Source: Oceanicoccus sagamiensis (GTDB lineage Bacteria > Pseudomonadota > Gammaproteobacteria > Pseudomonadales > Dasaniaceae). From it: a DNA stretch of 64,000 nt. This document shows positions 1 through 64,000 of the stretch, one piece after another; within the stretch, counting starts at the first letter, position 1, and each line of letters begins with the position of its first letter. The stretch is from assembly GCF_002117105.1 (NCBI RefSeq), contig NZ_CP019343.1, positions 248,001 through 312,000 of the forward strand, in the 5' to 3' direction. A program made the position numbers and the translations under genes. A model generated the notes under the pieces. It was not told where the DNA came from. It was given only the letters and a program-made list of their open reading frames with translations, and did not search any database.

Positions 1-117
1 TTTAAAAAGAGCATCGTATATATGTAAAACCGAACCACCGGGGTAACCGAAGATAAATTCAACACCTTCGTCCTCCAGGGCACGAACCACCATGTCGCCG
101 CCAGATAACATTTCCAC
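1..117 (-). CDS. ilvI: Acetolactate synthase large subunit, 5' end (partial)
   Basis: Only the first 39 codons lie in the window; the gene runs off the left edge. The reverse strand reads [18 protein letters not shown] and then FGYPGG, which is the N-terminal thiamine-diphosphate-binding region of the large subunit of acetohydroxyacid synthase. This enzyme makes acetolactate or acetohydroxybutyrate, the first common step of valine, leucine and isoleucine synthesis. I chose the GTG at 117 because the family starts with (M)EMLSG and a GAGG Shine-Dalgarno lies about 9 bases upstream. An ATG two codons further in (111) is the alternative. The catalytic glutamate (expected near residue 47-50) lies outside the window. 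The small subunit ilvH would be expected downstream, beyond the left edge. Confidence 0.88.
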
Positions 118-632
118 TGAGCTATACCTCAAATTTTAGAGTCCGCAAAGCAGTCACTCTAATCAGTGTAAGAAAAAACCATGAGATAAAGTAAAGTCCA
201 AAGCCGAAAGCTTTAAGGAGGATACAAACCTCACAACCAAAGTTAGTGTCTCCCAAGCTGGGACATCACTAAAACCATAGATAGCGATAATGCCAATAGA
301 CGAGACGACGATCAGGCGATCGTTATCGTTAGGCATTACCACAAACAGGTCGTGTGTCTGCAGAGTGAAGGGAGCGTCCCATAGTCAATACCGGTAAGTA
401 GAGACTCGACGCTAATATCGGCTACCGGTAAGTAACAGATATCGGCCATCAACGTTCAAGGGGGTAATTTTGAATGAAGATTGAGCAATGTCAACTATTT
501 GCGGGCAAAGACTGGGATTTGTCGGTAATAATCTTTAATTTGTCCGCAAAATCAGCACTATTTCCTACCTAAACCAGCTTTCTTTGCCATAATTGGTGCT
601 ATCAGACAGATCAACAGGGAAATAACACCACC
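118..632. other. Intergenic region between ilvI and the DUF4124 gene
   Basis: There is no convincing protein gene here apart from the leader ORF candidate. It contains the divergent promoter regions for ilvI (minus) and the DUF4124 gene (plus). An 11-base direct repeat, ACCGGTAAGTA, occurs at 390-400 and 424-434, 34 bases apart; it could be a regulator site for the ilvI side, but I cannot name the protein. Confidence 0.4.
163..336 (-). promoter_or_regulatory. Possible attenuator leader ORF upstream of ilvI
   Basis: A 57-codon open frame on the ilvI strand starts at the ATG at 336 and stops 46 bases before the ilvI GTG. Residues 8-19 read LIVVSSIGIIAI, so nine of twelve codons are for Leu, Ile or Val. 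Downstream RNA can fold into GTGTCTCCCA/TGGGACATCAC-type and AAAGC/GCUUU hairpins (about 190-270), then an ACTCTAA/TTAGAGT stem around 134-160. Branched-chain operons are classically controlled by leader peptides with such codon clusters. Against this, the frame is long, runs through the hairpins, has no good Shine-Dalgarno, and stays open further upstream. It could be chance or a remnant of another gene. Confidence 0.3.
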
Positions 633-1064
633 ATGATCAAAGCATTACAGTTCATCATTATCAGCCTGGGGTTGATAAGCGCCACCATGCTTCAAGCCGA
701 GCAAAACGGTATTTATCGCTGGACCGACGATCAAGGGGTTGTACAGTATTCAGACCGGCCTCCTGAGGGTGTCGAAGCGGTATTTATCAAGACCTCCACC
801 GGCAAGCGCTCTACCCCCTCTGCGGCAAAAACAGCACAGTCGGATGATGACGCTGATGAAGGCAGCGAGAGCAGCTCCCAAACAATGGAAGTCATGCCTG
901 AAAAAGACCCCAAGTTGTGCGAACAGGCAAAAAGAAACCTAAAAGCACTGGAAAGTGCACGTATCCGTATTACCGAGCCCGATGGCAGCAAACGGATTTT
1001 GACTGAAGATGAAAAGGAAGGCCAACGAGCCAATGCCAATAAATTTATCAAGGTGCATTGCTAA
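633..1064 (+). CDS. DUF4124 domain-containing secreted protein
   Basis: The 143-residue protein starts with a signal peptide (about residues 1-22, hydrophobic core followed by LQA|EQ). It continues with the DUF4124 signature, IYRWTDDQGVVQYSDRPP, at about residues 27-44. DUF4124 proteins are common in gammaproteobacteria, are exported to the periplasm, and have no established biochemical role. The C-terminal half is charged and low in complexity (a D/E/S-rich stretch at about 70-85) and ends with a single Cys close to the C terminus. The gene stands alone and converges on clpB across a shared terminator. Confidence 0.8.
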   Translation: MIKALQFIIISLGLISATMLQAEQNGIYRWTDDQGVVQYSDRPPEGVEAVFIKTSTGKRSTPSAAKTAQSDDDADEGSESSSQTMEVMPEKDPKLCEQAKRNLKALESARIRITEPDGSKRILTEDEKEGQRANANKFIKVHC

Positions 1065-1080
1065 ACAACATTCCATAATT

Positions 1081-1110
1081 AAAAAAGGCAGCTCAGGCTG
1101 CCTTTTTTAA
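1081..1110. terminator. Bidirectional terminator between DUF4124 gene and clpB
   Basis: The sequence AAAAAAGGCAGC-TCAG-GCTGCCTTTTTT forms a 6 bp G/C stem flanked by A- and T-runs, so it can end transcription from both sides. It lies exactly between the stop codons of two convergent genes. Confidence 0.85.
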
Positions 1111-1116
1111 TGGGCG

Positions 1117-3698
1117 CTATCCGCGATTAAAGACCAGTTGATCGGTGTCAGGGTCCAACTCAGTGCGTATGACTTCACCGGGCATAAACTTACCCTGCAA
1201 AATATCCTGCGCTAGCGGGTTTTCCAAATACTGTTGGATAGCCCGTTTTAACGGACGCGCGCCGTAAACCGGATCAAAACCCACGCTGGCCAACTTATCC
1301 ATCACCTCGTTGCTGATTTCAATATGCAGCTCTCGCTCCAATAAACGCTGACGTAATAAATCGATCTGGATACTGGCAATACCGCGAATCTGTTCTTTAG
1401 CCAAGGGGTGGAAAACCACCGTCTCATCAATCCGGTTGATAAACTCAGGGCGGAAGTGCCCACCCACTACATCCATCACGGAGTGCTTCATCGCTTCGTA
1501 ATTATTCTCTTTTGCCAGTTCCTGAATTAAATCAGAACCCAGGTTAGAGGTCATTACGATCACCGTATTACGAAAATCAACGGTACGCCCCTGGCCATCG
1601 GTTAAGCGGCCATCTTCTAACACCTGCAGCAAGATATTAAACACATCAGGATGCGCTTTTTCCACCTCATCCAGCAATAGCAAAGAATAAGGGCGACGAC
1701 GCACGGCCTCGGTGAGATACCCCCCCTCTTCATAGCCAACATAGCCGGGGGAGCACCGATTAAACGAGCGACGGAATGCTTCTCCATAAACTCTGACATA
1801 TCAATACGCACCATGGCCTCTTCGCTATCAAACAAAAAGGTGGCCAGGGATTTACACAACTCGGTCTTACCGACCCCCGTTGGCCCTAAGAATAAAAACG
1901 AGCCATTAGGACGGTTGGGATCAGACAAACCGGCACGGGAGCGCCTGACAGCATTAGAAACCGCCGTCACGGCCTCGTCCTGACCAATAACTTGCTGTTG
2001 TAAAGACGCTTCCATCTGCAGTAGTTTATCCCGTTCACCCTCTAACATTTTGGCCACGGGGATACCGGTCCAGCGGGAAACCACTTCCGCCACTTCCTCA
2101 TCGGTGACTTTATTACGTAATAAGGTCATCTCCATCATTTCTGCCTGGCTAGCCATATCCAGGGTTTTTTCCAATTCGGGGATAACACCGTACTGTAATT
2201 CCGACATACGGGTTAGGTCACCGGAACGACGAGCTGACTCCAAGTCCAGACGAGCTTGCTCCAAGTCGCTTTTGATTTTTTGTGAGCCATGCAGGGCGGC
2301 TTTTTCTGCTTTCCAGATTTCTTCCAGATCAGCAAATTCACGCTCAGCCTTATCAATATCACTGGCTAAAATGTCTAACTGTTTTTTAGCCGCACTATCG
2401 GTATCTTTCTTTACCGCCTCACGCTGAATTTTGAGTTGGATCAAGCGGCGCTCCAAACGGTCCATATCTTCCGGTTTAGAATCAATTTCCATACGGATAC
2501 GACTGCCCGCTTCATCAATTAAATCGATGGCCTTATCCGGGAGCTGACGATCGGTAATATAACGCTGGGAGAGTTTGGCTGCAGCGATAATTGCCGAGTC
2601 AGTAATATCCACACCATGGTGAACTTCATAGCGCTCTTTTAAACCACGCAAAATAGCAATGGTGTCTTCTTCATTCGGCTCTTCCACCATAACTTTTTGG
2701 AAGCGACGCTCAAGGGCGGCATCTTTTTCAAGATACTGTCGATATTCATCCAAGGTAGTGGCACCCACACAGTGTAATTCACCACGAGCCAAGGCTGGTT
2801 TAAGCATATTGCCCGCATCTAGCGCACCATCTGATTTACCCGCACCCACCATGGTGTGCAGCTCATCAATAAATAAAATAATACGGCCTTCCTGCTTGGA
2901 CAATTCATTCAACACAGATTTTAAGCGCTCTTCAAATTCACCACGAAATTTAGCGCCCGCTAACAGTGAGCCCAAATCTAACGATAATAAGCGTTTATCT
3001 TTTAATCCCTCAGGCACTTCACCGTTGATAATACGCTGCGCCAAACCTTCTACAATCGCCGTTTTACCCACGCCAGGCTCACCGATCAGTACCGGATTAT
3101 TTTTGGTGCGACGCTGCAATACCTGTACGGTGCGACGAATTTCATCATCGCGACCAATCACCGGGTCCAGTTTGCCTTCTTCGGCCTGGGCGGTTAAATC
3201 GACGGTATATTTATCAAGGGCCTGACGGTTTTCCTCGGCAGAAGGATCGTTAATCGCTTCGCCGCCACGGATACTGTCAATCGCCTTCATCAGCGATTGT
3301 TTATTAACACCGGCATTTAAAATAAGTTGGCTAACCGAGGTATTGGCATCCAACATAGCCTGCACAACCACCTCCGATGAAAGGTAGGCATCATTATTTT
3401 TCTGCGACAGTTTGTCCGCCAGATTTAGCACCCTACCTAAATCGTTAGACATATGAATATCACCAGCACTGCTGGTGACGGTCGGTAAATCTGTTAAACC
3501 TTGATTAATCGCTTCACGCAGACTGGGCACATTGGCACCGGCCTGTGACAATAACGGTCTGACAGAGCCATTTTTTTGTTCCAACAAGGCCGACAATAAG
3601 TGCAGCACATCAATAGCATTATGGTCTTTACCCAAGGCTAAAGACTGTGCATCGGATAGCGCTAATTGCAGTTGATTGGTAAGGCGGTCCATACGCAT
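1117..3698 (-). pseudogene. clpB: ClpB disaggregase, frameshifted by one missing base
   Basis: ClpB is the Hsp100 AAA+ disaggregase that rescues aggregated proteins with DnaK. The Clp N-domain (start MRMDRLTNQ), first Walker A (GEPGVGKTA), the coiled-coil middle domain and second Walker A (GPTGVGKTE) are all present. The frame breaks after ...RLIGAPP, and the family's next residues ([15 protein letters not shown]) are found in another frame. The break is at the run of five G at 1747-1751 (C on the coding strand), where six are expected. Adding one base gives an intact protein of 860 residues, the normal length. As read, the product would stop near residue 693 with about 42 off-frame residues. 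It is the last gene after rluD-pgeF, as in Escherichia coli. I chose the ATG at 3698 by homology; an upstream in-frame start (3740) adds 14 unlikely residues. Either a sequencing error or a true mutation; I favour error. Confidence 0.9.
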
Positions 3699-3747
3699 TG
3701 TTTGATACCTTTTACTGATTTCCAGAAAGAAAAATAACAATACTTAC

Positions 3748-3776
3748 TAAATAAGGCCGTTTTTTTGTAAATCAAG
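3748..3776 (-). promoter_or_regulatory. Sigma-32-like heat-shock promoter of clpB
   Basis: On the minus strand, a -35 element CTTGATT (3770-3776) is followed by a 13-base spacer and a -10 element CCTTATTTA (3748-3756). The known sigma-32 consensus is CTTGAAA with CCCCATNTA and a spacer of about 13 bases. It lies about 50 bases upstream of the clpB start and just behind pgeF. The same spacing is seen at the groES promoter in this window. Confidence 0.6.
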
Positions 3777-3784
3777 GCTTAGGA

Positions 3785-4537
3785 TCAATCGGGGCGTTTA
3801 TAGATCAAGGTCACCATCCGCCCTGTCTGTCCGTCACGGCGGTAGGAATAAAACCTGTCGCTATCTTTATAGGTGCAAAAGTCGCCGCCGTAGATAGCGC
3901 TAATACCCAGATTATTTAAACGAATACGCGCCAGTTGATAGAGGTCGGCAAAATAAAAACCCGGTCGATGGCTATTTTCCCGAAAGGCTTGCAACACAGC
4001 AGCCTGATCGCTGTTATTAAAAGCCTGCAAAAATTGCTGGCGAACGTCTTCACCCACTTCAAAATTTGCCTGGCTAATCGCAGGCCCTAACCAAACCATT
4101 ATTTCACTGCTTGGCACGGTAAATTTGGCCATAGTGGCATCAATAACACCACCGGCCAAGCCGCGCCAACCGGCATGGATAGCGGCAATTTGGCGCCCCT
4201 GTTGATCACAGGCAATTAGCGGTAAACAATCAGCCGTCATCACCGCGCAAGCTATCGCTGGCAATGGGGTAAAGCTGGCATCGGCATCCGGGCAAACCGC
4301 ATCACCTGCATTAACTACGGTAGCGCTATGGGTTTGATTAAGCCATTGGATCTGCTCTATGCCCTGACAATACTTGAACAAGCGTTGGCGGTTTGCCTCA
4401 ACCTTTGCCGGGTCATCATCAACATGGGCAGCGACATTAAAGCTGTCATAAGGCGGTCCACTGACTCCGCCAATGCGCGTGCTGGTCAGAGCAACAATAT
4501 TGTCAGGTGCAGGCCAATCCGGTGTAATAACCGTCAC
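3785..4537 (-). CDS. pgeF: Peptidoglycan editing factor PgeF (multicopper-oxidase-fold, YfiH family)
   Basis: The 250-residue protein matches the laccase-domain family (YfiH/PgeF). In this family the conserved His-Cys-His metal site is seen here as NQTHS (about residue 71), MTADCLPL (about 112) and HAGWRG (about 129). In E. coli the protein prevents wrong amino acids from being kept in peptidoglycan precursors; related proteins have purine nucleoside phosphorylase/adenosine deaminase activity. The reading frame meets rluD end to start, with the stop of rluD and the ATG of pgeF overlapping at 4537, so the two are translationally coupled. The order rluD-pgeF-clpB is the conserved one. Confidence 0.9.
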   Translation of the reverse strand: MTVITPDWPAPDNIVALTSTRIGGVSGPPYDSFNVAAHVDDDPAKVEANRQRLFKYCQGIEQIQWLNQTHSATVVNAGDAVCPDADASFTPLPAIACAVMTADCLPLIACDQQGRQIAAIHAGWRGLAGGVIDATMAKFTVPSSEIMVWLGPAISQANFEVGEDVRQQFLQAFNNSDQAAVLQAFRENSHRPGFYFADLYQLARIRLNNLGISAIYGGDFCTYKDSDRFYSYRRDGQTGRMVTLIYKRPD

Positions 4538-5490
4538 TAGACGTCTTCCCGTTCCAGCAAAGCCAACAGCTCGACCATATCCTCAACCAACGGGACTTCC
4601 CAACTAATCTCTTCATCCGTTAGCGGGTGAACCAGAGATAAACGCCTGGCATGCAGGGCTTGGCGACTAAAACCACGCAGGCCATTAATTAAGTCTTCAC
4701 TGGCACCCTTGGGCAGTCGTGGCCGACCGGCATAAAGAGGGTCGCCAACCAGCGGATGTTTAATATGTGCCATATGCACCCGGATTTGATGGGTGCGGCC
4801 AGTTTCTAACATACAGCGGATATGACAATGGTTGGCAAAACGCTTTAGCAATCGATAATGGGTAATGGCCTCTTTGCCACCCAGAGTCACGACCGCCATT
4901 TTTACCCGCTGTTTGGGGTGGCGGCCAATATCCGCTTCAACCTTGCCTCCGCCGGTCATACTGCCAAAGACCACCGCCTCATATTCACGGCTTACTGTGC
5001 GGGCCTGTAATTGGTTCACTAAATGGTTTTGCGCGGCGAGGGTTTTAGCAACGACCATCAAGCCACTAGTATCTTTGTCTAAGCGGTGCACGATACCCGC
5101 CCGCGGGACGCTGGCAATATTGGGATCATGGGCCAGCAAGGCATTCAATAAAGTACCGCTAGCATGGCCTGCCGCGGGGTGAACCACCAGACCGGCGGGT
5201 TTATTAATCACCAGTAAGGCCTCATCTTCATAAACGATATCCAGATCGATATCTTCTGCTTCCCAGCGCTCTTCATTCTCTACCTCGGCCTTTAGCACCA
5301 GCAGGTCACCGGAGAGGAGTTTTTCACGGGTCTTTTTCGTTTCTCCATTGACGGTTAATTCACCACTTTTAATCCATAGCTGCAAGCGCGCCCGGGAGTA
5401 ATCGGGGAAAAGTTGGGCAGCGATTTGATCAAAGCGGCTACCGCTAAGCTCTTCGGTGACTGCGGATTCTAATTCTATTGTCTCGGCCAT
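4537..5490 (-). CDS. rluD: 23S rRNA pseudouridine synthase RluD
   Basis: RluD makes pseudouridines 1911, 1915 and 1917 in helix 69 of 23S rRNA. The 317-residue protein has an N-terminal S4 RNA-binding domain (about residues 17-80, with RARLQLWIKSGELTVNG) and a catalytic domain with the HRLDKDTSG motif (about residue 136), whose aspartate is the nucleophile. GRTHQIRVH further on is also typical. It is divergent from bamD with about 145 bases between the coding regions, as in E. coli and Pseudomonas, and heads the rluD-pgeF-clpB unit. Confidence 0.95.
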   Translation of the reverse strand: MAETIELESAVTEELSGSRFDQIAAQLFPDYSRARLQLWIKSGELTVNGETKKTREKLLSGDLLVLKAEVENEERWEAEDIDLDIVYEDEALLVINKPAGLVVHPAAGHASGTLLNALLAHDPNIASVPRAGIVHRLDKDTSGLMVVAKTLAAQNHLVNQLQARTVSREYEAVVFGSMTGGGKVEADIGRHPKQRVKMAVVTLGGKEAITHYRLLKRFANHCHIRCMLETGRTHQIRVHMAHIKHPLVGDPLYAGRPRLPKGASEDLINGLRGFSRQALHARRLSLVHPLTDEEISWEVPLVEDMVELLALLEREDV

Positions 5491-5636
5491 TGAAATTCCT
5501 GTCAGGATGACTTTATGCCTACCGACGGCTGTGTTTAAATAGCGGCCGCAGCTGGCGTTTTATGGGCACTTATCACCCATAACCCGGTCTAATTTTGCCC
5601 TATTGTATATGAATGCTCGGAAACCGTTGGATGAAC

Positions 5637-6527
5637 ATGCTTGTTAAATCATATTTTATGCTGAGATTACTGCTAATTACGCTTATTTTGGGTCTGGCAG
5701 CCTGTTCCTCAGACGAAGAGGTACCGCAAAACCTGACTGAAAAAGAGCTTTATGAGCAAGCTCAGGAGAATCTTAAGGATGAAAGCTTCCAACTGGCGGT
5801 AAAAAACCTCCAATTATTAGAAGCTCGCTACCCCTTTGGCCCCTATGCCGAACAGGCACAATTGGAAATTATCTACGCCCACTACCGCAATTTTGAGCCG
5901 GAAGCTGCCATTGCCGCCGCTGACCGTTTTATCCGCTTACACCCCCAACACCCCAATGTCGACTACGCCTACTATATAAAAGGGCTGGCCAACTATGTTG
6001 AGGGGGAAGGCTTTTTAGACCGCTTTTTGCCTACTGATATGACTATGCGTGACCCCGGTGCCGCCCTACAGTCATTTGAAGACTTCAGGCAGCTGCTCTA
6101 TCGCTACCCCGATAGCAGCTATGCACCAGACGCCAAAGCCAGAATGGTGTATTTGCGTGCCCGTTTGGCTCGCTATGAAATCAATGTGGCCAACTATTAC
6201 TTTAAGCGAGGCTCTTATCTGGCCGCTGCTAACCGTGGCCGTTATGTTATCGAAAACTTTCCGCAGACCCCGGCGACAGCCGATGCTCTGGCGGTCATGA
6301 TTCAAGCCTATCAATTAATGGATTTAAACGACTTGGCCAATGACTCACTGGTAGTACTGAAAGAGAACTTCCCTGACCACCCGTCTATTGATGACAACGG
6401 TCAGTTTATTGATAAATTTACCGTCGCTGCTAACGAGCGCTCATTGATCAATAAGGTTTCCTTTGGTTTATTTGACCAAAGCGCCCCACCCAAATTTGAT
6501 AACCGGGCAGAGTACCTGATTCGCTAA
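5637..6527 (+). CDS. bamD: Outer-membrane assembly lipoprotein BamD
   Basis: BamD is the essential lipoprotein of the BAM complex that folds outer-membrane proteins. The protein has a short signal peptide ending in the lipobox LAAC, then TPR-type helical repeats ([15 protein letters not shown], the [12 protein letters not shown] motif, [12 protein letters not shown]) typical of BamD/ComL. The ORF is open from 5613; I prefer the ATG at 5637 because GGA lies 9-10 bases upstream, giving 296 residues. An ATG at 5658 would leave a minimal signal peptide. The gene is divergent from rluD and is followed 30 bases later by nadE. Confidence 0.92.
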
Positions 6528-6557
6528 TACGACTTTATATTGCACCGAGATGTAGCC

Positions 6558-7385
6558 ATGGACAGAACCACCATACTTAAAGAAATGCAGGTCTTGCCTG
6601 AGATCGATGCCGAGTTTGAAATCACACGCCGAGTAGATTTTATTAAAAAGACACTGCTGAACAGCGGTGCTAAAAATCTGGTACTGGGTATTAGCGGTGG
6701 TATTGATTCCTCCACCACCGGCCGCTTGGCGCAACTGGCTGTCGATCAACTCAACCAAGCCGGTGAAGATAGCTACCAATTTATTGCGGTCAGGCTGCCT
6801 TATGATATTCAGCAAGACGAAGCCGATGCGCAACTGGCTATTGAGTTTATCCAGCCCTCCCGCCATATTGCGGTCAATGTAAAACCCGGCGCCGACGGTA
6901 TTCATAGCGAAGTACTCAACGCCTTAGCCGCTCAGGATATCAGCCCCTCCGAGGCCACCAGCGACTTCTCCAAAGGCAATGTTAAAGCCAGAACCCGCAT
7001 GGTACTCCAGTATGATATTGCTGGGCTCGTTGGTGGTTTGGTACTAGGTACCGATCACTCCGCCGAGAATATTACCGGCTTCTTTACCAAGTGGGGTGAT
7101 GGTGCCTGTGATTTAGCGCCACTGTTCGGTTTGAGCAAGCGTCAGGTTAGGCAAGTGGCACAACAGCTGGGTGCACCCCAACTGCTGGTGGACAAAACCC
7201 CTACCGCCGATCTGGAATCCCTATCCCCACAGAAGGCCGACGAGCAAGCACTGGGAGTCACTTACGAGCAGCTGGATGACTATCTGGAAGGTAAGCCCGT
7301 CGATGATACCGTCGCCAGCCATATTGAAAGCATTTATGCCAAAACCCAGCATAAGCGCCTCCCTATTCCCACTATCTATGATTAA
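6558..7385 (+). CDS. nadE: NH3-dependent NAD+ synthetase
   Basis: NadE makes NAD+ from nicotinate adenine dinucleotide, ATP and ammonia. The protein has the PP-loop ATP-binding motif SGGIDSS (about residue 43), the KARTRM and [19 protein letters not shown] segments of the family and a C-terminal PT(A/I)DLE region. Starting at the ATG at 6558 gives 275 residues, the same length as the E. coli enzyme; an in-frame TTG at 6540 is less likely. There is no glutaminase domain, so free ammonia is the expected nitrogen donor. It sits between bamD and pilS, a place where P. aeruginosa has no nadE. Confidence 0.95.
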
Positions 7386-7466
7386 GCGAAGCAGATCATA
7401 GAATCAGTGATCAAAACCCTTGTGAATAGCCTACACTTAATCACTAACCATCAGTAACGGCGGCTC

Positions 7467-9062
7467 ATGAGTTCAACAACCCAGGATAACCAGCTTAACC
7501 AGCAACAAAACCTGACCTTACTTAAGGTCTATACGGTTTATCGTGCCTTACTCTGTATGGCGCTACTGGGCACTTTTCTTCTAACTGCTGACACTCCGTT
7601 GGTGGGTAAATTAAAACCTGACCAGTTTTTTTATACGACCTGTTTCTATTTGCTCCTTAATTTGATTGGCTTAACTATCGTTCTGCCAAAAAAGATTCCG
7701 TTCAACCACCAGCAACTGTTCGCTAATTTTGTTATCGATATCGGCTTTATTATTGCCATTGCCGATGCCAGTGCCGGGGTTAATAGTGGTCTGGGCATTT
7801 TACTCGTGGTTGTTATAGCCGCCAGCAGTATGATGCTACAAGGGCAGCTAGCTATCCTCTGTGCGGCGCTAGCCAGTATCGCAATTATCGCCGACACCAC
7901 CCGTTTGATTAGTGAAAGTCATTTAACCATCTCCAGTTTTTTGCCTGCAGGCCTGCTGGGCATGACGTTTTTTATTACGTCCTACCTGATTCAAAATTTA
8001 GCAACCAGAATCCTTGGCGCACAGTTTATTGCCGAGCAACGCACCGATGATGTGAACCGGCTGCAATCTCTGAACCAAAGTATTGTACAGCGTATGCGTA
8101 CAGGGATTTTGGTGGTAAACCCTCTGGGAAGTGTTGAATTGGCCAATGCCGCCGCCGGAGAGTTATTAGGTTATCCAGAGTTTATCCAGCTGCCGGAAGC
8201 CGTCATGAGCCAGTTCAAGTTGTGGCAAACGAATCCGCAGCACCGCAGCCCGATCTTAAAAACCTCCGATGCGGGCATTGATTTACAGATAAGTTTTTCG
8301 GCACTGACACAAGAAGGCAGTAACAATGCGTTGGTATTTGTTGAAAACAATCGCCGACTTGCCCAAAGGGCGCAGCAAATGAAACTGGCGTCATTAGGTA
8401 GGCTAACCGCCAGTATTGCCCATGAAATTCGTAATCCACTGGGCGCCATCAGCCATGCTGCGCAGCTATTAAGTGAATCTGAAGAGCTGGCTAAACCCGA
8501 CCAGCGCCTCAGTGAAATTATTCAAAAGCATTCCAAGCGCATGAATAATGTTATTGAGAATGTACTGGACCTCTCCAGCCGTAATGCTCCCAACCCTGAA
8601 AGCATCCATTTAGAACAATGGCTGCAACAATATATTGAAGAGTTTGATCATGCCGGGGAAGATGGTGAGATAGCGCTTAGTATTGAACAGAGCTGTAATG
8701 TCACGATTGACTGCAGCCAACTCAGTCAGGTGATCACCAATCTGGCGCAAAATGGGCTGCGTTATAGCAAACAGGAAACCGGGCGCGCCAGTTTGCAATT
8801 GTTAGTTCATAACAACCCGCTTACACAGCTGCCGGTTTTAGATATTATTGACGATGGCCCCGGTATTGCGAATGAGGCTGTCGAACAATTATTTGAGCCC
8901 TTTTATACTACCGAAGCCAAAGGCAGCGGCCTGGGTTTATACATTTCACGGGAACTGTGTGAGGCTAATGAAGCCCGATTGGACTATATTCGTACTGACA
9001 GCGGCAAAAGCTGTTTCCGGATTAGCTTTCCGCATCCTGACCGGCGCCTGTCTCCTGATTAA
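7467..9062 (+). CDS. pilS: Type IV pilus sensor histidine kinase PilS
   Basis: The 531-residue protein has an N-terminal block of about six membrane segments (residues 20-190), a PAS-like region (about 210-290), a HisKA phosphoacceptor domain with SIAHEIRNPLGAISH (about 318-332) and a HATPase domain with the N, G1 and G2 boxes (NLAQNGLRYS, DDGPGIA, GSGLGLYI). PilS in Pseudomonas monitors PilA in the inner membrane and signals to PilR. The pilR gene starts 51 bases downstream in the same direction, and minor-pilin genes are next to it. This neighbourhood and the membrane domain make PilS much more likely than another kinase. Confidence 0.93.
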   Translation: MSSTTQDNQLNQQQNLTLLKVYTVYRALLCMALLGTFLLTADTPLVGKLKPDQFFYTTCFYLLLNLIGLTIVLPKKIPFNHQQLFANFVIDIGFIIAIADASAGVNSGLGILLVVVIAASSMMLQGQLAILCAALASIAIIADTTRLISESHLTISSFLPAGLLGMTFFITSYLIQNLATRILGAQFIAEQRTDDVNRLQSLNQSIVQRMRTGILVVNPLGSVELANAAAGELLGYPEFIQLPEAVMSQFKLWQTNPQHRSPILKTSDAGIDLQISFSALTQEGSNNALVFVENNRRLAQRAQQMKLASLGRLTASIAHEIRNPLGAISHAAQLLSESEELAKPDQRLSEIIQKHSKRMNNVIENVLDLSSRNAPNPESIHLEQWLQQYIEEFDHAGEDGEIALSIEQSCNVTIDCSQLSQVITNLAQNGLRYSKQETGRASLQLLVHNNPLTQLPVLDIIDDGPGIANEAVEQLFEPFYTTEAKGSGLGLYISRELCEANEARLDYIRTDSGKSCFRISFPHPDRRLSPD

Positions 9063-9113
9063 GGCAGCGATCAGTACCGAACTTTTTGAATGACTTTGAT
9101 ATAGATTGTTGTT

Positions 9114-10472
9114 ATGAGCAAAAATAGCGTTTTAATTATTGATGATGAGCCCGATATTCGTGAACTGTTAGAACTGACTCTGGCCCGTATGGGACTGGAG
9201 ACAGACAGTGCCGACAATGTCGCCAACGCTATCGATAAACTCAATCAACAGCAATATGATCTATGCCTTACCGATATGAAACTACCCGACGGTAAGGGGC
9301 TGGACATTATCCATCATATTCAAAAACACTGCCCGCAGACGCCAGTCGCCATGATTACGGCTTTCGGTAGCGTTGAGACAGCAATCTCCGCCTTAAAAGC
9401 GGGTGCCTATGATTTTGTCAGCAAACCGATTGACCTTGATCGGCTCCGTGACCTGGTAGATACCGCCTTAAAATTACCGCATACGGCAGCAGAAATCGAA
9501 TATAGCGGTCAGGTACAACTGTTAGGCAATGCACCCACTATTGATGCCTTACGCCGGCAGATCACCAAACTATCGCGCAGCCAGGCCCCAGTCTATATCA
9601 GCGGCGAATCCGGCAGTGGTAAGGAAGTGGTAGCCCGGTTAATTCACAGCAACGGCCCCAGAGGCAGCAATAGTTTTGTAGCCGTTAACTGCGGCGCGAT
9701 TCCCTCCGAGTTGATGGAAAGTGAATTCTTTGGCCATATTAAAGGCAGCTTTACCGGTGCACTGGAAAATAAAAAGGGCTTATTTGAAGCCGCTCAAGGG
9801 GGCACTTTATTTTTGGATGAAGTGGCTGACCTCCCTCTGCCGATGCAGGTCAAACTGCTGCGAGCGATTCAGGAAAAAGCGATTCGTAAGGTGGGCTCTA
9901 ATGAAGAAGTCCCTATTGATGTACGTATTCTCAGCGCCACCCATAAAGACCTAAGCCAGGAAGTAGAACATGAGCGCTTCCGGAATGATTTGTTTTATCG
10001 CATTAATGTAATTGAGTTACAGGTGCCACCGCTGCGAGAGCGCAGAGAGGACATTCCCCTACTGGCTGACTTTTCCCTCGACAAATTATCCAGAGAATGG
10101 CAGCTTGAAAAACCCAGCTTGTCTCCCCAAGCCCTGACAGCACTGAATAATCATTCCTTTCCTGGCAATGTCCGGGAATTAGAAAACACGTTGGAAAGAG
10201 CCTTTACGCTCTGTGAAGGTAATACTATTAACGCAGAGGATTTGCAATTATCCGCAGGCAGCCCCGCCAAAAATGAACCGGCCTCGGCGTCAGCCTCTGC
10301 AAAGGGCGCACTAGGTGATTTGGACGGTTATTTGGAAGCCATGGAAAAAGAAGCGATTATGCTGGCGCTGGAAAAAACTCGCTGGAATAAAACCGCCGCC
10401 GCCGAATTATTGGGCATTTCTTTTCGGCAAATGCGGCATCGTTTGAAAAAATTACATCTGGAAGAAGATTAA
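9114..10472 (+). CDS. pilR: Type IV pilus response regulator PilR (NtrC family)
   Basis: The 452-residue protein has a receiver domain (phosphoacceptor Asp in CLTDMKLPDG, about residue 54), a sigma-54 AAA+ domain (Walker A GESGSGKE at about 165, Walker B TLFLDEVADL) and a C-terminal Fis-type HTH (NKTAAAELLGISFRQMRHRL). The sigma-54-contacting loop reads GSFTGA rather than GAFTGA, a tolerated variant in this family. It should activate the major pilin gene from a sigma-54 promoter. It converges on pilE with only 3 bases between stop codons. Confidence 0.93.
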   Translation: MSKNSVLIIDDEPDIRELLELTLARMGLETDSADNVANAIDKLNQQQYDLCLTDMKLPDGKGLDIIHHIQKHCPQTPVAMITAFGSVETAISALKAGAYDFVSKPIDLDRLRDLVDTALKLPHTAAEIEYSGQVQLLGNAPTIDALRRQITKLSRSQAPVYISGESGSGKEVVARLIHSNGPRGSNSFVAVNCGAIPSELMESEFFGHIKGSFTGALENKKGLFEAAQGGTLFLDEVADLPLPMQVKLLRAIQEKAIRKVGSNEEVPIDVRILSATHKDLSQEVEHERFRNDLFYRINVIELQVPPLRERREDIPLLADFSLDKLSREWQLEKPSLSPQALTALNNHSFPGNVRELENTLERAFTLCEGNTINAEDLQLSAGSPAKNEPASASASAKGALGDLDGYLEAMEKEAIMLALEKTRWNKTAAAELLGISFRQMRHRLKKLHLEED

Positions 10473-10475
10473 GCC

Positions 10476-10943
10476 TTAACAGCTTTTACCCCAACACTTC
10501 TCACTATCGGCAATCGAACCCGAGTTGTCGCTATCCCAACTTTTAACACCGGTATGGGTCAATTCCAAAAAACCATCACCGTCTTGAGCAGCACCGGAAA
10601 TAGGCTCTGCACGAAGCGTGTAGGTTGTTGCGGTTGCTACCGGTATTTTCAAGTTGTAATACTTGGTGCCACCGTCCAGCGGTACCTGGCTTGGGTACAC
10701 GGAAGCAGCCGGCGCACTAGAGCTTACCGCGCTGGCATAGGTGCTATTTTCCGTAAAGTGCCTTTCCATTGCCTGGGCCAAACCCATGAGTGCAGCCTGA
10801 GCATCTGCTCTTCGGGTTCTATCACCCTGACTTTGATACGCAGGGATGGCAAAGGTAGCCAGTATCGCGACAATCGCGACAACAATCATTAGCTCTACCA
10901 AAGTAAAGCCTCGGACCTGTTGTGTGCTGTTCTGTAGACTCAT
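10476..10943 (-). CDS. pilE: Type IV pilin PilE (minor pilin)
   Basis: The class III signal is seen as QQVRG|FTLVELMIVVAIVAILATF, with the prepilin peptidase cut after Gly and Glu at +5 of the mature chain. The C-terminal part holds two cysteines (KCWGKSC) that could form the D-loop disulfide. I chose the ATG at 10943, with AGAGAG about 8 bases upstream; the longer frame to 11003 lies inside pilY1. The product is 155 residues. Its place after pilY1 matches PilE of the P. aeruginosa minor-pilin operon, where it helps prime pilus assembly. Confidence 0.88.
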   Translation of the reverse strand: MSLQNSTQQVRGFTLVELMIVVAIVAILATFAIPAYQSQGDRTRRADAQAALMGLAQAMERHFTENSTYASAVSSSAPAASVYPSQVPLDGGTKYYNLKIPVATATTYTLRAEPISGAAQDGDGFLELTHTGVKSWDSDNSGSIADSEKCWGKSC

Positions 10944-10962
10944 TGTTTTTCTCTCTGTCGTT

Positions 10963-13900
10963 TTATTCTTTCTGGTACCAGAAGGTTCGGGTTGCCAAAT
11001 CATTACCTAGCAGATTATCGTCAAGGCTTGGATCTTCGGTACCAAATTTCACTGCACCACTGGTGCTGATCTCACCTGAATCCGGGTCTGTATTTTGGGT
11101 AATGACCACCACCGGCTCATCAACAATAGTACCGGAATTGAGTGTTTCAAATCGGTTGGTATCATTTTTACTGGCAGAGGTTGCATCATACAAGTTCACG
11201 GCATAGGCTCTGGCCGTTCCCGGTGTCGGTGCGCAATCCACTAAACGGGATGTCGGCTCATAGGTGGCAAATAACACCACACCATTAATAGTCAGCGGGG
11301 TGGAAAGCACTTTTTCTCCACTGCCATTGCCTATCGCGGTTCCCAGGGTTATATACCAACCCGATTCTGCGGCCAGTTTCTCAAGTTCAGTTGCCTTACC
11401 TGATGCATCGCTGCTAGTAATCAAATCAGCTGTAGCATCATATAAATCATCATGGTCCAGCTTGATATAACCACTCTCGGGTGCTGAATAAGCATCGCTA
11501 AGTTTCAGCATATAAAAACGATCAAGAACAGCCGTTTCATTGGGGCTTGCTCGCCAGCCAGAACCAATCGTCAACGCAACACTATCACCTGAATCCTCGT
11601 TGATCAGGGCAATATCAGGGCTTTGGTAAAAACGACGAGCTGTAGAGTCGGTATCACCCGCCAGTTCAGCAATAACACCTCCGCTGATAAAGTCGGTATT
11701 ATTGATATAGGAACTACCCAATTCACCACCGGTATTGATATCAAAGCGCCAAATTTGGCCACCCATATCGCCGACATAAAATTGATTGGCAAACGAAGAA
11801 CCGGTGGTATCAGCCACGGTCAGAGTCGCGGGAATACTGTAATCCATATCGGGGTAACTAGTGTCATCTGCTCGCCATAATAGCGCGCCCGTTTGTGCAT
11901 CCACCATATAAATGGCGTTGCCCTGAGTATCCGTATTTCGGTTCAGGTTATCGACACCATCGGTATCGTTATCCTGGTCAGGGTCGTAGCCGCCGGCAAA
12001 AAATAACACATGGCGAGCATTCACACCTAAAATATCGTAGATATCGCCATCACCATTATTACCCTTGTTGTTGCTGCCGTCATCTTCACCCACTACCGTT
12101 ATAATAGGCTGGGACCAGGTTTCACCTAAATCTTCAAAGCCGCTATCACCCCGAGAGATTTGCCAAAGCATTTTGGGGGAGTTGCGGTTGGTAACATCCA
12201 TTGCATAATAAGTCGTACCACCACGGCGTAAGCCGAAGTAGACATACACAAAGTCTTTAGCGCCATTCGCTCCGCCGCCAATAACACCATCATCATCAAC
12301 ATCATTAATCCATACGGTAGGAGCACCATCAACACCATAAATATGGTCGCCACCCTGACCTGATGATACATCCGCTAAATTACCCAGTAATTCCTGCGGT
12401 ATAAAACTCCACAGCTCTTCACCGGTATTGGCATCTACCGCATGGAAATAACCCTCATTGGTACCAAAAAACATGGTAAGAATCGGGCTGGCGTTAGTAC
12501 CACCATAAGTCACAACAACGGGTTTTGAATGTAATGGGTCACCAATACTTTTACGGGTAAGGGTACGGTCACCGTCATTATCAATATCATACAGGTCGAT
12601 ACCTTTAGCCCACTCAATAAGAGCAGTGCGCTCAGCATCGCTCATGGCCGCATCACCTAATAGGGTCTTGGTAATCGACGCATTATCGTCATGAATGCGA
12701 TTAACATAGTTAGGGCCATCTTCACCATAGAGATTGTTATTGCTACCAAACCAGGTATAGACATTACGCTCGGCAGGAATATTCGATGCTACACCACCGT
12801 TTTCAACGGTAAATTCAGTGGGTACCGCGCCTGAGTCAAAGAAATCCTGTGAAGATTCTTTAAAAAATCCTGTGTTAGTATCAACCGCTTCAACGCCGTT
12901 TTTATCCAGAATCACATTCGAAGTGGTACCAACAGTACCGAGGTTATACTTTTTAATATTGCCTTCCCAACGCTTATCCGTATCGGGCTTAAACACCGCA
13001 AAATACACCTCATTACGCTGTACCAAACGGTTAAACTGATTAATCGTCGCTACCGGAGCAGCAAAGGTACTGGAGGTGTCCAGTACCTGTGTACTAATCG
13101 CTGCTAACACATCCGATAAATCACCAGCCGATGAGGCTTCTTTATAGAGACCACCACCGGCCGTCGCCAGTTCTTGCAGCCAGTCACTGCTAAAGTTAAA
13201 GCCGATAACATGAGTGGTTACGGTCTGGTCATACTGCATTTCAGCATCGTCGACCTGATCCGTATTTTTTAGGTAGGAGAGTAGCTCAGCACCACATAAT
13301 TCATCATCGTCCCCAGTACTGGTACATTCTGAGGAATCTGCCAGACCGGCAAACCGTGCTGACAAATTGGCGGCCTGGTTTTGGGTCGCATTACCATCTG
13401 TTAACAACACCAGATGATTAGGCTGACAGGCATTAACCATGGGTGACTTGTATTGCACGGTAGTTTGACCCGGAGATAATGCACTGCCACTTGCTTCCCA
13501 ACGACGGTCTTTACAATCGTCATCGTTTAAATCCGACAGGGAACAACCGGACGGCGTATTGAGAGTACCGGAGCCACCAGTAACGACAGAATCCTCGTGA
13601 GAAGTACGGAACTCATCGGCGCGAAGGCTGCCACCCTTGGTATAGTAAATATCATTCGGGTCACCCTCGGTACCCCGTGAAATACCGTAATAAACATAGC
13701 CACCGGTATAGTAAAGAGCAGCCTCATAAAGGGCATTGACAATAGGCGTATTGGTCGAGCCTATTTTCATCTCTTCTAAAGAATCATTTAACTGACTGTT
13801 ATAGGTATCACCTTCGGAAACAGGATAAACAACACCGGCACCCTTGCGATTAAAGCGCATAATTCCGACGTTAACATCATCCATCAATGCACTATCAGCC

Positions 13901-14202
13901 AGGAAATCATAGACCGCAGCTTTCATATGTGAAATACGGCGCTCCCCGGTATTGGTGGGAAATTCATCATTGGTAACATCATCTGCGGGCAAAGTGACTG
14001 AACTACCAACATCATCATTATCCATTGACCCGGAAGTATCCAGAATAAACAAAATATTCGGCTTGATACCCAGAGCGCTATATTGGGAACTATCGCTAAA
14101 ATAAATATCAATATCGTCAGCTGTACTTAACGGCGCTGCTAGCATAGATATCAGCAGCCCCAGACCAGATATAGTTAAACGATTCGCTGTCATTAATTTC
14201 AT
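10963..14202 (-). CDS. pilY1: Pilus-tip adhesin/assembly protein PilY1
   Basis: The 1079-residue protein has a signal peptide (to about LSTA|DD), a von Willebrand A domain with an intact MIDAS motif (NILFILDTSGSM at about residue 50; LVLLTDGNATQ further on), and a C-terminal PilY1 beta-propeller containing aspartate-rich loops such as NDVDDDGVIGG, like the calcium site of the P. aeruginosa protein. PilY1 acts at the pilus tip in adhesion, surface sensing and control of retraction. I chose the ATG at 14202 because GGGAGG lies 5 bases before it and a signal peptide follows; an ATG at 14280, coupled TAATG to pilX, would add 26 residues ahead of the signal. pilE follows after 19 bases. Confidence 0.93.
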   Translation of the reverse strand: MKLMTANRLTISGLGLLISMLAAPLSTADDIDIYFSDSSQYSALGIKPNILFILDTSGSMDNDDVGSSVTLPADDVTNDEFPTNTGERRISHMKAAVYDFLADSALMDDVNVGIMRFNRKGAGVVYPVSEGDTYNSQLNDSLEEMKIGSTNTPIVNALYEAALYYTGGYVYYGISRGTEGDPNDIYYTKGGSLRADEFRTSHEDSVVTGGSGTLNTPSGCSLSDLNDDDCKDRRWEASGSALSPGQTTVQYKSPMVNACQPNHLVLLTDGNATQNQAANLSARFAGLADSSECTSTGDDDELCGAELLSYLKNTDQVDDAEMQYDQTVTTHVIGFNFSSDWLQELATAGGGLYKEASSAGDLSDVLAAISTQVLDTSSTFAAPVATINQFNRLVQRNEVYFAVFKPDTDKRWEGNIKKYNLGTVGTTSNVILDKNGVEAVDTNTGFFKESSQDFFDSGAVPTEFTVENGGVASNIPAERNVYTWFGSNNNLYGEDGPNYVNRIHDDNASITKTLLGDAAMSDAERTALIEWAKGIDLYDIDNDGDRTLTRKSIGDPLHSKPVVVTYGGTNASPILTMFFGTNEGYFHAVDANTGEELWSFIPQELLGNLADVSSGQGGDHIYGVDGAPTVWINDVDDDGVIGGGANGAKDFVYVYFGLRRGGTTYYAMDVTNRNSPKMLWQISRGDSGFEDLGETWSQPIITVVGEDDGSNNKGNNGDGDIYDILGVNARHVLFFAGGYDPDQDNDTDGVDNLNRNTDTQGNAIYMVDAQTGALLWRADDTSYPDMDYSIPATLTVADTTGSSFANQFYVGDMGGQIWRFDINTGGELGSSYINNTDFISGGVIAELAGDTDSTARRFYQSPDIALINEDSGDSVALTIGSGWRASPNETAVLDRFYMLKLSDAYSAPESGYIKLDHDDLYDATADLITSSDASGKATELEKLAAESGWYITLGTAIGNGSGEKVLSTPLTINGVVLFATYEPTSRLVDCAPTPGTARAYAVNLYDATSASKNDTNRFETLNSGTIVDEPVVVITQNTDPDSGEISTSGAVKFGTEDPSLDDNLLGNDLATRTFWYQKE

Positions 14203-14279
14203 TTTTGCCTCCCTTGAGGAGTTACCACACTGTTTGAACATCATTAACTGTTTGAGCATTGCCACTTTTATCATGGCCA

Positions 14280-14771
14280 TTACAACACCTTATGCATAGA
14301 ACTGAGGCCGCTATTCAATGAGGTACCAGAGACATAAGCACCACGCACATGAACCGAACTGGTTTTGGCCGATAATATATTCGCGTTGCCTGTCACATAA
14401 AAATGGTAGTCTTGAATCCCTGCTGCCCCTTGACGGCGACTGCTACCAAAAGCGATTTCATCGTCCTTAAATTCAACCTCGACAGAACCGGTTATACGCG
14501 TATCAGTATTAGTTATCGTCGCCGTCTCAGGGGTCTCAGGGTTTTTATCTTTTAAGTAGGCTTTCCATAACATGGTATTGTCTGCAAGGCCGTCTTCAAT
14601 AGCGGCATCGGCGGCTTGAAAAACCAGGTTTTTGGTTTGCCAGTTAGAGGCCATTTTCTCTTCCAAGCCCGTAGTGCTAATCCCCGACAAACCGACCATG
14701 GTGATAACCAGCAACAGAATCAGACTGATAATCAGTACGGCACCCTGTTGTTTGCTTCTATATTGCATCAT
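14280..14771 (-). CDS. pilX: Minor pilin assembly protein PilX
   Basis: The N terminus (KQQGAVLIISLILLLVITMVGLS) is a pilin-like helix without the usual glutamate at position 5, which is typical for PilX and the related GspK. Two in-frame starts are possible: an ATG at 14771, with AGAGAG about 8 bases upstream (163 residues), and a GTG at 14780. Conserved features include STTGLEEKMASNWQTKN and AADAAIEDG, in the helix that follows the first segment. PilX is part of the tip-priming complex with PilV, PilW and PilY1. The stop codon overlaps an ATG of the pilY1 frame (TAATG). Confidence 0.88.
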   Translation of the reverse strand: MMQYRSKQQGAVLIISLILLLVITMVGLSGISTTGLEEKMASNWQTKNLVFQAADAAIEDGLADNTMLWKAYLKDKNPETPETATITNTDTRITGSVEVEFKDDEIAFGSSRRQGAAGIQDYHFYVTGNANILSAKTSSVHVRGAYVSGTSLNSGLSSMHKVL

Positions 14772-14793
14772 GTTATTCACTCTCTATAACGGG

Positions 14794-15870
14794 TTAGCGA
14801 CGATTGCGTAATTTAGCAGTCATCGTAAATTGTTTGCGTATTGCCCTATCACCAAAGTGCGCACTGGCGCTGCTATCGGTTACCGTTTCGCCCGGCAGCA
14901 GATAAGATCGGCTATCATCTTCACTTAGCACCTGATCATAACTCTGGGCCAAAATACCAAAACGTACACTGATAATATTGTCGGTATCGGTCACCTCATC
15001 TGCGGTAACGTAACGGATATTGCCGGTATCCAATTGCTCGCCATAAAGAATTTGCAGGTTTTCTACGCCTTCAAATAACTCTTGCGGACTACCATTAAGC
15101 TCTTGTGAATATAAGCCATAGACCGGGTTACCTTCGGCGGTTGTGCGGCCGGTATCGGCAACAAAATAAAGTCTTAGCTGAAAGGACAGTATTTCAGCAC
15201 CTTCTGAATATTCTGGTTCCATTTTATGGGGCGAGTTATTATTTGCACCGTGTGCAATATTCATTTTGGTGCCGTTGTTGTTGGGCTTATTGGTGACTTT
15301 CAGCAAGTGCGCACTTTTACAATCGGACAGCATCAAATGATCGTCCTGGCTAAAGCCCAGATCATTATTAGGAATATCAAAATTTGCGGAGTTTTTATTG
15401 GTTGGCGATTCTAATACCAGATCAGCCGACGTCGCATATTGCAGCATAATCACATCGGTGCCGGGACGGGCAAAAACATCCCCGGTCTTGGTAGTTTTTT
15501 GAACCGCCGCTAAAAGTGTATCCGATGCTGTAAGCGCAGGCTCAAAAACACCATTGCTATTCGTTTCGTAGCCCATAATTGCACCACCACTAAAGCTGGT
15601 CGCATTCAAGTCGTTAGACATCACGATAATATCCAGTGCTTCCGGGTCAGCACAGCCTTGATAACCGGCCATGCGTACATCTCTAGCCATAGCATCCATG
15701 GCAAAACGCCCAGTCTCCTGCAAACGAGACAGCGCTTTTTCCATATCCGATAATTGCTTGCTGGACATATAACTCTGAAACAGCCCCGCGGTGATAAACA
15801 CCCCCAGACCCAGAGCAACCAATAACTCTATCAGGGTAAAACCTTTTTGCTGTTTAGATCGGCTAAACAT
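14794..15870 (-). CDS. pilW: Minor pilin assembly protein PilW
   Basis: The 358-residue protein has a prepilin signal QQKG|FTLIELLVALGLGVF with Glu at +5, followed by the PilW motif LQETGRFAMDAMARDVRMAGYQGC (about residues 45-68). PilW resembles GspJ of type II secretion and is a core part of the pilus-initiating minor-pilin complex. The ATG overlaps the pilV stop as TAATG, so translation is coupled. It is longer than many PilW proteins, with a polar middle part. Confidence 0.9.
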   Translation of the reverse strand: MFSRSKQQKGFTLIELLVALGLGVFITAGLFQSYMSSKQLSDMEKALSRLQETGRFAMDAMARDVRMAGYQGCADPEALDIIVMSNDLNATSFSGGAIMGYETNSNGVFEPALTASDTLLAAVQKTTKTGDVFARPGTDVIMLQYATSADLVLESPTNKNSANFDIPNNDLGFSQDDHLMLSDCKSAHLLKVTNKPNNNGTKMNIAHGANNNSPHKMEPEYSEGAEILSFQLRLYFVADTGRTTAEGNPVYGLYSQELNGSPQELFEGVENLQILYGEQLDTGNIRYVTADEVTDTDNIISVRFGILAQSYDQVLSEDDSRSYLLPGETVTDSSASAHFGDRAIRKQFTMTAKLRNRR

Positions 15871-16382
15871 TAAAACAACCTCACAGTGACATCGACGCTT
15901 TTAGTAACACTGGATTTTTCACCATCAACCCATTCAATCTCTGGCCATTCAACCTTGACCGTTGTTATCCCGGTTAGGCCATTGGTTTCTACCGTGCCTT
16001 TGGAACCGGGAATCAAACCGGTACTCGCATTAGAGGGAAACTTTAATAGCCACTCATGGATGTCATAAGCCGCTATAGAGGCACTGTCACAGCCGTTATC
16101 GCTGTCTATGCAGGTTGGCTTACTGGCTGATGAACTACCGGTATCGATACCGTCATAGTCATCATTGGCAAAGCCATCGGCATTAGCCCGCATTCTGTCG
16201 AGAATATCCGCCGCTAAAAAGTTAGCCTGTGAGCGGTGGTAAGCACCCTGATTGCCTTTCAAACTGGCCAGCTGCATGCCCGATACACCCAGAATGCCAA
16301 TAGCCAGGATAAATACAGTAATCATCACTTCAAGTAAGCTAAAACCCGACATGGTTTTTTTCATTGCAAGCGCCCTAATCAT
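15870..16382 (-). CDS. pilV: Minor pilin PilV
   Basis: The protein carries the prepilin signal MKKTMSG|FSLLEVMITVFILAIGILGVSGMQ, with Glu at +5 and the PilV hallmark LGVSGMQLASLKGNQGAYHRSQANFLAADILDRMRAN. The chosen ATG at 16382 overlaps the fimT stop (TAATG) and has GAGG 7 bases upstream, giving 170 residues; MKKTMSG at 16364 is an alternative. PilV resembles GspI and works with PilW and PilX at the pilus tip. Confidence 0.9.
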   Translation of the reverse strand: MIRALAMKKTMSGFSLLEVMITVFILAIGILGVSGMQLASLKGNQGAYHRSQANFLAADILDRMRANADGFANDDYDGIDTGSSSASKPTCIDSDNGCDSASIAAYDIHEWLLKFPSNASTGLIPGSKGTVETNGLTGITTVKVEWPEIEWVDGEKSSVTKSVDVTVRLF

Positions 16383-17014
16383 TACCCTTCCTCTGCTGGA
16401 CAAGTTACGTCTTTGCTATTGCCATCATCATCGATATAGTCGACAACACCAGAGTCATTGGTATCACGCATCAGCCGAAACTGGCCATAAACAGAAAAAG
16501 ATAGCCCTTGTGCACTGGTCGCACCGCGGTCATCACACACCACCATTTGACCAACGGATGCTGAATCCGCATCCTCAAATTTTCCATCACCCTCAAAACG
16601 AATACCGCCGTCCTCGGCAAAATCACTTAAGGTAATGGTGATATCAGAGCTGCTGGCCTGACGAACGCGTAAAATGGTATCCGCACCATCACGGTCACGG
16701 TTGCTGTCATTATCAGTAAAAATCAGCCAGTCTTTGGTCCAGTCCGTACCTGAGCAGGTGGATTGGTCGGCGGTAGGGCAAATGGAAACAGCGATATTGG
16801 CCTTCACCGCCTCGGAGCGAGCATAGGCTAAATCACCCAGCAACTGGTTAAAGTCAGCCGCCATCTGTGTTCTTTGGATCAGGTTATTAAAGCCAGGAAG
16901 AACCACACCCATGATAATCGCGGCTACGGCCAGCGTCATCATAAGCTCCACCAGGGTAAACCCCCGCTGGCGCTGGCTGCTGCTATTTCTGCTGATTTGC
17001 ATAGGCAAAGACAT
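16382..17014 (-). CDS. fimT: FimT/FimU-type minor pilin (GspH family)
   Basis: The first gene of the minus-strand minor-pilin operon. It codes for 210 residues with the prepilin site QRQRG|FTLVELMMTLAVAAIIMGVVLPGF and a GspH/FimT-type body (DLAYARSEAVKANIAVSICP at about residues 63-82; CDDRG and a C-terminal Cys). P. aeruginosa has both fimT and fimU before pilV; here a single gene fills this place, so the exact name is uncertain. FimT-type pilins can bind DNA in natural transformation, but I see no direct sign of that here. Confidence 0.85.
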   Translation of the reverse strand: MSLPMQISRNSSSQRQRGFTLVELMMTLAVAAIIMGVVLPGFNNLIQRTQMAADFNQLLGDLAYARSEAVKANIAVSICPTADQSTCSGTDWTKDWLIFTDNDSNRDRDGADTILRVRQASSSDITITLSDFAEDGGIRFEGDGKFEDADSASVGQMVVCDDRGATSAQGLSFSVYGQFRLMRDTNDSGVVDYIDDDGNSKDVTCPAEEG

Positions 17015-17186
17015 AGACCCAATCCGTTCTATAAGTTTTTTATCAGCTTATAAACTAGAGCTAACTGAAACAAATAGCTATCGGGGGGGGATAAGCGGTG
17101 CTATGGAGGAGACTAATGGTGCTAATTGCTTGATAGTAGTGAACTATTTCACAATTTTCAGGTAGTGGTGAAGCCAATGCCAGCCC

Positions 17187-18167
17187 TCAGGAGCTGGCAA
17201 TAATCCTCAGCTCTTTGGGCAGGGAAAAGGTAATATTTTCAGTGGTGCCCGCCATTTCCTGAGGGGCTTCTGCGCCCAGCTCACAAAGACCATCAATGAC
17301 CTGTTTGACCAACACATCGGGGGCTGAAGCGCCTGCGGTTATGCCAACCGAGGTTTTACCCGCCAACCAGGCAGAATCGATATCATCGGCTGAATCAATC
17401 AAATAGGACTCAGTGCCCATTCGCTGGGCCAACTCACTTAAACGGTTGGAATTAGAGCTATTGGGTGAGCCAACCACCAACAGCAAATCACAGGCTGTTG
17501 CTAACTGCTTTACCGCATCCTGCCGGTTCTGGGTGGCATAGCAAATATCATCTTTGCGGGGGCCTTTGATCTGGGGAAATCGTTTTCTCAGTGCGTCAAT
17601 CACCTGCGCGGTATCGTCCATCGACAGGGTGGTTTGGGTAACATAGGACAAGGCGGCAGTGTCCTTAACCGTTAAGGACTCTACTTGTGCTACATCCTCA
17701 ACCAAATAGATATCACCACCCTGAGCGTGGTCGTACTGCCCCATGGTGCCCTCAACTTCCGGGTGCCCTTTATGGCCAATCAAGATACATTCATGCCCAT
17801 CCTGAGAGTAGCGCATCACTTCCATATGCACCTTGGTGACCAGTGGACAGGTAGCATCAAAGACTTTTAGGCCGCGTCTTTTAGCTTCTTCCTGTACTGC
17901 CAAAGACACACCGTGGGCACTGAAAATCACAATGGTATCGTCGGGAATTTCATCGAGTTCATCAACAAAGACCGCACCGCGGGAGCGAAGATCATCCACT
18001 ACAAATTTATTATGTACCACTTCATGACGCACATAGATGGGCGCACCAAAAATCTCCAGAGCGCGGTTTACAATTTCAATGGCCCGATCCACTCCGGCAC
18101 AAAACCCCCTGGGGTTGGCCAGTTTTATCTGCACCGGTTGAGTGATTGCGACATCATTATTGCTCAT
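17187..18167 (-). CDS. ispH: 4-hydroxy-3-methylbut-2-enyl diphosphate reductase IspH
   Basis: IspH is the last enzyme of the MEP isoprenoid pathway and makes IPP and DMAPP with a [4Fe-4S] cluster. The three cluster cysteines are visible in [13 protein letters not shown] (about residue 22), [12 protein letters not shown] and [13 protein letters not shown]. The HEVVHN and AHGVS segments hold conserved histidines. The 326-residue length is normal. It follows fkpB after 10 bases, and is the end of the ribF-ileS-lspA-fkpB-ispH unit, as in Pseudomonas. Confidence 0.96.
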
Positions 18168-18177
18168 AAATACCTAC

Positions 18178-18627
18178 CTAGTCCGCCGGCTTCGCTGCCA
18201 CATCCACAATAGCTACATCGAACTGAATATTTCTACCTGCCAATGGGTGGTTAAAGTCTACGGTTATATTATCGCCGTCAATAGACTTTACCACGCCAGG
18301 TAATTCTGACTGACTGGCATCGGCAAAGGAAATCACCAAGCCCTCGGCCAATTCTAGATCGGCGGAGAAATCGCCCCGTGAAAATTGCTGCACATTGCTG
18401 GGGTTTGGCTGACCAAAGCCCTCTTCCGGTAATACCGTAAAACTACCCTCTTCGCCTTTTTTCATGCCGTGGATTTTTTTCTCAAAACCATCCAGCAAAC
18501 TGCCATCACCCATAACAAAGGTGGCGGGCTGCCGATCAAAGGTCGAGTCAATTACCGACCCATCGTCAAATTTCAGGGAGAAGTGCAGGGTCACTTGGGA
18601 ATCAGTGCCTATTGAAAGTTCACTCAT
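18178..18627 (-). CDS. fkpB: FKBP-type peptidyl-prolyl isomerase (SlpA/FkpB)
   Basis: The 149-residue protein matches SlpA/FkpB, a small SlyD-like FKBP without the metal-binding His-rich tail. Visible motifs are SLKFDDGSVIDSTFDRQPATFVMGDGSLLDGFE (FKBP domain with inserted flap, about residues 16-47), EGFGQPNPSNVQQFSR and VDFNHPLAGRNIQFDV. It catalyses cis/trans isomerisation of proline bonds and acts as a ribosome-near or general folding helper. It lies between lspA and ispH. Confidence 0.93.
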   Translation of the reverse strand: MSELSIGTDSQVTLHFSLKFDDGSVIDSTFDRQPATFVMGDGSLLDGFEKKIHGMKKGEEGSFTVLPEEGFGQPNPSNVQQFSRGDFSADLELAEGLVISFADASQSELPGVVKSIDGDNITVDFNHPLAGRNIQFDVAIVDVAAKPAD

Positions 18628-18654
18628 AGTTTATATCTTTTTTAAAAGGTCATT

Positions 18655-19158
18655 TTATTTCGAAGCTTTGTCGTCGTTATGGTGTTCTGGGTTAATAATC
18701 ATATCCAATATCATTAAAGCCGCGCCGATGGTAATCGCGGCATCGGCAATATTAAATGCCGGAAAATAGGCTGACTGATAATGGACTGAAATAAAATCCA
18801 CCACATAGCCCAGTGCCACACGGTCCCATAAATTACCTATCGCACCACCCAAAATACAACATAAGCTGGCAATCATTAGCCGCTGATCAGCGCTTAAACG
18901 GCTAATCCAAACCAGCAACACTGCGCTGACCACCGCCGATACAATGGTAAAAAACCAACGCTGCCAACCACCAGCATCAGCCAGAAAACTAAAGGCCGCA
19001 CCGGTATTATGTTGCAGGGTTAAATTAAACACCGGTAATATCTCAACCGGCAAACCATAGCTTAGCTGGGTACTGGCTAAGTACTTGGTCCACTGGTCAA
19101 GGGCAATAATAATTATTGCGACCAGCAGACCAATACTATTAGAACGATTTAGGCTCAT
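18655..19158 (-). CDS. lspA: Lipoprotein signal peptidase (signal peptidase II)
   Basis: LspA cuts the signal peptide from prolipoproteins after lipid has been added to the Cys. The 167-residue protein has four membrane segments and the catalytic aspartates in GGAIGNLWDRVALGYVVDFI and FPAFNIADAAI. It starts at the end of ileS (the ileS stop and the lspA start overlap as TAATG), so it is coupled to the upstream gene, as in most gammaproteobacteria. Its activity is needed for lipoproteins such as BamD and LemA in this window. Confidence 0.95.
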   Translation of the reverse strand: MSLNRSNSIGLLVAIIIIALDQWTKYLASTQLSYGLPVEILPVFNLTLQHNTGAAFSFLADAGGWQRWFFTIVSAVVSAVLLVWISRLSADQRLMIASLCCILGGAIGNLWDRVALGYVVDFISVHYQSAYFPAFNIADAAITIGAALMILDMIINPEHHNDDKASK

Positions 19159-21977
19159 TAAGCAAACTGACGCTGTTCGCCAGCACCTTCAACATTATCA
19201 ATACAGCGACCACAAAGCTCTTCATGCTCCTTATTAGCACCCACATCTTCACGGTGATGCCAGCAGCGGGCACATTTGGCATGGGCACTTTGAGCTACGG
19301 CAATTTCCAAACCCTCCACCTCGGTTTCTGCGGCAGCAGCGGACTCGGATAAAGGCTTAATGGTGGCCGTTGACGTAATCAAAGCAAAGCGTAGCTCTGT
19401 ATCCAGTTTTTCTAACTGGCCAGCCAGCTCGCTGCTGCAATACAGCGTAACTTCTGCTTCAAGACTACCGCCAATCACACCCTCGCCTCGCTTGGCTTCC
19501 AGTTCTTTATTAACAGCCGTTTTAACCGCCATTACTTGTTGCCAATAAGCTTCGCCAAATTCTTCATCGTCAGCCAGAGTGGTTAAACCGTCATACCACT
19601 GACTAAGGAATACTGACTCGTCTTTTTCACCGGGGATATGTTGCCAGAGTTCATCCGCGGTAAAACTGGTGATCGGTGCAATCCAACGGACCATCGCGCG
19701 AATAATATGGTACAGCGCCGTCTGAGCTGAGCGCCGTGGCAAGCTATCTTCCTGAGTGGTGTACTGGCGGTCTTTAATAATATCGAGATAAAAGCCCCCT
19801 AACTCAAGCACACAGAAGTTATGTAACTTCTGATAGATCAAATGAAATTGGTAGGACTCATAGGCTTCGATAATATCTTGTTGCAAGCGCGCTGCAGCAT
19901 CAACCGCCCAGCGATCCAGTGCCACCATATCTTCACTGGCCACCAAATGCTCTGCCGGATCAAAACCACTCATATTCGACAATAGGAAACGGGCGGTATT
20001 ACGAATACGACGATAGGAATCCGCAGTGCGTTTAAAGTTTTCGTCACTCACCGTAATTTCATTACGGTAGTCAGTGGCGGCAACCCACAGGCGTAAAATA
20101 TCTGCACCCATGGTATTCATCACAGTTTGTGGTGCAATGGTATTACCAATCGACTTGGACATTTTCCGCCCTTCGGTATCGATAGTAAAACCGTGGGTTA
20201 ATACTTGTTTATAGGGGGCGCGGCCATTGACAGCAACCGAAGTTAATAATGACGACTGGAACCAACCGCGATGCTGGTCAGAGCCTTCCATATATAAATC
20301 AGCCGGCGAACGTAAATCATCGCGACGGTCTAACACCGAAGCGTGGGTCACCCCCGAATCAAACCATACATCCAGAGTATCGGTCACCTTTTCATAGTTA
20401 TCCGCCTCATCACCCAGCAACTCGGCAGCATCCATTTCAAACCAGGCATCAATACCTTTTTCTTCAACACGCAAAGCCACTTCCTCAACCAGACGCTGGC
20501 TTTCCGGGTGCAGTTCTGCGGTTTCTTTATGGATAAATAAGGTAATGGGAACACCCCAGGTACGCTGTCTGGACACACACCAATCCGGACGATCATTAAT
20601 CATCGAATCGATACGGGCTTTACCCCAGGACGGCATCCACTCCGTTTTCTCAACTTCGGCCAGAGCCTGAGTTAGCAAGCCGTTTTTATTCATAGAGATA
20701 AACCACTGTGGTGTGGCTCTAAAAATAATCGGCGTTTTATGGCGCCAGCAATGGGGATAGCTGTGCTCAAACTCTTCATGGTGCAATAAAGCACCCCGCT
20801 GTTGCAGCGTTTCAACAATAGCACTGTTTGCTTTTAGTACATGCTGACCGGCAAACAGCTCAGTATCGGGCAGATAAACCCCATTGGAACCCACTGGGTT
20901 ATAAACATCCAAACCGTATTGTTGGCCGACATTAAAATCGTCTACACCGTGACCGGGAGCGGTATGCACAGCCCCGGTACCGGCTTCAGTCGTCACATGG
21001 TCACCCAAAATAACCAGTGACTCGCGCTCATAAAAGGGATGTTGTAAGGCTTGCTTTTCTAACGCAGCCCCTTTACAACGACCCACAATCGAAAATGATT
21101 CCACACCGTACCGAGACATAACACTTTCATGCAGGTCTTCAGCCAATAACACATTTTTCTGCTGGCCATTTTGATGAAAGGCTACCAATACATAATTAAA
21201 TTCGGGGTGCAGGCTTACCGCCAGGTTGGCGGGTAGTGTCCAGGGGGTTGTGGTCCATATTGCCAGTGCAACACTGCCAGCAATATCATCACTGGCACCA
21301 CAGGCTGCCAGTACTTCGCTGCGATTAACCACCTCAAAAGCCACATCAATCGCCGGTGAGACTTTATCTTTATACTCAACTTCCGCTTCCGCTAAAGCCG
21401 AGCCACAGTCCATACACCAATGCACCGGCTTAAAGCCTTTTTGCAAATGACCATTGTCAGCAATCTTACCCAAGGTGCGGATAATATCCGCTTCGTTTTG
21501 GAAGTTCATTGTCAGGTAGGGATTGTCCCAATCACCCAGAACACCTAAACGAATAAAATCTTTTTTCTGGCCATTAACCTGCTTCTGGGCATACTCACGG
21601 CATTTTTTTCTAAAGATAGAAGGGTCGACCTTAACGCCTGCCTTGCCCACTTTCTTTTCAACATTTAGCTCAATCGGCAAACCATGACAATCCCAGCCCG
21701 GCACATAAGGAGCATCAAAACCATTCATGGTTTTGGACTTCACAATAATATCTTTAATAATTTTATTCAGGGCATGACCAATATGAATATCACCATTGGC
21801 GTAGGGAGGGCCATCGTGAAGAATAAATTGCGGGCGACCTTTGCTGGCCTCGCGAATTTTTTCGTATAAACCCTCTTCCTGCCAACGCTTTAGCGTTTGC
21901 GGCTCGCGCTGGGCCAGGTTCGCTTTCATTGGGAAAGCGGTTTTGGGAAGGTTCAGGGTGCTTTTATAATCACTCAT
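19158..21977 (-). CDS. ileS: Isoleucyl-tRNA synthetase
   Basis: The 939-residue class I synthetase has the HIGH motif ([13 protein letters not shown]), the KMSKS motif ([11 protein letters not shown]), an editing (CP1) domain ([27 protein letters not shown]) and a C-terminal zinc finger with [12 protein letters not shown] and ELCGRCIDN. This is the zinc-finger-ending type usual in Proteobacteria. It charges tRNA-Ile and hydrolyses mischarged valine. It follows ribF by 31 bases. Confidence 0.97.
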
Positions 21978-22008
21978 AGGGTTATTATCTACCTAACAAC
22001 TTAGCTGT

Positions 22009-22947
22009 TTATGTGTTGGCCGACGCCACAAAATATTGGCGGCCGGTGTCTATATCTTTATGGATCTGTTCTTTTAGCTCATCAATGGAATCGAACTTTT
22101 GCTCATCACGGATTTTTTTACGGAAAATCACTGTGATTTTTTTGCCGTATATATCTTCATTAAAATCCAGAATATGCACTTCTAAAATAGCGTTTAAACT
22201 ATCATCAACAGTAGGTCTTGAACCAACATTGGCAACCCCCTGTAAGCTACGCTCCCCAATTTCAACTTCAACGGCATAAACTCCTGACATGGGTGCACGT
22301 AACCGACGCAGGGCGATATTGGCGGTTGGCGCATGCAAATGCCGCCCCAGCTGCTGACCTACGATCACCCTTCCAGCAATACTATAGGGTTTGCCTAACA
22401 GCATTTCAGCCAGTTCAAAATCGCTGTCTTCAAGCGCCTTACGGATACGCGTACTACTTACCCGATCATTGCGGATCTTTAAGGTTGACGTTGCCACCAC
22501 ATCAAAGCCGTGAATCTGTCCTTCTGTTTGCAGCAACTTAAAGTCACCGCCGCGATTGCGACCAAAGCGTAAATCATCGCCAACGATAATATACTGCGCG
22601 CCCAAACCCTTAACGAACACCTGCTGAATAAACTCTTTCGCTCCCATATCCTGAAAGCCTGGGGTAAAGCGAATACGCAATACCCGGTCAATACCCAGCG
22701 CCTTAAAGGCCTGGAATTTTTCTCTGAAGCTCATCAAGCGAGCCGGTGCCTGCAAGGGGGCAAAATATTCCCGGGGCAAGGGCTCAAACACCACGACCGT
22801 GGTGGGCAGATTTAGCTCTTGTCCTTTATCAATCAGCTGTTGCAATACCGCCTGATGCCCGTGATGGACACCATCAAAGGCACCAATGGTGGTGACACAC
22901 CCTCGATGTCTGGGGCGCAGATTATGCAGACCGCGAATAAGCTCCAT
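22009..22947 (-). CDS. ribF: Bifunctional riboflavin kinase/FAD synthetase
   Basis: RibF makes FMN and FAD from riboflavin. The 312-residue protein has the FAD synthetase nucleotidyl-transferase domain (IGAFDGVHHGHQAVL at about residue 22) and the C-terminal flavokinase domain (GRHLHAPTANI, GVYAVEV, VANVGSRPTVD). It heads the ribF-ileS-lspA-fkpB-ispH unit and follows murJ by 104 bases. Confidence 0.95.
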   Translation of the reverse strand: MELIRGLHNLRPRHRGCVTTIGAFDGVHHGHQAVLQQLIDKGQELNLPTTVVVFEPLPREYFAPLQAPARLMSFREKFQAFKALGIDRVLRIRFTPGFQDMGAKEFIQQVFVKGLGAQYIIVGDDLRFGRNRGGDFKLLQTEGQIHGFDVVATSTLKIRNDRVSSTRIRKALEDSDFELAEMLLGKPYSIAGRVIVGQQLGRHLHAPTANIALRRLRAPMSGVYAVEVEIGERSLQGVANVGSRPTVDDSLNAILEVHILDFNEDIYGKKITVIFRKKIRDEQKFDSIDELKEQIHKDIDTGRQYFVASANT

Positions 22948-23051
22948 GGAGTAATATCTATCAACTGTGCTAAAGGGGCCTTAGAGCCCATAAAATAGCG
23001 CGTGATTATAGCTTAGGCAGCTGCTTGCCACCACCCAAGACAGGGGGAAGA

Positions 23052-24665
23052 TTAGCCAATTGTGCGTGCATCAGCACGGAAATGAGAGGGTCTTGCGCCA
23101 AAAACACCCAGGGCAACAAAATAGCTAACGGCACCCGCCACACAAAGGTAGACAATATTTAAGGCCCGCTGCCACCAGAGCCAATCGACCCATAGGGAAG
23201 GCTCAGGCGTCAGCTGCCACAGCACCATGGCCATTACCGCCGCTGCCAAACTTAAACGCAGTAGCGCCGCCGTCATTCCTGCCATGGGTGCATAGACCTG
23301 TTGCTGACGTAAACCCCGATATAACAGGCCTGCATTCAGGACAGCCGATAAGGAGGTTGCCAACGCCAAACCAATATGCCCAAGCTGCCAATAGTGATGC
23401 AGCGGAACCACAAAAGCGATATTCATCACCATATTAGCGGCCATAGCAATAATGCCGATTTTAACCGGGGTCTTGGTATCCTGGCGGGAGAAGTAACCGG
23501 GTGCCAGTACCTTGATTAACATAAAGGCCATTAAGCCCAGCGAATAGGCCTGCAAACTCAAGGAGGCCATGGTGACATCCCTGACGGTTAATTTTCCGTA
23601 TTGGAATAAGGTCATCAAAATCGGTTCTGCCAACATCATCAGTGCGACAGCGGCGGGAATGGCAATCAGCAATACCATACGAATAGCCCAATCCAGGGTT
23701 GCTCTAAAGGCATCAGGCGAGCTAGTGGCCTGCTGACGGGACAAGCTCGGTAAAATAACCGTACTAATAGCGATAGCAAACACACCTAAGGGCAGCTCCA
23801 CCAAACGGTCGGAGTAATATAGCCACGACACGCTACCTGCAGGGAGAAAAGACGCCAGCACCGTATCCAACAGCAAGTTAATCTGGCTAACTGAGACACC
23901 AAAAATAGCGGGGCCCATTAAAGCCAGAATCCGCCTTACCCCTTCATCCTGCCAATCCCAAGCGGGTTTGGGTGTTAACCGTAAACCATGCATAAAAGGC
24001 AGCTGGAAGGTCAGCTGTAAAATGCCTGCGGCCATCACCCCCCAAGCCAGAGCAAAGGCGGGTTCATCAAAATAAGGCGCAATCACAATCGCTGCCGTAA
24101 TCAATGCAATATTGAGTAACACCGGGGTAAAAGCCGGCACCGCAAAACGGCCATAACTATTCAGCACCGCCCCACAAAAACCCGTTAGAGAGATCAGGAA
24201 TAAATAGGGAAAAGTAATGCGGATCATGTCGCTGGTTAGCTGATAGCGCAGCGGGTCGTCTGACAAATAAAAGCCCGGCGCAAAGATAGCAGTAATAACC
24301 GGCGCCCCCACTACAGCCAGCCCCGTCACGATCAGCAAACTGCCACCCAAGGCCCCGGCGACTTTATTCACCAGTAACTGAATGGCATTAAAATCTCGCT
24401 GCTCGCGGTACTCTGATAACACTGGCACAAAAGCTTGAGAGAAAGCCCCTTCCGCAAATAACCGGCGCATAAAGTTGGGGATTTTAAAAGCGACAAAGAA
24501 GGCATCCGCCGCCGCTGTAGCACCAACAAAATGGGCAATCACGACATCCCGCAATAAACCCAACACACGCGACAACATAGTCATCATGCCGACCACCAGA
24601 CTGGACTTTAATAAGCCTGTTGTTTGCTGCGGTTGATCTGCTGTTGAGGTTGGCGGTTGCGACAA
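23052..24665 (-). CDS. murJ: Lipid II flippase MurJ
   Basis: MurJ (MviN) flips lipid II across the inner membrane for cell-wall synthesis. The 537-residue protein is a 14-helix MOP-superfamily permease, seen as a chain of hydrophobic segments, with the early signature MLSRVLGLLRDVVIAHFVGA and AFFVAFKIPNFMRRLFAEGAFSQAF. The order murJ-ribF-ileS is conserved. The 348 bases beyond the start hold a REP-like element. Confidence 0.95.
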   Translation of the reverse strand: MSQPPTSTADQPQQTTGLLKSSLVVGMMTMLSRVLGLLRDVVIAHFVGATAAADAFFVAFKIPNFMRRLFAEGAFSQAFVPVLSEYREQRDFNAIQLLVNKVAGALGGSLLIVTGLAVVGAPVITAIFAPGFYLSDDPLRYQLTSDMIRITFPYLFLISLTGFCGAVLNSYGRFAVPAFTPVLLNIALITAAIVIAPYFDEPAFALAWGVMAAGILQLTFQLPFMHGLRLTPKPAWDWQDEGVRRILALMGPAIFGVSVSQINLLLDTVLASFLPAGSVSWLYYSDRLVELPLGVFAIAISTVILPSLSRQQATSSPDAFRATLDWAIRMVLLIAIPAAVALMMLAEPILMTLFQYGKLTVRDVTMASLSLQAYSLGLMAFMLIKVLAPGYFSRQDTKTPVKIGIIAMAANMVMNIAFVVPLHHYWQLGHIGLALATSLSAVLNAGLLYRGLRQQQVYAPMAGMTAALLRLSLAAAVMAMVLWQLTPEPSLWVDWLWWQRALNIVYLCVAGAVSYFVALGVFGARPSHFRADARTIG

Positions 24666-25013
24666 AATAGGTCCAGAGGGATTAAATAGTCATGTTCACT
24701 ACAGTTTAGCATTAATTACTGAATCAAGAGGTGGGATAACAGCCGTTTAGAATCAGGGTGGGCTGCACTCCACTGCTGCCTTACAAATTTACATCTATGT
24801 TGGCTTGGCCCTTTGATGGCGTGAATGGGTTGAGCCAGACGTGTTTAGGGCATGAGTGTTAACAAGCTTTACGTTAAGCGTCCGGCAGTGAGGTGCCTTA
24901 AGATCAGGCATTCTTTCAAGTTTGTTGAAACCAGTCTCGCAGGGTGGATTGCAATCCACCAGACCCAGCCATAAGCCACCATTTACCGGTGGATTATAAT
25001 CCACCCTACAGTG
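24666..25013. other. Gap between pyrB stop and murJ start
   Basis: The region carries the murJ upstream region (24666 to about 24930) and, next to the pyrB stop, one copy of the paired-palindrome repeat. A 69-codon open frame across this stretch is a shadow of the repeat. No RNA gene is recognised. Confidence 0.5.
24941..25010. repeat. REP-like paired palindrome, copy 1
   Basis: Two arms of the palindrome GGTGGATTATAATCCACC lie head to head: 24941-24960 (with GCAAT in the centre) and 24988-25009. Outer flanks are AGGG and CCCTAC. It lies 4 bases from the pyrB stop. See copies 2-4 at 43655, 50104 and 53975. Confidence 0.85.
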
Positions 25014-26027
25014 TTAGAAGCGGCTGCCGGTATACCAATTGACATCACGAGAATATTTTTCTACTTGATCTTCCACATCAAGAATCAAGGTAAAAAGAGC
25101 CATTCTAACCACCACCCCATTATCCGCCTGACGGAAAATAGCCAAATTGGGATTGTCGTTCAGATCATTATCTAACTCATTAGCCCCTTCGCGAGAATCG
25201 CGGGGCAATGGATGCATAATCACGGTGTTTGGCTCACAAAAACGCGTATAGATAGCCTGATTTAAACGATAGCGTCCGCGGTATAAGTTGGCCTCTTCCT
25301 GGCTGGCAAAACGCTCTTCCTGGATTCGGGTTGAGTAGGCAATGTCGACATGGGCAATACTTTCTTCCATCGCATCAGACTCGGTTACCGCAAGACCTGC
25401 GGTACGCATCCTCTCAACAATTTCACCCGGCATTTTCAATTCCGCTGGGGAAATCAGGGTGACCGCCACATTGTTATACAGCGTCAATAATTTACACAGG
25501 GAGTGAACGGTACGGCCAAATTTTAAATCACCGATCAGGGCAATACGTAAACCGTCGAGGTCTCGGCCCTGGTCTTGCAGTTCTTTTTTAATGGTATATA
25601 AATCCAGCAGTGCCTGGCTGGGGTGTTCGTTGGCACCGTCACCACCATTAATCACCGGCACTCGACTGGCAGCGGCAAATTCTGCCACAGAACCCTCTTG
25701 CGGGTGGCGCATGGCAATAGCATCACTGTAGCCACTTAATACCCTGGCGGTATCGTAAAGGGACTCACCTTTAGCGATGGCCGAAGATTCAAAGCCAATG
25801 GTTTCACGGACCTCGCCCCCCAGTAAATTAAACGCACTGCCAAAGCTCACCCGGGTACGGGTACTGGGTTCAAAAAACATGCTGCCCAGAATAGCACCAT
25901 CCAAGACCTTGGTTATGCGCCTGCGCTGGGCATAGGGCTTCATACGGTCGGCCACGTCAAAGATACGATCGATATCAATACGCTCAAACTGGCCAATGGA
26001 AAGAATATGGCTACCGGTGAATTTCAA
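25014..26027 (-). CDS. pyrB: Aspartate carbamoyltransferase
   Basis: PyrB makes carbamoyl-aspartate, the committed step of pyrimidine synthesis. The 337-residue protein shows the carbamoyl-phosphate motif FEPSTRTR (about residue 53), the HPSQALLDLYT loop (about 137) and HPLPRDSREGANELD (about 266), all specific for ATCase rather than ornithine carbamoyltransferase. It seems to stand alone: I see no pyrI or pyrC next to it. Upstream (45 bases) is the ABC exporter gene in the same direction. Confidence 0.95.
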   Translation of the reverse strand: MKFTGSHILSIGQFERIDIDRIFDVADRMKPYAQRRRITKVLDGAILGSMFFEPSTRTRVSFGSAFNLLGGEVRETIGFESSAIAKGESLYDTARVLSGYSDAIAMRHPQEGSVAEFAAASRVPVINGGDGANEHPSQALLDLYTIKKELQDQGRDLDGLRIALIGDLKFGRTVHSLCKLLTLYNNVAVTLISPAELKMPGEIVERMRTAGLAVTESDAMEESIAHVDIAYSTRIQEERFASQEEANLYRGRYRLNQAIYTRFCEPNTVIMHPLPRDSREGANELDNDLNDNPNLAIFRQADNGVVVRMALFTLILDVEDQVEKYSRDVNWYTGSRF

Positions 26028-26072
26028 TCCTGTTTCTCCGTTTTTTATTGATTTTTAGGCATTGACCAAGAC

Positions 26073-27881
26073 CTAACTGGCCTCTTCAATAGTCACTGCA
26101 TCACTGGCCGCATCGCCAAATTGTAAGCTGGCCCAGCGCGCATACAAGCTTGAACTGGCCAATAACTGCTGGTGATTACCTGTATCCACCAAGCGCCCAT
26201 GATCCAGTACCGCAATGGTATCGACATTAACAACCGTTGCTAAGCGGTGGGCAATCACAATACTGGTTCGATCCTGCATTAAGTGTTCTAGCGCCTGCTG
26301 AACTTTGTATTCGCTTTCTGCATCCAACGCACTGGTTGCTTCATCTAACAATAAGAGTTTGGGGTCTTTTAAGACTGCTCGGGCAATGGCAATACGCTGA
26401 CGCTGGCCACCGGATAATCTGACACCGGACTCGCCGACAAAACTATCATAGCCTTGCGGCAGCTTCTGGATAAATTCATCGGCATAGGCAGCCTCCGCGG
26501 CAGCCTTCACTTGCTCATCCGTCGCATCGGGGCGACCGTAGCGAATATTTTCCAATACCGAATTACTAAACAGCACCGGTTGCTGCGGTACAATGGCGAT
26601 ATGCTCACGCAGCTGTTTCGGGTCTAACTGGCAAATATCAATACCATCAAACAGTATCTTGCCTTCAGTAACATCATAAAAACGCAGGATTAAATCGACC
26701 AGAGTCGATTTACCGGCGCCGGAACTACCCACTAAAGCCATGCTGCTCCCGGCAGCCAAATGCAGTGTTAATTTATCAACCGCAGGGGTTTCGGGCCTTG
26801 AGGGGTAGAAAAAGCTGACCTCATCAAAATGCAATTCACCCTGTATATTCTCCGGCAAAGGTTGCGACTCGGCAGGCGCCTGAATCAGGTTGTCAGCATG
26901 CATTAGCTCTAATAAACGCTCAGTGGCGCCAGCGGCTCGCTGCAAATCACTGTAAACCTCGCTGATCACACCGACCGACATAGCGACCATCAAGGCATAA
27001 AAAATAAACGCCGCTAATTCACCAGCAGTAATGCGCCCGGCAATCACATCATGACCACCGACCCATAACATATAGGCTATAGCGCCAAAGACCAGCGCGA
27101 TCACGATGGAGGTTAGCCAGGCCCGATGTTTAATGCGCCGTAAAGCCACATCGAAAGCGGCCTCCACCTGAGTAGAAAAAGTCTCTCTATCACGCTGCTG
27201 GTGGTTAAAGGCCTGGACAATTTTAATATTTTTAAGTGACTCACCCACAAAACCACCAAAAACCGCCACCTTATCCTGGCTGCTGCGGGAGAGTTTTCTC
27301 ACATGACGACCGAAAATAATAATCGGCATAATCACCAGCGGTACACTGATTAACACAATGGCCGTTAATTTGGGGTTGGTAAATAACAGCAGGATAATGC
27401 CGCCAATAAACAATAAAACATTGCGCAGCGCCATCGACACTGAAGAGCCAATCACGGTTTGCAGCAGGGTGGTATCGGTGGTGATACGGGACTGGATTTC
27501 GCCGCTAAGGTTGGTTTCAAAGAAGCCCGGGTGCAGCTCAATCACTTTGCTATAGACCTCGCGGCGTAAATCGGCACTGACCCGCTCGCCAATCCAGGAG
27601 ACCAAATAAAAGCGGGCAAAGGTGCCAATCGACAGCAACATCACCATAAACATAAAGATAATAATGGTCTGGTCTAAGCCTGTGCCAGCGCCCTCACCAA
27701 AGCCCTGATCTATCATCATCCGCAGGCCCTGCCCCATCGATAAGGTAACCCCGGCAGTGAACGTCAGGGCAAATAGCGCCCCCAGCACATGCCAGCGATA
27801 AGGCTTTAAAAAGCCCAGCATCTCAGATAAAACCTTGATATCGCGACTGCTCTCGCGCTGTTCTGAAGTATCGCCGTGCAC
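26073..27881 (-). CDS. ABC exporter, fused membrane and ATPase domains (MsbA/LmrA type)
   Basis: The protein has an exporter-type membrane domain with about six helices (residues 40-310, with the coupling segment around GEIQSRITTDTTLL) and an ATPase domain with Walker A GSSGAGKST, Q-loop VPQQPVLFSN, signature LSGGQRQRIAIARA, Walker B LLLLDEATSALD and H-loop AHRLAT. Such half-transporters act as homodimers; the substrate (lipid, peptide or drug) cannot be told from sequence. I chose GTG 27881 because AAGGG lies 6 bases upstream, giving 602 residues, the usual length; the frame stays open to 27941. It is not next to lpxK, so it may not be MsbA itself. Confidence 0.9.
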   Translation of the reverse strand: MHGDTSEQRESSRDIKVLSEMLGFLKPYRWHVLGALFALTFTAGVTLSMGQGLRMMIDQGFGEGAGTGLDQTIIIFMFMVMLLSIGTFARFYLVSWIGERVSADLRREVYSKVIELHPGFFETNLSGEIQSRITTDTTLLQTVIGSSVSMALRNVLLFIGGIILLLFTNPKLTAIVLISVPLVIMPIIIFGRHVRKLSRSSQDKVAVFGGFVGESLKNIKIVQAFNHQQRDRETFSTQVEAAFDVALRRIKHRAWLTSIVIALVFGAIAYMLWVGGHDVIAGRITAGELAAFIFYALMVAMSVGVISEVYSDLQRAAGATERLLELMHADNLIQAPAESQPLPENIQGELHFDEVSFFYPSRPETPAVDKLTLHLAAGSSMALVGSSGAGKSTLVDLILRFYDVTEGKILFDGIDICQLDPKQLREHIAIVPQQPVLFSNSVLENIRYGRPDATDEQVKAAAEAAYADEFIQKLPQGYDSFVGESGVRLSGGQRQRIAIARAVLKDPKLLLLDEATSALDAESEYKVQQALEHLMQDRTSIVIAHRLATVVNVDTIAVLDHGRLVDTGNHQQLLASSSLYARWASLQFGDAASDAVTIEEAS

Positions 27882-28146
27882 AGAAAACCCTTGTTGATGA
27901 TTGATGACCAGCCGCTTGATTAAGCGTGCCGCTATTATCACCGCTATAGGAGTTAGGTAAAAGGCCTGCCGATGGCTGAGAGGGCAATTTTTAGCAATAT
28001 CCGTGTATTTTTTGGCCGATAGCCACCATATTCTCTACTTTACGTGCTAAGTGATTGAATATTACGTAAAATATGCTAAGTATTAGGGACGTTTTTAAAA
28101 CGCGTCCAACCATCCATCGACTCAAAAATTAGCTCGGAACACCATA

Positions 28147-29046
28147 GTGGCAGACGAAATAGCATCACTGGTAAAATTTTGCACCGCCGAGACAGGACTA
28201 AAGGTTTTAAATAGCCAATCCCTGCGCTGGAGCGCCCCCCATCTGTTTAACGACCCCTTTGAACTCAGCCACAAATCAGAGCCCGACTTTACCCCGGATA
28301 CCCTGCTTAAAGGGATGATTAAAGAAGCCGTTGCTATGTTATTTGGCCCCTCAGACCCAACGGGCAAAAGTAACCGTCTGGTAGCCGCCGTGGCCCGCTG
28401 GCGTGAAGAAGACCGTTTTGGCTCAGAAGAAGAAGCCACTCAAGTACTTAACCAGCTGCTTAGCCAAATAGCCACCCAGCAGCAAGAAGGGATTGATACC
28501 TATATGTCGGCTTGGCGACAGTTTTCCCGCTCATTAAGAATTTGCTGTTTTTCAGACAAGCCTAACAATATGGATGCATGGCAACGCTATGGTGAAAATC
28601 ATGCCGGGGTTGCTCTGCGCTTTAGCGCCGGTGACGACACTGCCCTGCCGAACCCCAAGCGGGTGACCTATAGCCAGGTCCCGCCGCTGGTCACCAGCCT
28701 TAAGCAACAAGTGGCAGTGACCTACGGTAAAGAAACCGCCCCCAGCCCGGATAGCTTTCTGGAGAAAATGCTTAACAAAAGTAAAAGCAATAATGTGGAG
28801 CGGGAATGGCGTTGTTTTAGCAGCGAAGAACCCGACGCCATGAGTGATGAGAGCCTATGGTATGCCAATAAGCAGTTCTCTGCCCCTGAGTTAAAGGCCG
28901 TTTATTTTGGTTTGGGCACCAGTCGCACCGATAAAGACAATGTGATTAAACTGATCAAAGAAAAATACAAAAGCACCAAGGTTTATCAAGCGGTAGCCCT
29001 GCCCAACCGCTATGAGATTGACTTTGTGCAACTGGCTACCAAGTAA
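28147..29046 (+). CDS. DUF2971 domain-containing protein
   Basis: The 299-residue protein starts with GTG and has the DUF2971 pattern: LVKFCTAETGLKVLNSQSLRWSAPHLFNDPFE (residues 7-38), then RICCFSDKPNNMDAWQRYGENHAGVALRF at about residues 130-160, and EREWRC near 220. DUF2971 proteins are widespread and often found in accessory or defence-associated regions, but their function is not established. It is convergent with the GIY-YIG gene, only 3 bases apart. Confidence 0.75.
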   Translation: MADEIASLVKFCTAETGLKVLNSQSLRWSAPHLFNDPFELSHKSEPDFTPDTLLKGMIKEAVAMLFGPSDPTGKSNRLVAAVARWREEDRFGSEEEATQVLNQLLSQIATQQQEGIDTYMSAWRQFSRSLRICCFSDKPNNMDAWQRYGENHAGVALRFSAGDDTALPNPKRVTYSQVPPLVTSLKQQVAVTYGKETAPSPDSFLEKMLNKSKSNNVEREWRCFSSEEPDAMSDESLWYANKQFSAPELKAVYFGLGTSRTDKDNVIKLIKEKYKSTKVYQAVALPNRYEIDFVQLATK

Positions 29047-29049
29047 TTA

Positions 29050-29340
29050 TTATTTCCTGATTGGCCGGTAAACTACCCCGGCCAATTGACATTTTTCCCG
29101 CCGCGATAATTTTTTAATCTCTGACTCACGCTTACTAGCCTCACTACGGTTGGCACTCTGTTCCTGAAAAACTACCTTTTTGGGCTTATCTGAACGAAAA
29201 AACTTGGCACCTTTGTTACCGGCCCTACCACTATGCTCGGCAAAACGGCGCTCAACATCAGTGGTTATCCCGGTATAGAGTTTACCGCTTTGAGTCTCGA
29301 CCATATAAACCCACCAGCTGGTCTCTGTTTTAGCTGTCAT
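29050..29340 (-). CDS. GIY-YIG nuclease family protein
   Basis: The 96-residue protein has a single GIY-YIG domain: WWVYMVETQSGKLYTGITTDVERRFAEH carries the paired (V)YM and YTG motif and the conserved Arg. YhbQ-type stand-alone proteins of this size are common in Proteobacteria and can cut or bind DNA, though their role is unclear. The gene lies 18 bases from sbcB in the same direction, so it may be co-transcribed with that exonuclease. Confidence 0.85.
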   Translation of the reverse strand: MTAKTETSWWVYMVETQSGKLYTGITTDVERRFAEHSGRAGNKGAKFFRSDKPKKVVFQEQSANRSEASKRESEIKKLSRREKCQLAGVVYRPIRK

Positions 29341-29358
29341 AGCGCGCCCGGAATAGTA

Positions 29359-30795
29359 TTAGGCCAACAGCTGATCACTGTAATCCAGCAACTGTTCTAA
29401 AATCTGTTGATCTCTGGGGCTAATCGCCTCAGCCTCTAACCGGTTTTGCACATTCTCCAAAAAGTCCTCCAGCACCAGGCTGCCACCACCATCCGCTTCC
29501 GTTAAACGCTGGTAGCGATACTCCTGCCACTGCAAGCGCTCCTCTTCTGTTAAGGACTCCGGATAATTACGGGCACGGTAGCGAAAGAGCATTTCCGTCA
29601 GGCGAGTATCTTCAAAATAAAAGGTATTATCCCTTAGCTCTTCCGGTGTACTTGAGCGCACTTGCGCCATCACGCTTTTATCGTTCTGGCCAAAAAAGCC
29701 ACCGCCATAGAGCATCGTATCCGGGTCTTTTTGCTCAGGGAAATTCTGAGATGAAAATACCTCCGCCAGTTTTTCTGTTAAAGAACCGGCCTGCATTAAC
29801 AGTTTATAATGCTGCCGCGTTTGCGGTAGATCCAACTGAATACGCTCTGCAACTGTATCAGTTAGCAAGCTAGTCGTTGCCACCACTGGGCAGCGGTTGG
29901 TATGAATGGTTTTTAAGGGGATTCTTGCAAGCCCTTCCGGCAACTCGGCGGCGGGGGTATATAAACGATCAGCAATTTGCTCGGCATTTAACTCAATTAA
30001 AGGCGTGGGATCTACCGCCAGGTCATAACAAATCACCCCGTTTTTATTCGTGGGATGCATGGCCAGTGGCATCACTAAACTGCTACAAAAACGGCTGGCG
30101 GGAAACATGGCCGAGGTATGCAGCACTGGCTTTTTCTCCGCGACATTAAGCAACGCAGCCACGTCCCTTTTATTACGCAGCTTAAACACATAATCAAATA
30201 GCCTGGGTTGCTTATCCTTAATTAACTTAGCCACGGCAATGGTGGCATGCACATCAGATAAAGCATCATGGGCTGCTTCATGGCTAATACCATTGGCCTC
30301 AGTAATTTGCTCCAGCCTAAAACTGGTCGTGCCATCCTCATGGGTTGGCCAGACAATACCCTCGGGGCGCAGCGCGCAACATAAGCGCACCATATCAATA
30401 ATATCCCAACGGGAATTCCCGTTTTGCCACTCACGGGCATAGGCATCATAAAAATTGCGGTACAAGGTATAACGACTAAATTCATCATCAAAACGAATAC
30501 TGTTATAACCCACTGCACAGGTGCCAGGCTGGACAAACTCGGCATGAATTTGGCGAATAAATTCTACCTCGGGCAAACCTTGCTCCAGAGCTTGTTGCGG
30601 AGTAATCCCCGTTACTAAACAAGCTTCTGGATGTGGCAGCATATCATCGGCGGGCTTACAAAAAATCACCAGCGGTTCGCCAATAATATTGAAATCCGCA
30701 TCGGTGCGAATACCGGCAAACTGTGACGGACGATCCCGGGCGGGGTCGGTACCAAAGGTTTCGTAATCGTGCCAGTAAAAAGAAAAATCAGCCAT
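29359..30795 (-). CDS. sbcB: Exodeoxyribonuclease I
   Basis: SbcB degrades single-stranded DNA 3' to 5' and takes part in recombination and mismatch repair. The 478-residue protein has the DEDDh exonuclease motif HDYETFGTDPARDRPSQF (about residues 9-26), VGYNSIRFDDEF (about 95) and HDALSDVHATIAVAKLI (about 174), followed by the ExoI C-terminal domain (GFFGQNDK; LRYRARNYPESLT-type segment). Length matches E. coli ExoI (475). Confidence 0.95.
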   Translation of the reverse strand: MADFSFYWHDYETFGTDPARDRPSQFAGIRTDADFNIIGEPLVIFCKPADDMLPHPEACLVTGITPQQALEQGLPEVEFIRQIHAEFVQPGTCAVGYNSIRFDDEFSRYTLYRNFYDAYAREWQNGNSRWDIIDMVRLCCALRPEGIVWPTHEDGTTSFRLEQITEANGISHEAAHDALSDVHATIAVAKLIKDKQPRLFDYVFKLRNKRDVAALLNVAEKKPVLHTSAMFPASRFCSSLVMPLAMHPTNKNGVICYDLAVDPTPLIELNAEQIADRLYTPAAELPEGLARIPLKTIHTNRCPVVATTSLLTDTVAERIQLDLPQTRQHYKLLMQAGSLTEKLAEVFSSQNFPEQKDPDTMLYGGGFFGQNDKSVMAQVRSSTPEELRDNTFYFEDTRLTEMLFRYRARNYPESLTEEERLQWQEYRYQRLTEADGGGSLVLEDFLENVQNRLEAEAISPRDQQILEQLLDYSDQLLA

Positions 30796-30902
30796 GAGTA
30801 TTAAAGAATCCTGATTAAGTATTGTTTAGGGTGATGGATCTGTGTTAATTTTCCCCTGTCAACGGATTATGACATACCACACTTTGCGGAAGGAACTGCA
30901 TC

Positions 30903-31448
30903 ATGAAGATTAATACTTATCACTGCGCTAATACGCGCAATAAAACCTCCTCCAATCGTCACCACATCGGCTTTAGTTTAATCGAGCTACTCACTACACT
31001 GGCCGTTGTCGCACTTAGCCTTGGTCTGGGTATCTCCGGTTTAAGCCAGTGGTTGCAGCATCAAACCGAAGCCACCCTGTTTAGATCACTGCAGCAAATC
31101 AGCACCTTTGCCAGAACCCGGGCGATTAAAGATGGACAATACTTCACCGTATGCGCCAGCCAGAATAACACTGACTGCCAGCAGCAATGGCAACAACAGA
31201 TTATTGTTTTTAATGATAAAAACACCAATGAAGTTGTCGATAAAGACGAGGCGCTCTACCGGGTACTACCACTGCCTGACAACGCCCCCTGCATTCTCTG
31301 GAAAGCCAGCCTTGGCCGGCACTACCTGCAATTTAAGCCCTCTGGTGCCAGCAACGGTACCGCCGGGCATTTTAGGTTTTGTGATTCACAGAGCAACAAT
31401 AAACTGGTAGTAGGATTAAGTGGCCGCACCTCGATTAAATCTTTATAG
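30903..31448 (+). CDS. FimT/GspH-type minor pilin, second cluster
   Basis: The 181-residue protein has a prepilin signal HHIG|FSLIELLTTLAVVALSLGLGISG with Glu at +5, then a GspH/FimT-like body (QQISTFARTRAIKDGQYFTVCASQNNTDC). It is the first gene of a second minor-pilin operon, reading toward pilV-, pilW-, pilX-, pilY1- and pilE-like genes. It is clearly diverged from the fimT gene at 16382-17014. GAAGGAACTGC before the ATG is a good ribosome site (AGGA about 8 bases away). Confidence 0.85.
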   Translation: MKINTYHCANTRNKTSSNRHHIGFSLIELLTTLAVVALSLGLGISGLSQWLQHQTEATLFRSLQQISTFARTRAIKDGQYFTVCASQNNTDCQQQWQQQIIVFNDKNTNEVVDKDEALYRVLPLPDNAPCILWKASLGRHYLQFKPSGASNGTAGHFRFCDSQSNNKLVVGLSGRTSIKSL

Positions 31449-31460
31449 AGGTTATTGCGG

Positions 31461-31952
31461 ATGCTACACCAACGACTTAATACTGCCGGTTTCACCCTGA
31501 TAGAAGTGGTGATCACATTATTTATTATGACCGTAGGCTTATTGGGCTTAGCCGGGCTACAGGCACAGGCTATTAAAGCCAGTCTGGACACCGCCCAGCG
31601 CTCACAAACCGCCTGGCTGGTTAGCGAAGTGGCAGAACGGATACGGGCCAACCCTGATGCCAGCGTCAGTGACTATACAGCAACACTGACCACCACAGCC
31701 TGTTTAAAACCGGACAAGCAATGCAATACCGATTGCACCCCGGCACAAATGGCAGCCTATGACCTTTGGGATATTTTCTGTGGTATTGACACCCAGGGCG
31801 TAGTGGCAAAAGCGGTTGATTCACTCACACTCTCAGAATTATCAATCCATTGTAAAAAAAACTGCACCAACTCAGCAGCTCATTTAGCCGTAAGCATTCA
31901 CTGGGGCAAAGACCCCAATCAACAACAGATAACGATGGAAGTGAGGCCCTGA
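31461..31952 (+). CDS. PilV-type minor pilin, second cluster
   Basis: The product is about 163 residues from the ATG at 31461 (an in-frame TTG at 31455 is an alternative). The prepilin signal TAG|FTLIEVVITLFIMTVGLLGLAGLQAQAIKAS matches PilV, including the GLLGLAGLQ motif. The C-terminal half has three Cys pairs or near pairs (CLKPDKQCNTDC, CKKNC) that could form disulfides. GAGG lies about 9 bases upstream of the start. It follows the FimT-like gene by 12 bases and is 4 bases from the next gene. Confidence 0.85.
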   Translation: MLHQRLNTAGFTLIEVVITLFIMTVGLLGLAGLQAQAIKASLDTAQRSQTAWLVSEVAERIRANPDASVSDYTATLTTTACLKPDKQCNTDCTPAQMAAYDLWDIFCGIDTQGVVAKAVDSLTLSELSIHCKKNCTNSAAHLAVSIHWGKDPNQQQITMEVRP

Positions 31953-31956
31953 AAGA

Positions 31957-32778
31957 ATGCTATCTATTAACCAGCAAGGCATAAGTCTGATTGAATTAAT
32001 GATTGCCATTACGCTTGCCCTAATCCTGATGGCCGCTGCAATGCAAGTACTCACCAGCAGCCGGCAAACCTATGAGCTTAATAGCGATATTGCCCGCATT
32101 CAGGAAAATGGGCGTATCGCTATGGAGATACTGGTTAACAATATTCGTATGGCAGGCTATCGCAACCCTGTTAATGGTATAGCCCCTGATTATTTTGACT
32201 TTCAAACGCACTGTAAGCGCTCCCATCACACATGTACGCTCGATCATTTTATTGATAAGCCGGGCAGTATTAACCATGGCAGCGATAGATTATCTATTGT
32301 GTACGACCACCCCGCTGATGATTATGGCGGCAGGGCCAGAGATTGCCTTAGTACAGAACTCACCAGCTCGGAGCGAACCAGCCTGCTCATTAATATCTAC
32401 AGTATAAAAACCGTTAAAGGCATAAGTAGCCTTTATTGCCGAGGCTATAACAAAAGCAAAGGACAATGGCTTGAAACCGGTGCACAACCGTTAATTGACG
32501 GTATTGATAATATGCAGGTGTTATACGGTATTGCCTCCGATACCAGCGGGAGTGTTAGGCGCTACGTCTCTCAAGATCAATTAAGTGAACAAGACTGGGC
32601 TTTGATTAAAACGGTAAAAATAGCGTTGCTCGTTAGCAATGGTTTAACAGAGGGCTTTGCCGATGCAAAATCTCGCAAGTACCGTTTACTGGATAATAGC
32701 GAACTGATAACTGCTGCTACGGATAAACAGGCCCGCAGAATCTACAGTACTACCGTGCAAATAAAAAATAACCGTTAA
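31957..32778 (+). CDS. PilW-type minor pilin, second cluster
   Basis: The 273-residue protein has QQG|ISLIELMIAITLALILMAAAMQV (Glu at +5, Ile at +1) and the PilW segment IARIQENGRIAMEILVNNIRMAGYRNP (about residues 45-70). This ties it to PilW and not to other pilin families. It is shorter than the pilW of the first cluster (358). Confidence 0.87.
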   Translation: MLSINQQGISLIELMIAITLALILMAAAMQVLTSSRQTYELNSDIARIQENGRIAMEILVNNIRMAGYRNPVNGIAPDYFDFQTHCKRSHHTCTLDHFIDKPGSINHGSDRLSIVYDHPADDYGGRARDCLSTELTSSERTSLLINIYSIKTVKGISSLYCRGYNKSKGQWLETGAQPLIDGIDNMQVLYGIASDTSGSVRRYVSQDQLSEQDWALIKTVKIALLVSNGLTEGFADAKSRKYRLLDNSELITAATDKQARRIYSTTVQIKNNR

Positions 32779-32788
32779 GGAGTTAGCC

Positions 32789-33274
32789 ATGCTGATAAAA
32801 AATCATCAAGGTGCCGTACTGATTGTGAGCCTGATACTACTACTGCTTATGACACTATTGGGTATTACCGCTATGGACTCATCACAATTACAATCACAAA
32901 TGGCCCGTAATAGCCTGCAATCTCAAACGTTATACCAATATGCCTTCAGTGAAATACAGCAGCAATTTAAAGCGCTGGAAAACCCTGACAGACTTAAGGC
33001 TGTCACTCACTCAAACAAAGTTATTTTAGTGTCAGCGTATACCGGCTTATCCATAGATGGTGTTGGAATAACAATCACTGGACATGAAAAAGATAATTAC
33101 ACCCTATCCGGCGCCATCAACTTTATTGGCATCACCGCAGCACCTCCGGGCTACAGTTTAGACTTATATAACACCCTAAACTATGAAATCAATATCGTAG
33201 CGGCACAAAACCACAGCCATTCAAAGTCAGACCAAACACAGGGCGTCAGCCGTGTAATACCTGTCAATCACTAA
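32789..33274 (+). CDS. PilX-type minor pilin, second cluster
   Basis: The 161-residue protein starts MLIKNHQGAVLIVSLILLLLMTLLGITAM, the PilX/GspK-like helix without Glu at +5, followed by SSQLQSQMARNSLQSQTLYQYAFSEIQ. An AAGGAG site lies about 8 bases before the ATG. It is part of the same operon as the surrounding pilin genes and presumably starts the tip complex with its PilV-, PilW- and PilY1-like partners. Confidence 0.85.
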   Translation: MLIKNHQGAVLIVSLILLLLMTLLGITAMDSSQLQSQMARNSLQSQTLYQYAFSEIQQQFKALENPDRLKAVTHSNKVILVSAYTGLSIDGVGITITGHEKDNYTLSGAINFIGITAAPPGYSLDLYNTLNYEINIVAAQNHSHSKSDQTQGVSRVIPVNH

Positions 33275-33304
33275 ACCAGCATCAACAAACACAAGGAGTG
33301 TGTT

Positions 33305-36013
33305 ATGAAAAAAATAGTCACCCAAATAGTATTCACCCTATTGCTGCTGAATAGCACTTTTCTAACAGCCGATGACTTAGAGATTTACCAAACTTTAGCG
33401 GAGCAACAGCAGACCAATATTTCAGTCATACTGGCAATTGCCAACCCAAAAAATAGCTCGATAATAAAAACAAGCTTAAAAGATACACTGAATGCACTGC
33501 ACACCAATAAAGCAGCTATAAACATTGCTTTAATGGCATTCAGTAGTGTGAGTGGCAGTTATCTGGTGCATAAACCCATTAATATCAGCGATAGCTACCA
33601 GCTGCAAAGTTTAAACAAGGCTATTGATAAAATACCTGCCACTCAATCTAACGCTAACTTAATCCAGTCTGTCAAAGAGGCCCAGCGCTTTTCCCGTAAT
33701 ACAACCGCCTGCCAGAACAACCTTATTGTTATCATTAGCGACCAAGCCACACAGCCCATCGATAACCGAACCATTCATAACATCGTTTTAAATACTGAAT
33801 CAAGACTGCTAGCAAACCAGCAGCTGACCGCCGTCTTTGACCGTCTTCTTTACCGCACAATAAAAACTCAAGACACTCTCGCTACCCCTGCTATTGCGGT
33901 TGATCGCTATAACCGAATGCAGCATCGTGATGATATCTACTTCGCCCTCTTCCAACCCAAACCATCACCACGCTGGCCCGGCAATATTAAAAAATACAAA
34001 CTAGAGAACACCCATATTGTTGATGCCAATGGCCATCAAGCCCTGCAAAGGGATACCGGGGATTTTAAAGACTCTACCCTTAGCTTCTGGACAGACCCCA
34101 CGGATTGGCCCGATGATGCTATCGATGGTTTAGCGCCAGATGGAAACAATATCAACCATGGTGGCTATGCTTATCAACTACCCACCCCTGATCAACGAAA
34201 AATCTATACCTATCTTGATAATTTTACACCGGACAAACAACGTCTTTCTGCCACAGACGTTAAATCAAGCAATTTATCTATTACCACAACAACTCTGGGG
34301 CTTGCGGAAACAGCAACTCAGCAGCGAAACGATATTCTTAACTGGGTGCGTGGCGCCAGCATAAACAAGCAGCAAAAAACGCCCAACCACTTTGTGGCTG
34401 ATATTATTCACAACCGTCCCGCTGTAGTCACCTATCGTACGCTGGATAAAAATAACTTTGATGACACCGTATTTGCCGGCTCTAACAGAGGATTATTTTA
34501 TGCGATCAAAGCCGACACTGGAGAACCTGTCTTTAGCTTTATCCCACAACAACTGTTACCGAATTTAACTCACTACTATCAAAACCAAGGCACTTTTAAC
34601 GATAAAATCTACGGACTGGACGCCCCTATGACGGTCTGGCGTTATGATAAAAACAATAATGGCAGTATTGTCTCCACTTCAGGCGATAGAGATACTGCTG
34701 AAGTCGGCGAACATATTTATATTTACCAAGCTATGCGCCGGGGCGGTAAAAGTCTTTATGCTTTGGATGTTACCCTGCGCCAAAATCCCAAGTTGCTCTG
34801 GCAAATTAATGGCAATGCCGATCTTAATGGCAATAAACAAAGCGATGCCACCCCCGGCTTTAGCGACCTTGGCCAAACCTGGTCCACCCCCCAACTGGCC
34901 AAAATTCAGTGGAACTGCGCTGCCGATAAGCCCAAAGCCCACTGCGAAGATAAGTCCGTGTTATTTTTTGCCGGTGGCTACGACCCTAAACACGATAACA
35001 GCCCGGACCCGTATATTGACGAAGGCAATGCCCTCTATATGGTGGATGCTAAAACCGGAAAATTATTATGGAGTGCGGGTTATAGCCGCAATAGCCAACA
35101 TAGCCTAAACCTAAAAGCGATGACCCATAGCATCCCTGCGAATATCACCCCCATCGACATTGAAGGAGATGGTTATACCGATTATCTTTTTGCTATCGAT
35201 ATACTCGGCCAGCTATGGCGAATCGACCTTTATAAAACGCCAACCAGCAAAACGCATTTTGCCCATAAAACCCGGGGCGGGATTATCGCCGATCTTGGTG
35301 GTGGCAAGAGTGGTAGTGAGCGCCGATACTATAATGCACCCGATATAGCCCTTGTCTCACCCCGCGGCAGAAAACCTTTCCTTGCCATTGCCTTAGGCAG
35401 CGGCTACCGAGCAGCCCCAAAATCCACCCATATCACTGACCATTTCTATGTCGTGTTTGATCCTTATCCTTACTCTGCTCCGCCAGGCTACAACTATAAC
35501 TACAACGATGACCGAGTAATAAGCACCGCTGATATGGCTGCCGCCACTCTTAAACACGGTAAAAAAGCACCCACTCATACCGAGAAACAATACGGCTGGT
35601 ACTATAGCTTTAGCAACAACAAGGGTGAGAAAGTCCTGGCCCCCTCACTTAGCTTTAACCACCAGATTTTATTAACCACTTATATACCGGCCACCAAGCA
35701 GCAAAGCTGCGCATCGAATAAACACCCTTTAGGCACAGGCCGCTATTACTTATTAAATCTATTAAATGGCCAGTCAACACTCAGCGACAACGGCTCCATC
35801 AAAAACTACCAAACACTAAACCATGGCGGCATACCCCCGGAACCTTTACTGATCTTTCTTCCTAAAAAGGTTTGCCCGTCAAAGAACTGCACAGCCACCA
35901 ATAGCAACCACCAACAGCAGGATAATTTACTGGCCTGTATCGGCACAGAATGTATCGATAACCTGACCGAGCTAACTCTCGACAAAACCTACTGGCGGGA
36001 AAATAATGAGTAA
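33305..36013 (+). CDS. PilY1-like protein with degenerate vWA domain, second cluster
   Basis: The 902-residue protein has a signal peptide (to about LTA|DD), then a short vWA-like region. Where PilY1 has the metal site DTSGSM, this protein reads ISVILAIANPKNSS, so the DxSxS MIDAS is gone, although the later strand LIVIISDQATQP still fits. The C-terminal PilY1 propeller is kept (RMQHRDDIYFALFQPKPSPRWPGNIKKY, LFFAGGYDPKHDN, DIALVSP, YGWYYSF; YDKNNNGS aspartate-rich loop). It overlaps the next gene by 8 bases. The head is about 180 residues shorter than PilY1 at 10963-14202. It probably serves a separate pilus system without metal-dependent ligand binding by the vWA domain. Confidence 0.88.
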   Translation: MKKIVTQIVFTLLLLNSTFLTADDLEIYQTLAEQQQTNISVILAIANPKNSSIIKTSLKDTLNALHTNKAAINIALMAFSSVSGSYLVHKPINISDSYQLQSLNKAIDKIPATQSNANLIQSVKEAQRFSRNTTACQNNLIVIISDQATQPIDNRTIHNIVLNTESRLLANQQLTAVFDRLLYRTIKTQDTLATPAIAVDRYNRMQHRDDIYFALFQPKPSPRWPGNIKKYKLENTHIVDANGHQALQRDTGDFKDSTLSFWTDPTDWPDDAIDGLAPDGNNINHGGYAYQLPTPDQRKIYTYLDNFTPDKQRLSATDVKSSNLSITTTTLGLAETATQQRNDILNWVRGASINKQQKTPNHFVADIIHNRPAVVTYRTLDKNNFDDTVFAGSNRGLFYAIKADTGEPVFSFIPQQLLPNLTHYYQNQGTFNDKIYGLDAPMTVWRYDKNNNGSIVSTSGDRDTAEVGEHIYIYQAMRRGGKSLYALDVTLRQNPKLLWQINGNADLNGNKQSDATPGFSDLGQTWSTPQLAKIQWNCAADKPKAHCEDKSVLFFAGGYDPKHDNSPDPYIDEGNALYMVDAKTGKLLWSAGYSRNSQHSLNLKAMTHSIPANITPIDIEGDGYTDYLFAIDILGQLWRIDLYKTPTSKTHFAHKTRGGIIADLGGGKSGSERRYYNAPDIALVSPRGRKPFLAIALGSGYRAAPKSTHITDHFYVVFDPYPYSAPPGYNYNYNDDRVISTADMAAATLKHGKKAPTHTEKQYGWYYSFSNNKGEKVLAPSLSFNHQILLTTYIPATKQQSCASNKHPLGTGRYYLLNLLNGQSTLSDNGSIKNYQTLNHGGIPPEPLLIFLPKKVCPSKNCTATNSNHQQQDNLLACIGTECIDNLTELTLDKTYWRENNE

Positions 36014-36449
36014 TATATTACAACAGACAAACACCAATACCGGTTTTAGCCTATTAGAAATGATAATGGTATTAGCGATTATCGGCCTACTCACCGCTAT
36101 AGCGATCCCTCGCTACGAAAGTTATATCTTACGCAGTAACCGCATCGGCGAAGGTCTACCAGCCCTTAATCAACTGATGCAGGCTCAAGAGCGCCATGCT
36201 GCTCAATATGGAAGCTATACCGACAAGCTAACTGAACTAGGTTACAGCGCTGAGCCAATCACACCGGGAGGTCACTACAAACTTAAAGCGGTAGCTTGTG
36301 ATAACACCGCCATCACTCACTGCATTGCTGTCCAGGCTCTGGCACAAGGCCAGCAAAGTAAAGATACTAACGGCGTAGATATTGATAACAACGGAGAGCC
36401 CGGTGACCTTAGCTATAACAGCCGTGGAGAAAAATCAGGAATCCATTAG
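36006..36449 (+). CDS. PilE-type minor pilin, second cluster
   Basis: The 147-residue protein has the prepilin site NTG|FSLLEMIMVLAIIGLLTAIAIPRY with Glu at +5 and a pilin body ending DLSYNSRGEKSG. Two cysteines (VACDNTAITHC) could form a disulfide. It is translationally overlapped with the PilY1-like gene and closes the operon. A terminator is not obvious in the 200 bases that follow. Confidence 0.87.
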   Translation: MSNILQQTNTNTGFSLLEMIMVLAIIGLLTAIAIPRYESYILRSNRIGEGLPALNQLMQAQERHAAQYGSYTDKLTELGYSAEPITPGGHYKLKAVACDNTAITHCIAVQALAQGQQSKDTNGVDIDNNGEPGDLSYNSRGEKSGIH

Positions 36450-36654
36450 GCAAGCAAACCAGCTACAAGGCCGAGACCTATCAACAGCCCCGGCTAACCC
36501 TCGCTGCAATAGAAATGCCTGCATTGAGCAGGTGTCTTAATAGCGTAATCTCAGCAGACAATGTACCGGAGTACTTAAATGGCACCTGAGAGCGGGCAGT
36601 ACCCACCCCAATGTAATCATCAATAATAATGCCGTAACCATGTGTGGTAAGGTT

Positions 36655-36954
36655 TCACAGAGCTAGCGGAGTAAATTGAATCGTTACGGTATAGCCAAGC
36701 GCTGCGGCGTAGCTTTCTATGGTAGACAGACGTGGGGAAATTTCAGAGTGCAAGCTTTCCAGGCGCGAGATATTACTTTTTCGGGTGCCCATTAGCTCTG
36801 CCATTTCGGCCTGGGTCACCCCCGCTTGCTTGCGCAAGGCGATCATTTCGCGCTTCATAGCAAAAAGTGGAGCCAAAGCATCGTATTCCGCTTTTACAGC
36901 GGGATTGCTTAGGGCTTTGGTTTTAAACTCGGTTAATGTGGTTCGTTTCGTCAT
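36655..36954 (-). CDS. XRE-type antitoxin (HigA-like)
   Basis: The 99-residue protein has an N-terminal region and a helix-turn-helix QAGVTQAEMAELMGTRKSNISRLES (about residues 43-67), then SPRLSTIESYAAALGY as in HigA-like antitoxins. It follows the toxin gene with a 32-base overlap and on the same strand. The pair is the toxin-first order known for HigBA. It is likely to repress its own promoter through the palindrome at 37285-37306. Confidence 0.85.
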   Translation of the reverse strand: MTKRTTLTEFKTKALSNPAVKAEYDALAPLFAMKREMIALRKQAGVTQAEMAELMGTRKSNISRLESLHSEISPRLSTIESYAAALGYTVTIQFTPLAL

Positions 36955-37276
36955 TGTTTTGTACCGTGGTTTTTCGTTGCTTGGCCAGCGTTATCCTTCG
37001 CGCTGGCAGGCTACGGGTTTTCTTAATCGCTGTGAGTAGAATAATGACTTCTCTTCCTCTGGCGATACAGAATATGGAGCGCGCAATACCTTCCAAACCT
37101 TTGGCTCTAATCTCATAGAGACCATCACCAAGGGGGGCGGTATGGGGCCTGCCAAGATCAGGGCCAAACTCCTCTATAAGCTCGGCGATACGGATAAAAC
37201 CAGCCAGTACACCCGTTGGCAATGCGAGCGTCTCCCGCTCAACCTTTGTATTGTAAAAAGTAACAGTCCATGTCAT
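36923..37276 (-). CDS. HigB/RelE-superfamily toxin (Gp49-like)
   Basis: The 117-residue protein fits the phage-derived Gp49/HigB (DUF891) family: LIEEFGPDLGRPHTAPLGDGLYEIRAKGLEGIARSIFCIARGREVIILLTAIKKTRSLPAR carries the family core. Such toxins are ribosome-dependent mRNA endonucleases. I chose the ATG at 37276 (MTWTVTFYN); the frame stays open to 37315 over the palindrome, which is unlikely to be coding. The C-terminal end runs into the antitoxin start. Confidence 0.85.
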   Translation of the reverse strand: MTWTVTFYNTKVERETLALPTGVLAGFIRIAELIEEFGPDLGRPHTAPLGDGLYEIRAKGLEGIARSIFCIARGREVIILLTAIKKTRSLPARRITLAKQRKTTVQNNDETNHINRV

Positions 37277-37284
37277 AGATGAGA

Positions 37285-37306
37285 GGGTTATCTTTAATGA
37301 TAACCC
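37285..37306. promoter_or_regulatory. Palindrome upstream of the toxin-antitoxin pair
   Basis: A perfect inverted repeat, GGGTTATC-TTTAAT-GATAACCC, lies 8 bases before the toxin ATG (37276) on the operon's upstream side. Its position suits an operator for autorepression by the XRE antitoxin; it could also fold as RNA. Confidence 0.5.
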
Positions 37307-37356
37307 CCTCGTCAATCTTGAAATGATTAGAAATGGTGATGGATTAAATAGTTAGA

Positions 37357-38436
37357 CTATTTATAAATACGAGGGGCTCTTAGGGGCATACGGGTCAGAA
37401 TTTCATAACCGATGGTGCCAGCCCATTGGGCAATCTCATTAGCGGTCAATTCGGGGCCCCAGAGAATCACTTCATCACCAATAGCCACAGAGTCTAAATC
37501 AGTGACATCGACGGTGATCATATCCATAGAGACATTGCCCACCAATTTAACCCGCTGACCATTAACAATAACCGGGGTACCGTTTGGTGCACTACGGGGG
37601 TAGCCATCACCATAACCTACCGCAATGGTAGCAATGGTTGAGGGGCGCTCGGCGGTCCAGTTGGCGGCATAGCCAACGGACTCACCCGCCGCAACTTCCC
37701 GCACTGAGATCACAGCGGATTTTAAGGTCATGACCTGTTGCAGTTGATCGGCATTTTCCTGAGGAATGTTAAAGGGGGAATTGCCATAGAGCATATAGCC
37801 CGGACGATTCCACGCTGTTCTGGCCTTGGGCCAAGCCAGTACCCCAGATGAATTGCCAATACTTAAAGGCGCATCGATATCTTTAACCGCGGCCATAAAA
37901 CAGGCAATCTGGGTATCGGTAAAATCGCTGCCCAAGTCATCACCACAGGCAAGATGCGTCGCTAAAATAATATCATTATCGACATTGGGGCTGGCTTGCA
38001 GCTGCTGATAAAACTCAGTGACCTGTTCAGGGTTTATACCCAGTCGATGCATACCGGTATCCAGCTTTAACCAAACTTTGATGGGCTGCGTTAACTCAGC
38101 ATTGAGCAGGCTATGCAACTGCTGTTGGTTTTCCAGCATTATCCAGTAATTATTGGCTGAGGCTTGTTCGATTTCATCGGCGGTAAATACACCTTCCAAT
38201 AACAGTATCGGCTTATGGATACCGGCCTGACGCAATTCATCCGCCTCTTCAATACAGGCCACTCCTAACGCTGGCGCCAAAGGCTCCAGAGCTTTGGCCA
38301 CAGGGACGGCACCATGACCATAAGCATTGGCTTTGACTACCGCAACACACTGCCCTTCGGGCACCAATCGCTGGGCAAACTGAAAGTTATGCTTTAGGGC
38401 AGCAAGGTCAATAAAAGCGGTGGTGGGTCTGGCCAT
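37357..38436 (-). CDS. alr: Alanine racemase
   Basis: Alr interconverts L- and D-alanine with PLP. The lysine that binds PLP is in VVKANAYGHG (about residue 34), and the second catalytic Tyr lies in ...VGYAANW (GESVGYAANWTAERPS). I chose the ATG at 38436 (MARPTTAFIDLAAL) with AAGG about 9 bases upstream, giving 359 residues; the frame runs on to 38544 inside the dat gene. It follows the D-amino-acid aminotransferase gene by 13 bases. It could also be named dadX; no dadA is next to it. Confidence 0.93.
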   Translation of the reverse strand: MARPTTAFIDLAALKHNFQFAQRLVPEGQCVAVVKANAYGHGAVPVAKALEPLAPALGVACIEEADELRQAGIHKPILLLEGVFTADEIEQASANNYWIMLENQQQLHSLLNAELTQPIKVWLKLDTGMHRLGINPEQVTEFYQQLQASPNVDNDIILATHLACGDDLGSDFTDTQIACFMAAVKDIDAPLSIGNSSGVLAWPKARTAWNRPGYMLYGNSPFNIPQENADQLQQVMTLKSAVISVREVAAGESVGYAANWTAERPSTIATIAVGYGDGYPRSAPNGTPVIVNGQRVKLVGNVSMDMITVDVTDLDSVAIGDEVILWGPELTANEIAQWAGTIGYEILTRMPLRAPRIYK

Positions 38437-38449
38437 GGCTAGTGCTGCC

Positions 38450-39307
38450 TTAGTAGTTGTATTTATTGGCGGTAAACAGGCTTTGGGCTTTTTCCCAAAC
38501 CTCACCGACACTGCCATCGCCAACGGGCTGGCCATCCACTTCAATTACCGGCGCTACTTCTTTGCTGGAGCTACTAATCCAGACCTCATCAGCAGTACGC
38601 AATTCATCCATGGTAACCACCCGCTCTTCGACGGGAATGGAGCCATCTTTACGTAAAATATCCAGCAGGATTAAGCGGGTAATTCCCGGCAAGATCTGCT
38701 CATCCAAAGGAGAGGTAATCACTTTACCGTCTTTGACGATATAGGCATTAACTGCGCTGCCTTCTGTCATTTCACCGCGCTCATTATAGAGAATGGTTTC
38801 GCCATTGCCTTCGCTATGGCCATGCTGATAGTGCATCACATTGCCTAGCAGTGCCGTAGATTTTATATTGCAGCGTTTCCAGCGTAAGTCTTGTGTGGTA
38901 GACACTTTATAGGGCTTAACCTGGTTTCTATTCGCTATGGGTTCTGGCGGGATTTCAAAAGAAAAAGCAAAGACGGTGGCCGGTACATTGTCCGGGTAGG
39001 CGTGATTGCGTTTGGAGTCGGCGCCGCGACTAACATGAAAGTAGATACCCAAATTACCGGCACCATTTTTTTCACTAAGCTGGGTAGCAATATCGCGCCA
39101 CTGGTCATGGCTGTAATCAAATTTAATATCGATAGCACTTAAGCCATCATTCATTCTATCGATATGCGGACCAAAGCCCACCAACTTGCCATTATAGGAA
39201 GGAATCACTTCATAGATGCCATCACCAAATAAAAAACCTCTATCCATAGGAGAAATTTTGGCCTCTTCCATTGGCAGGTATTCACCATTTAAATAAACAA
39301 TACTCAT
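38450..39307 (-). CDS. dat: D-amino-acid (D-alanine) aminotransferase
   Basis: The 285-residue protein is a fold-type IV PLP enzyme. The start MSIVYLNGEYLPMEEAKISPMDRGFLFGDGIYEVI and the region KRCNIKSTALLGNV, with the PLP lysine (about residue 146), match D-alanine aminotransferase, as does SSSKEVAPVIEVDG near the C terminus. The reaction is D-alanine + 2-oxoglutarate to pyruvate + D-glutamate. It lies between the D-glutamate cyclase-like gene and alr. A branched-chain aminotransferase is less likely because the sequence lacks the longer N-terminal part of that family. Confidence 0.85.
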   Translation of the reverse strand: MSIVYLNGEYLPMEEAKISPMDRGFLFGDGIYEVIPSYNGKLVGFGPHIDRMNDGLSAIDIKFDYSHDQWRDIATQLSEKNGAGNLGIYFHVSRGADSKRNHAYPDNVPATVFAFSFEIPPEPIANRNQVKPYKVSTTQDLRWKRCNIKSTALLGNVMHYQHGHSEGNGETILYNERGEMTEGSAVNAYIVKDGKVITSPLDEQILPGITRLILLDILRKDGSIPVEERVVTMDELRTADEVWISSSSKEVAPVIEVDGQPVGDGSVGEVWEKAQSLFTANKYNY

Positions 39308-39335
39308 AACGTCGACCTATAAAAAAATAAAAAAT

Positions 39336-40190
39336 TTACTGAAAACCCACCAACTGACGCAAACTGGCAATTAGCTTTTCACCTTCCGCCAAAGGCAAGC
39401 TATCTTCCGTCAATGTGGGTTCCCGGGTTACACCGTCAAGGCTTCCGCGCGCGGCGATATAGCTTAAAATTTGTTGAGGGTTTATCCGTGCTAATAAATC
39501 TTCCTGCTGCCAGTGGGCTAATAAGGCAATTAATCCATGGGCTGCCCAGTTGGATACATCGGCTATTACCAGTTCATCACAGGTAGTTACTGATGGGGTT
39601 ATATCCAATGCTGAAATCGCCTGATGGATATTACCCATCCCCACTTCATTACCGCCATCACCGATGGCAATGGTTGGGCAATTGGCATACTGCAAGAAGT
39701 AATCAAAGCTGGCACAGCGCTCACTAATATCTTCACCGCGCATATTGCAGTAGATACCCTGCGCTGAAAGCCCTGCCCGTTCAATCGATAAAACCAGTTC
39801 AGGCTGTAATAATTCTAACGCGGCTTTAGCTTCCTGTTCGGCATTGGCCAAATCGCCTACAGTAATTTCATGGACACGAAAATCCCCCGCAATGGCGGTG
39901 GACATCGGTGCCCCGCAGACAATTATTGGCTTGGCACCTAAATACTCCAGCGTTTGGTATAAAGCAATCGCCCCTACCGGCCCATCGGTTTCAAAGCTAT
40001 CCAGTACGGGAAAGCCGGTGCCGATTAATACAGTGCCTTTGCAGGCCAATAACAATTTGGCCGCCCGCAGATAGTAACCAGGGATTAAAGCCGACTGTAC
40101 ATCTTTCATGCCCCGTAAATTTCTTGCCACCAGTAAGTCCTCAATGGATTGACTGAGGGCCAGGTCTCTTTTCTCGGCGGTGTTAGTCAT
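39336..40190 (-). CDS. DUF4392 / D-glutamate cyclase-like (C-terminal half type)
   Basis: The 284-residue protein matches the DUF4392 domain, which is the C-terminal half of the vertebrate D-glutamate cyclase DGLUCY. Motifs that I see include GTGFPVLDSFETDGPVGAIAL (about residues 57-77), IERAGLSAQGIYCNMRGEDIS and AIGDGGNEVGMGN. DGLUCY turns D-glutamate into 5-oxo-D-proline. The gene lies between pxpC and dat. Whether DUF4392 alone is active, or needs the DUF1445 protein at 42795, is unknown. Confidence 0.8.
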   Translation of the reverse strand: MTNTAEKRDLALSQSIEDLLVARNLRGMKDVQSALIPGYYLRAAKLLLACKGTVLIGTGFPVLDSFETDGPVGAIALYQTLEYLGAKPIIVCGAPMSTAIAGDFRVHEITVGDLANAEQEAKAALELLQPELVLSIERAGLSAQGIYCNMRGEDISERCASFDYFLQYANCPTIAIGDGGNEVGMGNIHQAISALDITPSVTTCDELVIADVSNWAAHGLIALLAHWQQEDLLARINPQQILSYIAARGSLDGVTREPTLTEDSLPLAEGEKLIASLRQLVGFQ

Positions 40191-40201
40191 TGGCGCTACA
40201 C

Positions 40202-41164
40202 CTAACAGGTCTGTAGTTGTGCTTGCTGCAACCGTGCTTCAGCAAAATGTAAAAGGTTATGGGCCCGCTCCATAGAGACCGCTTCAAAAGCAACTTTGCC
40301 ACCGGGTAATAGTTGTGCCAGCCGTGCAGTATCGGTTGAAATCATCGAACCGATTTTGGGATAACCGCCGATGGTTTGGCGGTCGTTAATTAATACAATC
40401 GGTTGGCCATCGGCAGGAATTTGGATGGCTCCGTGGCAAATACCTTCCGATAAAATACCGTTAATTGATGAATTGATTTCCTGGCCGGTTAAACGATAAC
40501 CCATACGGTCACAGCGGTCGGACACAGTATATTCGCTGCTAAAAAACAGGTTTTTTTGTACATCACTAAAGGTTTGTTGCTGGTAGCCCAATATCACTCT
40601 GGCAGTTATTGACGTGCTATAAACCGGCTGGTCTTTTTTATCCAGACAATAGTGATGAGAAGCGCTGGCACTGTGACAGGGCAAAAGATCACCCTGCTGA
40701 ACACGTTCACCGTCCAGGCCACCTATTGCTTCACGGGTAACGGTAGCTGCACTGCCAAAGCTATGGGCAATATCAAAACCACCGGCTACAGCCAAATAAC
40801 TGCGACAGCCGTTTTGCGCATAACCCAACTCAATGTGATCACCGGCTTTAATCGTGTGGCTACGCCATAATGGGCAGTTATTACCGTTGATGGTTAGCGC
40901 CATATCTGCACCGGTAACTGCAATCACGGTATCAACCTCAGATTCCAAAACCAAACCACCGACACTGATTTCCAGAGCGATATTATTGGCCGTCTGTTTA
41001 GCTGCGCTTTCGCATAAGCGATTAGCCCAGTAAAAAGCTTGCGGGTCTAAGGGGCCGCCATTGGTTAAACCAATGCCGTGATACCCAAAACGGCCGCTAT
41101 CCTGAATCAGGCTTAATACGCCGGGGCTAATTACTTTAAAACCTGTGCTGGCAGCAGTGCTCAT
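40202..41164 (-). CDS. pxpC: 5-oxoprolinase subunit C (biotin-dependent carboxylase-like, KipA type)
   Basis: The 320-residue protein has the KipA/PxpC signature: GVLSLIQDSGRFGYHGIGLTNGGPLD (about residues 14-39), GSAATVTREAIGG and ILVNDRQTIGGYPKIG. PxpABC hydrolyse 5-oxoproline to glutamate with ATP. The start overlaps the pxpB end by 29 bases, so the genes are coupled. Confidence 0.92.
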   Translation of the reverse strand: MSTAASTGFKVISPGVLSLIQDSGRFGYHGIGLTNGGPLDPQAFYWANRLCESAAKQTANNIALEISVGGLVLESEVDTVIAVTGADMALTINGNNCPLWRSHTIKAGDHIELGYAQNGCRSYLAVAGGFDIAHSFGSAATVTREAIGGLDGERVQQGDLLPCHSASASHHYCLDKKDQPVYSTSITARVILGYQQQTFSDVQKNLFFSSEYTVSDRCDRMGYRLTGQEINSSINGILSEGICHGAIQIPADGQPIVLINDRQTIGGYPKIGSMISTDTARLAQLLPGGKVAFEAVSMERAHNLLHFAEARLQQAQLQTC

Positions 41165-41855
41165 GGTAACGCCCCCCCAAGGTCAAAAACTGATCGCGGT
41201 TAATCGCCTCAAATCGAACCCGGTCACCCACGGCAACCGGCATAGTCGGCTGCGCTTTGGGATCAAACATACGCTGTGGGCAAAGGCCAATCAGGTTCCA
41301 ACCACCGGGTGATTCCGCGGGGTAAACAGCGGTTTGTTGATCCGCGATACCGACAGCACCACGGGGGACTTTTTGCCGCGGTGTGGATAAACGCGGTGAA
41401 GCAATTTGTTGATCCACTTCACCCAAATAAGCAAAGCCCGGTGCAAAGCCAATTGCATAAACCCGGTATTCCTGTTGCTGGTGCAAATCAATGACTTGCT
41501 CGATAGACAGCTCGGCCCGCTCAGCAATAGACTCCAATTCCGGGCCCGATTCCAGACTGTAATAAACGGGCAAAGTAATCAGACTGCCCTCCCCGCTTTC
41601 CGCATTGACCGTATCGGCCAGCAAATCTTTGATTGCCGCCAGCATATGAAAATGATCAGTTTTTAAGGCGTTATAAATAACGGTTAATGAGGCGTAGGAT
41701 GGAATTAAATCAATCAATACCGGTTGTAGGGCTCCGGCAATGGCCGCCGTTGCCGCCTGCACACGGGCAGCTATATCCGGCGAGGCACTGCCGGAATAAA
41801 GCTCGTCGCCGAAATAGATAATCAGCGCATTTTCACCCGCGAGTTCTATTTTCAT
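41136..41855 (-). CDS. pxpB: 5-oxoprolinase subunit B (KipI type)
   Basis: The 239-residue protein has the KipI/PxpB pattern: YAIGFAPGFAYLGEVD (about residues 130-145), PRLSTPRQKVPRGAVGIADQQTAVYP and ESPGGWNLIG. In bacteria PxpB and PxpC form the second part of the ATP-dependent 5-oxoprolinase. Its start overlaps the stop of pxpA by 4 bases. It has no sign of the kinase inhibitor role given to Bacillus KipI. Confidence 0.92.
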   Translation of the reverse strand: MKIELAGENALIIYFGDELYSGSASPDIAARVQAATAAIAGALQPVLIDLIPSYASLTVIYNALKTDHFHMLAAIKDLLADTVNAESGEGSLITLPVYYSLESGPELESIAERAELSIEQVIDLHQQQEYRVYAIGFAPGFAYLGEVDQQIASPRLSTPRQKVPRGAVGIADQQTAVYPAESPGGWNLIGLCPQRMFDPKAQPTMPVAVGDRVRFEAINRDQFLTLGGRYHEHCCQHRF

Positions 41856-42586
41856 CCGCCAATTAACTCTCGAATGTCTTGAATGGCTAATACACCGGCT
41901 TCATTATCACCATGGACACATAGAGTATCGACCTGCAGGGATAAGGTATTGCCCCCGACGGTCGTGATTGTCCCTTCATCACAGAGTTGCTTAACCTGGG
42001 CTAACATTTTTTCTTTGTTGTGCACAGCGCCCTCTTTAGAGCGAGCCAGTAATTTGCCATCGTCGTCATAACAGCGGTCGGCAAAGGCTTCAAACCAAAG
42101 GCTAAGGCCAAGGCGGTCAGCTTCGGCCTTATGCTCGTTATAATCCGGGGTGGCTTGTAACATAAGCGTTAACGGGCGGTGATATTCCGACATAGCCACC
42201 AGTATGGCATTGCGCACATCGGGCTTGGCCATCATATCGTTATAGAGTGCGCCGTGGGGTTTTACATATTCCAGTTTTAGGCCGGCGGTGGCAGCCATTC
42301 CGTCCATAGCTGCGATCTGATAATGCATTAATGCAACAATTTCATCAAAGCTGCAATTCATCGAGCGACGGCCAAAGCCAACCAGATCCTGATAGGCAGG
42401 GTGAGCACCAATGGTGACATTATGTTGTTTGGCCATTTGCAAGGTATTGCGCATTACCACCGGATCACTGGCGTGAAAACCACAGGCAATATTGGCCTGG
42501 TCAATATAGGGCATTACAGCGGCGTCCATTCCCATGGTCCAGCTGCCAAAGCTTTCGCCCAAGTCGCAATTTAATCGTAAAGCCAT
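41852..42586 (-). CDS. pxpA: 5-oxoprolinase subunit A (LamB/YcsF family)
   Basis: The 244-residue protein has the LamB/YcsF start LNCDLGESFGSWTMG, followed by IDQANIACGFHASDP, GAHPAYQDLVGFGRR and VKPHGALYN. The name of this old family is misleading; it is the PxpA part of the prokaryotic 5-oxoprolinase. It starts the pxpA-pxpB-pxpC unit and lies 208 bases after the hydro-lyase gene. Confidence 0.93.
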   Translation of the reverse strand: MALRLNCDLGESFGSWTMGMDAAVMPYIDQANIACGFHASDPVVMRNTLQMAKQHNVTIGAHPAYQDLVGFGRRSMNCSFDEIVALMHYQIAAMDGMAATAGLKLEYVKPHGALYNDMMAKPDVRNAILVAMSEYHRPLTLMLQATPDYNEHKAEADRLGLSLWFEAFADRCYDDDGKLLARSKEGAVHNKEKMLAQVKQLCDEGTITTVGGNTLSLQVDTLCVHGDNEAGVLAIQDIRELIGG

Positions 42587-42794
42587 AGCGAAGATTCCCG
42601 TAAAAACAATTCAATGGTGGATACAGAATAGTAGTTCTGAACCGCACTATTGACGACTATTTTAGAGAATTGCAGGAAAATTTTTTGCCATAATTCGGCA
42701 TTTTACAGGATATTATCCTTTGAAAGTGGCAGATACCGCTAGAATACCACCAGATTACCCACGTTAGGCAAAATTAATACCTATAACGCAATCA

Positions 42795-43583
42795 CTATAA
42801 AATGGACAGCTTGCTATTGGGGATATCCGTCACCAGCATACAGCCGGGTTCATGGGTAATACACAATGGCGGTTTGGCTTCTTCCAGTACCGCCTGAGGT
42901 GTCACGCCGCAGGCCCAGAATACAGGCATTTCATTGGGCTTGATGGTAACGGCATCGCCATAGTCAGGTTGGTTGATATTGTTAATACCAATCAGTGAAG
43001 GGTCGCCCAAATGAATCGGCGCACCATGCACCGAGGGGAAGCGACTGCAAATTTGTATCGCGCGTATCGCATCTGCCGCTAAAAAGGGACGCATACTCAC
43101 TACGGTTTTACCGCTAAATCGACCGGCGGGACGACAGTCGATATTGGTGCGATACATCGGGACATTGAGATTTTGGCTAACATTGCGTACATCCAGACCA
43201 TCGGCAATCAGTGGTTCTTCAAAGGAGAACGAGCAGCCCAGTAAAAAGCTGACCAGATCATCGCGCCAGTAGTCTTTGATATCAGTCACAGAGTGTTTAT
43301 GTTCGCCGTTTTCAAAAATACGGTAGCCAGAAATATCAGAACGGATATCCAGATCTTCACCCAAGTCTGGCAACATATAATCACCTGGCTGGGATGCCAT
43401 ACCCACTATGGGGCAAGGCTTGGGATTGAGCTGACAAAATTGTAGAAATTCATTAGCCCAGTCTTTGGGCAGGATCACCAGGTTACATTGTACAAAACCT
43501 GCGGCATAGCCAGAGGTATTCGTGGTATGTTCGCCGCTGCGGATACGTTGACGTAGGGTTAGTGGTGATATGTCTGCTGTCAT
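42795..43583 (-). CDS. DUF1445 hydro-lyase (D-glutamate cyclase family)
   Basis: The 262-residue protein (from the ATG at 43583) has the DUF1445 signature: [20 protein letters not shown] (about residues 27-46), [26 protein letters not shown] and WACGVTPQ...[17 protein letters not shown]. UniProt puts this family with the D-glutamate cyclases because DGLUCY has this domain in its N-terminal half; in bacteria the function is otherwise known only as 'putative hydro-lyase'. AAGAGAAA upstream is a weak ribosome site. Next to it are the pxp genes, so a role in 5-oxoproline or D-glutamate turnover is plausible. Confidence 0.82.
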
Positions 43584-43654
43584 AGTTTTCTCTTCGATGT
43601 CATTCCTGTGTAGGTGGGAATCCAGTTTGAGTGCCGTTATATTCAAGACAGCCC

Positions 43655-43723
43655 GTAGGGTGGATTATAATCCACCGCTTAGACGGCACCTGGCTGGGCT
43701 TGGTGGATTATAATCCACCCTAC
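43655..43723. repeat. REP-like paired palindrome, copy 2
   Basis: Arms at 43655-43676 and 43702-43723 both contain the perfect palindrome GGTGGATTATAATCCACC, with GTAGG- and -CCTAC outside. The spacer is 25 bases. It lies between the DUF1445 start and the fumarase stop. Confidence 0.9.
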
Positions 43724-43827
43724 GATGTCCGAGGAGTATTGTTAAAACGCCAACGCTGCAATACGCTGGCCCTGTTTAAGGCATTTGCCCTGGACAATAA
43801 TTCGCCTTCGCAAAAATGACGAGTGGC

Positions 43828-45345
43828 TTAAGTAACCTTAATCGCTTGCTCTTCAATTTTAGCGGACCATATTTGCGGACCGGTTTTATGTACCGACTCA
43901 CCCGTATGATCGACCGCAACCGTTACCGGCATATCTTCCAATTCAAATTCATAGATCGCTTCCATACCCAATTCAGGGAAGCCAACCACCTTGGAAGATT
44001 TAATCGCCTGAGCCACTAGATAAGCAGCACCACCCACAGCCATAAGATAAACTGACTGGTGATCTTTAATCGCGTCAATCGCAGTAGGTCCCCGCTCAGC
44101 TTTACCAATCATACCCAACAGCCCGGTTTTTTCTAACATGGTGCGGGTAAATTTATCCATACGGGTTGCAGTCGTTGGGCCAGCAGGACCAACCACTTCA
44201 TCACCAATGGGATCAACAGGCCCTACGTAATAGATAAAACGACCTTCCATAGAAACCGGCAGTTCTTCACCGGCTTCAATCATATCAACCATTTTCTTAT
44301 GGGCCGCATCGCGACCGGTTAGCATTTTACCGTTTAATAATAAGGTATCACCGGGCTGCCAGGTTTTAACTTCTTCGGCGGTGACTGTATCCAGATTAAC
44401 ACGCTTAACGTTATCACCGGCTTCACGGGTCACTTCCGGCCAGTCTTCCAGTTTGGGCGCTTTTAATGAAGCGGTACCGGAACCATCCAGGGTAAAGTGT
44501 GTGTGGCGAGTAGCGGCACAGTTAGGAATAATCGCAATCGCTTTATTGGCGGCATGGGTTGGATAGTCTTTGACTTTAACGTCCATTACTGTGGTTAAAC
44601 CACCCAGGCCCTGGGCACCAATACCCAGCTTGTTAATTTTTTCGTGTAACTCAAGGCGCAGCTCTTCTGAACGAGTGCTGGCACCGCGTTCTTGCAAGTC
44701 CTGAATATCGATCGGCTCCAGCAAGGCTTCTTTTGCCAGTAACATCGCTTTTTCAGCAGTGCCACCAATACCTATACCCAACATGCCCGGTGGACACCAA
44801 CCGGCCCCCATTTGCGGCACCATATTTAATACCCAATCCACAACAGAATCTGAAGGGTTCAGCATGGCAAATTTGGACTTGGCTTCACTACCGCCGCCCT
44901 TGGCAGCCACATGAACTTCGACGGTATCGCCGGGGACAATTTCATAGTGAATCACACCGGGAGTATTGTCTTTGGTATTGGCTCGGGCGCCATCAGGGTC
45001 CGCCAGGATGGAAGCGCGTAGTACATTGTCCGGGTTCATATAGGCGCGACGAATACCTTCGTTACACATATCGGTCACTGACATATCCGCTTCCCATTGC
45101 ACATTCATACCGACTTTTAAAAATACGGTCACAATACCGGTATCCTGACAAATAGGTCGATGCCCCTCGGCACACATCCGGGAGTTAATCAGGATCTGAG
45201 CCAGTGCATCTTTAGCTGCCGGGTTCTGCTCTCGCTGGTAGGCTTTATCCATGGCCTGGATAAAATCAACCGGGTGGTAATAGGAAATGTATTGCAGCGC
45301 ATCGGCTACGCTTTCGATCAAATCTTCTTGACGGATAACAGTCAT
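43828..45345 (-). CDS. fumA: Fumarate hydratase, class I
   Basis: The 505-residue protein is a class I [4Fe-4S] fumarase, with an N-terminal alpha domain and a C-terminal beta domain fused in one chain (ICQDTGIVTVF, GAGWCPPGMLGIGIGGTAEKA, IIPNCAATRHTHF, KMLTGRDAAHKKMVDM and GPAGPTTATRMD). It hydrates fumarate to malate in the TCA cycle. Iron-sulfur class I fumarases are oxygen-sensitive; whether a class II fumC exists lies outside the window. The symbol could also be fumB. Confidence 0.94.
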   Translation of the reverse strand: MTVIRQEDLIESVADALQYISYYHPVDFIQAMDKAYQREQNPAAKDALAQILINSRMCAEGHRPICQDTGIVTVFLKVGMNVQWEADMSVTDMCNEGIRRAYMNPDNVLRASILADPDGARANTKDNTPGVIHYEIVPGDTVEVHVAAKGGGSEAKSKFAMLNPSDSVVDWVLNMVPQMGAGWCPPGMLGIGIGGTAEKAMLLAKEALLEPIDIQDLQERGASTRSEELRLELHEKINKLGIGAQGLGGLTTVMDVKVKDYPTHAANKAIAIIPNCAATRHTHFTLDGSGTASLKAPKLEDWPEVTREAGDNVKRVNLDTVTAEEVKTWQPGDTLLLNGKMLTGRDAAHKKMVDMIEAGEELPVSMEGRFIYYVGPVDPIGDEVVGPAGPTTATRMDKFTRTMLEKTGLLGMIGKAERGPTAIDAIKDHQSVYLMAVGGAAYLVAQAIKSSKVVGFPELGMEAIYEFELEDMPVTVAVDHTGESVHKTGPQIWSAKIEEQAIKVT

Positions 45346-45465
45346 CAGAGACGAACCTCTCGTTCAAAATAGGGTCAGTGAGTAAAATCAGGGGCGCTAT
45401 TATACACAAACGCGGTGGTTTTTGACCGCCTTCTAACAGACGGTCACAGGGGGAGAATTAGAGCG

Positions 45466-46257
45466 CTATTGTGGGGCTGGCTGGCTGCTACCCTGCTTTA
45501 AGGCAGTTAAATCGCGGTTTACCTGGCGTCGGAAGCCATTAATAGACTCAACCCATTCCTCAGTCCCCTTAACCCGGCGGTCCAATTTACCCAAATCAGC
45601 ACTGACCCGGTTGGTCTTGTCGGCCATATTTTCCAGAGATTTCTCTTGCTGGCCAAGCACCAACTGGTTTTCAGCAACCTGTGAGTGCAGTTGCTGGGTT
45701 TTTTGTAGCTGCTGGCTTAAGCCCGCCACCACATCATCACGCTTGGTCATTTGCTGCTTGGCGGAGGCGATAAACGCATCGCTGGCCGCGATACTTTCGG
45801 TGTGCAGTTTCAGTAAGGCGTCATTTTCAGCAAACTTTTGCTTACTTTTCTTCCAGACATTGTCCCAAAGCTTACGCACCTCGGAATCCAACTCACGTAA
45901 CTTAACCTTCATCGCCGCGCTGGACTCCCCCATGCTTTCATCGGTAACCATTAAGCGCCGCTCCAGATCACCAATACGCAACTCATAATTTTGCAGCGAC
46001 TTCTCGGCAATCTGAAGTTTTTGGTGAAGATACCCTGCCCAGGCAGCCGTGGCTAATAACACCAAAACCACCAGAGTCAAAACCGACTTGGTTGCCATTG
46101 AAGCACTGGCACTGCCCGCCGCCCCAACATCCGGTACCTCTCCCAAACTTGCGGCTAGCTGCCCCTTAGCCTGGTTACGCTGAAAAGAGGCAATTTCATC
46201 ATGGGCTGGGGTAATTTTGGGCACATGACCAATATGGTCATCATCTCGTCGGGACAT
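45466..46257 (-). CDS. Hypothetical single-pass membrane protein with coiled coil
   Basis: I do not recognise a named family. The product is about 263 residues from the ATG at 46257 (a GTG at 46269 is also in frame). It has a cytoplasmic Ser/Ala-rich head, one membrane segment (SVLTLVVLVLLATAAWAGYL, about residues 58-77), then a long charged alpha-helical region rich in heptads (to about residue 240), and a C-terminal Q/S/P tail. It lies 120 bases before fumA in the same direction, but there is no sign of a shared function. Confidence 0.7.
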   Translation of the reverse strand: MSRRDDDHIGHVPKITPAHDEIASFQRNQAKGQLAASLGEVPDVGAAGSASASMATKSVLTLVVLVLLATAAWAGYLHQKLQIAEKSLQNYELRIGDLERRLMVTDESMGESSAAMKVKLRELDSEVRKLWDNVWKKSKQKFAENDALLKLHTESIAASDAFIASAKQQMTKRDDVVAGLSQQLQKTQQLHSQVAENQLVLGQQEKSLENMADKTNRVSADLGKLDRRVKGTEEWVESINGFRRQVNRDLTALKQGSSQPAPQ

Positions 46258-46269
46258 AATTGTATTCAC

Positions 46270-46591
46270 ACTTCTTAATCGGATTAAATGTCGAGCAAAG
46301 CCCGCTAAATGCTTAGTTCACACATTAACGGCGGTGGCCGTCATTATCGCATGGCCATATTGGCCAAAACACTAGCAAATTCGCGCACAGCACACAGATT
46401 TCCATTAAACATAGCAAAAAAAAACGCCGATGCGTCTGTTTAACGTGTTTATAGACTCCGAAATACAATTTGGGTTTCCTTTTCGGGATAAATAGCCTAT
46501 ATAATTACATTAAATTCAGTGCCTTAGCTCTTTCGGGATCTTCTGAGCTGAGTCGTTCGAAAAATAAACACATAAGTCTTAGGGGGCTGTT
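46270..46591. other. Divergent promoter region
   Basis: The stretch is 322 bases, separates the membrane protein (minus) from the PuuD-like gene (plus), and contains no gene. AT-rich TATATAATTA at about 46498-46507 could be a -10 region for the plus-strand gene, and an AGCTC/GAGCT stem lies near 46527-46550. Confidence 0.4.
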
Positions 46592-47236
46592 ATGGATTCT
46601 TTTATAAGTATTGATATTTTATTCCGCTGGTTACACGTTTTATTTGGTATTACCTGGATCGGTTTGCTGTACTACTTCAACTTTATTCAAGGCGAATACT
46701 TTAAAGAAGCTGAGCCAGATGCCAAAGCTGATGCAACCAAAAAGCTGGCTCCACGCGCGCTATGGTGGTTCCGCTGGGGTGCCATGTTTACCTTCCTGAC
46801 CGGTGTTGTCTTGCTTGAACTTATTCGTACTGCTCACGGCTGGGACTCTTACATCACTGTAGGCGCCTTAACCGGTACCTTTATGTTCTTGAATGTTTGG
46901 TTGATCATCTGGCCAAACCAGAAAATCGTTTGCGGTATTGTTGAAGGCGACGCAGCGGCAGCTGGCCCCAAAGCACTACTGGCCTCAAGAACCAACACGC
47001 TGTTCTCTACACTAATGCTGATCGGCATGATGGGTTCTTTCCACGGTGGTGGTCAGGCTTCTTACCTCGTTACTCAGGGCTTAAGCACCGGTTTGATGGC
47101 TGTGCTTGCCATTGTCGTCTTATTAGAAGCTAACGCTATTTTCGGCAAGATTGGTCCAATGGCATCTGTTAAAGGGGTTATTCACTGCTCACTTGCTCTA
47201 ACTGTTATCTGCCTGGGCTTGATGCAGTATGTCTAA
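46592..47236 (+). CDS. Membrane protein related to PuuD N-terminal domain
   Basis: The 214-residue protein has about six membrane helices and the DUF989/PuuD pattern WLHVLFGITWIGLLYYFNFIQGEYFKEAEPDAK, APRALWWFRWGAMFTFLTGV and HGGGQASYL. Urate hydroxylase PuuD combines this membrane domain with a C-terminal cytochrome c; here the cytochrome part is missing, so urate oxidation is doubtful. AGGGGG lies about 7 bases before the ATG. It is alone and ends at a strong terminator. Confidence 0.75.
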   Translation: MDSFISIDILFRWLHVLFGITWIGLLYYFNFIQGEYFKEAEPDAKADATKKLAPRALWWFRWGAMFTFLTGVVLLELIRTAHGWDSYITVGALTGTFMFLNVWLIIWPNQKIVCGIVEGDAAAAGPKALLASRTNTLFSTLMLIGMMGSFHGGGQASYLVTQGLSTGLMAVLAIVVLLEANAIFGKIGPMASVKGVIHCSLALTVICLGLMQYV

Positions 47237-47257
47237 GCAATACTAAAAGCTTACAAC

Positions 47258-47284
47258 AAAGCCCAGCTAGTCTGGGCTTTTTTG
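47258..47284 (+). terminator. Rho-independent terminator after the PuuD-like gene
   Basis: AAAGCCCAG-CTAGT-CTGGGCTTT followed by TTTT: 7-9 bp stem plus T-run, 21 bases after the stop at 47236. Confidence 0.85.
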
Positions 47285-47380
47285 TGGGTGCCTATATTAT
47301 TGGCCGTTTAGTTGAAATAGGGCTATAACTGTTAAATCCAATGATGTTAACTCCTTAGTATTATCGGCAATGGACCCAGC

Positions 47381-48592
47381 ATGGCATTTGAAATTAATAG
47401 CATCAACGCCCTGATACTTTCAATTCTGGTCCTCTATCTGGGTTATTTCCTCAAAAGCAGACTCCATTTTCTTAAGACGTACAGTATTCCCGTTTCTGTG
47501 GCCGGCGGATTTTTATTTAGTCTTTTTGCAGCGGTGTTAGCCGGTTTGGGCATTCTAACTCTGACTATTGATTTGGAGCTGCGCTCTTTTCTGCTGCTGA
47601 TCTTTTTTAGCACGATTGGCCTCAATGCCAAATTCTCGGAACTGGCCAATGGCGGCAAGGCGCTATTGCTATTGGTCATCGCCTGTTCAATTTGCTTGAT
47701 TATCCAGAATATTATCGGCATTTCCGTGGTAACCGCTTTGGGTAAGGACCCCTACTTTGGTTTATTTGGCGGCAGTATTTCTCTGGCTGGAGGCCACGGT
47801 ACGGCCATTGCCTGGGGTGAAATAGTTGCCGACAAGGGCATTAAGGGTATTTCGGAATTTGGCCTCGCCTGCGCCACCATGGGGCTGGTACTGGGCGGTA
47901 TTTTTGGCGGCCCTATCGCTACGCGCCTGATCGAGAAGCATGACTTAAGGCCCAGCCCCGAAACCCGTGGCATGGCTCAGCAAAAAGTAGCCACCTCACA
48001 AGGGGATGAACCCAAGAAACACAAGGTCAGTGTAGAAATCATTATTGATACCGTCTTTGTGCTGGCCTTATGTATTGTTATTGGCGATGCGGTAAACCGC
48101 TTTCTATTTAATAACGAAATTCTTTTGCCGGGTTTTTTAACCGCTATGTTTGCCGGAGTGGTAATGGCCAATGTAACCGATATGGTTGAGGTAGACATTA
48201 ATAAAGAAGGCCTGGACCTTACCGGTGGAGTCTGTTTACAGCTGTTTTTATCCATGAGCCTAATGAGCATGGACCTGCTAAGTATGGCGGAATCTGCCCT
48301 GCTCTTGATGCTGGTTATTACTGCCCAGTTAATCTTTGCAATGGTCTTTGCCAGTTTTATTGTGTTCAGGATGATGGGCAAAGACTATGATGCTGCGGTG
48401 GTAGCCGGTGGTTTTTTTGGCTTAACCATTGGCGCAACACCCGTTGCTATAGCCAGTATGGACGCCGCCTCTAAAAAACACGGACCCTCTTATAAGGCCT
48501 TACTGATTATTCCTTTGGTAGGTGCGTTTTTTGTCGACTTAATCAATGCCGGTACCATTGATGTATTTCTCAGGCTGCCACTATTTAACTAG
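47381..48592 (+). CDS. gltS: Sodium/glutamate symporter GltS
   Basis: GltS takes up glutamate with sodium. The 403-residue protein has the ESS family pattern: LGYFLKSRLHFLKTYSIPVSVAGGFLF (about residues 20-45), GGSISLAGGHGTAIAWG (about 131-147), a hydrophilic loop (about 196-215) and then a second half with GGFFGLTIGATPVAIASM (about 347-364). About ten membrane helices. It lies 145 bases after the terminator at 47284 and looks monocistronic. Confidence 0.93.
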   Translation: MAFEINSINALILSILVLYLGYFLKSRLHFLKTYSIPVSVAGGFLFSLFAAVLAGLGILTLTIDLELRSFLLLIFFSTIGLNAKFSELANGGKALLLLVIACSICLIIQNIIGISVVTALGKDPYFGLFGGSISLAGGHGTAIAWGEIVADKGIKGISEFGLACATMGLVLGGIFGGPIATRLIEKHDLRPSPETRGMAQQKVATSQGDEPKKHKVSVEIIIDTVFVLALCIVIGDAVNRFLFNNEILLPGFLTAMFAGVVMANVTDMVEVDINKEGLDLTGGVCLQLFLSMSLMSMDLLSMAESALLLMLVITAQLIFAMVFASFIVFRMMGKDYDAAVVAGGFFGLTIGATPVAIASMDAASKKHGPSYKALLIIPLVGAFFVDLINAGTIDVFLRLPLFN

Positions 48593-48848
48593 CGAGCAGC
48601 CGTTTGTCGCCCTGTCCAAAAAGCACCATTTAGCTTCCTATGAAAAAGCCATAAGCCTAATGATTAAGTATTATTTTCTTCTGCGTTTACAAACCCTAGA
48701 CTGAAGCGACATTGAAGACAATTAGGTGAAAGGACTACCTAATCGACAGATGTCTAAATGGATCATAAGGTTGTCAGCAACTGTCCTGTTTTTCCCCTTC
48801 TTAAAACCTACAATAACCTTAGATAATAAAATTCAGGATTTAAAGACT

Positions 48849-49973
48849 ATGAGTCAGTACCTTGTACTCATCAATAAAATGCTGCCAGAACGGTTTAGCC
48901 AGAATGACTTTGACAGTTTGCGTGCCCGTATATTGCTGGCAATTATTCTGTTTAATGTGTTCTATTGGTTTACCCTGCATATTGTAACCACGGTGATAAT
49001 GAGCAAAGCAGATAACCCATCGGCTTTTCCTTATCACGCGGTATTTATTTCTATTCTCGCGACACAGGTCTTTTCGCTATACCTTTTTTGTGCGAAGGGC
49101 CTTTACCGCCTGGCTGCCCATATCAATATCCTGGTTATCCTGTGCTTTTTTAGTGTTATCGCTTATTGCGTGGGCGCTGAGTCAGGTTCCGGGCCATACA
49201 CCAATTTATTGACCATTGTAGCGCTGTCATTTTTATTGCTATCACTAAGAGCCAGTCTGTTTTGGTCACTGATCTGCCTGGTTTTACATATCTCGTACAC
49301 CTTGCTGCCAGCATGGGGGATTAGTTGGCAACCAGTATTCAGTGGTGGCAACCCTGTTAACCAAAGCTATTTTGAGTCAGCGGCTATTGCACTGGTTTAC
49401 TCTGTATTAATCGCAGCGTTTTGGGCTTTTATGAGCCAGAATAAAACCCTTTCTAAACAGCTACTCAGTGAGAGATTCGCATTAGATCGCCAGACAAAAA
49501 TGGATGCTTTAACCGGCGTCAGTAACCGTCACTTTTTTGATCTGCAATTAACAACGGTGATCGAGCAACAACAGTATTTTGCCTTGCTGTATATTGATCT
49601 GGATAACTTTAAACCCATTAATGATACTCATGGTCACCAGGTCGGCGATGAAGTGTTGCGTCACGTGGCACTGCGTATGCGGCGGATTATCCGTGAGTCG
49701 GATATTGTCTCTCGATTGGGTGGTGATGAGTTTGGCATTATCCTGCAAGGTATTCATAAACAGAAAGTAAATGAAATCGCCCGCAAGATTACTGATGAAA
49801 TTGCCAGACCCATAAAAACCGCCAAGGGCGATATGCTGATCAGTTGCAGTGTGGGTATTTCAATTTGTCCTGAGCATGGCACCGATGCACAGTCACTGGT
49901 ACGTTCTGCCGATAAGGCGATGTATGAAGCCAAGGCAGAAGGTGATGGGTTTTGTTATGCACAGGGGTTTTAA
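48849..49973 (+). CDS. Diguanylate cyclase with N-terminal membrane domain
   Basis: The 374-residue protein (from the ATG at 48849; the frame is open to 48726) has about six membrane segments in its N-terminal half, then a GGDEF domain with KMDALTGVSNRHFFD and the intact catalytic GGDEF motif (SRLGGDEFG). The inhibitory site RxxD (RESD) lies five residues before GGDEF, so feedback by c-di-GMP is likely. There is no recognised sensor domain, and the input signal is unknown. It converges on groEL. Confidence 0.9.
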   Translation: MSQYLVLINKMLPERFSQNDFDSLRARILLAIILFNVFYWFTLHIVTTVIMSKADNPSAFPYHAVFISILATQVFSLYLFCAKGLYRLAAHINILVILCFFSVIAYCVGAESGSGPYTNLLTIVALSFLLLSLRASLFWSLICLVLHISYTLLPAWGISWQPVFSGGNPVNQSYFESAAIALVYSVLIAAFWAFMSQNKTLSKQLLSERFALDRQTKMDALTGVSNRHFFDLQLTTVIEQQQYFALLYIDLDNFKPINDTHGHQVGDEVLRHVALRMRRIIRESDIVSRLGGDEFGIILQGIHKQKVNEIARKITDEIARPIKTAKGDMLISCSVGISICPEHGTDAQSLVRSADKAMYEAKAEGDGFCYAQGF

Positions 49974-50253
49974 GGGGGGGCTGTCATTCCCGCGCAGTCG
50001 CATTGCTGTCAGGAACAAATGCCTTAAATAAGACCAGACGTATTGTAGCGTCGGCTGTTTAAACCAAGAAAAGCGCTCAAGACTCAACTAACAGCCAGAC
50101 ATTGTAGGGTGGATTATAATCCACCAAGCCCAGCCGGGAGCGGTCAAAACCGGTGGATTATAATCCACACTACCGCCTAAAGCATTTGTTCAGGGCAGTA
50201 ATGCGCGCAGGCGGGAATCTACAATGCTGGACCCCGCCTACGCTTTCAGAAGC
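49974..50253. other. Convergent intergenic region between GGDEF gene and groEL
   Basis: It holds the REP-like copy 3 (50104-50173) and no gene. The groEL terminator follows at 50254-50281. Confidence 0.5.
50104..50173. repeat. REP-like paired palindrome, copy 3
   Basis: Arms at 50104-50125 and 50152-50173; both contain GGTGGATTATAATCCAC. The right arm has CACAC where copies 1 and 2 have CACCC. The spacer is 26 bases. Confidence 0.9.
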
Positions 50254-50281
50254 AAAAAAAAGCCCCGACAATGTCGAGGCT
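50254..50281 (-). terminator. groESL terminator
   Basis: On the minus strand, AGCCTCGACA-TTGTCGGGGCT followed by TTTTTTT forms a strong stem (about 10 bp with one mismatch). It lies 36 bases after the groEL stop. Confidence 0.8.
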
Positions 50282-50316
50282 CTTTATAAGCTTTACCTAT
50301 AGGGCTGGGGCGATGC

Positions 50317-51984
<1,668 letters not shown>

Positions 51985-52031
51985 TTAAACTAAATTCTTT
52001 ATCTAATAAGTCGTTGAATACCTTAAGGTTA

Positions 52032-52325
52032 TTAACCCAAGATACCCGCAATTTCACGCTCAGACATAATCACATACTCAACACCATCTTCTTCGATAGT
52101 GATAGCACCATGCATATGCTGGGCAAAGATAACTTGGTCGCCTGCTTTAACTTGCAAGGCACGGATATCACCGTTTTCCAGGACAACGCCATCACCTACG
52201 GCAACAACTTCACCGCGGTTTTGAACTTCTTTAGAGGCGCTAGTCAGTACGATACCGCCAGCTGAGGTTGCTTCTTCTTCGTTGCGACGCACAACAACGC
52301 GATCGTATAACGGACGAATATTCAT
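52032..52325 (-). CDS. groES: Co-chaperonin GroES
   Basis: The 97-residue protein matches GroES: MNIRPLYDRVVVRRNEEEATSAGGIVLT, followed by GDGVVLENGDIRALQVKAGDQVIF and the C-terminal segment. The mobile loop is in EEATSAGGIVLT. It caps GroEL. AGATCTACCAAA before the ATG is a moderate ribosome site; the promoter region lies at 52398-52470. Confidence 0.98.
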   Translation of the reverse strand: MNIRPLYDRVVVRRNEEEATSAGGIVLTSASKEVQNRGEVVAVGDGVVLENGDIRALQVKAGDQVIFAQHMHGAITIEEDGVEYVIMSEREIAGILG

Positions 52326-52397
52326 TTTGGTAGATCTCCCAAAATTGTAAGTTAATGGTTATGGTTTATTTCATGCCGGATAACCGGGTTGCTGCTC

Positions 52398-52426
52398 TAT
52401 ATGGGGGCAGGCAAATCGATATCAAG
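52398..52426 (-). promoter_or_regulatory. Sigma-32-like heat-shock promoter of groES
   Basis: On the minus strand, the -35 element CTTGATA (52420-52426) is followed by a 13-base spacer and a -10 element CCCCATATA (52398-52406). The consensus for E. coli sigma-32 is CTTGAAA and CCCCATNTA. It lies 73 bases before the groES ATG. Confidence 0.75.
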
Positions 52427-52443
52427 GGGAACAATGGTTTTTT

Positions 52444-52470
52444 TTAGCACTCTATTGCCACGAGTGCTAA
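52444..52470. promoter_or_regulatory. CIRCE operator (HrcA site)
   Basis: The classic CIRCE sequence TTAGCACTC-N9-GAGTGCTAA is present without mismatch (52444-52452, spacer 52453-52461, 52462-52470). CIRCE is the binding site of the HrcA repressor, mostly in Gram-positive bacteria and in alpha- and some beta- or gammaproteobacteria. It lies 17 bases upstream of the sigma-32-like -35 element. No hrcA gene is in the window. Confidence 0.9.
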
Positions 52471-52506
52471 AGCAAAAAAAATAATCAATAAAAACAATCA
52501 CTTAAT

Positions 52507-52989
52507 TTAATCTTCGCGTTCATACTCACCTTCGATAACCGAGCCAGACTGTTCTCCAGGGCGGGCTCTGGAAGCTCGCAAGGTCTCTGATGAACGGAAT
52601 GAGGCATCGAAGTTGGCATTGCGACCATAGGAGGCCATTACTACGCCCTGCCGTAGCAGCAGAGCTACGAGCAATTGGCGGCTAAAGGGCAATAAACAGG
52701 CAAAGCCAATGGCATCGGTAATAAAACCGGGTGTTAATAGCAAAGCCCCGCCAACAGCCAGCATCACGCCTTCCAGAATCTCACCGGCGGGTAACTGCCC
52801 CTGCTCCATCCGCTGATTGACTCGCAACAGGGTATTCACCCCCTGCTGTCGCAGTAACGCCAAGCCGATAGCTGCGGTTAGGAAAACCAAAAAGATGGTG
52901 CTTAAAGCACCGATTTCAGAGCCGACCTCAATCAACACCCACATTTCAACAATGGGGATAGTGATAAACAGCAGTAGGAAAAAACGCAT
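52507..52989 (-). CDS. fxsA: FxsA family cytoplasmic membrane protein
   Basis: The 160-residue protein has the FxsA pattern: FLLLFITIPIVEMWVLIEVGSEIGAL and TAAIGLALLRQQGVNTLLRVN, then GALLLTPGFITDAIGF. FxsA in E. coli lets F-plasmid cells overcome exclusion by phage T7. It lies upstream of groES in the same direction, as in E. coli. The C-terminal tail is polar and rich in Ser, Arg and Glu. Confidence 0.9.
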   Translation of the reverse strand: MRFFLLLFITIPIVEMWVLIEVGSEIGALSTIFLVFLTAAIGLALLRQQGVNTLLRVNQRMEQGQLPAGEILEGVMLAVGGALLLTPGFITDAIGFACLLPFSRQLLVALLLRQGVVMASYGRNANFDASFRSSETLRASRARPGEQSGSVIEGEYERED

Positions 52990-53202
52990 GAGCGATGGGT
53001 CTCAGTGATAGGTCTTAGTGATGGGCAAGTATGGCCAATATTCAAACAATGGGGGCGCATAAGGCCAATTTCAAGCCCAGAGCTTTTAATAGCAAGTGCT
53101 CCAATTGGAAAAGCCGCTGTTTACTGTAATAATGCGCCCCGATTTTTTACCTAAACGAACATTTCTACCTATTAAAACAACAGCAAGAGAGGCACTTATA
53201 TC

Positions 53203-53964
53203 ATGGATCTTAACGGGAAAGTTATAGCGGTAACAGGCGGCGGACAAGGGCTCGGGCGCTCCATGGCAGTAGTACTTGCAGCAAAGGGTGCCAAGATGGC
53301 GCTGATCGACCTAAACCAGGAAAAGCTGGACGAAGCGGTAGAGCTTTGTAAAGCCGCAGGCGGCGATGCCAAAGCCTATATCGCCAACGTAGCCAAAGAA
53401 GAGGATGTTATTGCGACCTTCGACCAGATCGTTGAAGACTTCGGCACCTTTAATGGGGTGATCAATAACGCCGGTATTCTTCGTGATGGCCTGATGCTTA
53501 AAGTGAAAGACGGCGACATTGTTAAGAAGCTGAGCCTGGCGGAATGGCAGGCGGTTATCGACGTTAACCTGACGGGCGTTTTCCTCTGTGGTCGTGAAGC
53601 TGCCGAGCGTATGATCAAACTGGGCACTGAAGGCGTGATTATCAATATCTCCAGTATTTCTAAAGCCGGCAATATGGGCCAGAGTAATTACAGTGCCGCT
53701 AAAGCCGGTGTTGCAGCAATGGCTGTAACCTGGGCGAAAGAACTGGCCCGCTACGGTATTCGCGCAGCCGCCATTGCCCCTGGCTTTATCGCTACCGACA
53801 TGGTGGCCAGCATGAAACCGGAAGCCCTTGAGAAAATGACCTCAGGTATTCCATTAAAGCGTATGGGTACCCCTGAAGAAATTGGCCACACCTGTGCTTA
53901 TATCTTTGAGAATGATTACTTTAGCGGCCGAGTGATTGAAATGGATGGCGGCTTAAGAATTTAA
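53203..53964 (+). CDS. Short-chain dehydrogenase/reductase (FabG-like)
   Basis: The 253-residue protein has the SDR cofactor motif TGGGQGLG (about residues 11-18), NNAG (about 88), and the catalytic Ser-Tyr-Lys (SSIS, YSAAK at about 163). MDGGLRI at the C terminus is usual in FabG-type 3-oxoacyl-ACP or acetoacetyl-CoA reductases. The substrate is unknown; the gene stands alone with a REP-like element behind it. Confidence 0.9.
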   Translation: MDLNGKVIAVTGGGQGLGRSMAVVLAAKGAKMALIDLNQEKLDEAVELCKAAGGDAKAYIANVAKEEDVIATFDQIVEDFGTFNGVINNAGILRDGLMLKVKDGDIVKKLSLAEWQAVIDVNLTGVFLCGREAAERMIKLGTEGVIINISSISKAGNMGQSNYSAAKAGVAAMAVTWAKELARYGIRAAAIAPGFIATDMVASMKPEALEKMTSGIPLKRMGTPEEIGHTCAYIFENDYFSGRVIEMDGGLRI

Positions 53965-53974
53965 ACCCCTCACA

Positions 53975-54037
53975 GTAGGGTGGATTACAATCCACCCAAT
54001 CCGATCCACAGTGGAGGTGGATTTTAATCCACCCTAC
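53975..54037. repeat. REP-like paired palindrome, copy 4
   Basis: Arms at 53975-53996 (GGATTACAATCC centre) and 54016-54037 (GGATTTTAATCC centre) with flanks GTAGG and CCTAC. The spacer is 19 bases, shorter than in the other copies. It lies between the SDR stop and the ATL start. Confidence 0.85.
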
Positions 54038-54075
54038 GGTTTTTTATTGACTCGAATGTCAGTATTCTACTGACT

Positions 54076-54384
54076 ATGAGTCAGTCTAACCAACAACGCA
54101 TCTGGCAAGTTGTCAGCCAAATTCCAAAAGGCAAAATCGCCAGTTACGGCCAGGTTGCAGCTCAAGCGGGTATTCCACAAGCGGCGCGATTAGTCGGCAA
54201 TGTGTTACGTAAACTACCGGAAGGCAGCAAGCTGCCTTGGCACCGTGTAGTCAATAGCCAGAGAAAGATCTCCTTCCCCATAGGCTCCCCCGCCTATCAG
54301 GAGCAACGACAACGACTACTGGCAGAAGGTGTTGTATTTAACAAAGAAACAATAGCCATCAACCACCTTGCATGGTCAAGCTAG
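54076..54384 (+). CDS. Alkyltransferase-like protein (ATL, MGMT-like without Cys)
   Basis: The 102-residue protein has the MGMT DNA-binding region (IPKGKIASYGQVAAQAGIPQAARLVGNVLRKL). Where O6-methylguanine methyltransferases have PCHRV, this protein reads PWHRV (about residue 55), so the accepting cysteine is replaced by Trp. ATLs bind O6-alkylguanine and hand the lesion to nucleotide excision repair. It converges on the TSUP gene by 9 bases of overlap. Confidence 0.9.
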   Translation: MSQSNQQRIWQVVSQIPKGKIASYGQVAAQAGIPQAARLVGNVLRKLPEGSKLPWHRVVNSQRKISFPIGSPAYQEQRQRLLAEGVVFNKETIAINHLAWSS

Positions 54385-55137
54385 CAACAAGCGCAGAGCG
54401 ATAGCGATCGTTGTAATAACCAACAGCGGTTTAATCACCATGGCGCCACGCTTGATCGCTACATTAACCCCTAAATAAGCGCCCAGTATTTGCGCAAAAG
54501 CCATGGCAATACCGACCAGCAAATATACCTGCCCTGCCGCAATAAAAATCAGTACTGAAACAATATTGACTGATACAATCACCGGCTTGGCATTGGCTGA
54601 AGCCTTACGTAAGTTATAACCCAACAAAGAAGAGAAACTTAGCGCTGCTATTGCCCCAATACCCGGCCCAAAAAAACCACCGTAAAAACCAATCATTCCA
54701 CCTGCCAGTAGAATAAAATAACGATAAGCAATAACAGGTGTATGATCTTCATCATTTAGCCTTGGAGAAAACCAGGTAAACAATGCAACGCCAATAAGAA
54801 AGTAAGGGATTAAACTATCTAATAGTTCACTGGATAACTGCAAAACGGAGTAGGTTCCCGCTGCACTGGCTACAACCCCGCAAGCGATAACGGGAAGCAA
54901 GGGCTTAAAATCAATAAAGCCCTTTCTAAAATAATTAAAGCTGGATGACAAGGTCCCAAACACCGCCTGAAACTTACCGGTGGCCAACGCATTAATCGGC
55001 GGCACTCCCAGCCATAACATCACCGGTAATACCAACAGACCACCGCCACCGGCAATAGCATTAATAAAGCCACTGACAAAACCAACAGCGAGCAATAATG
55101 CATAGACTTCCAATGAAAACTCGATAAACCTCTCCAT
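54376..55137 (-). CDS. TSUP family permease (TauE/SafE type)
   Basis: The 253-residue protein has about eight membrane helices, with the TSUP motifs GFINAIAGGGGLLVLPVMLWLGVPPINALATGK (about residues 22-54) and GGFFGPGIGA (about 152). TSUP proteins export or import organosulfur and other anions; the substrate is not known. Its end overlaps the convergent ATL by 9 bases. Confidence 0.88.
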   Translation of the reverse strand: MERFIEFSLEVYALLLAVGFVSGFINAIAGGGGLLVLPVMLWLGVPPINALATGKFQAVFGTLSSSFNYFRKGFIDFKPLLPVIACGVVASAAGTYSVLQLSSELLDSLIPYFLIGVALFTWFSPRLNDEDHTPVIAYRYFILLAGGMIGFYGGFFGPGIGAIAALSFSSLLGYNLRKASANAKPVIVSVNIVSVLIFIAAGQVYLLVGIAMAFAQILGAYLGVNVAIKRGAMVIKPLLVITTIAIALRLLLA

Positions 55138-55494
55138 TTACTCTGCGACCCCAGAACGATCTGCATTCTACAGGGTATTAATCACCAGCTCTAACATTGA
55201 CAAAAAACAACGAATCGGGCCCAATAGCCAGCATGAATCACAGCACTACCTCAACCGGGCTATTAAAGCCCGCGGCAAATCCCGTCTATATTGCATGGTC
55301 CCACTTTGCAATGACCTCCTCTGCCTGGCAAAACTTCTTCCGCAGCGAAGATGAAGACCCGGCCTCTCGCGCCCGATAAACCACCGTTTATACACCATAC
55401 TCTTTAACCCGCTATTCTTAGGCTATCTATCACTGGCTAAAGAAAGCTGGCATCCCACCATAGGTTATGCCACTGACAATAGAGCGAGAACACT
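55138..55494. other. Intergenic region before the FAD oxidoreductase
   Basis: The region carries the TSUP promoter region and one doubtful small ORF. From the ATG at 55233 to 55379 it would code for 48 residues ending WQNFFRSEDEDPASRAR. There is no good ribosome site, and I recognise no family, so it may be non-coding. Confidence 0.3.
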
Positions 55495-56799
55495 ATGCTA
55501 GGTTTAAAAGCATCCGTTGAGACACAAAGTCATACAACCTCCTATTACGCTGCCACTGCCAATTGGCAAACGGACTACCCACTATTAGAAGGTGATATCC
55601 AGGCGGATGTTGCTGTGATTGGTGGTGGCTTTAGCGGCGTTAATACCGCCCTGGAGCTGGCAGAAAAAGGCTACAAAGTCGCTTTAATCGAAGCCAATAA
55701 AATCAGCTGGGGGGCCACCGGACGCAATGGCGGCCAGGTGATTGGCGGTATTGGCCATGACGCTGAACAGTTTGAAAAATTTATTGGCAAAGAAGGCGTC
55801 CGTGCTATTTATGATATGGGCATTGAATGCACCCGCATCATTAAAGACCGAGTAGAAAAATACCAGATCGATTGCGATTTAAAATGGGGGTATTTAGATG
55901 TTGCACTGAAACCCCGGCATATGACAATGTTTGAAGAATGGCGGCAATATGAAGCCGATATGGGCAACCCCACAGACATCAAATTACTCGATGCCAACGA
56001 GGTCAAACATTATGTAAATTCCGATGCCTATTGCGGCGGCCTCTATAACCCCACTGATAACGGTCATGTGCACCCGTTAAACCTTTGTATTGGCGAAGCC
56101 AAAGCGGCCGAACATCTAGGTGTGCAAATTTTTGAGCACTCTCGGGTTAATAAAATTACCCACGGTGAAAAACCTGTTGTCTATACCGATAAAGGTTCAG
56201 TAACGGCAAACTTTGTCGTCACCTGCGGTAATGCCTATATGGAAAACCTTGTGCCCAAACTGGCCTCCAGAGTTTTGCCCTCTTGCAGCTCAGTCATCGC
56301 AACCGCCCCACTATCCGATGAACTGGCCAAATCTATTATGCCCTCCGATAGCGCGGTTTGTGATCCCAGAACAGCACTGGATTATTTTCGACTCAGTGCA
56401 GACAAGCGATTACTATTTGGTGGCCTGTCTAACTATACCGGCCTGGAGCCTAGTAATTTAGAAGCCACCATGAGAAAGAAAATGGCCATCGTATTTCCAC
56501 AACTCGCCAATATTGATATCGATTATGGTTGGAGTGGACAAATGGGCATAGGCCTTAACCGTATGCCGCAATTAGGCAGACTCTCAAAAAATGTGTTTTA
56601 TATTCAAGCCTATTCAGGCCATGGTGTAGCGCCAACGCATATGATGGGGCGTATCACCGCTGAAATGATTAGCGGCACTGCCGAGCGTTTTGATGTCTTT
56701 GCTAAAATCAGGCACTGGCCATTCCCCGGTGGTAAATTATTACGCCGACCAGGGCTGGCCGTGGGTATGCTCTACTTTAAATTAATGGATATGCTCTAA
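55495..56799 (+). CDS. FAD-dependent oxidoreductase (PuuB/DAO-like)
   Basis: The 434-residue protein has the FAD-binding GxGxxG motif VAVIGGGFSGVNTALELAEKGYKVALIEA (about residues 37-65) and ATGRNGGQ (about 72), and resembles gamma-glutamylputrescine oxidase (PuuB). The C-terminal part has SGHGVAPTHMMG. There is no other putrescine gene around it, so the substrate (gamma-glutamyl-putrescine or another amine) is uncertain. It ends at a strong terminator. Confidence 0.85.
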   Translation: MLGLKASVETQSHTTSYYAATANWQTDYPLLEGDIQADVAVIGGGFSGVNTALELAEKGYKVALIEANKISWGATGRNGGQVIGGIGHDAEQFEKFIGKEGVRAIYDMGIECTRIIKDRVEKYQIDCDLKWGYLDVALKPRHMTMFEEWRQYEADMGNPTDIKLLDANEVKHYVNSDAYCGGLYNPTDNGHVHPLNLCIGEAKAAEHLGVQIFEHSRVNKITHGEKPVVYTDKGSVTANFVVTCGNAYMENLVPKLASRVLPSCSSVIATAPLSDELAKSIMPSDSAVCDPRTALDYFRLSADKRLLFGGLSNYTGLEPSNLEATMRKKMAIVFPQLANIDIDYGWSGQMGIGLNRMPQLGRLSKNVFYIQAYSGHGVAPTHMMGRITAEMISGTAERFDVFAKIRHWPFPGGKLLRRPGLAVGMLYFKLMDML

Positions 56800-56801
56800 A
56801 C

Positions 56802-56836
56802 AAAAAAGGCGACAAGAAAATCTTGTCGCCTTTTTT
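56802..56836. terminator. Bidirectional terminator between FAD oxidoreductase and small ORF
   Basis: A perfect 10 bp stem, GGCGACAAGA-AAA-TCTTGTCGCC, flanked by AAAAAA and TTTTTT. It serves the oxidoreductase (plus) and the 48-residue gene (minus). Confidence 0.9.
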
Positions 56837-56840
56837 CAAT

Positions 56841-56987
56841 CTATGCAGCCTGCTCAATTCTCTCACGCATATAACGCACCCACTGCCCATCCACCATTTT
56901 GTAATAAAAACGCCAGGCTATACCATCAATATCATGCTCAATACATAGAGTCTCTTCATCAATAATTTTTACACTTTCGTTTATCAT
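56841..56987 (-). CDS. Small hypothetical protein, 48 residues
   Basis: A short ORF reads MINESVKIIDEETLC then DIDGIAWRFYYKMVDG, QWVRYMRERIEQAA. A Shine-Dalgarno GGGAG lies 6 bases upstream of the ATG, and the gene ends at the strong terminator at 56802-56836, which supports a real gene. I know no family. It is acidic at the N terminus and basic-aromatic further on. Confidence 0.6.
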   Translation of the reverse strand: MINESVKIIDEETLCIEHDIDGIAWRFYYKMVDGQWVRYMRERIEQAA

Positions 56988-57354
56988 CGCTAACTCCCAG
57001 TTAAACTAATCAATGGCTTGTGTTGCTCTGTTGTTATAAAGAATAGTTTTAACAAGAAATACCGCCAATGCATAAAATCTATACAAATAATTACTACAGG
57101 TAATTTAACGAAATCTCAAAATAGTCTATAAAAGAAATTTCTTATTCAGTTATCTGCTTTAAACGCTAGTTAATTCTTATTGCCTGCAAGCTATACTTAA
57201 TTTCGATAACGCAAGTTTAATGAGCCAAAAATAATGGACTAGCGTACATACCAAGACAGTGCAGCATTGAGAATGCAAAACTGCAGCTAACATAAAGCAC
57301 CACCTGATGACAGGCAGGGCCAAGGCCCACGCTAACAACAACAAGGGGTACACA
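56988..57354. other. AT-rich intergenic region
   Basis: The stretch is A/T-rich with no ORF of interest. TATACT at 57192-57197 could be a -10 element for the gene at 57355. A strong ribosome site (AAGGGG) lies about 9 bases before 57355. Confidence 0.4.
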
Positions 57355-57912
57355 ATGAAACGACATTTTTATATTAGCGAAAACCTCGACGAACTCGAAG
57401 CCGTCGAACATGAACTTGAAGACCAGGGTGTAGCCACACCACAGATACATGTCCTCAGCCAAAGGGATGCTGACATACAAAACCATAACCTTAACGAAGT
57501 AGAAGCCGTACTGAAAAAAGATGTTGTCCACTCCATGGAACTCGGCGCCATTATCGGTGTAGTCGCCGCAATTTTGGTATTAGCCATCGCCTACTTTGCT
57601 GGCTGGACTGAAAGTGCAGCGGGTTGGATTCCATTTATCTTCCTGTCGATTGTTGTGTTGGGTTTTTGCACTTGGGAAGGAGGCTTGTTTGGTATTCAAG
57701 AGCCCCACTACCAGTTCAAACAATTCCAGGATGCACTGCAACAAGGCAAGCATATTTTCTTTGTTGATGTAACCGAACAACAGGAAATGATTCTCTCGCG
57801 TATTGTAGAAGCCCACCCACAACTTCAGGCTGCTGGCCAAGCTGAATCGACACCTGAATGGGTCGTTGAATGGCAGAAAAACTGGCAAGGCTTTGTAAAA
57901 ACCATGCCTTAA
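57355..57912 (+). CDS. Hypothetical protein with two membrane segments
   Basis: The 185-residue protein starts MKRHFYISENLDELEAVEHELEDQG (from the ATG at 57355). The middle part (about 65-115) has two membrane helices (ELGAIIGVVAAILVLAIAYF; WIPFIFLSIVVLGFCTWEGGLFG), and the C-terminal part is soluble. The family is widespread in Pseudomonas-like bacteria but has no known function. It has its own terminator at 57933-57957. Confidence 0.75.
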   Translation: MKRHFYISENLDELEAVEHELEDQGVATPQIHVLSQRDADIQNHNLNEVEAVLKKDVVHSMELGAIIGVVAAILVLAIAYFAGWTESAAGWIPFIFLSIVVLGFCTWEGGLFGIQEPHYQFKQFQDALQQGKHIFFVDVTEQQEMILSRIVEAHPQLQAAGQAESTPEWVVEWQKNWQGFVKTMP

Positions 57913-57932
57913 TACGCAATCAAGTTAACGAC

Positions 57933-57957
57933 AAAGGCTCTTTAAGAGCCTTTTTTT
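57933..57957 (+). terminator. Terminator after 57912
   Basis: GGCTC-TTTAA-GAGCC followed by TTTTTTT. Confidence 0.8.
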
Positions 57958-58046
57958 ATTGCCTGAAAAACCTTGGGGATATAAGCATAGCTAGATCAGC
58001 GAAAATTCTGCACAATAGCGCTATAGCAACCCCACCCAGAGCCACT

Positions 58047-58894
58047 ATGAGTTCAGCAAAACATTTTGAGCAACATATCCCCATTACAGAGGATCAGTTA
58101 TCCGCCGTCGATATACTGTCTGCTCATACCAAACTCTCCAAAAACCAAATCAAACAAGCCATGCAAAAAGGGGCGGTATGGCTAAGCCATAAACAACAAA
58201 CACAACGGCTACGGCGCGCCAAAAGCACACTGGCTGCTGGTGATGAACTGCACCTTTATTACGATGAAAATATTCTGGCCAGCGAACCTGCCCCGCTATT
58301 ATGGTTGCCGATGAGCAGAGCTATAGTGTTTGGTACAAGCCCTATGGTGTCTATTGCCAGGGCTCAAAATGGGGTGACCACTGCACCATCAACCGCATCG
58401 CTGAAAAGCAACTACAGCGCCCCTGCTTTATTGTCCATCGGCTGGATAGAGCCACCACGGGGCTGGTCATTGTGGCCCACCAGAAGAGCGCCACAGCGGC
58501 ACTAGCCGCCCTGTTTGAACAACGGCAAATTACCAAGCACTATCAAGCCATCGTTGCAGGACAATTTCCTGCGCATCAAACTGTCCGTAGCGCGGTTGAT
58601 CATAAACCCGCTGTTAGCCATATCCATTTGACCTCTGCTAACGAGCACTATTCATTTGTCAAAATTTCGATAGAAACAGGCCGAAAACACCAAATTCGCC
58701 AGCACTTAAGCAGCGTTGGTTTTCCAATTATTGGAGACAGGTTATACGGAAAGGATCAGCAGCACGCACTCAATTTACAGCTATGCTGCTATGAACTGAA
58801 GTTTCACTGCCCTATCAGCGACCAGACAAAACACTACCTGCTCGAAGATAGCTTGCAGCTCTCACTGCTAAATGAGCACCAAATGATTGGGTAA
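58047..58894 (+). pseudogene. RluA-family pseudouridine synthase, frameshifted by one missing base
   Basis: The N-terminal part (MSSAKHFEQHIPI, S4-like LSKNQIKQAMQKGAVWL) and the catalytic part (SVWYKPYGVYCQGSKWG, then HRLDRATTGLV with the catalytic Asp, and GRKHQIRQH) are in different frames. The break is at the CCCC run at 58291-58294; one extra C restores EPAPAIMVADEQ and gives an intact protein of 282 residues, a normal length. It converges on and overlaps the TPM gene by 27 bases. I favour a sequencing error. The target uridine cannot be told. Confidence 0.85.
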
Positions 58895-59482
58895 TTCATT
58901 CTTGCTGCCGGTTGCTGGCGCATGCTCTGCTAACAGAACACCACAGGCATCGATGCAAGCGATTAAGCCTTGCTGGGTTTGCCCGGCCTTTATCGCAGTA
59001 ATAAAATCATCGACAATCGCCTGCCACTGCTGCTCAGAAACATGCTGATCAATGCCCCGATCAGCAATAATCTCCACATAGTGTTCAGCCTCTGAGACAA
59101 AAATCAACACCCCGCTTTCTTGCCGGGTATGGTGCAGATTATTTTCCAGAAATTGCCGGCGGGCCAAATTAGACGCTCGCCAATATTTTACCGACGAGGG
59201 AATAATACGGAAAAGAATAACAGGCACTCTTAGCACCAGAGCCAACACGGCAAAAACACCCAGCTGCCATAACAAAATATCCAGGGTTTCCAGCCAGACA
59301 CCACTGAGCCAGATCACACCGGGAGCCAATAGTGCCAATACCGCAGCCCATAAAGTGGGGATATAGCGATAATCATCCGCCTGCTCCGCCAATACAGTCA
59401 CCAACTCAGCATCGGTATTTTGTTCGACTGCATTAATCGCATCACTCACTGCCTGTAGCTGACTGTCTTCTAATAAACTCAT
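58868..59482 (-). CDS. TPM domain membrane protein
   Basis: The 204-residue protein has an N-terminal TPM-like segment (NAVEQNTDAELVTVLAEQADDYRYIP), two membrane helices (about residues 42-85) and ESGVLIFVSEAEHYVEIIADRGI, a TPM_phosphatase hallmark. I chose the ATG at 59482 (an upstream in-frame start adds two residues). It is the third gene of the lemA-TPM-TPM cluster. TPM proteins are exported and act at the envelope; the exact role is unknown. Confidence 0.8.
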   Translation of the reverse strand: MSLLEDSQLQAVSDAINAVEQNTDAELVTVLAEQADDYRYIPTLWAAVLALLAPGVIWLSGVWLETLDILLWQLGVFAVLALVLRVPVILFRIIPSSVKYWRASNLARRQFLENNLHHTRQESGVLIFVSEAEHYVEIIADRGIDQHVSEQQWQAIVDDFITAIKAGQTQQGLIACIDACGVLLAEHAPATGSKNELPNHLVLI

Positions 59483-60221
59483 TACCAACCTCCCGACGCG
59501 CCGCCGCCACCAAAACCGCCGCCACCGCCGCCGAAACCGCCACCGCCAAAACCACCGCTGCGGCCACCAAAACCTCCACCAACACCATAACCGGCACCAT
59601 AACGCGAGCCATAACCGCGCCTGCCAAAGCCTCTACGGGACGAACCCAAGCCCAGAAACGGGCCGCCCAAAATGAGTAACAATAACAAACCAAAATAGCC
59701 GCTGCCGCGCTGCTGGTTGCGAGATTTTCGCTCGACCATCACATACTCACCACCCAAAGCATCAATAATGGCAGTAACGCCCCGGCAATACCTCGCTCAA
59801 ACTGACGTTGCTTAAAGGTCGGCAAAATAACCGACTGAATAATATTGGCGCTAATTGCATCCGTTAGTGTGCCTTCCAGACCATAGCCCACTTCGATACG
59901 CACTTTGCGCTCTGCTTTGGCAACCAGAAGCAATACGCCATTGTCCTTTCCCTTCTGGCCAATGCCCCATTCCCGGCCCAACTGATAACCAAACTCCTCA
60001 ATGCTATAACCTTGCAGGTCCTCAAACGTCGCCACAACCACTTGATTACCACCAGCCTGCTCATGGGCTTGCAACTGCTGGCTCAAGCGCCGCTCAGCAG
60101 CAGCACTTAGATAGGAAGCGCCATCAACCACCCTGCCCTTCAGTTTGGGGAACTCAGGGGCAGCCTGGGCAATCGACACCCAGCAAAACAGCAGTGCTAG
60201 CAGTAGCCTTGAAATAACCAT
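59482..60221 (-). pseudogene. TPM domain protein with Gly-rich tail, frameshifted by one missing base
   Basis: The protein has a signal peptide (IAQA|APEFPKL), a TPM domain (LSQQLQAHEQAGGNQVVVATFEDLQG; GVLLLVAKAERKVRIEVGYGLEGTLTDA) and then, in another frame, a membrane helix and a Gly-rich tail ending FGGGGASGGW. The break is at the CCCC run at 59780-59783 (GGGG on the coding strand); one extra base restores AGGVTAIIDALGGEYVM and gives 246 residues, the usual plan of the family. It starts at the TAATG overlap with lemA. Confidence 0.85.
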
Positions 60222-60802
60222 TAAAAGGCTACCGCAGGGGCAGCATCGGCACCTTCGGTGGTGGCCTGATATGTATCCCTGATGGGCATATCGCTATACA
60301 TCAGCGAATGCCAGATTTTACCGGGAAAGGTTCGTATTTCAGTATTATAGGTTTCCACCGCAGCTATATAGTCACGACGCGCCACTGCAATACGGTTCTC
60401 GGTACCTTCAAGTTGTGACTGCAACGCGAGAAAGTTCTGGTTGGATTTTAAATCAGGATAGCGCTCAACCACCACCATCAAACGCTTAAGTGCGCTACCC
60501 AGCTGACTTTGGGCTGCCTCAAACTTCTGTAAGGCCTCCGGGTTATTGAGCACATCCCCCGAAACCTGCATTGAAGAGACCTTTGAGCGCGCCTCAACCA
60601 CTGCGGTTAGGGTCTCCTTCTCCTGCGCCGCATAACCTTTAACCGTGGCTACCAGATTGGGAATAAGGTCAGCACGGCGCTGATATTGGTTCTGGACCTG
60701 TGCCCAACTGGACTTAACCTTTTCATCATTGGTGGGAATATTGTTGATACCACAGGCACTTAGAACCAATGAAACCAGCAAGAGTGTTAGAAGACGGATC
60801 AT
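60221..60802 (-). CDS. lemA: LemA family lipoprotein
   Basis: The 193-residue protein has a lipobox LSAC (about residue 17), then the LemA helical core: NQYQRRADLIPNLVATVKGYAAQEKETL, EARSKVSSMQ and LKSNQNFLALQSQLEGTENRIAVARRDYI. LemA and TPM genes are often found as one cluster; the shared envelope role is not known. The stop overlaps the TPM start as TAATG. Confidence 0.93.
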   Translation of the reverse strand: MIRLLTLLLVSLVLSACGINNIPTNDEKVKSSWAQVQNQYQRRADLIPNLVATVKGYAAQEKETLTAVVEARSKVSSMQVSGDVLNNPEALQKFEAAQSQLGSALKRLMVVVERYPDLKSNQNFLALQSQLEGTENRIAVARRDYIAAVETYNTEIRTFPGKIWHSLMYSDMPIRDTYQATTEGADAAPAVAF

Positions 60803-60939
60803 GATGCTCTATTCCTTTAATGTTGTACCCTTAGATGGACTGCTTTTGCAGCAAGATAGTAGCATGACAGGCAGCGGAAATAGCCATAAAAGGGTGACTT
60901 TTTATAGGCTAATACCCTGATTTTTATCCTGAATTTGGC

Positions 60940-60967
60940 TTGTTCCAAAAAGGCATTTCGGTATAAT
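60940..60967 (+). promoter_or_regulatory. Promoter of tRNA-Pro
   Basis: TTGTTC (60940-60945) and a perfect TATAAT (60962-60967), 16 bases apart, lie 35 bases before the tRNA. Confidence 0.75.
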
Positions 60968-60997
60968 GGCCGTCCTCCAAACTGCTAGGCAGTTAAA

Positions 60998-61060
<63 letters not shown>

Positions 61061-61079
<19 letters not shown>

Positions 61080-61292
61080 TATATAAAAAAGGGCCACCTG
61101 TGTTTATAGGTGGCCCTTTTTTATATATGGGTGGAACGGTTGGCTTTGTTCGTTAGCGAGGCAACGCCGAGCGTACCCCAGATTCACAAAATGCGACCAG
61201 CATTTTGCTACGAGCGCAACGCGCGAAGCCCCGAAGGGGTTAAAACAGCCCAGAGGCTGTTTTAATTCAATCCTGCCGTTCCGACCATATAT
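61061..61292. repeat. Direct repeat of the tRNA-Pro 3' end (24 bases)
   Basis: The last 19 bases of tRNA-Pro plus 5 bases after it (61061-61084) occur again at 61269-61292 without mismatch, 208 bases apart. The stretch between holds the tRNA terminator and a multi-hairpin segment. Such a repeat is what an integration event at a tRNA leaves, or the trace of an old second tRNA copy. Confidence 0.85.
61085..61122. terminator. Terminator after tRNA-Pro
   Basis: A 9 bp stem GGGCCACCT (61091-61099) / AGGTGGCCC (61108-61116), flanked by AAAAAA and TTTTTT. Confidence 0.9.
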
Positions 61293-61521
61293 ATCAACAA
61301 CTTAGGCCGACTTAAGAGCGGCCTTTTTTGTGTCCGAAATAAATAGCCAGCAAATAGCCAGCCACAGAATGATTTTCACCCAATCTAATAAATAAATCCG
61401 AAACCATAACAGCGGCTAGATATTCAAGCATGTATTGAGGTCTCAATGACAACTTGCAACCGCAAAGCAGACACAAAAAAGCCCCCGAAGATGAAGGCTA
61501 AATAGCAAACTTTCTGGATAA
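61130..61521. other. Non-coding stretch with hairpins after tRNA-Pro
   Basis: It holds perfect hairpins AAAATGC/GCATTTT (around 61195-61215), CCCC-GAA-GGGG (around 61230-61240) and AAAACAGCC/GGCTGTTTT (around 61243-61265), then the tRNA-3'-end repeat (61269-61292) and a terminator-like hairpin at 61305-61329 (GGCCG/CGGCC with TTTTTT). No protein gene. The stretch 61473-61500 has a weak terminator for the PEP-CTERM gene. Confidence 0.5.
61305..61329 (+). terminator. Terminator-like hairpin after the tRNA-end repeat
   Basis: GGCCG (61305-61309), loop of 9, CGGCC (61319-61323), then TTTTTT (61324-61329). Confidence 0.65.
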
Positions 61522-62250
61522 TTATTTTTTACGCTTTATGCCTGCTAAACCAATTAAAGCTGAACCAAATAACCATGCTGCTGCAGGCACAGGCACCGCT
61601 GAGGGAACCACACTTACCGTAAGGCTCCTGAATTGTCCTTCTATCAGCATTGACGCAGTCTCATCCCTTGGTTGCCAGCCGACAAGCTTGAAACTATTAA
61701 TCTCAAAGCTTCCTGGAGAGGGAACCGAAGTGGGAATATCATCTGAATTAATTGATGTGGGATTACCGACAGTTTCCAAGTCACCTAAAAAAGCTAGTGT
61801 ATTAATACTGTAGTATGCGTCATAACCACTCGACCACTTATCAATGCGAAAAGTATCCTGCCTTTTGCCCGCATTCGCCCCTTGAGTAAGCAATGAATTA
61901 TTGCCGACAAACATTGCGCCAGGAGGATTACCCCCTGTGAGACTATATATACCAACATCCAAATTCACCAGATCAATATTGACATACCTTCCAAGATCAT
62001 CATTATCGATAAAGCTATTCGTTTCAGGTTCATCCAGGTCTATTGCATAGGTCACCGTAAAACCATCATTGACACTTAACACCCCAAACGATCCTGCCGG
62101 GTCATCTATTGAGGTAATAAATCCGCTGAACTCATAGTGCACCATCGCCGCATTAGCACTCGAAGTAAGAGCAATAGCTACAGCACTAAAGACCATTGCC
62201 GTAAGCGGCCGTTTTATTGCATGCTTTATTGGTTGTATTAACGTTTTCAT
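61522..62250 (-). CDS. PEP-CTERM-type (VPxPA) sorted protein
   Basis: The 242-residue protein has a signal peptide (VFSAVAIALTSSANA|AMVHYEFSG) and a C-terminal sorting signal: VPVPAAAWLFGSALIGLAG followed by KRKK (last 25 residues), the VPLPA/PEP-CTERM form. The middle part has no recognised catalytic motif. Such proteins are cut by an exosortase (not in the window) and are often released with exopolysaccharide. It stands alone and has a long A/T-rich upstream region. Confidence 0.85.
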   Translation of the reverse strand: MKTLIQPIKHAIKRPLTAMVFSAVAIALTSSANAAMVHYEFSGFITSIDDPAGSFGVLSVNDGFTVTYAIDLDEPETNSFIDNDDLGRYVNIDLVNLDVGIYSLTGGNPPGAMFVGNNSLLTQGANAGKRQDTFRIDKWSSGYDAYYSINTLAFLGDLETVGNPTSINSDDIPTSVPSPGSFEINSFKLVGWQPRDETASMLIEGQFRSLTVSVVPSAVPVPAAAWLFGSALIGLAGIKRKK

Positions 62251-62715
62251 AATTAATCCATTGTTAAATCAGTCATTGAGTTAGTGACTATGTCGGATTA
62301 ATGAATAAAACGGTTCAATCATTTATATATTTAGAACAATAAAAAAAACCGATTTTCTCGAGGGAAAAATAGGACTTTTCAATGAGGGATTGACCCTATT
62401 GTATTAACTATTGATCAATGTAAAGTCAAATAGTCCGATAAGGGAGCAGACACCCACCCTATCACGCATAATCGCCACATCTTTAGTAACTCTGAATTCA
62501 CCCTATGACTGACCCTCAATCCAACCGCAAAGTCGGCTTTGCTTTACTCGGCCACCCCATGTAGTCAAGGCCAGATAAAGGCGAGAGTATTCAGCGCTTT
62601 ACCATGTCGATTATTCATCCTTTTTATCTTAAGGGCAGAGCAAAAAAAGGCTCCGAAAGGAGCCTTCTATTAGAACAATTGTGTCAAGCCAAAGCGACTT
62701 TAATGACCATCGCTA
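62251..62715. other. Gap between PEP-CTERM gene and cytochrome gene
   Basis: It carries the A/T-rich upstream region of the PEP-CTERM gene and a terminator at 62642-62664. A frame at 62505 reads MTDPQSNRKVGFALLGHPM and then a TAG stop, with the same frame open again behind it; it may be the remnant of a lost gene. Confidence 0.35.
62642..62664 (-). terminator. Terminator of the cytochrome gene
   Basis: On the minus strand, GGCTCC-TTTC-GGAGCC is followed by a T-run (62642-62648). It lies about 50 bases after the cytochrome stop. Confidence 0.8.
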
Positions 62716-64000
62716 CTAGCCCTGACAGGCATCACCAATACCATTGTTATCTGAATCGAGTTGATCATCATTATCTACACCAGGGCAATTATCCAGACCA
62801 TCCAGAAAGTTATCCTGATCACGGTTGATACCCATGCGAGTGCCTGACCCCGGAGGCGCGCAAGTAAAGGTAATAGGCCCTTCAGTATTGGCCAGACTAC
62901 GCAGTTCAGCCTCAGTGATGGTGTTATTGGTGTCGTCGCGGAATAAGCCGCTAGACTCTAACTCCCAACCCCTTGCAACACCACCCACATGGCCTTTGGC
63001 AATCAGATCACATTGCACGGTTTGACCACCCAATACCAAAGAAGCAAAGGGTGCACTATCACTGTCAATCAGCAAATTAAGACGCTGATTAACCGCATTG
63101 GCATTGCTAGCCGTCAAGGTGACTTGCTGACCAACAACCGGCGCCAGATCGGAATCAAAAGCCAACATAAAGGATTCAAGGTCATCCGCATCGTTACCGT
63201 TAAGCACAAAGACCGGCGCCCCAAGAAAATCTTCCACGGTGGGAAGGCTGCCATCATGCGCAAAACCAAAACCCCGTATTTGATCACCGGCGGCATCAAA
63301 CATACCCACTTTGCTATACATATTCCTTAGGTGAGGCACTTTAAAACTTTGTGGTTCACCATCGAAGGTAGCACCACCGTCGGAACCAAAGGCCCCCTGT
63401 TCAGGGTTTAATACATGGCAGCCATCACAACTTTCTACGGTATCCGTACCCGCTCTGTTATAGGTTGTAGCACCCGTTTGTTGCTGCGTGGTGAGACTAT
63501 TGTCAAGATTGCGGACCGGGTTTGGCGGTAATTGAACCTGCAAAATAAAATCAGCAAATTCCTGCATCTGTTGCGTAGTAGGAATACCTTCCATACCCAC
63601 AAGACCTTCATAGGCAACAATAAAGTTCATAAAGCCGGCCTGCTCACTACAGGCAGCACCTGTTGGCTCATTACAGGGATCCAGGCCAAAGAATCCATCG
63701 ACACGATCACCACGCCAATGCAAAGACCCCATTGTCGACATACCTTTCAGAGTCTGGGTAGTCATGGGTCCTTTCATCGGGTGGATGGTAGGATCAGGGT
63801 TAATGAAATTAGCCAGCGGCGCATTACTCGGATTAGGTTGGTTGTTGATACCAATACCACCATCCGGGTCACCCAAATTCCACGCCAATTCATCCTTATC
63901 AGCAAAGATATGACAGCTTGAACATGAGGCTTCACCGTTACCCGAAGTCAGCTGCGCGTCGTACAACATAGGACGACCATTAATCACTGACTGTGGCTCC
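62716..64000 (-). CDS. Di-haem cytochrome with thrombospondin-type-3 tail (5' end outside)
   Basis: About 428 residues lie in the window; the frame is still open at the right edge (EPQSVINGRPM...). Two haem-binding motifs are seen: CSSCH and CDGCH, about 165 residues apart, with HPMKGPMTTQTLKGMSTMGSLHWRGD between them, as in cytochrome c peroxidase-like (MauG) proteins. The C-terminal part has DQDNFLDGLDNCPGVDNDDQLDSDNNGIGDACQ, a calcium-binding thrombospondin type 3 repeat. It is likely a large secreted or outer-surface electron carrier. The full gene would need the neighbouring window. Confidence 0.85.
   Translation of the reverse strand, partial: EPQSVINGRPMLYDAQLTSGNGEASCSSCHIFADKDELAWNLGDPDGGIGINNQPNPSNAPLANFINPDPTIHPMKGPMTTQTLKGMSTMGSLHWRGDRVDGFFGLDPCNEPTGAACSEQAGFMNFIVAYEGLVGMEGIPTTQQMQEFADFILQVQLPPNPVRNLDNSLTTQQQTGATTYNRAGTDTVESCDGCHVLNPEQGAFGSDGGATFDGEPQSFKVPHLRNMYSKVGMFDAAGDQIRGFGFAHDGSLPTVEDFLGAPVFVLNGNDADDLESFMLAFDSDLAPVVGQQVTLTASNANAVNQRLNLLIDSDSAPFASLVLGGQTVQCDLIAKGHVGGVARGWELESSGLFRDDTNNTITEAELRSLANTEGPITFTCAPPGSGTRMGINRDQDNFLDGLDNCPGVDNDDQLDSDNNGIGDACQG

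Follow-up and report, generated by a model that had tools for sequence, protein, structure and literature searches.

A candidate D-glutamate supply-and-disposal gene cluster in Oceanicoccus sagamiensis and related genomes

Why are genes that could make D-alanine and D-glutamate for the cell wall found beside genes for D-glutamate cyclase-like proteins and a 5-oxoprolinase? The question is raised by seven genes of Oceanicoccus sagamiensis located within the window, i.e. the whole 64,000-nucleotide stretch analysed here (contig NZ_CP019343.1, positions 248,001 to 312,000). The supply of D-glutamate is an essential step of wall synthesis, and Gram-negative bacteria are usually described as relying on the glutamate racemase MurI (PMC5885031). 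Based on the comparisons below, the cluster probably takes the place of MurI, with one part supplying D-glutamate and the other disposing of it.

Layout of the cluster and families of its products

All seven genes lie on the minus strand, are intact and start with ATG (coordinates are those of the window). They encode a DUF1445 (D-Glu_cyclase, UPF0317) protein of 262 aa (42795..43583), the adjacent 5-oxoprolinase subunits PxpA (41852..42586, 244 aa), PxpB (41136..41855, 239 aa) and PxpC (40202..41164, 320 aa), a DUF4392 (GLUCM-like_C, D-glutamate cyclase-like) protein (39336..40190, 284 aa), the D-amino-acid aminotransferase Dat (38450..39307, 285 aa) and the alanine racemase Alr (37357..38436, 359 aa). 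Between the DUF1445 gene and pxpA lies a gap of 208 bp (42587..42794, minus strand) that, judged by sequence and spacing, might hold an extra promoter; a distance of about 200 bp is also seen in G174 and G195, and it is shorter in most other loci read from the order. From pxpA to alr the genes follow with overlaps of 4 and 29 bp and gaps of 11, 28 and 13 bp, which bears out the tight spacing described in a first-pass annotation of this DNA. Sites resembling promoters or terminators occur in 36900-44000 only about as often as in shuffled sequence, so it is from the spacing that we infer a single transcript for pxpA to alr. A known RNA element at the cluster was ruled out, since an Rfam scan of 36000-46500, which includes the 208 bp gap, gave 0 matches.

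The Pfam matches of all seven proteins exceed the curated cut-offs (among them PF07286 with 222.6 bits for DUF1445, PF14336 with 217.9 bits for DUF4392, and PF01063 for Dat), and together with the coordinates and the NCBIfam names they confirm the seven minus-strand families first named from sequence. NCBIfam agrees with the gene names for DUF1445 (NF003969, 408.3 bits, cut-off 324) and Alr (TIGR00492, 359.9 bits, cut-off 168), and PxpA (NF003816, 345 bits, cut-off 213) and PxpB (TIGR00370, 165.7 bits, cut-off 145.55) exceed equivalog or subfamily cut-offs. The exceptions are PxpC, which at 215.6 bits falls under the NF045499 PxpC equivalog cut-off of 500 yet passes TIGR00724 (258.6 bits, cut-off 230.2), the DUF4392 protein, for which no NCBIfam match was found, and Dat. 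For Dat, TIGR01121 gives 248.2 bits against an equivalog cut-off of 277.45 and is, jointly with NF005209, the best of 23 NCBIfam families; this shortfall against its own equivalog cut-off counts against the model. The top solved relatives of Dat are D-alanine aminotransferases, and residues K149, R100, H102, E182 and Y32 are invariant in 12 of 12 aligned sequences and lie opposite matching residues of solved enzymes. Their roles, with a catalytic lysine and an arginine and a histidine as carboxylate residues on the D-side, we take to be those of the Bacillus enzyme.

The DUF1445 model resembles 2pif and 3db9 (TM 0.82-0.88), both titled UPF0317 proteins with no function given, and 3nek was returned as a weak, partial match. 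The DUF4392 protein (predicted model with mean pLDDT 74.8) keeps the six metal-site acids of TON_0340 as E67, D69, E137, D178, E182 and D263, which are invariant in five of five sequences, the pairing with TON_0340 being read by eye from the alignment. TON_0340 is the only single-domain DUF4392 protein tested and is reported as a weak Mn-dependent phosphatase, its activity being abolished in D157L and E59Q mutants (PMC5132392). Together with the kept acids, this could indicate that DUF4392 is a metal-dependent small-molecule phosphatase and owes its place beside the dat and pxp genes to a different function in the wall or in nucleotide metabolism. We regard this as very unlikely, as the activity of TON_0340 is reported as very low (PMC5132392), knockout and enzyme studies of the mammalian protein implicate D-glutamate (PMC5339696), and DUF4392 tracks Dat across genomes (see below).

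Sources of D-glutamate in the genome and its relatives

The genome (G000) is a single contig rated 100% complete, and no MurI match was found in it at E 0.001; a masked stretch might hide one, as 2656 of 1904828 bases fetched in the analysis were N. The cluster alr is the sole match to the alanine racemase model, dat is the sole close Dat (other matches are 24-25% identical), and the DUF4392 gene and pxpA are likewise the only copies. One MurD exceeds the cut-off (428.9 bits) and four further matches reach at most 93.5 bits. With no MurI match and one each of Alr, Dat and MurD, the wall most likely receives its D-glutamate and D-alanine from the cluster dat and alr only. As only one MurD exceeds the cut-off, there is no sign of a MurD2/MurL bypass, which was set aside from the ligase side.

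The first-pass annotation had read the locus as a possible salvage route from D-glutamate to glutamate; it named the right parts, while its emphasis on salvage is probably wrong and a salvage-only reading was rejected, alr and dat being the sole copies in a genome without a MurI match. A nutritional use, in which D-alanine and D-glutamate from environmental peptidoglycan would enter central metabolism via Dat, the cyclases and PxpABC, appears quite unlikely on similar grounds. On paper every enzyme can run in the catabolic direction, and the carriers are, by their record names, largely free-living marine lineages. However, alr and dat must serve synthesis, since this genome shows no MurI and no second copy of either gene; no transporter was found among 15 family-scanned neighbour proteins from other loci, and a study of growth on D-glutamate considered an anabolic role of the cyclase and Dat the more likely one (PMC6131576).

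The distribution of MurI and Dat was compared in 244 genomes drawn evenly from the larger order. Dat was found in 56 of 65 genomes without MurI and in 31 of 179 with MurI, where the latter comprise 174 over the cut-off, four partial matches (G092, G113, G187 and G228) and G177, and where 12 genomes with weak matches only were entered as lacking MurI. Counting only MurI over the cut-off leaves 70 genomes without it, 57 of them with Dat. MurI was absent from 25 of 32 genomes with the dat-linked cluster compared to 40 of 212 others. The Fisher values of these cross-tables are too small owing to the relatedness of the genomes; shuffling within six families, which took in only the genomes printed in the result tables, gave p ~0.002 for the association. 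The genus of the window holds both states side by side, as three other genomes of the genus have MurI and lack both Dat and DUF4392. MurI is retained in six cluster genomes and probably in a seventh (G177), which counts against the model. The murI match in G177 covers 40 residues before masked sequence begins (N 1-2501 of L184), and it lies next to a GTPase gene of the kind found ahead of murI in G103; for this reason G177 was counted as probably MurI-positive and the idea of a murI remnant was dropped.

DUF4392 is accompanied by Dat in 33 of 34 genomes of the order, a weak fragment in G104 being left out of the DUF4392 counts. The same holds for 49 of 50 named genomes, taken from 80 DUF4392 loci and mostly from outside the family of the window, a set picked for DUF4392 rather than at random that includes several draft MAGs, with completeness figures absent. 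Among the 34 named genomes below the MurI cut-off all have Dat; 22 of these show weak MurI matches that we read as other racemase-family proteins, and the match in G291 is short, partial and has two stops. In Rheinheimera sp. D18, a carrier, the MurI search gave no match. These counts speak to an alternative named in the first-pass annotation, a reverse use of the locus for making D-glutamate. Dat as the maker finds support, but a backward 5-oxoproline arm, leading from L-glutamate through 5-oxo-L-proline and 5-oxo-D-proline to D-glutamate by PxpABC, is extremely unlikely. The lack of a MurI match in the genome would fit such an arm, and an ATP-driven ring opening would favour glutamate formation; yet MurI and Dat are both missing from none of the DUF4392 genomes (0/34 in the order, 0/50 named). 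As DUF4392 never replaces MurI and Dat together, this source was rejected. Counting against the model, 31 genomes of the order sample have Dat without MurI and without a dat-linked DUF4392, which shows that a cell can live on Dat without the disposal genes.

Co-occurrence in other genomes had been set beforehand as a test of the proposed island, and it was found: all seven genes occur in the same order and on the same strand in 24 of the 33 other DUF4392 loci of the order, and this kept gene order is therefore beyond chance. Loci were read with a purpose-written ORF script rather than a gene caller, whereby L088 lost its DUF4392 ORF, and several of them end at contig ends. In the stretches read, pxpB and pxpC are missing beside pxpA in G003 and G047, and all pxp genes are missing beside dat, DUF4392 and DUF1445 in G138; these three loci without a full pxp set count against the model. 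A divergent pxpABC adjoins dat-alr in the MurI-less genomes G010 and G052. Alternatively, PxpABC could simply reopen the ring formed spontaneously from glutamate or glutamine, with dat and alr as co-transcribed housekeeping neighbours. PxpABC is known to serve in the repair and catabolism of 5-oxo-L-proline (PMC13274462), and PxpA is found without the cluster in 84 of 172 MurI genomes, a frequency that also counts against the model. Such plain repair is nonetheless unlikely, as it does not predict that DUF4392 tracks Dat, and both the kept order of the cluster and the placement of the divergent pxpABC with dat-alr speak against it.

A proposed route for supply and disposal of D-glutamate

The supply half of the model, in which Alr and Dat would make D-glutamate, is well supported by gene content. 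Alr would make D-alanine, Dat would transfer its amino group to 2-oxoglutarate, and the D-glutamate formed would be built into peptidoglycan by an ordinary MurD. In S. aureus, D-glutamate is reported to be required only by a murI dat double mutant (PMC5458566). Surplus D-glutamate could be turned into L-glutamate by a reversible MurI, but not directly in a cell that has only Dat. For the disposal half, we infer that DUF4392, with DUF1445 possibly assisting it or acting after it, would close surplus D-glutamate to 5-oxoproline, which PxpABC would open to glutamate at the expense of ATP. This arm is plausible; a mammalian DUF1445-DUF4392 fusion protein is reported to convert D-glutamate to 5-oxo-D-proline (PMC5339696). 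That this product keeps the D-form throughout, as described there, counts against the model. For the D-form to end as L-glutamate, either 5-oxoproline would have to be racemised or an enzyme of the route would have to tolerate both forms; if PxpABC returns D-glutamate only, the disposal half would repair ring-closed D-glutamate rather than drain it. On balance, gene content and the distribution of MurI, Dat and DUF4392 favour, if not strongly, a model in which Alr and Dat supply D-glutamate and the remaining genes drain or repair it.

A bolder version, in which Dat makes D-glutamate and an ATP-driven 5-oxoproline detour converts the surplus to L-glutamate in MurI-free Gram-negative lineages, is doubtful. 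It needs a step at 5-oxoproline that changes handedness, an activity that would be new for DUF1445, DUF4392 or an unusual PxpABC; if true, the detour would be a one-way D-to-L glutamate converter replacing the racemase. The repeated pattern is that of MurI-less gammaproteobacterial genomes whose Dat is packaged with the likeliest D-glutamate removers. This pattern offers a concrete context and candidate substrates for the single-domain bacterial proteins DUF4392 and DUF1445, the roles of which are unsettled. It also raises the question of whether the D-form is a substrate of PxpABC, in genomes for which this would be important.

Comparison with known systems

A description of the cluster was not found in open PubMed Central papers, mostly among the best 20 or 30 matches listed. 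Its closest counterpart on the supply side is the Dat route to D-glutamate in Bacillus and Staphylococcus, with which the cluster Dat has fold and catalytic residues in common; in S. aureus, Dat alone can supply D-glutamate (PMC5458566). Unlike in that route, the cluster Dat is the only visible source of D-glutamate in a Gram-negative genome, and its gene runs together with those for D-glutamate cyclase-like proteins and a 5-oxoprolinase. The three adjacent subunits are shared with pxpTABC of C. glutamicum, whereas the cluster showed no gene for a pxpT-like transporter and has dat, alr and DUF4392 next to the subunit genes; the pxpTABC paper was not found to mention the D-form. The two domains fused in the mammalian D-glutamate cyclase (DGLUCY/GLUCM) are separate proteins in the cluster, and split DGLUCY relatives encoded in neighbouring genes have already been reported for gut microbes (PMC12547972). 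In the papers considered, cyclase activity is demonstrated for the fusion protein only (PMC5339696), the bacterial proteins being candidate cyclases; the mammalian enzyme ends at 5-oxo-D-proline according to the same report, and in the cluster a 5-oxoprolinase follows. Finally, Xanthomonas with MurD2/MurL (PMC8788868) and Chlamydia with a racemising DapF (PMC5885031) are described as obtaining wall D-glutamate without MurI, as is presumed for the cluster genome, which differs from both in having one MurD over the cut-off and a Dat.

The gene cluster and its recurrence

The seven minus-strand genes recognised in the first-pass annotation, alr, dat, DUF4392, pxpC, pxpB, pxpA and DUF1445 (37357-43583), are borne out: all are intact, and their products match Pfam models over curated cut-offs (alanine racemase domains, Aminotran_4, GLUCM-like_C, CT_A_B, CT_C_D, LamB_YcsF and D-Glu_cyclase). 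NCBIfam names concur with these assignments, but Dat and PxpC score below the strictest equivalog cut-offs, and the NCBIfam scan of the DUF4392 protein returned no family match. DUF1445 stands 208 bp upstream of pxpA; this gap (42587-42794) has a similar width in G174 and G195, two genomes of the same genus, and is short in most other loci of the order. A class I fumarase (43828-45345, by Pfam) lies upstream of the cluster. Downstream of alr lie two small genes in overlapping frames (36655-37315), whose products Pfam assigns as HTH and Gp49/RelE-like; they are probably a toxin-antitoxin pair.

Within the sample of 244 genomes from the order, DUF4392 was matched in 35, O. sagamiensis included, one of them (G104) by a weak fragment only. 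The comparative search for like neighbourhoods proposed in the first-pass annotation found the genes together, all seven in one order and on one strand at 24 of the 33 other DUF4392 loci, where the individual partners numbered 31 for dat, 28 each for alr, pxpB and pxpC, and 29 each for pxpA and DUF1445. A wider scan of GTDB genomes gave at least 594 matching stretches. Among the best 80 of these, all seven genes share one strand at 28 loci and the set without alr does so at 26, while dat is present at 70, in two of which not all genes are on one strand; genera include Leucothrix, Thiothrix, Rheinheimera, Colwellia, Alkalimonas and Oceanospirillum. Between DUF4392 and dat, several genera carry a gene of roughly 300 residues. 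The three that were scanned (L046 8418-9314, L075 6889-7782 and L117 6955-7899) encode LysR-type regulators, possibly dedicated to the cluster.

D-glutamate supply and the absence of MurI

The O. sagamiensis genome, a single contig of 4.47 Mb rated 100% complete, gave no match to the glutamate racemase (MurI) model. The cluster alr is the sole match to the alanine racemase model, and the cluster Dat retrieved, besides itself, two proteins at 25% and 24% identity, which presumably belong to the branched-chain and aminodeoxychorismate groups within this fold. Xanthomonas is known to bypass MurI through MurD2/MurL (PMC8788868); the single MurD over the cut-off (428.9 bits, among other Mur ligases) argues against such a bypass here. 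Judged by gene content, Dat is very probably the sole supplier of D-glutamate for the cell wall. Alternatively, a racemising DapF may do so, as in Chlamydia (PMC5885031), or a murI may be hidden in masked bases: 2656 of the 1904828 fetched bases are N and the murI of G177, another genome of the order, is cut by a mask. The window itself contains no masked bases.

Across the order, MurI was over the cut-off in 174 of 244 genomes and was counted as present in 179 once four partial hits and the masked murI of G177 were included; Dat (E 1e-40 or better) was found in 87. Dat occurs in 56 of the 65 genomes lacking MurI and in 31 of the 179 possessing it. The nine with neither at these thresholds (G039, G059, G076, G105, G157, G164, G167, G200 and G227) may have another D-glutamate route or gaps in their assemblies. 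MurI is missing from 25 of the 32 genomes in which DUF4392 is linked to dat, against 40 of the other 212. Such counts are not independent of ancestry, but the association persists when MurI labels are shuffled within six families (p ~0.002), and the genus of O. sagamiensis contains both states: three genomes with the cluster and no MurI (O. sagamiensis, G174 and G195, the latter two seemingly near-identical at the locus) and three with MurI and neither DUF4392 nor Dat (G127, G152 and G235). Together these reduce the concern about ancestry.

Fifty named genomes taken from the best 80 of the at least 594 GTDB stretches were also searched. MurI was over the cut-off in 16, only weakly matched in 22 and unmatched in 12; Dat is present in all 34 that fall short of the cut-off, and the single genome lacking it has MurI. 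DUF4392 is accompanied by Dat in 49 of these 50 genomes and in 33 of 34 in the order; neither set contains a DUF4392 genome devoid of both MurI and Dat. The run does not include Dat in seven genomes of Leucothrix, Thiothrix and Cocleimonas, each of which has a more distant Dat (36-38% identity) that in two Cocleimonas genomes lies a few kb off on the opposite strand. A cluster-bearing Colwellia genome contains a short MurI-like match with two internal stops (G291:C67:130523-130759), perhaps a decayed murI.

A possible role for DUF4392 and PxpABC

The genes, their order and recurrence, the missing MurI match and the single Alr and Dat are read directly from sequence; beyond these, we lean towards DUF4392 and PxpABC serving as an outlet or as a means of repair, for which a cell with MurI would have less need. 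From enzyme chemistry, MurI would be both entry and exit for D-glutamate, and Dat would leave no direct exit to L-glutamate. Surplus D-glutamate could then pass through DUF4392 to 5-oxoproline and on to PxpABC. The DUF4392 protein retains the six metal-site acids of its solved relative TON_0340. A mammalian DUF1445-DUF4392 fusion converts D-glutamate to 5-oxo-D-proline, and its loss raises D-glutamate (PMC5339696); for TON_0340, by contrast, the authors of the structure measured Mn-dependent phosphatase activity at a very low level, and they also pointed out the DUF1445 fusion (PMC5132392).

The model is weakest on the question of handedness. PxpABC opens 5-oxo-L-proline with ATP, according to a paper that does not mention the D-form (PMC13274462). 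If PxpABC accepts the L-form alone, the model is short of a racemising step; if it accepts the D-form and returns D-glutamate, the path would be a repair of D-glutamate lost by ring closure. Gene distributions speak against the model. In the order, 31 genomes have Dat and lack both MurI and a dat-linked cluster, and 13 of these contain PxpA, as do 84 of the 172 that have MurI but not the cluster. MurI is retained in six cluster genomes and probably a seventh. In the stretches read, alr-dat-DUF4392-pxpA runs occur without pxpB or pxpC in G047 (locus L056) and G003 (L058), and G138 is without all three pxp genes.

G010 and G052 (the latter only 75% complete), which belong together to another genus and lack MurI matches, contain a run of divergent pxpABC (35-40% identical), a phosphoribosyltransferase-domain gene, dat and alr (L186 7115-12064 and L187 3-4584). 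Neither genome has a DUF4392 match, nor the stretch a DUF1445; here 5-oxoprolinase may have been joined to Dat and Alr separately.

Relation to known systems

In the open PubMed Central papers searched, we found no description of PxpABC, Dat and Alr recurring together with the two cyclase-like proteins, nor of a link between this gene set and the lack of MurI in Gram-negatives. Each enzyme family of the cluster is already known; Dat has been described as a D-glutamate source (PMC5458566), and split relatives of human D-glutamate cyclase encoded in neighbouring genes are already in print (PMC12547972).
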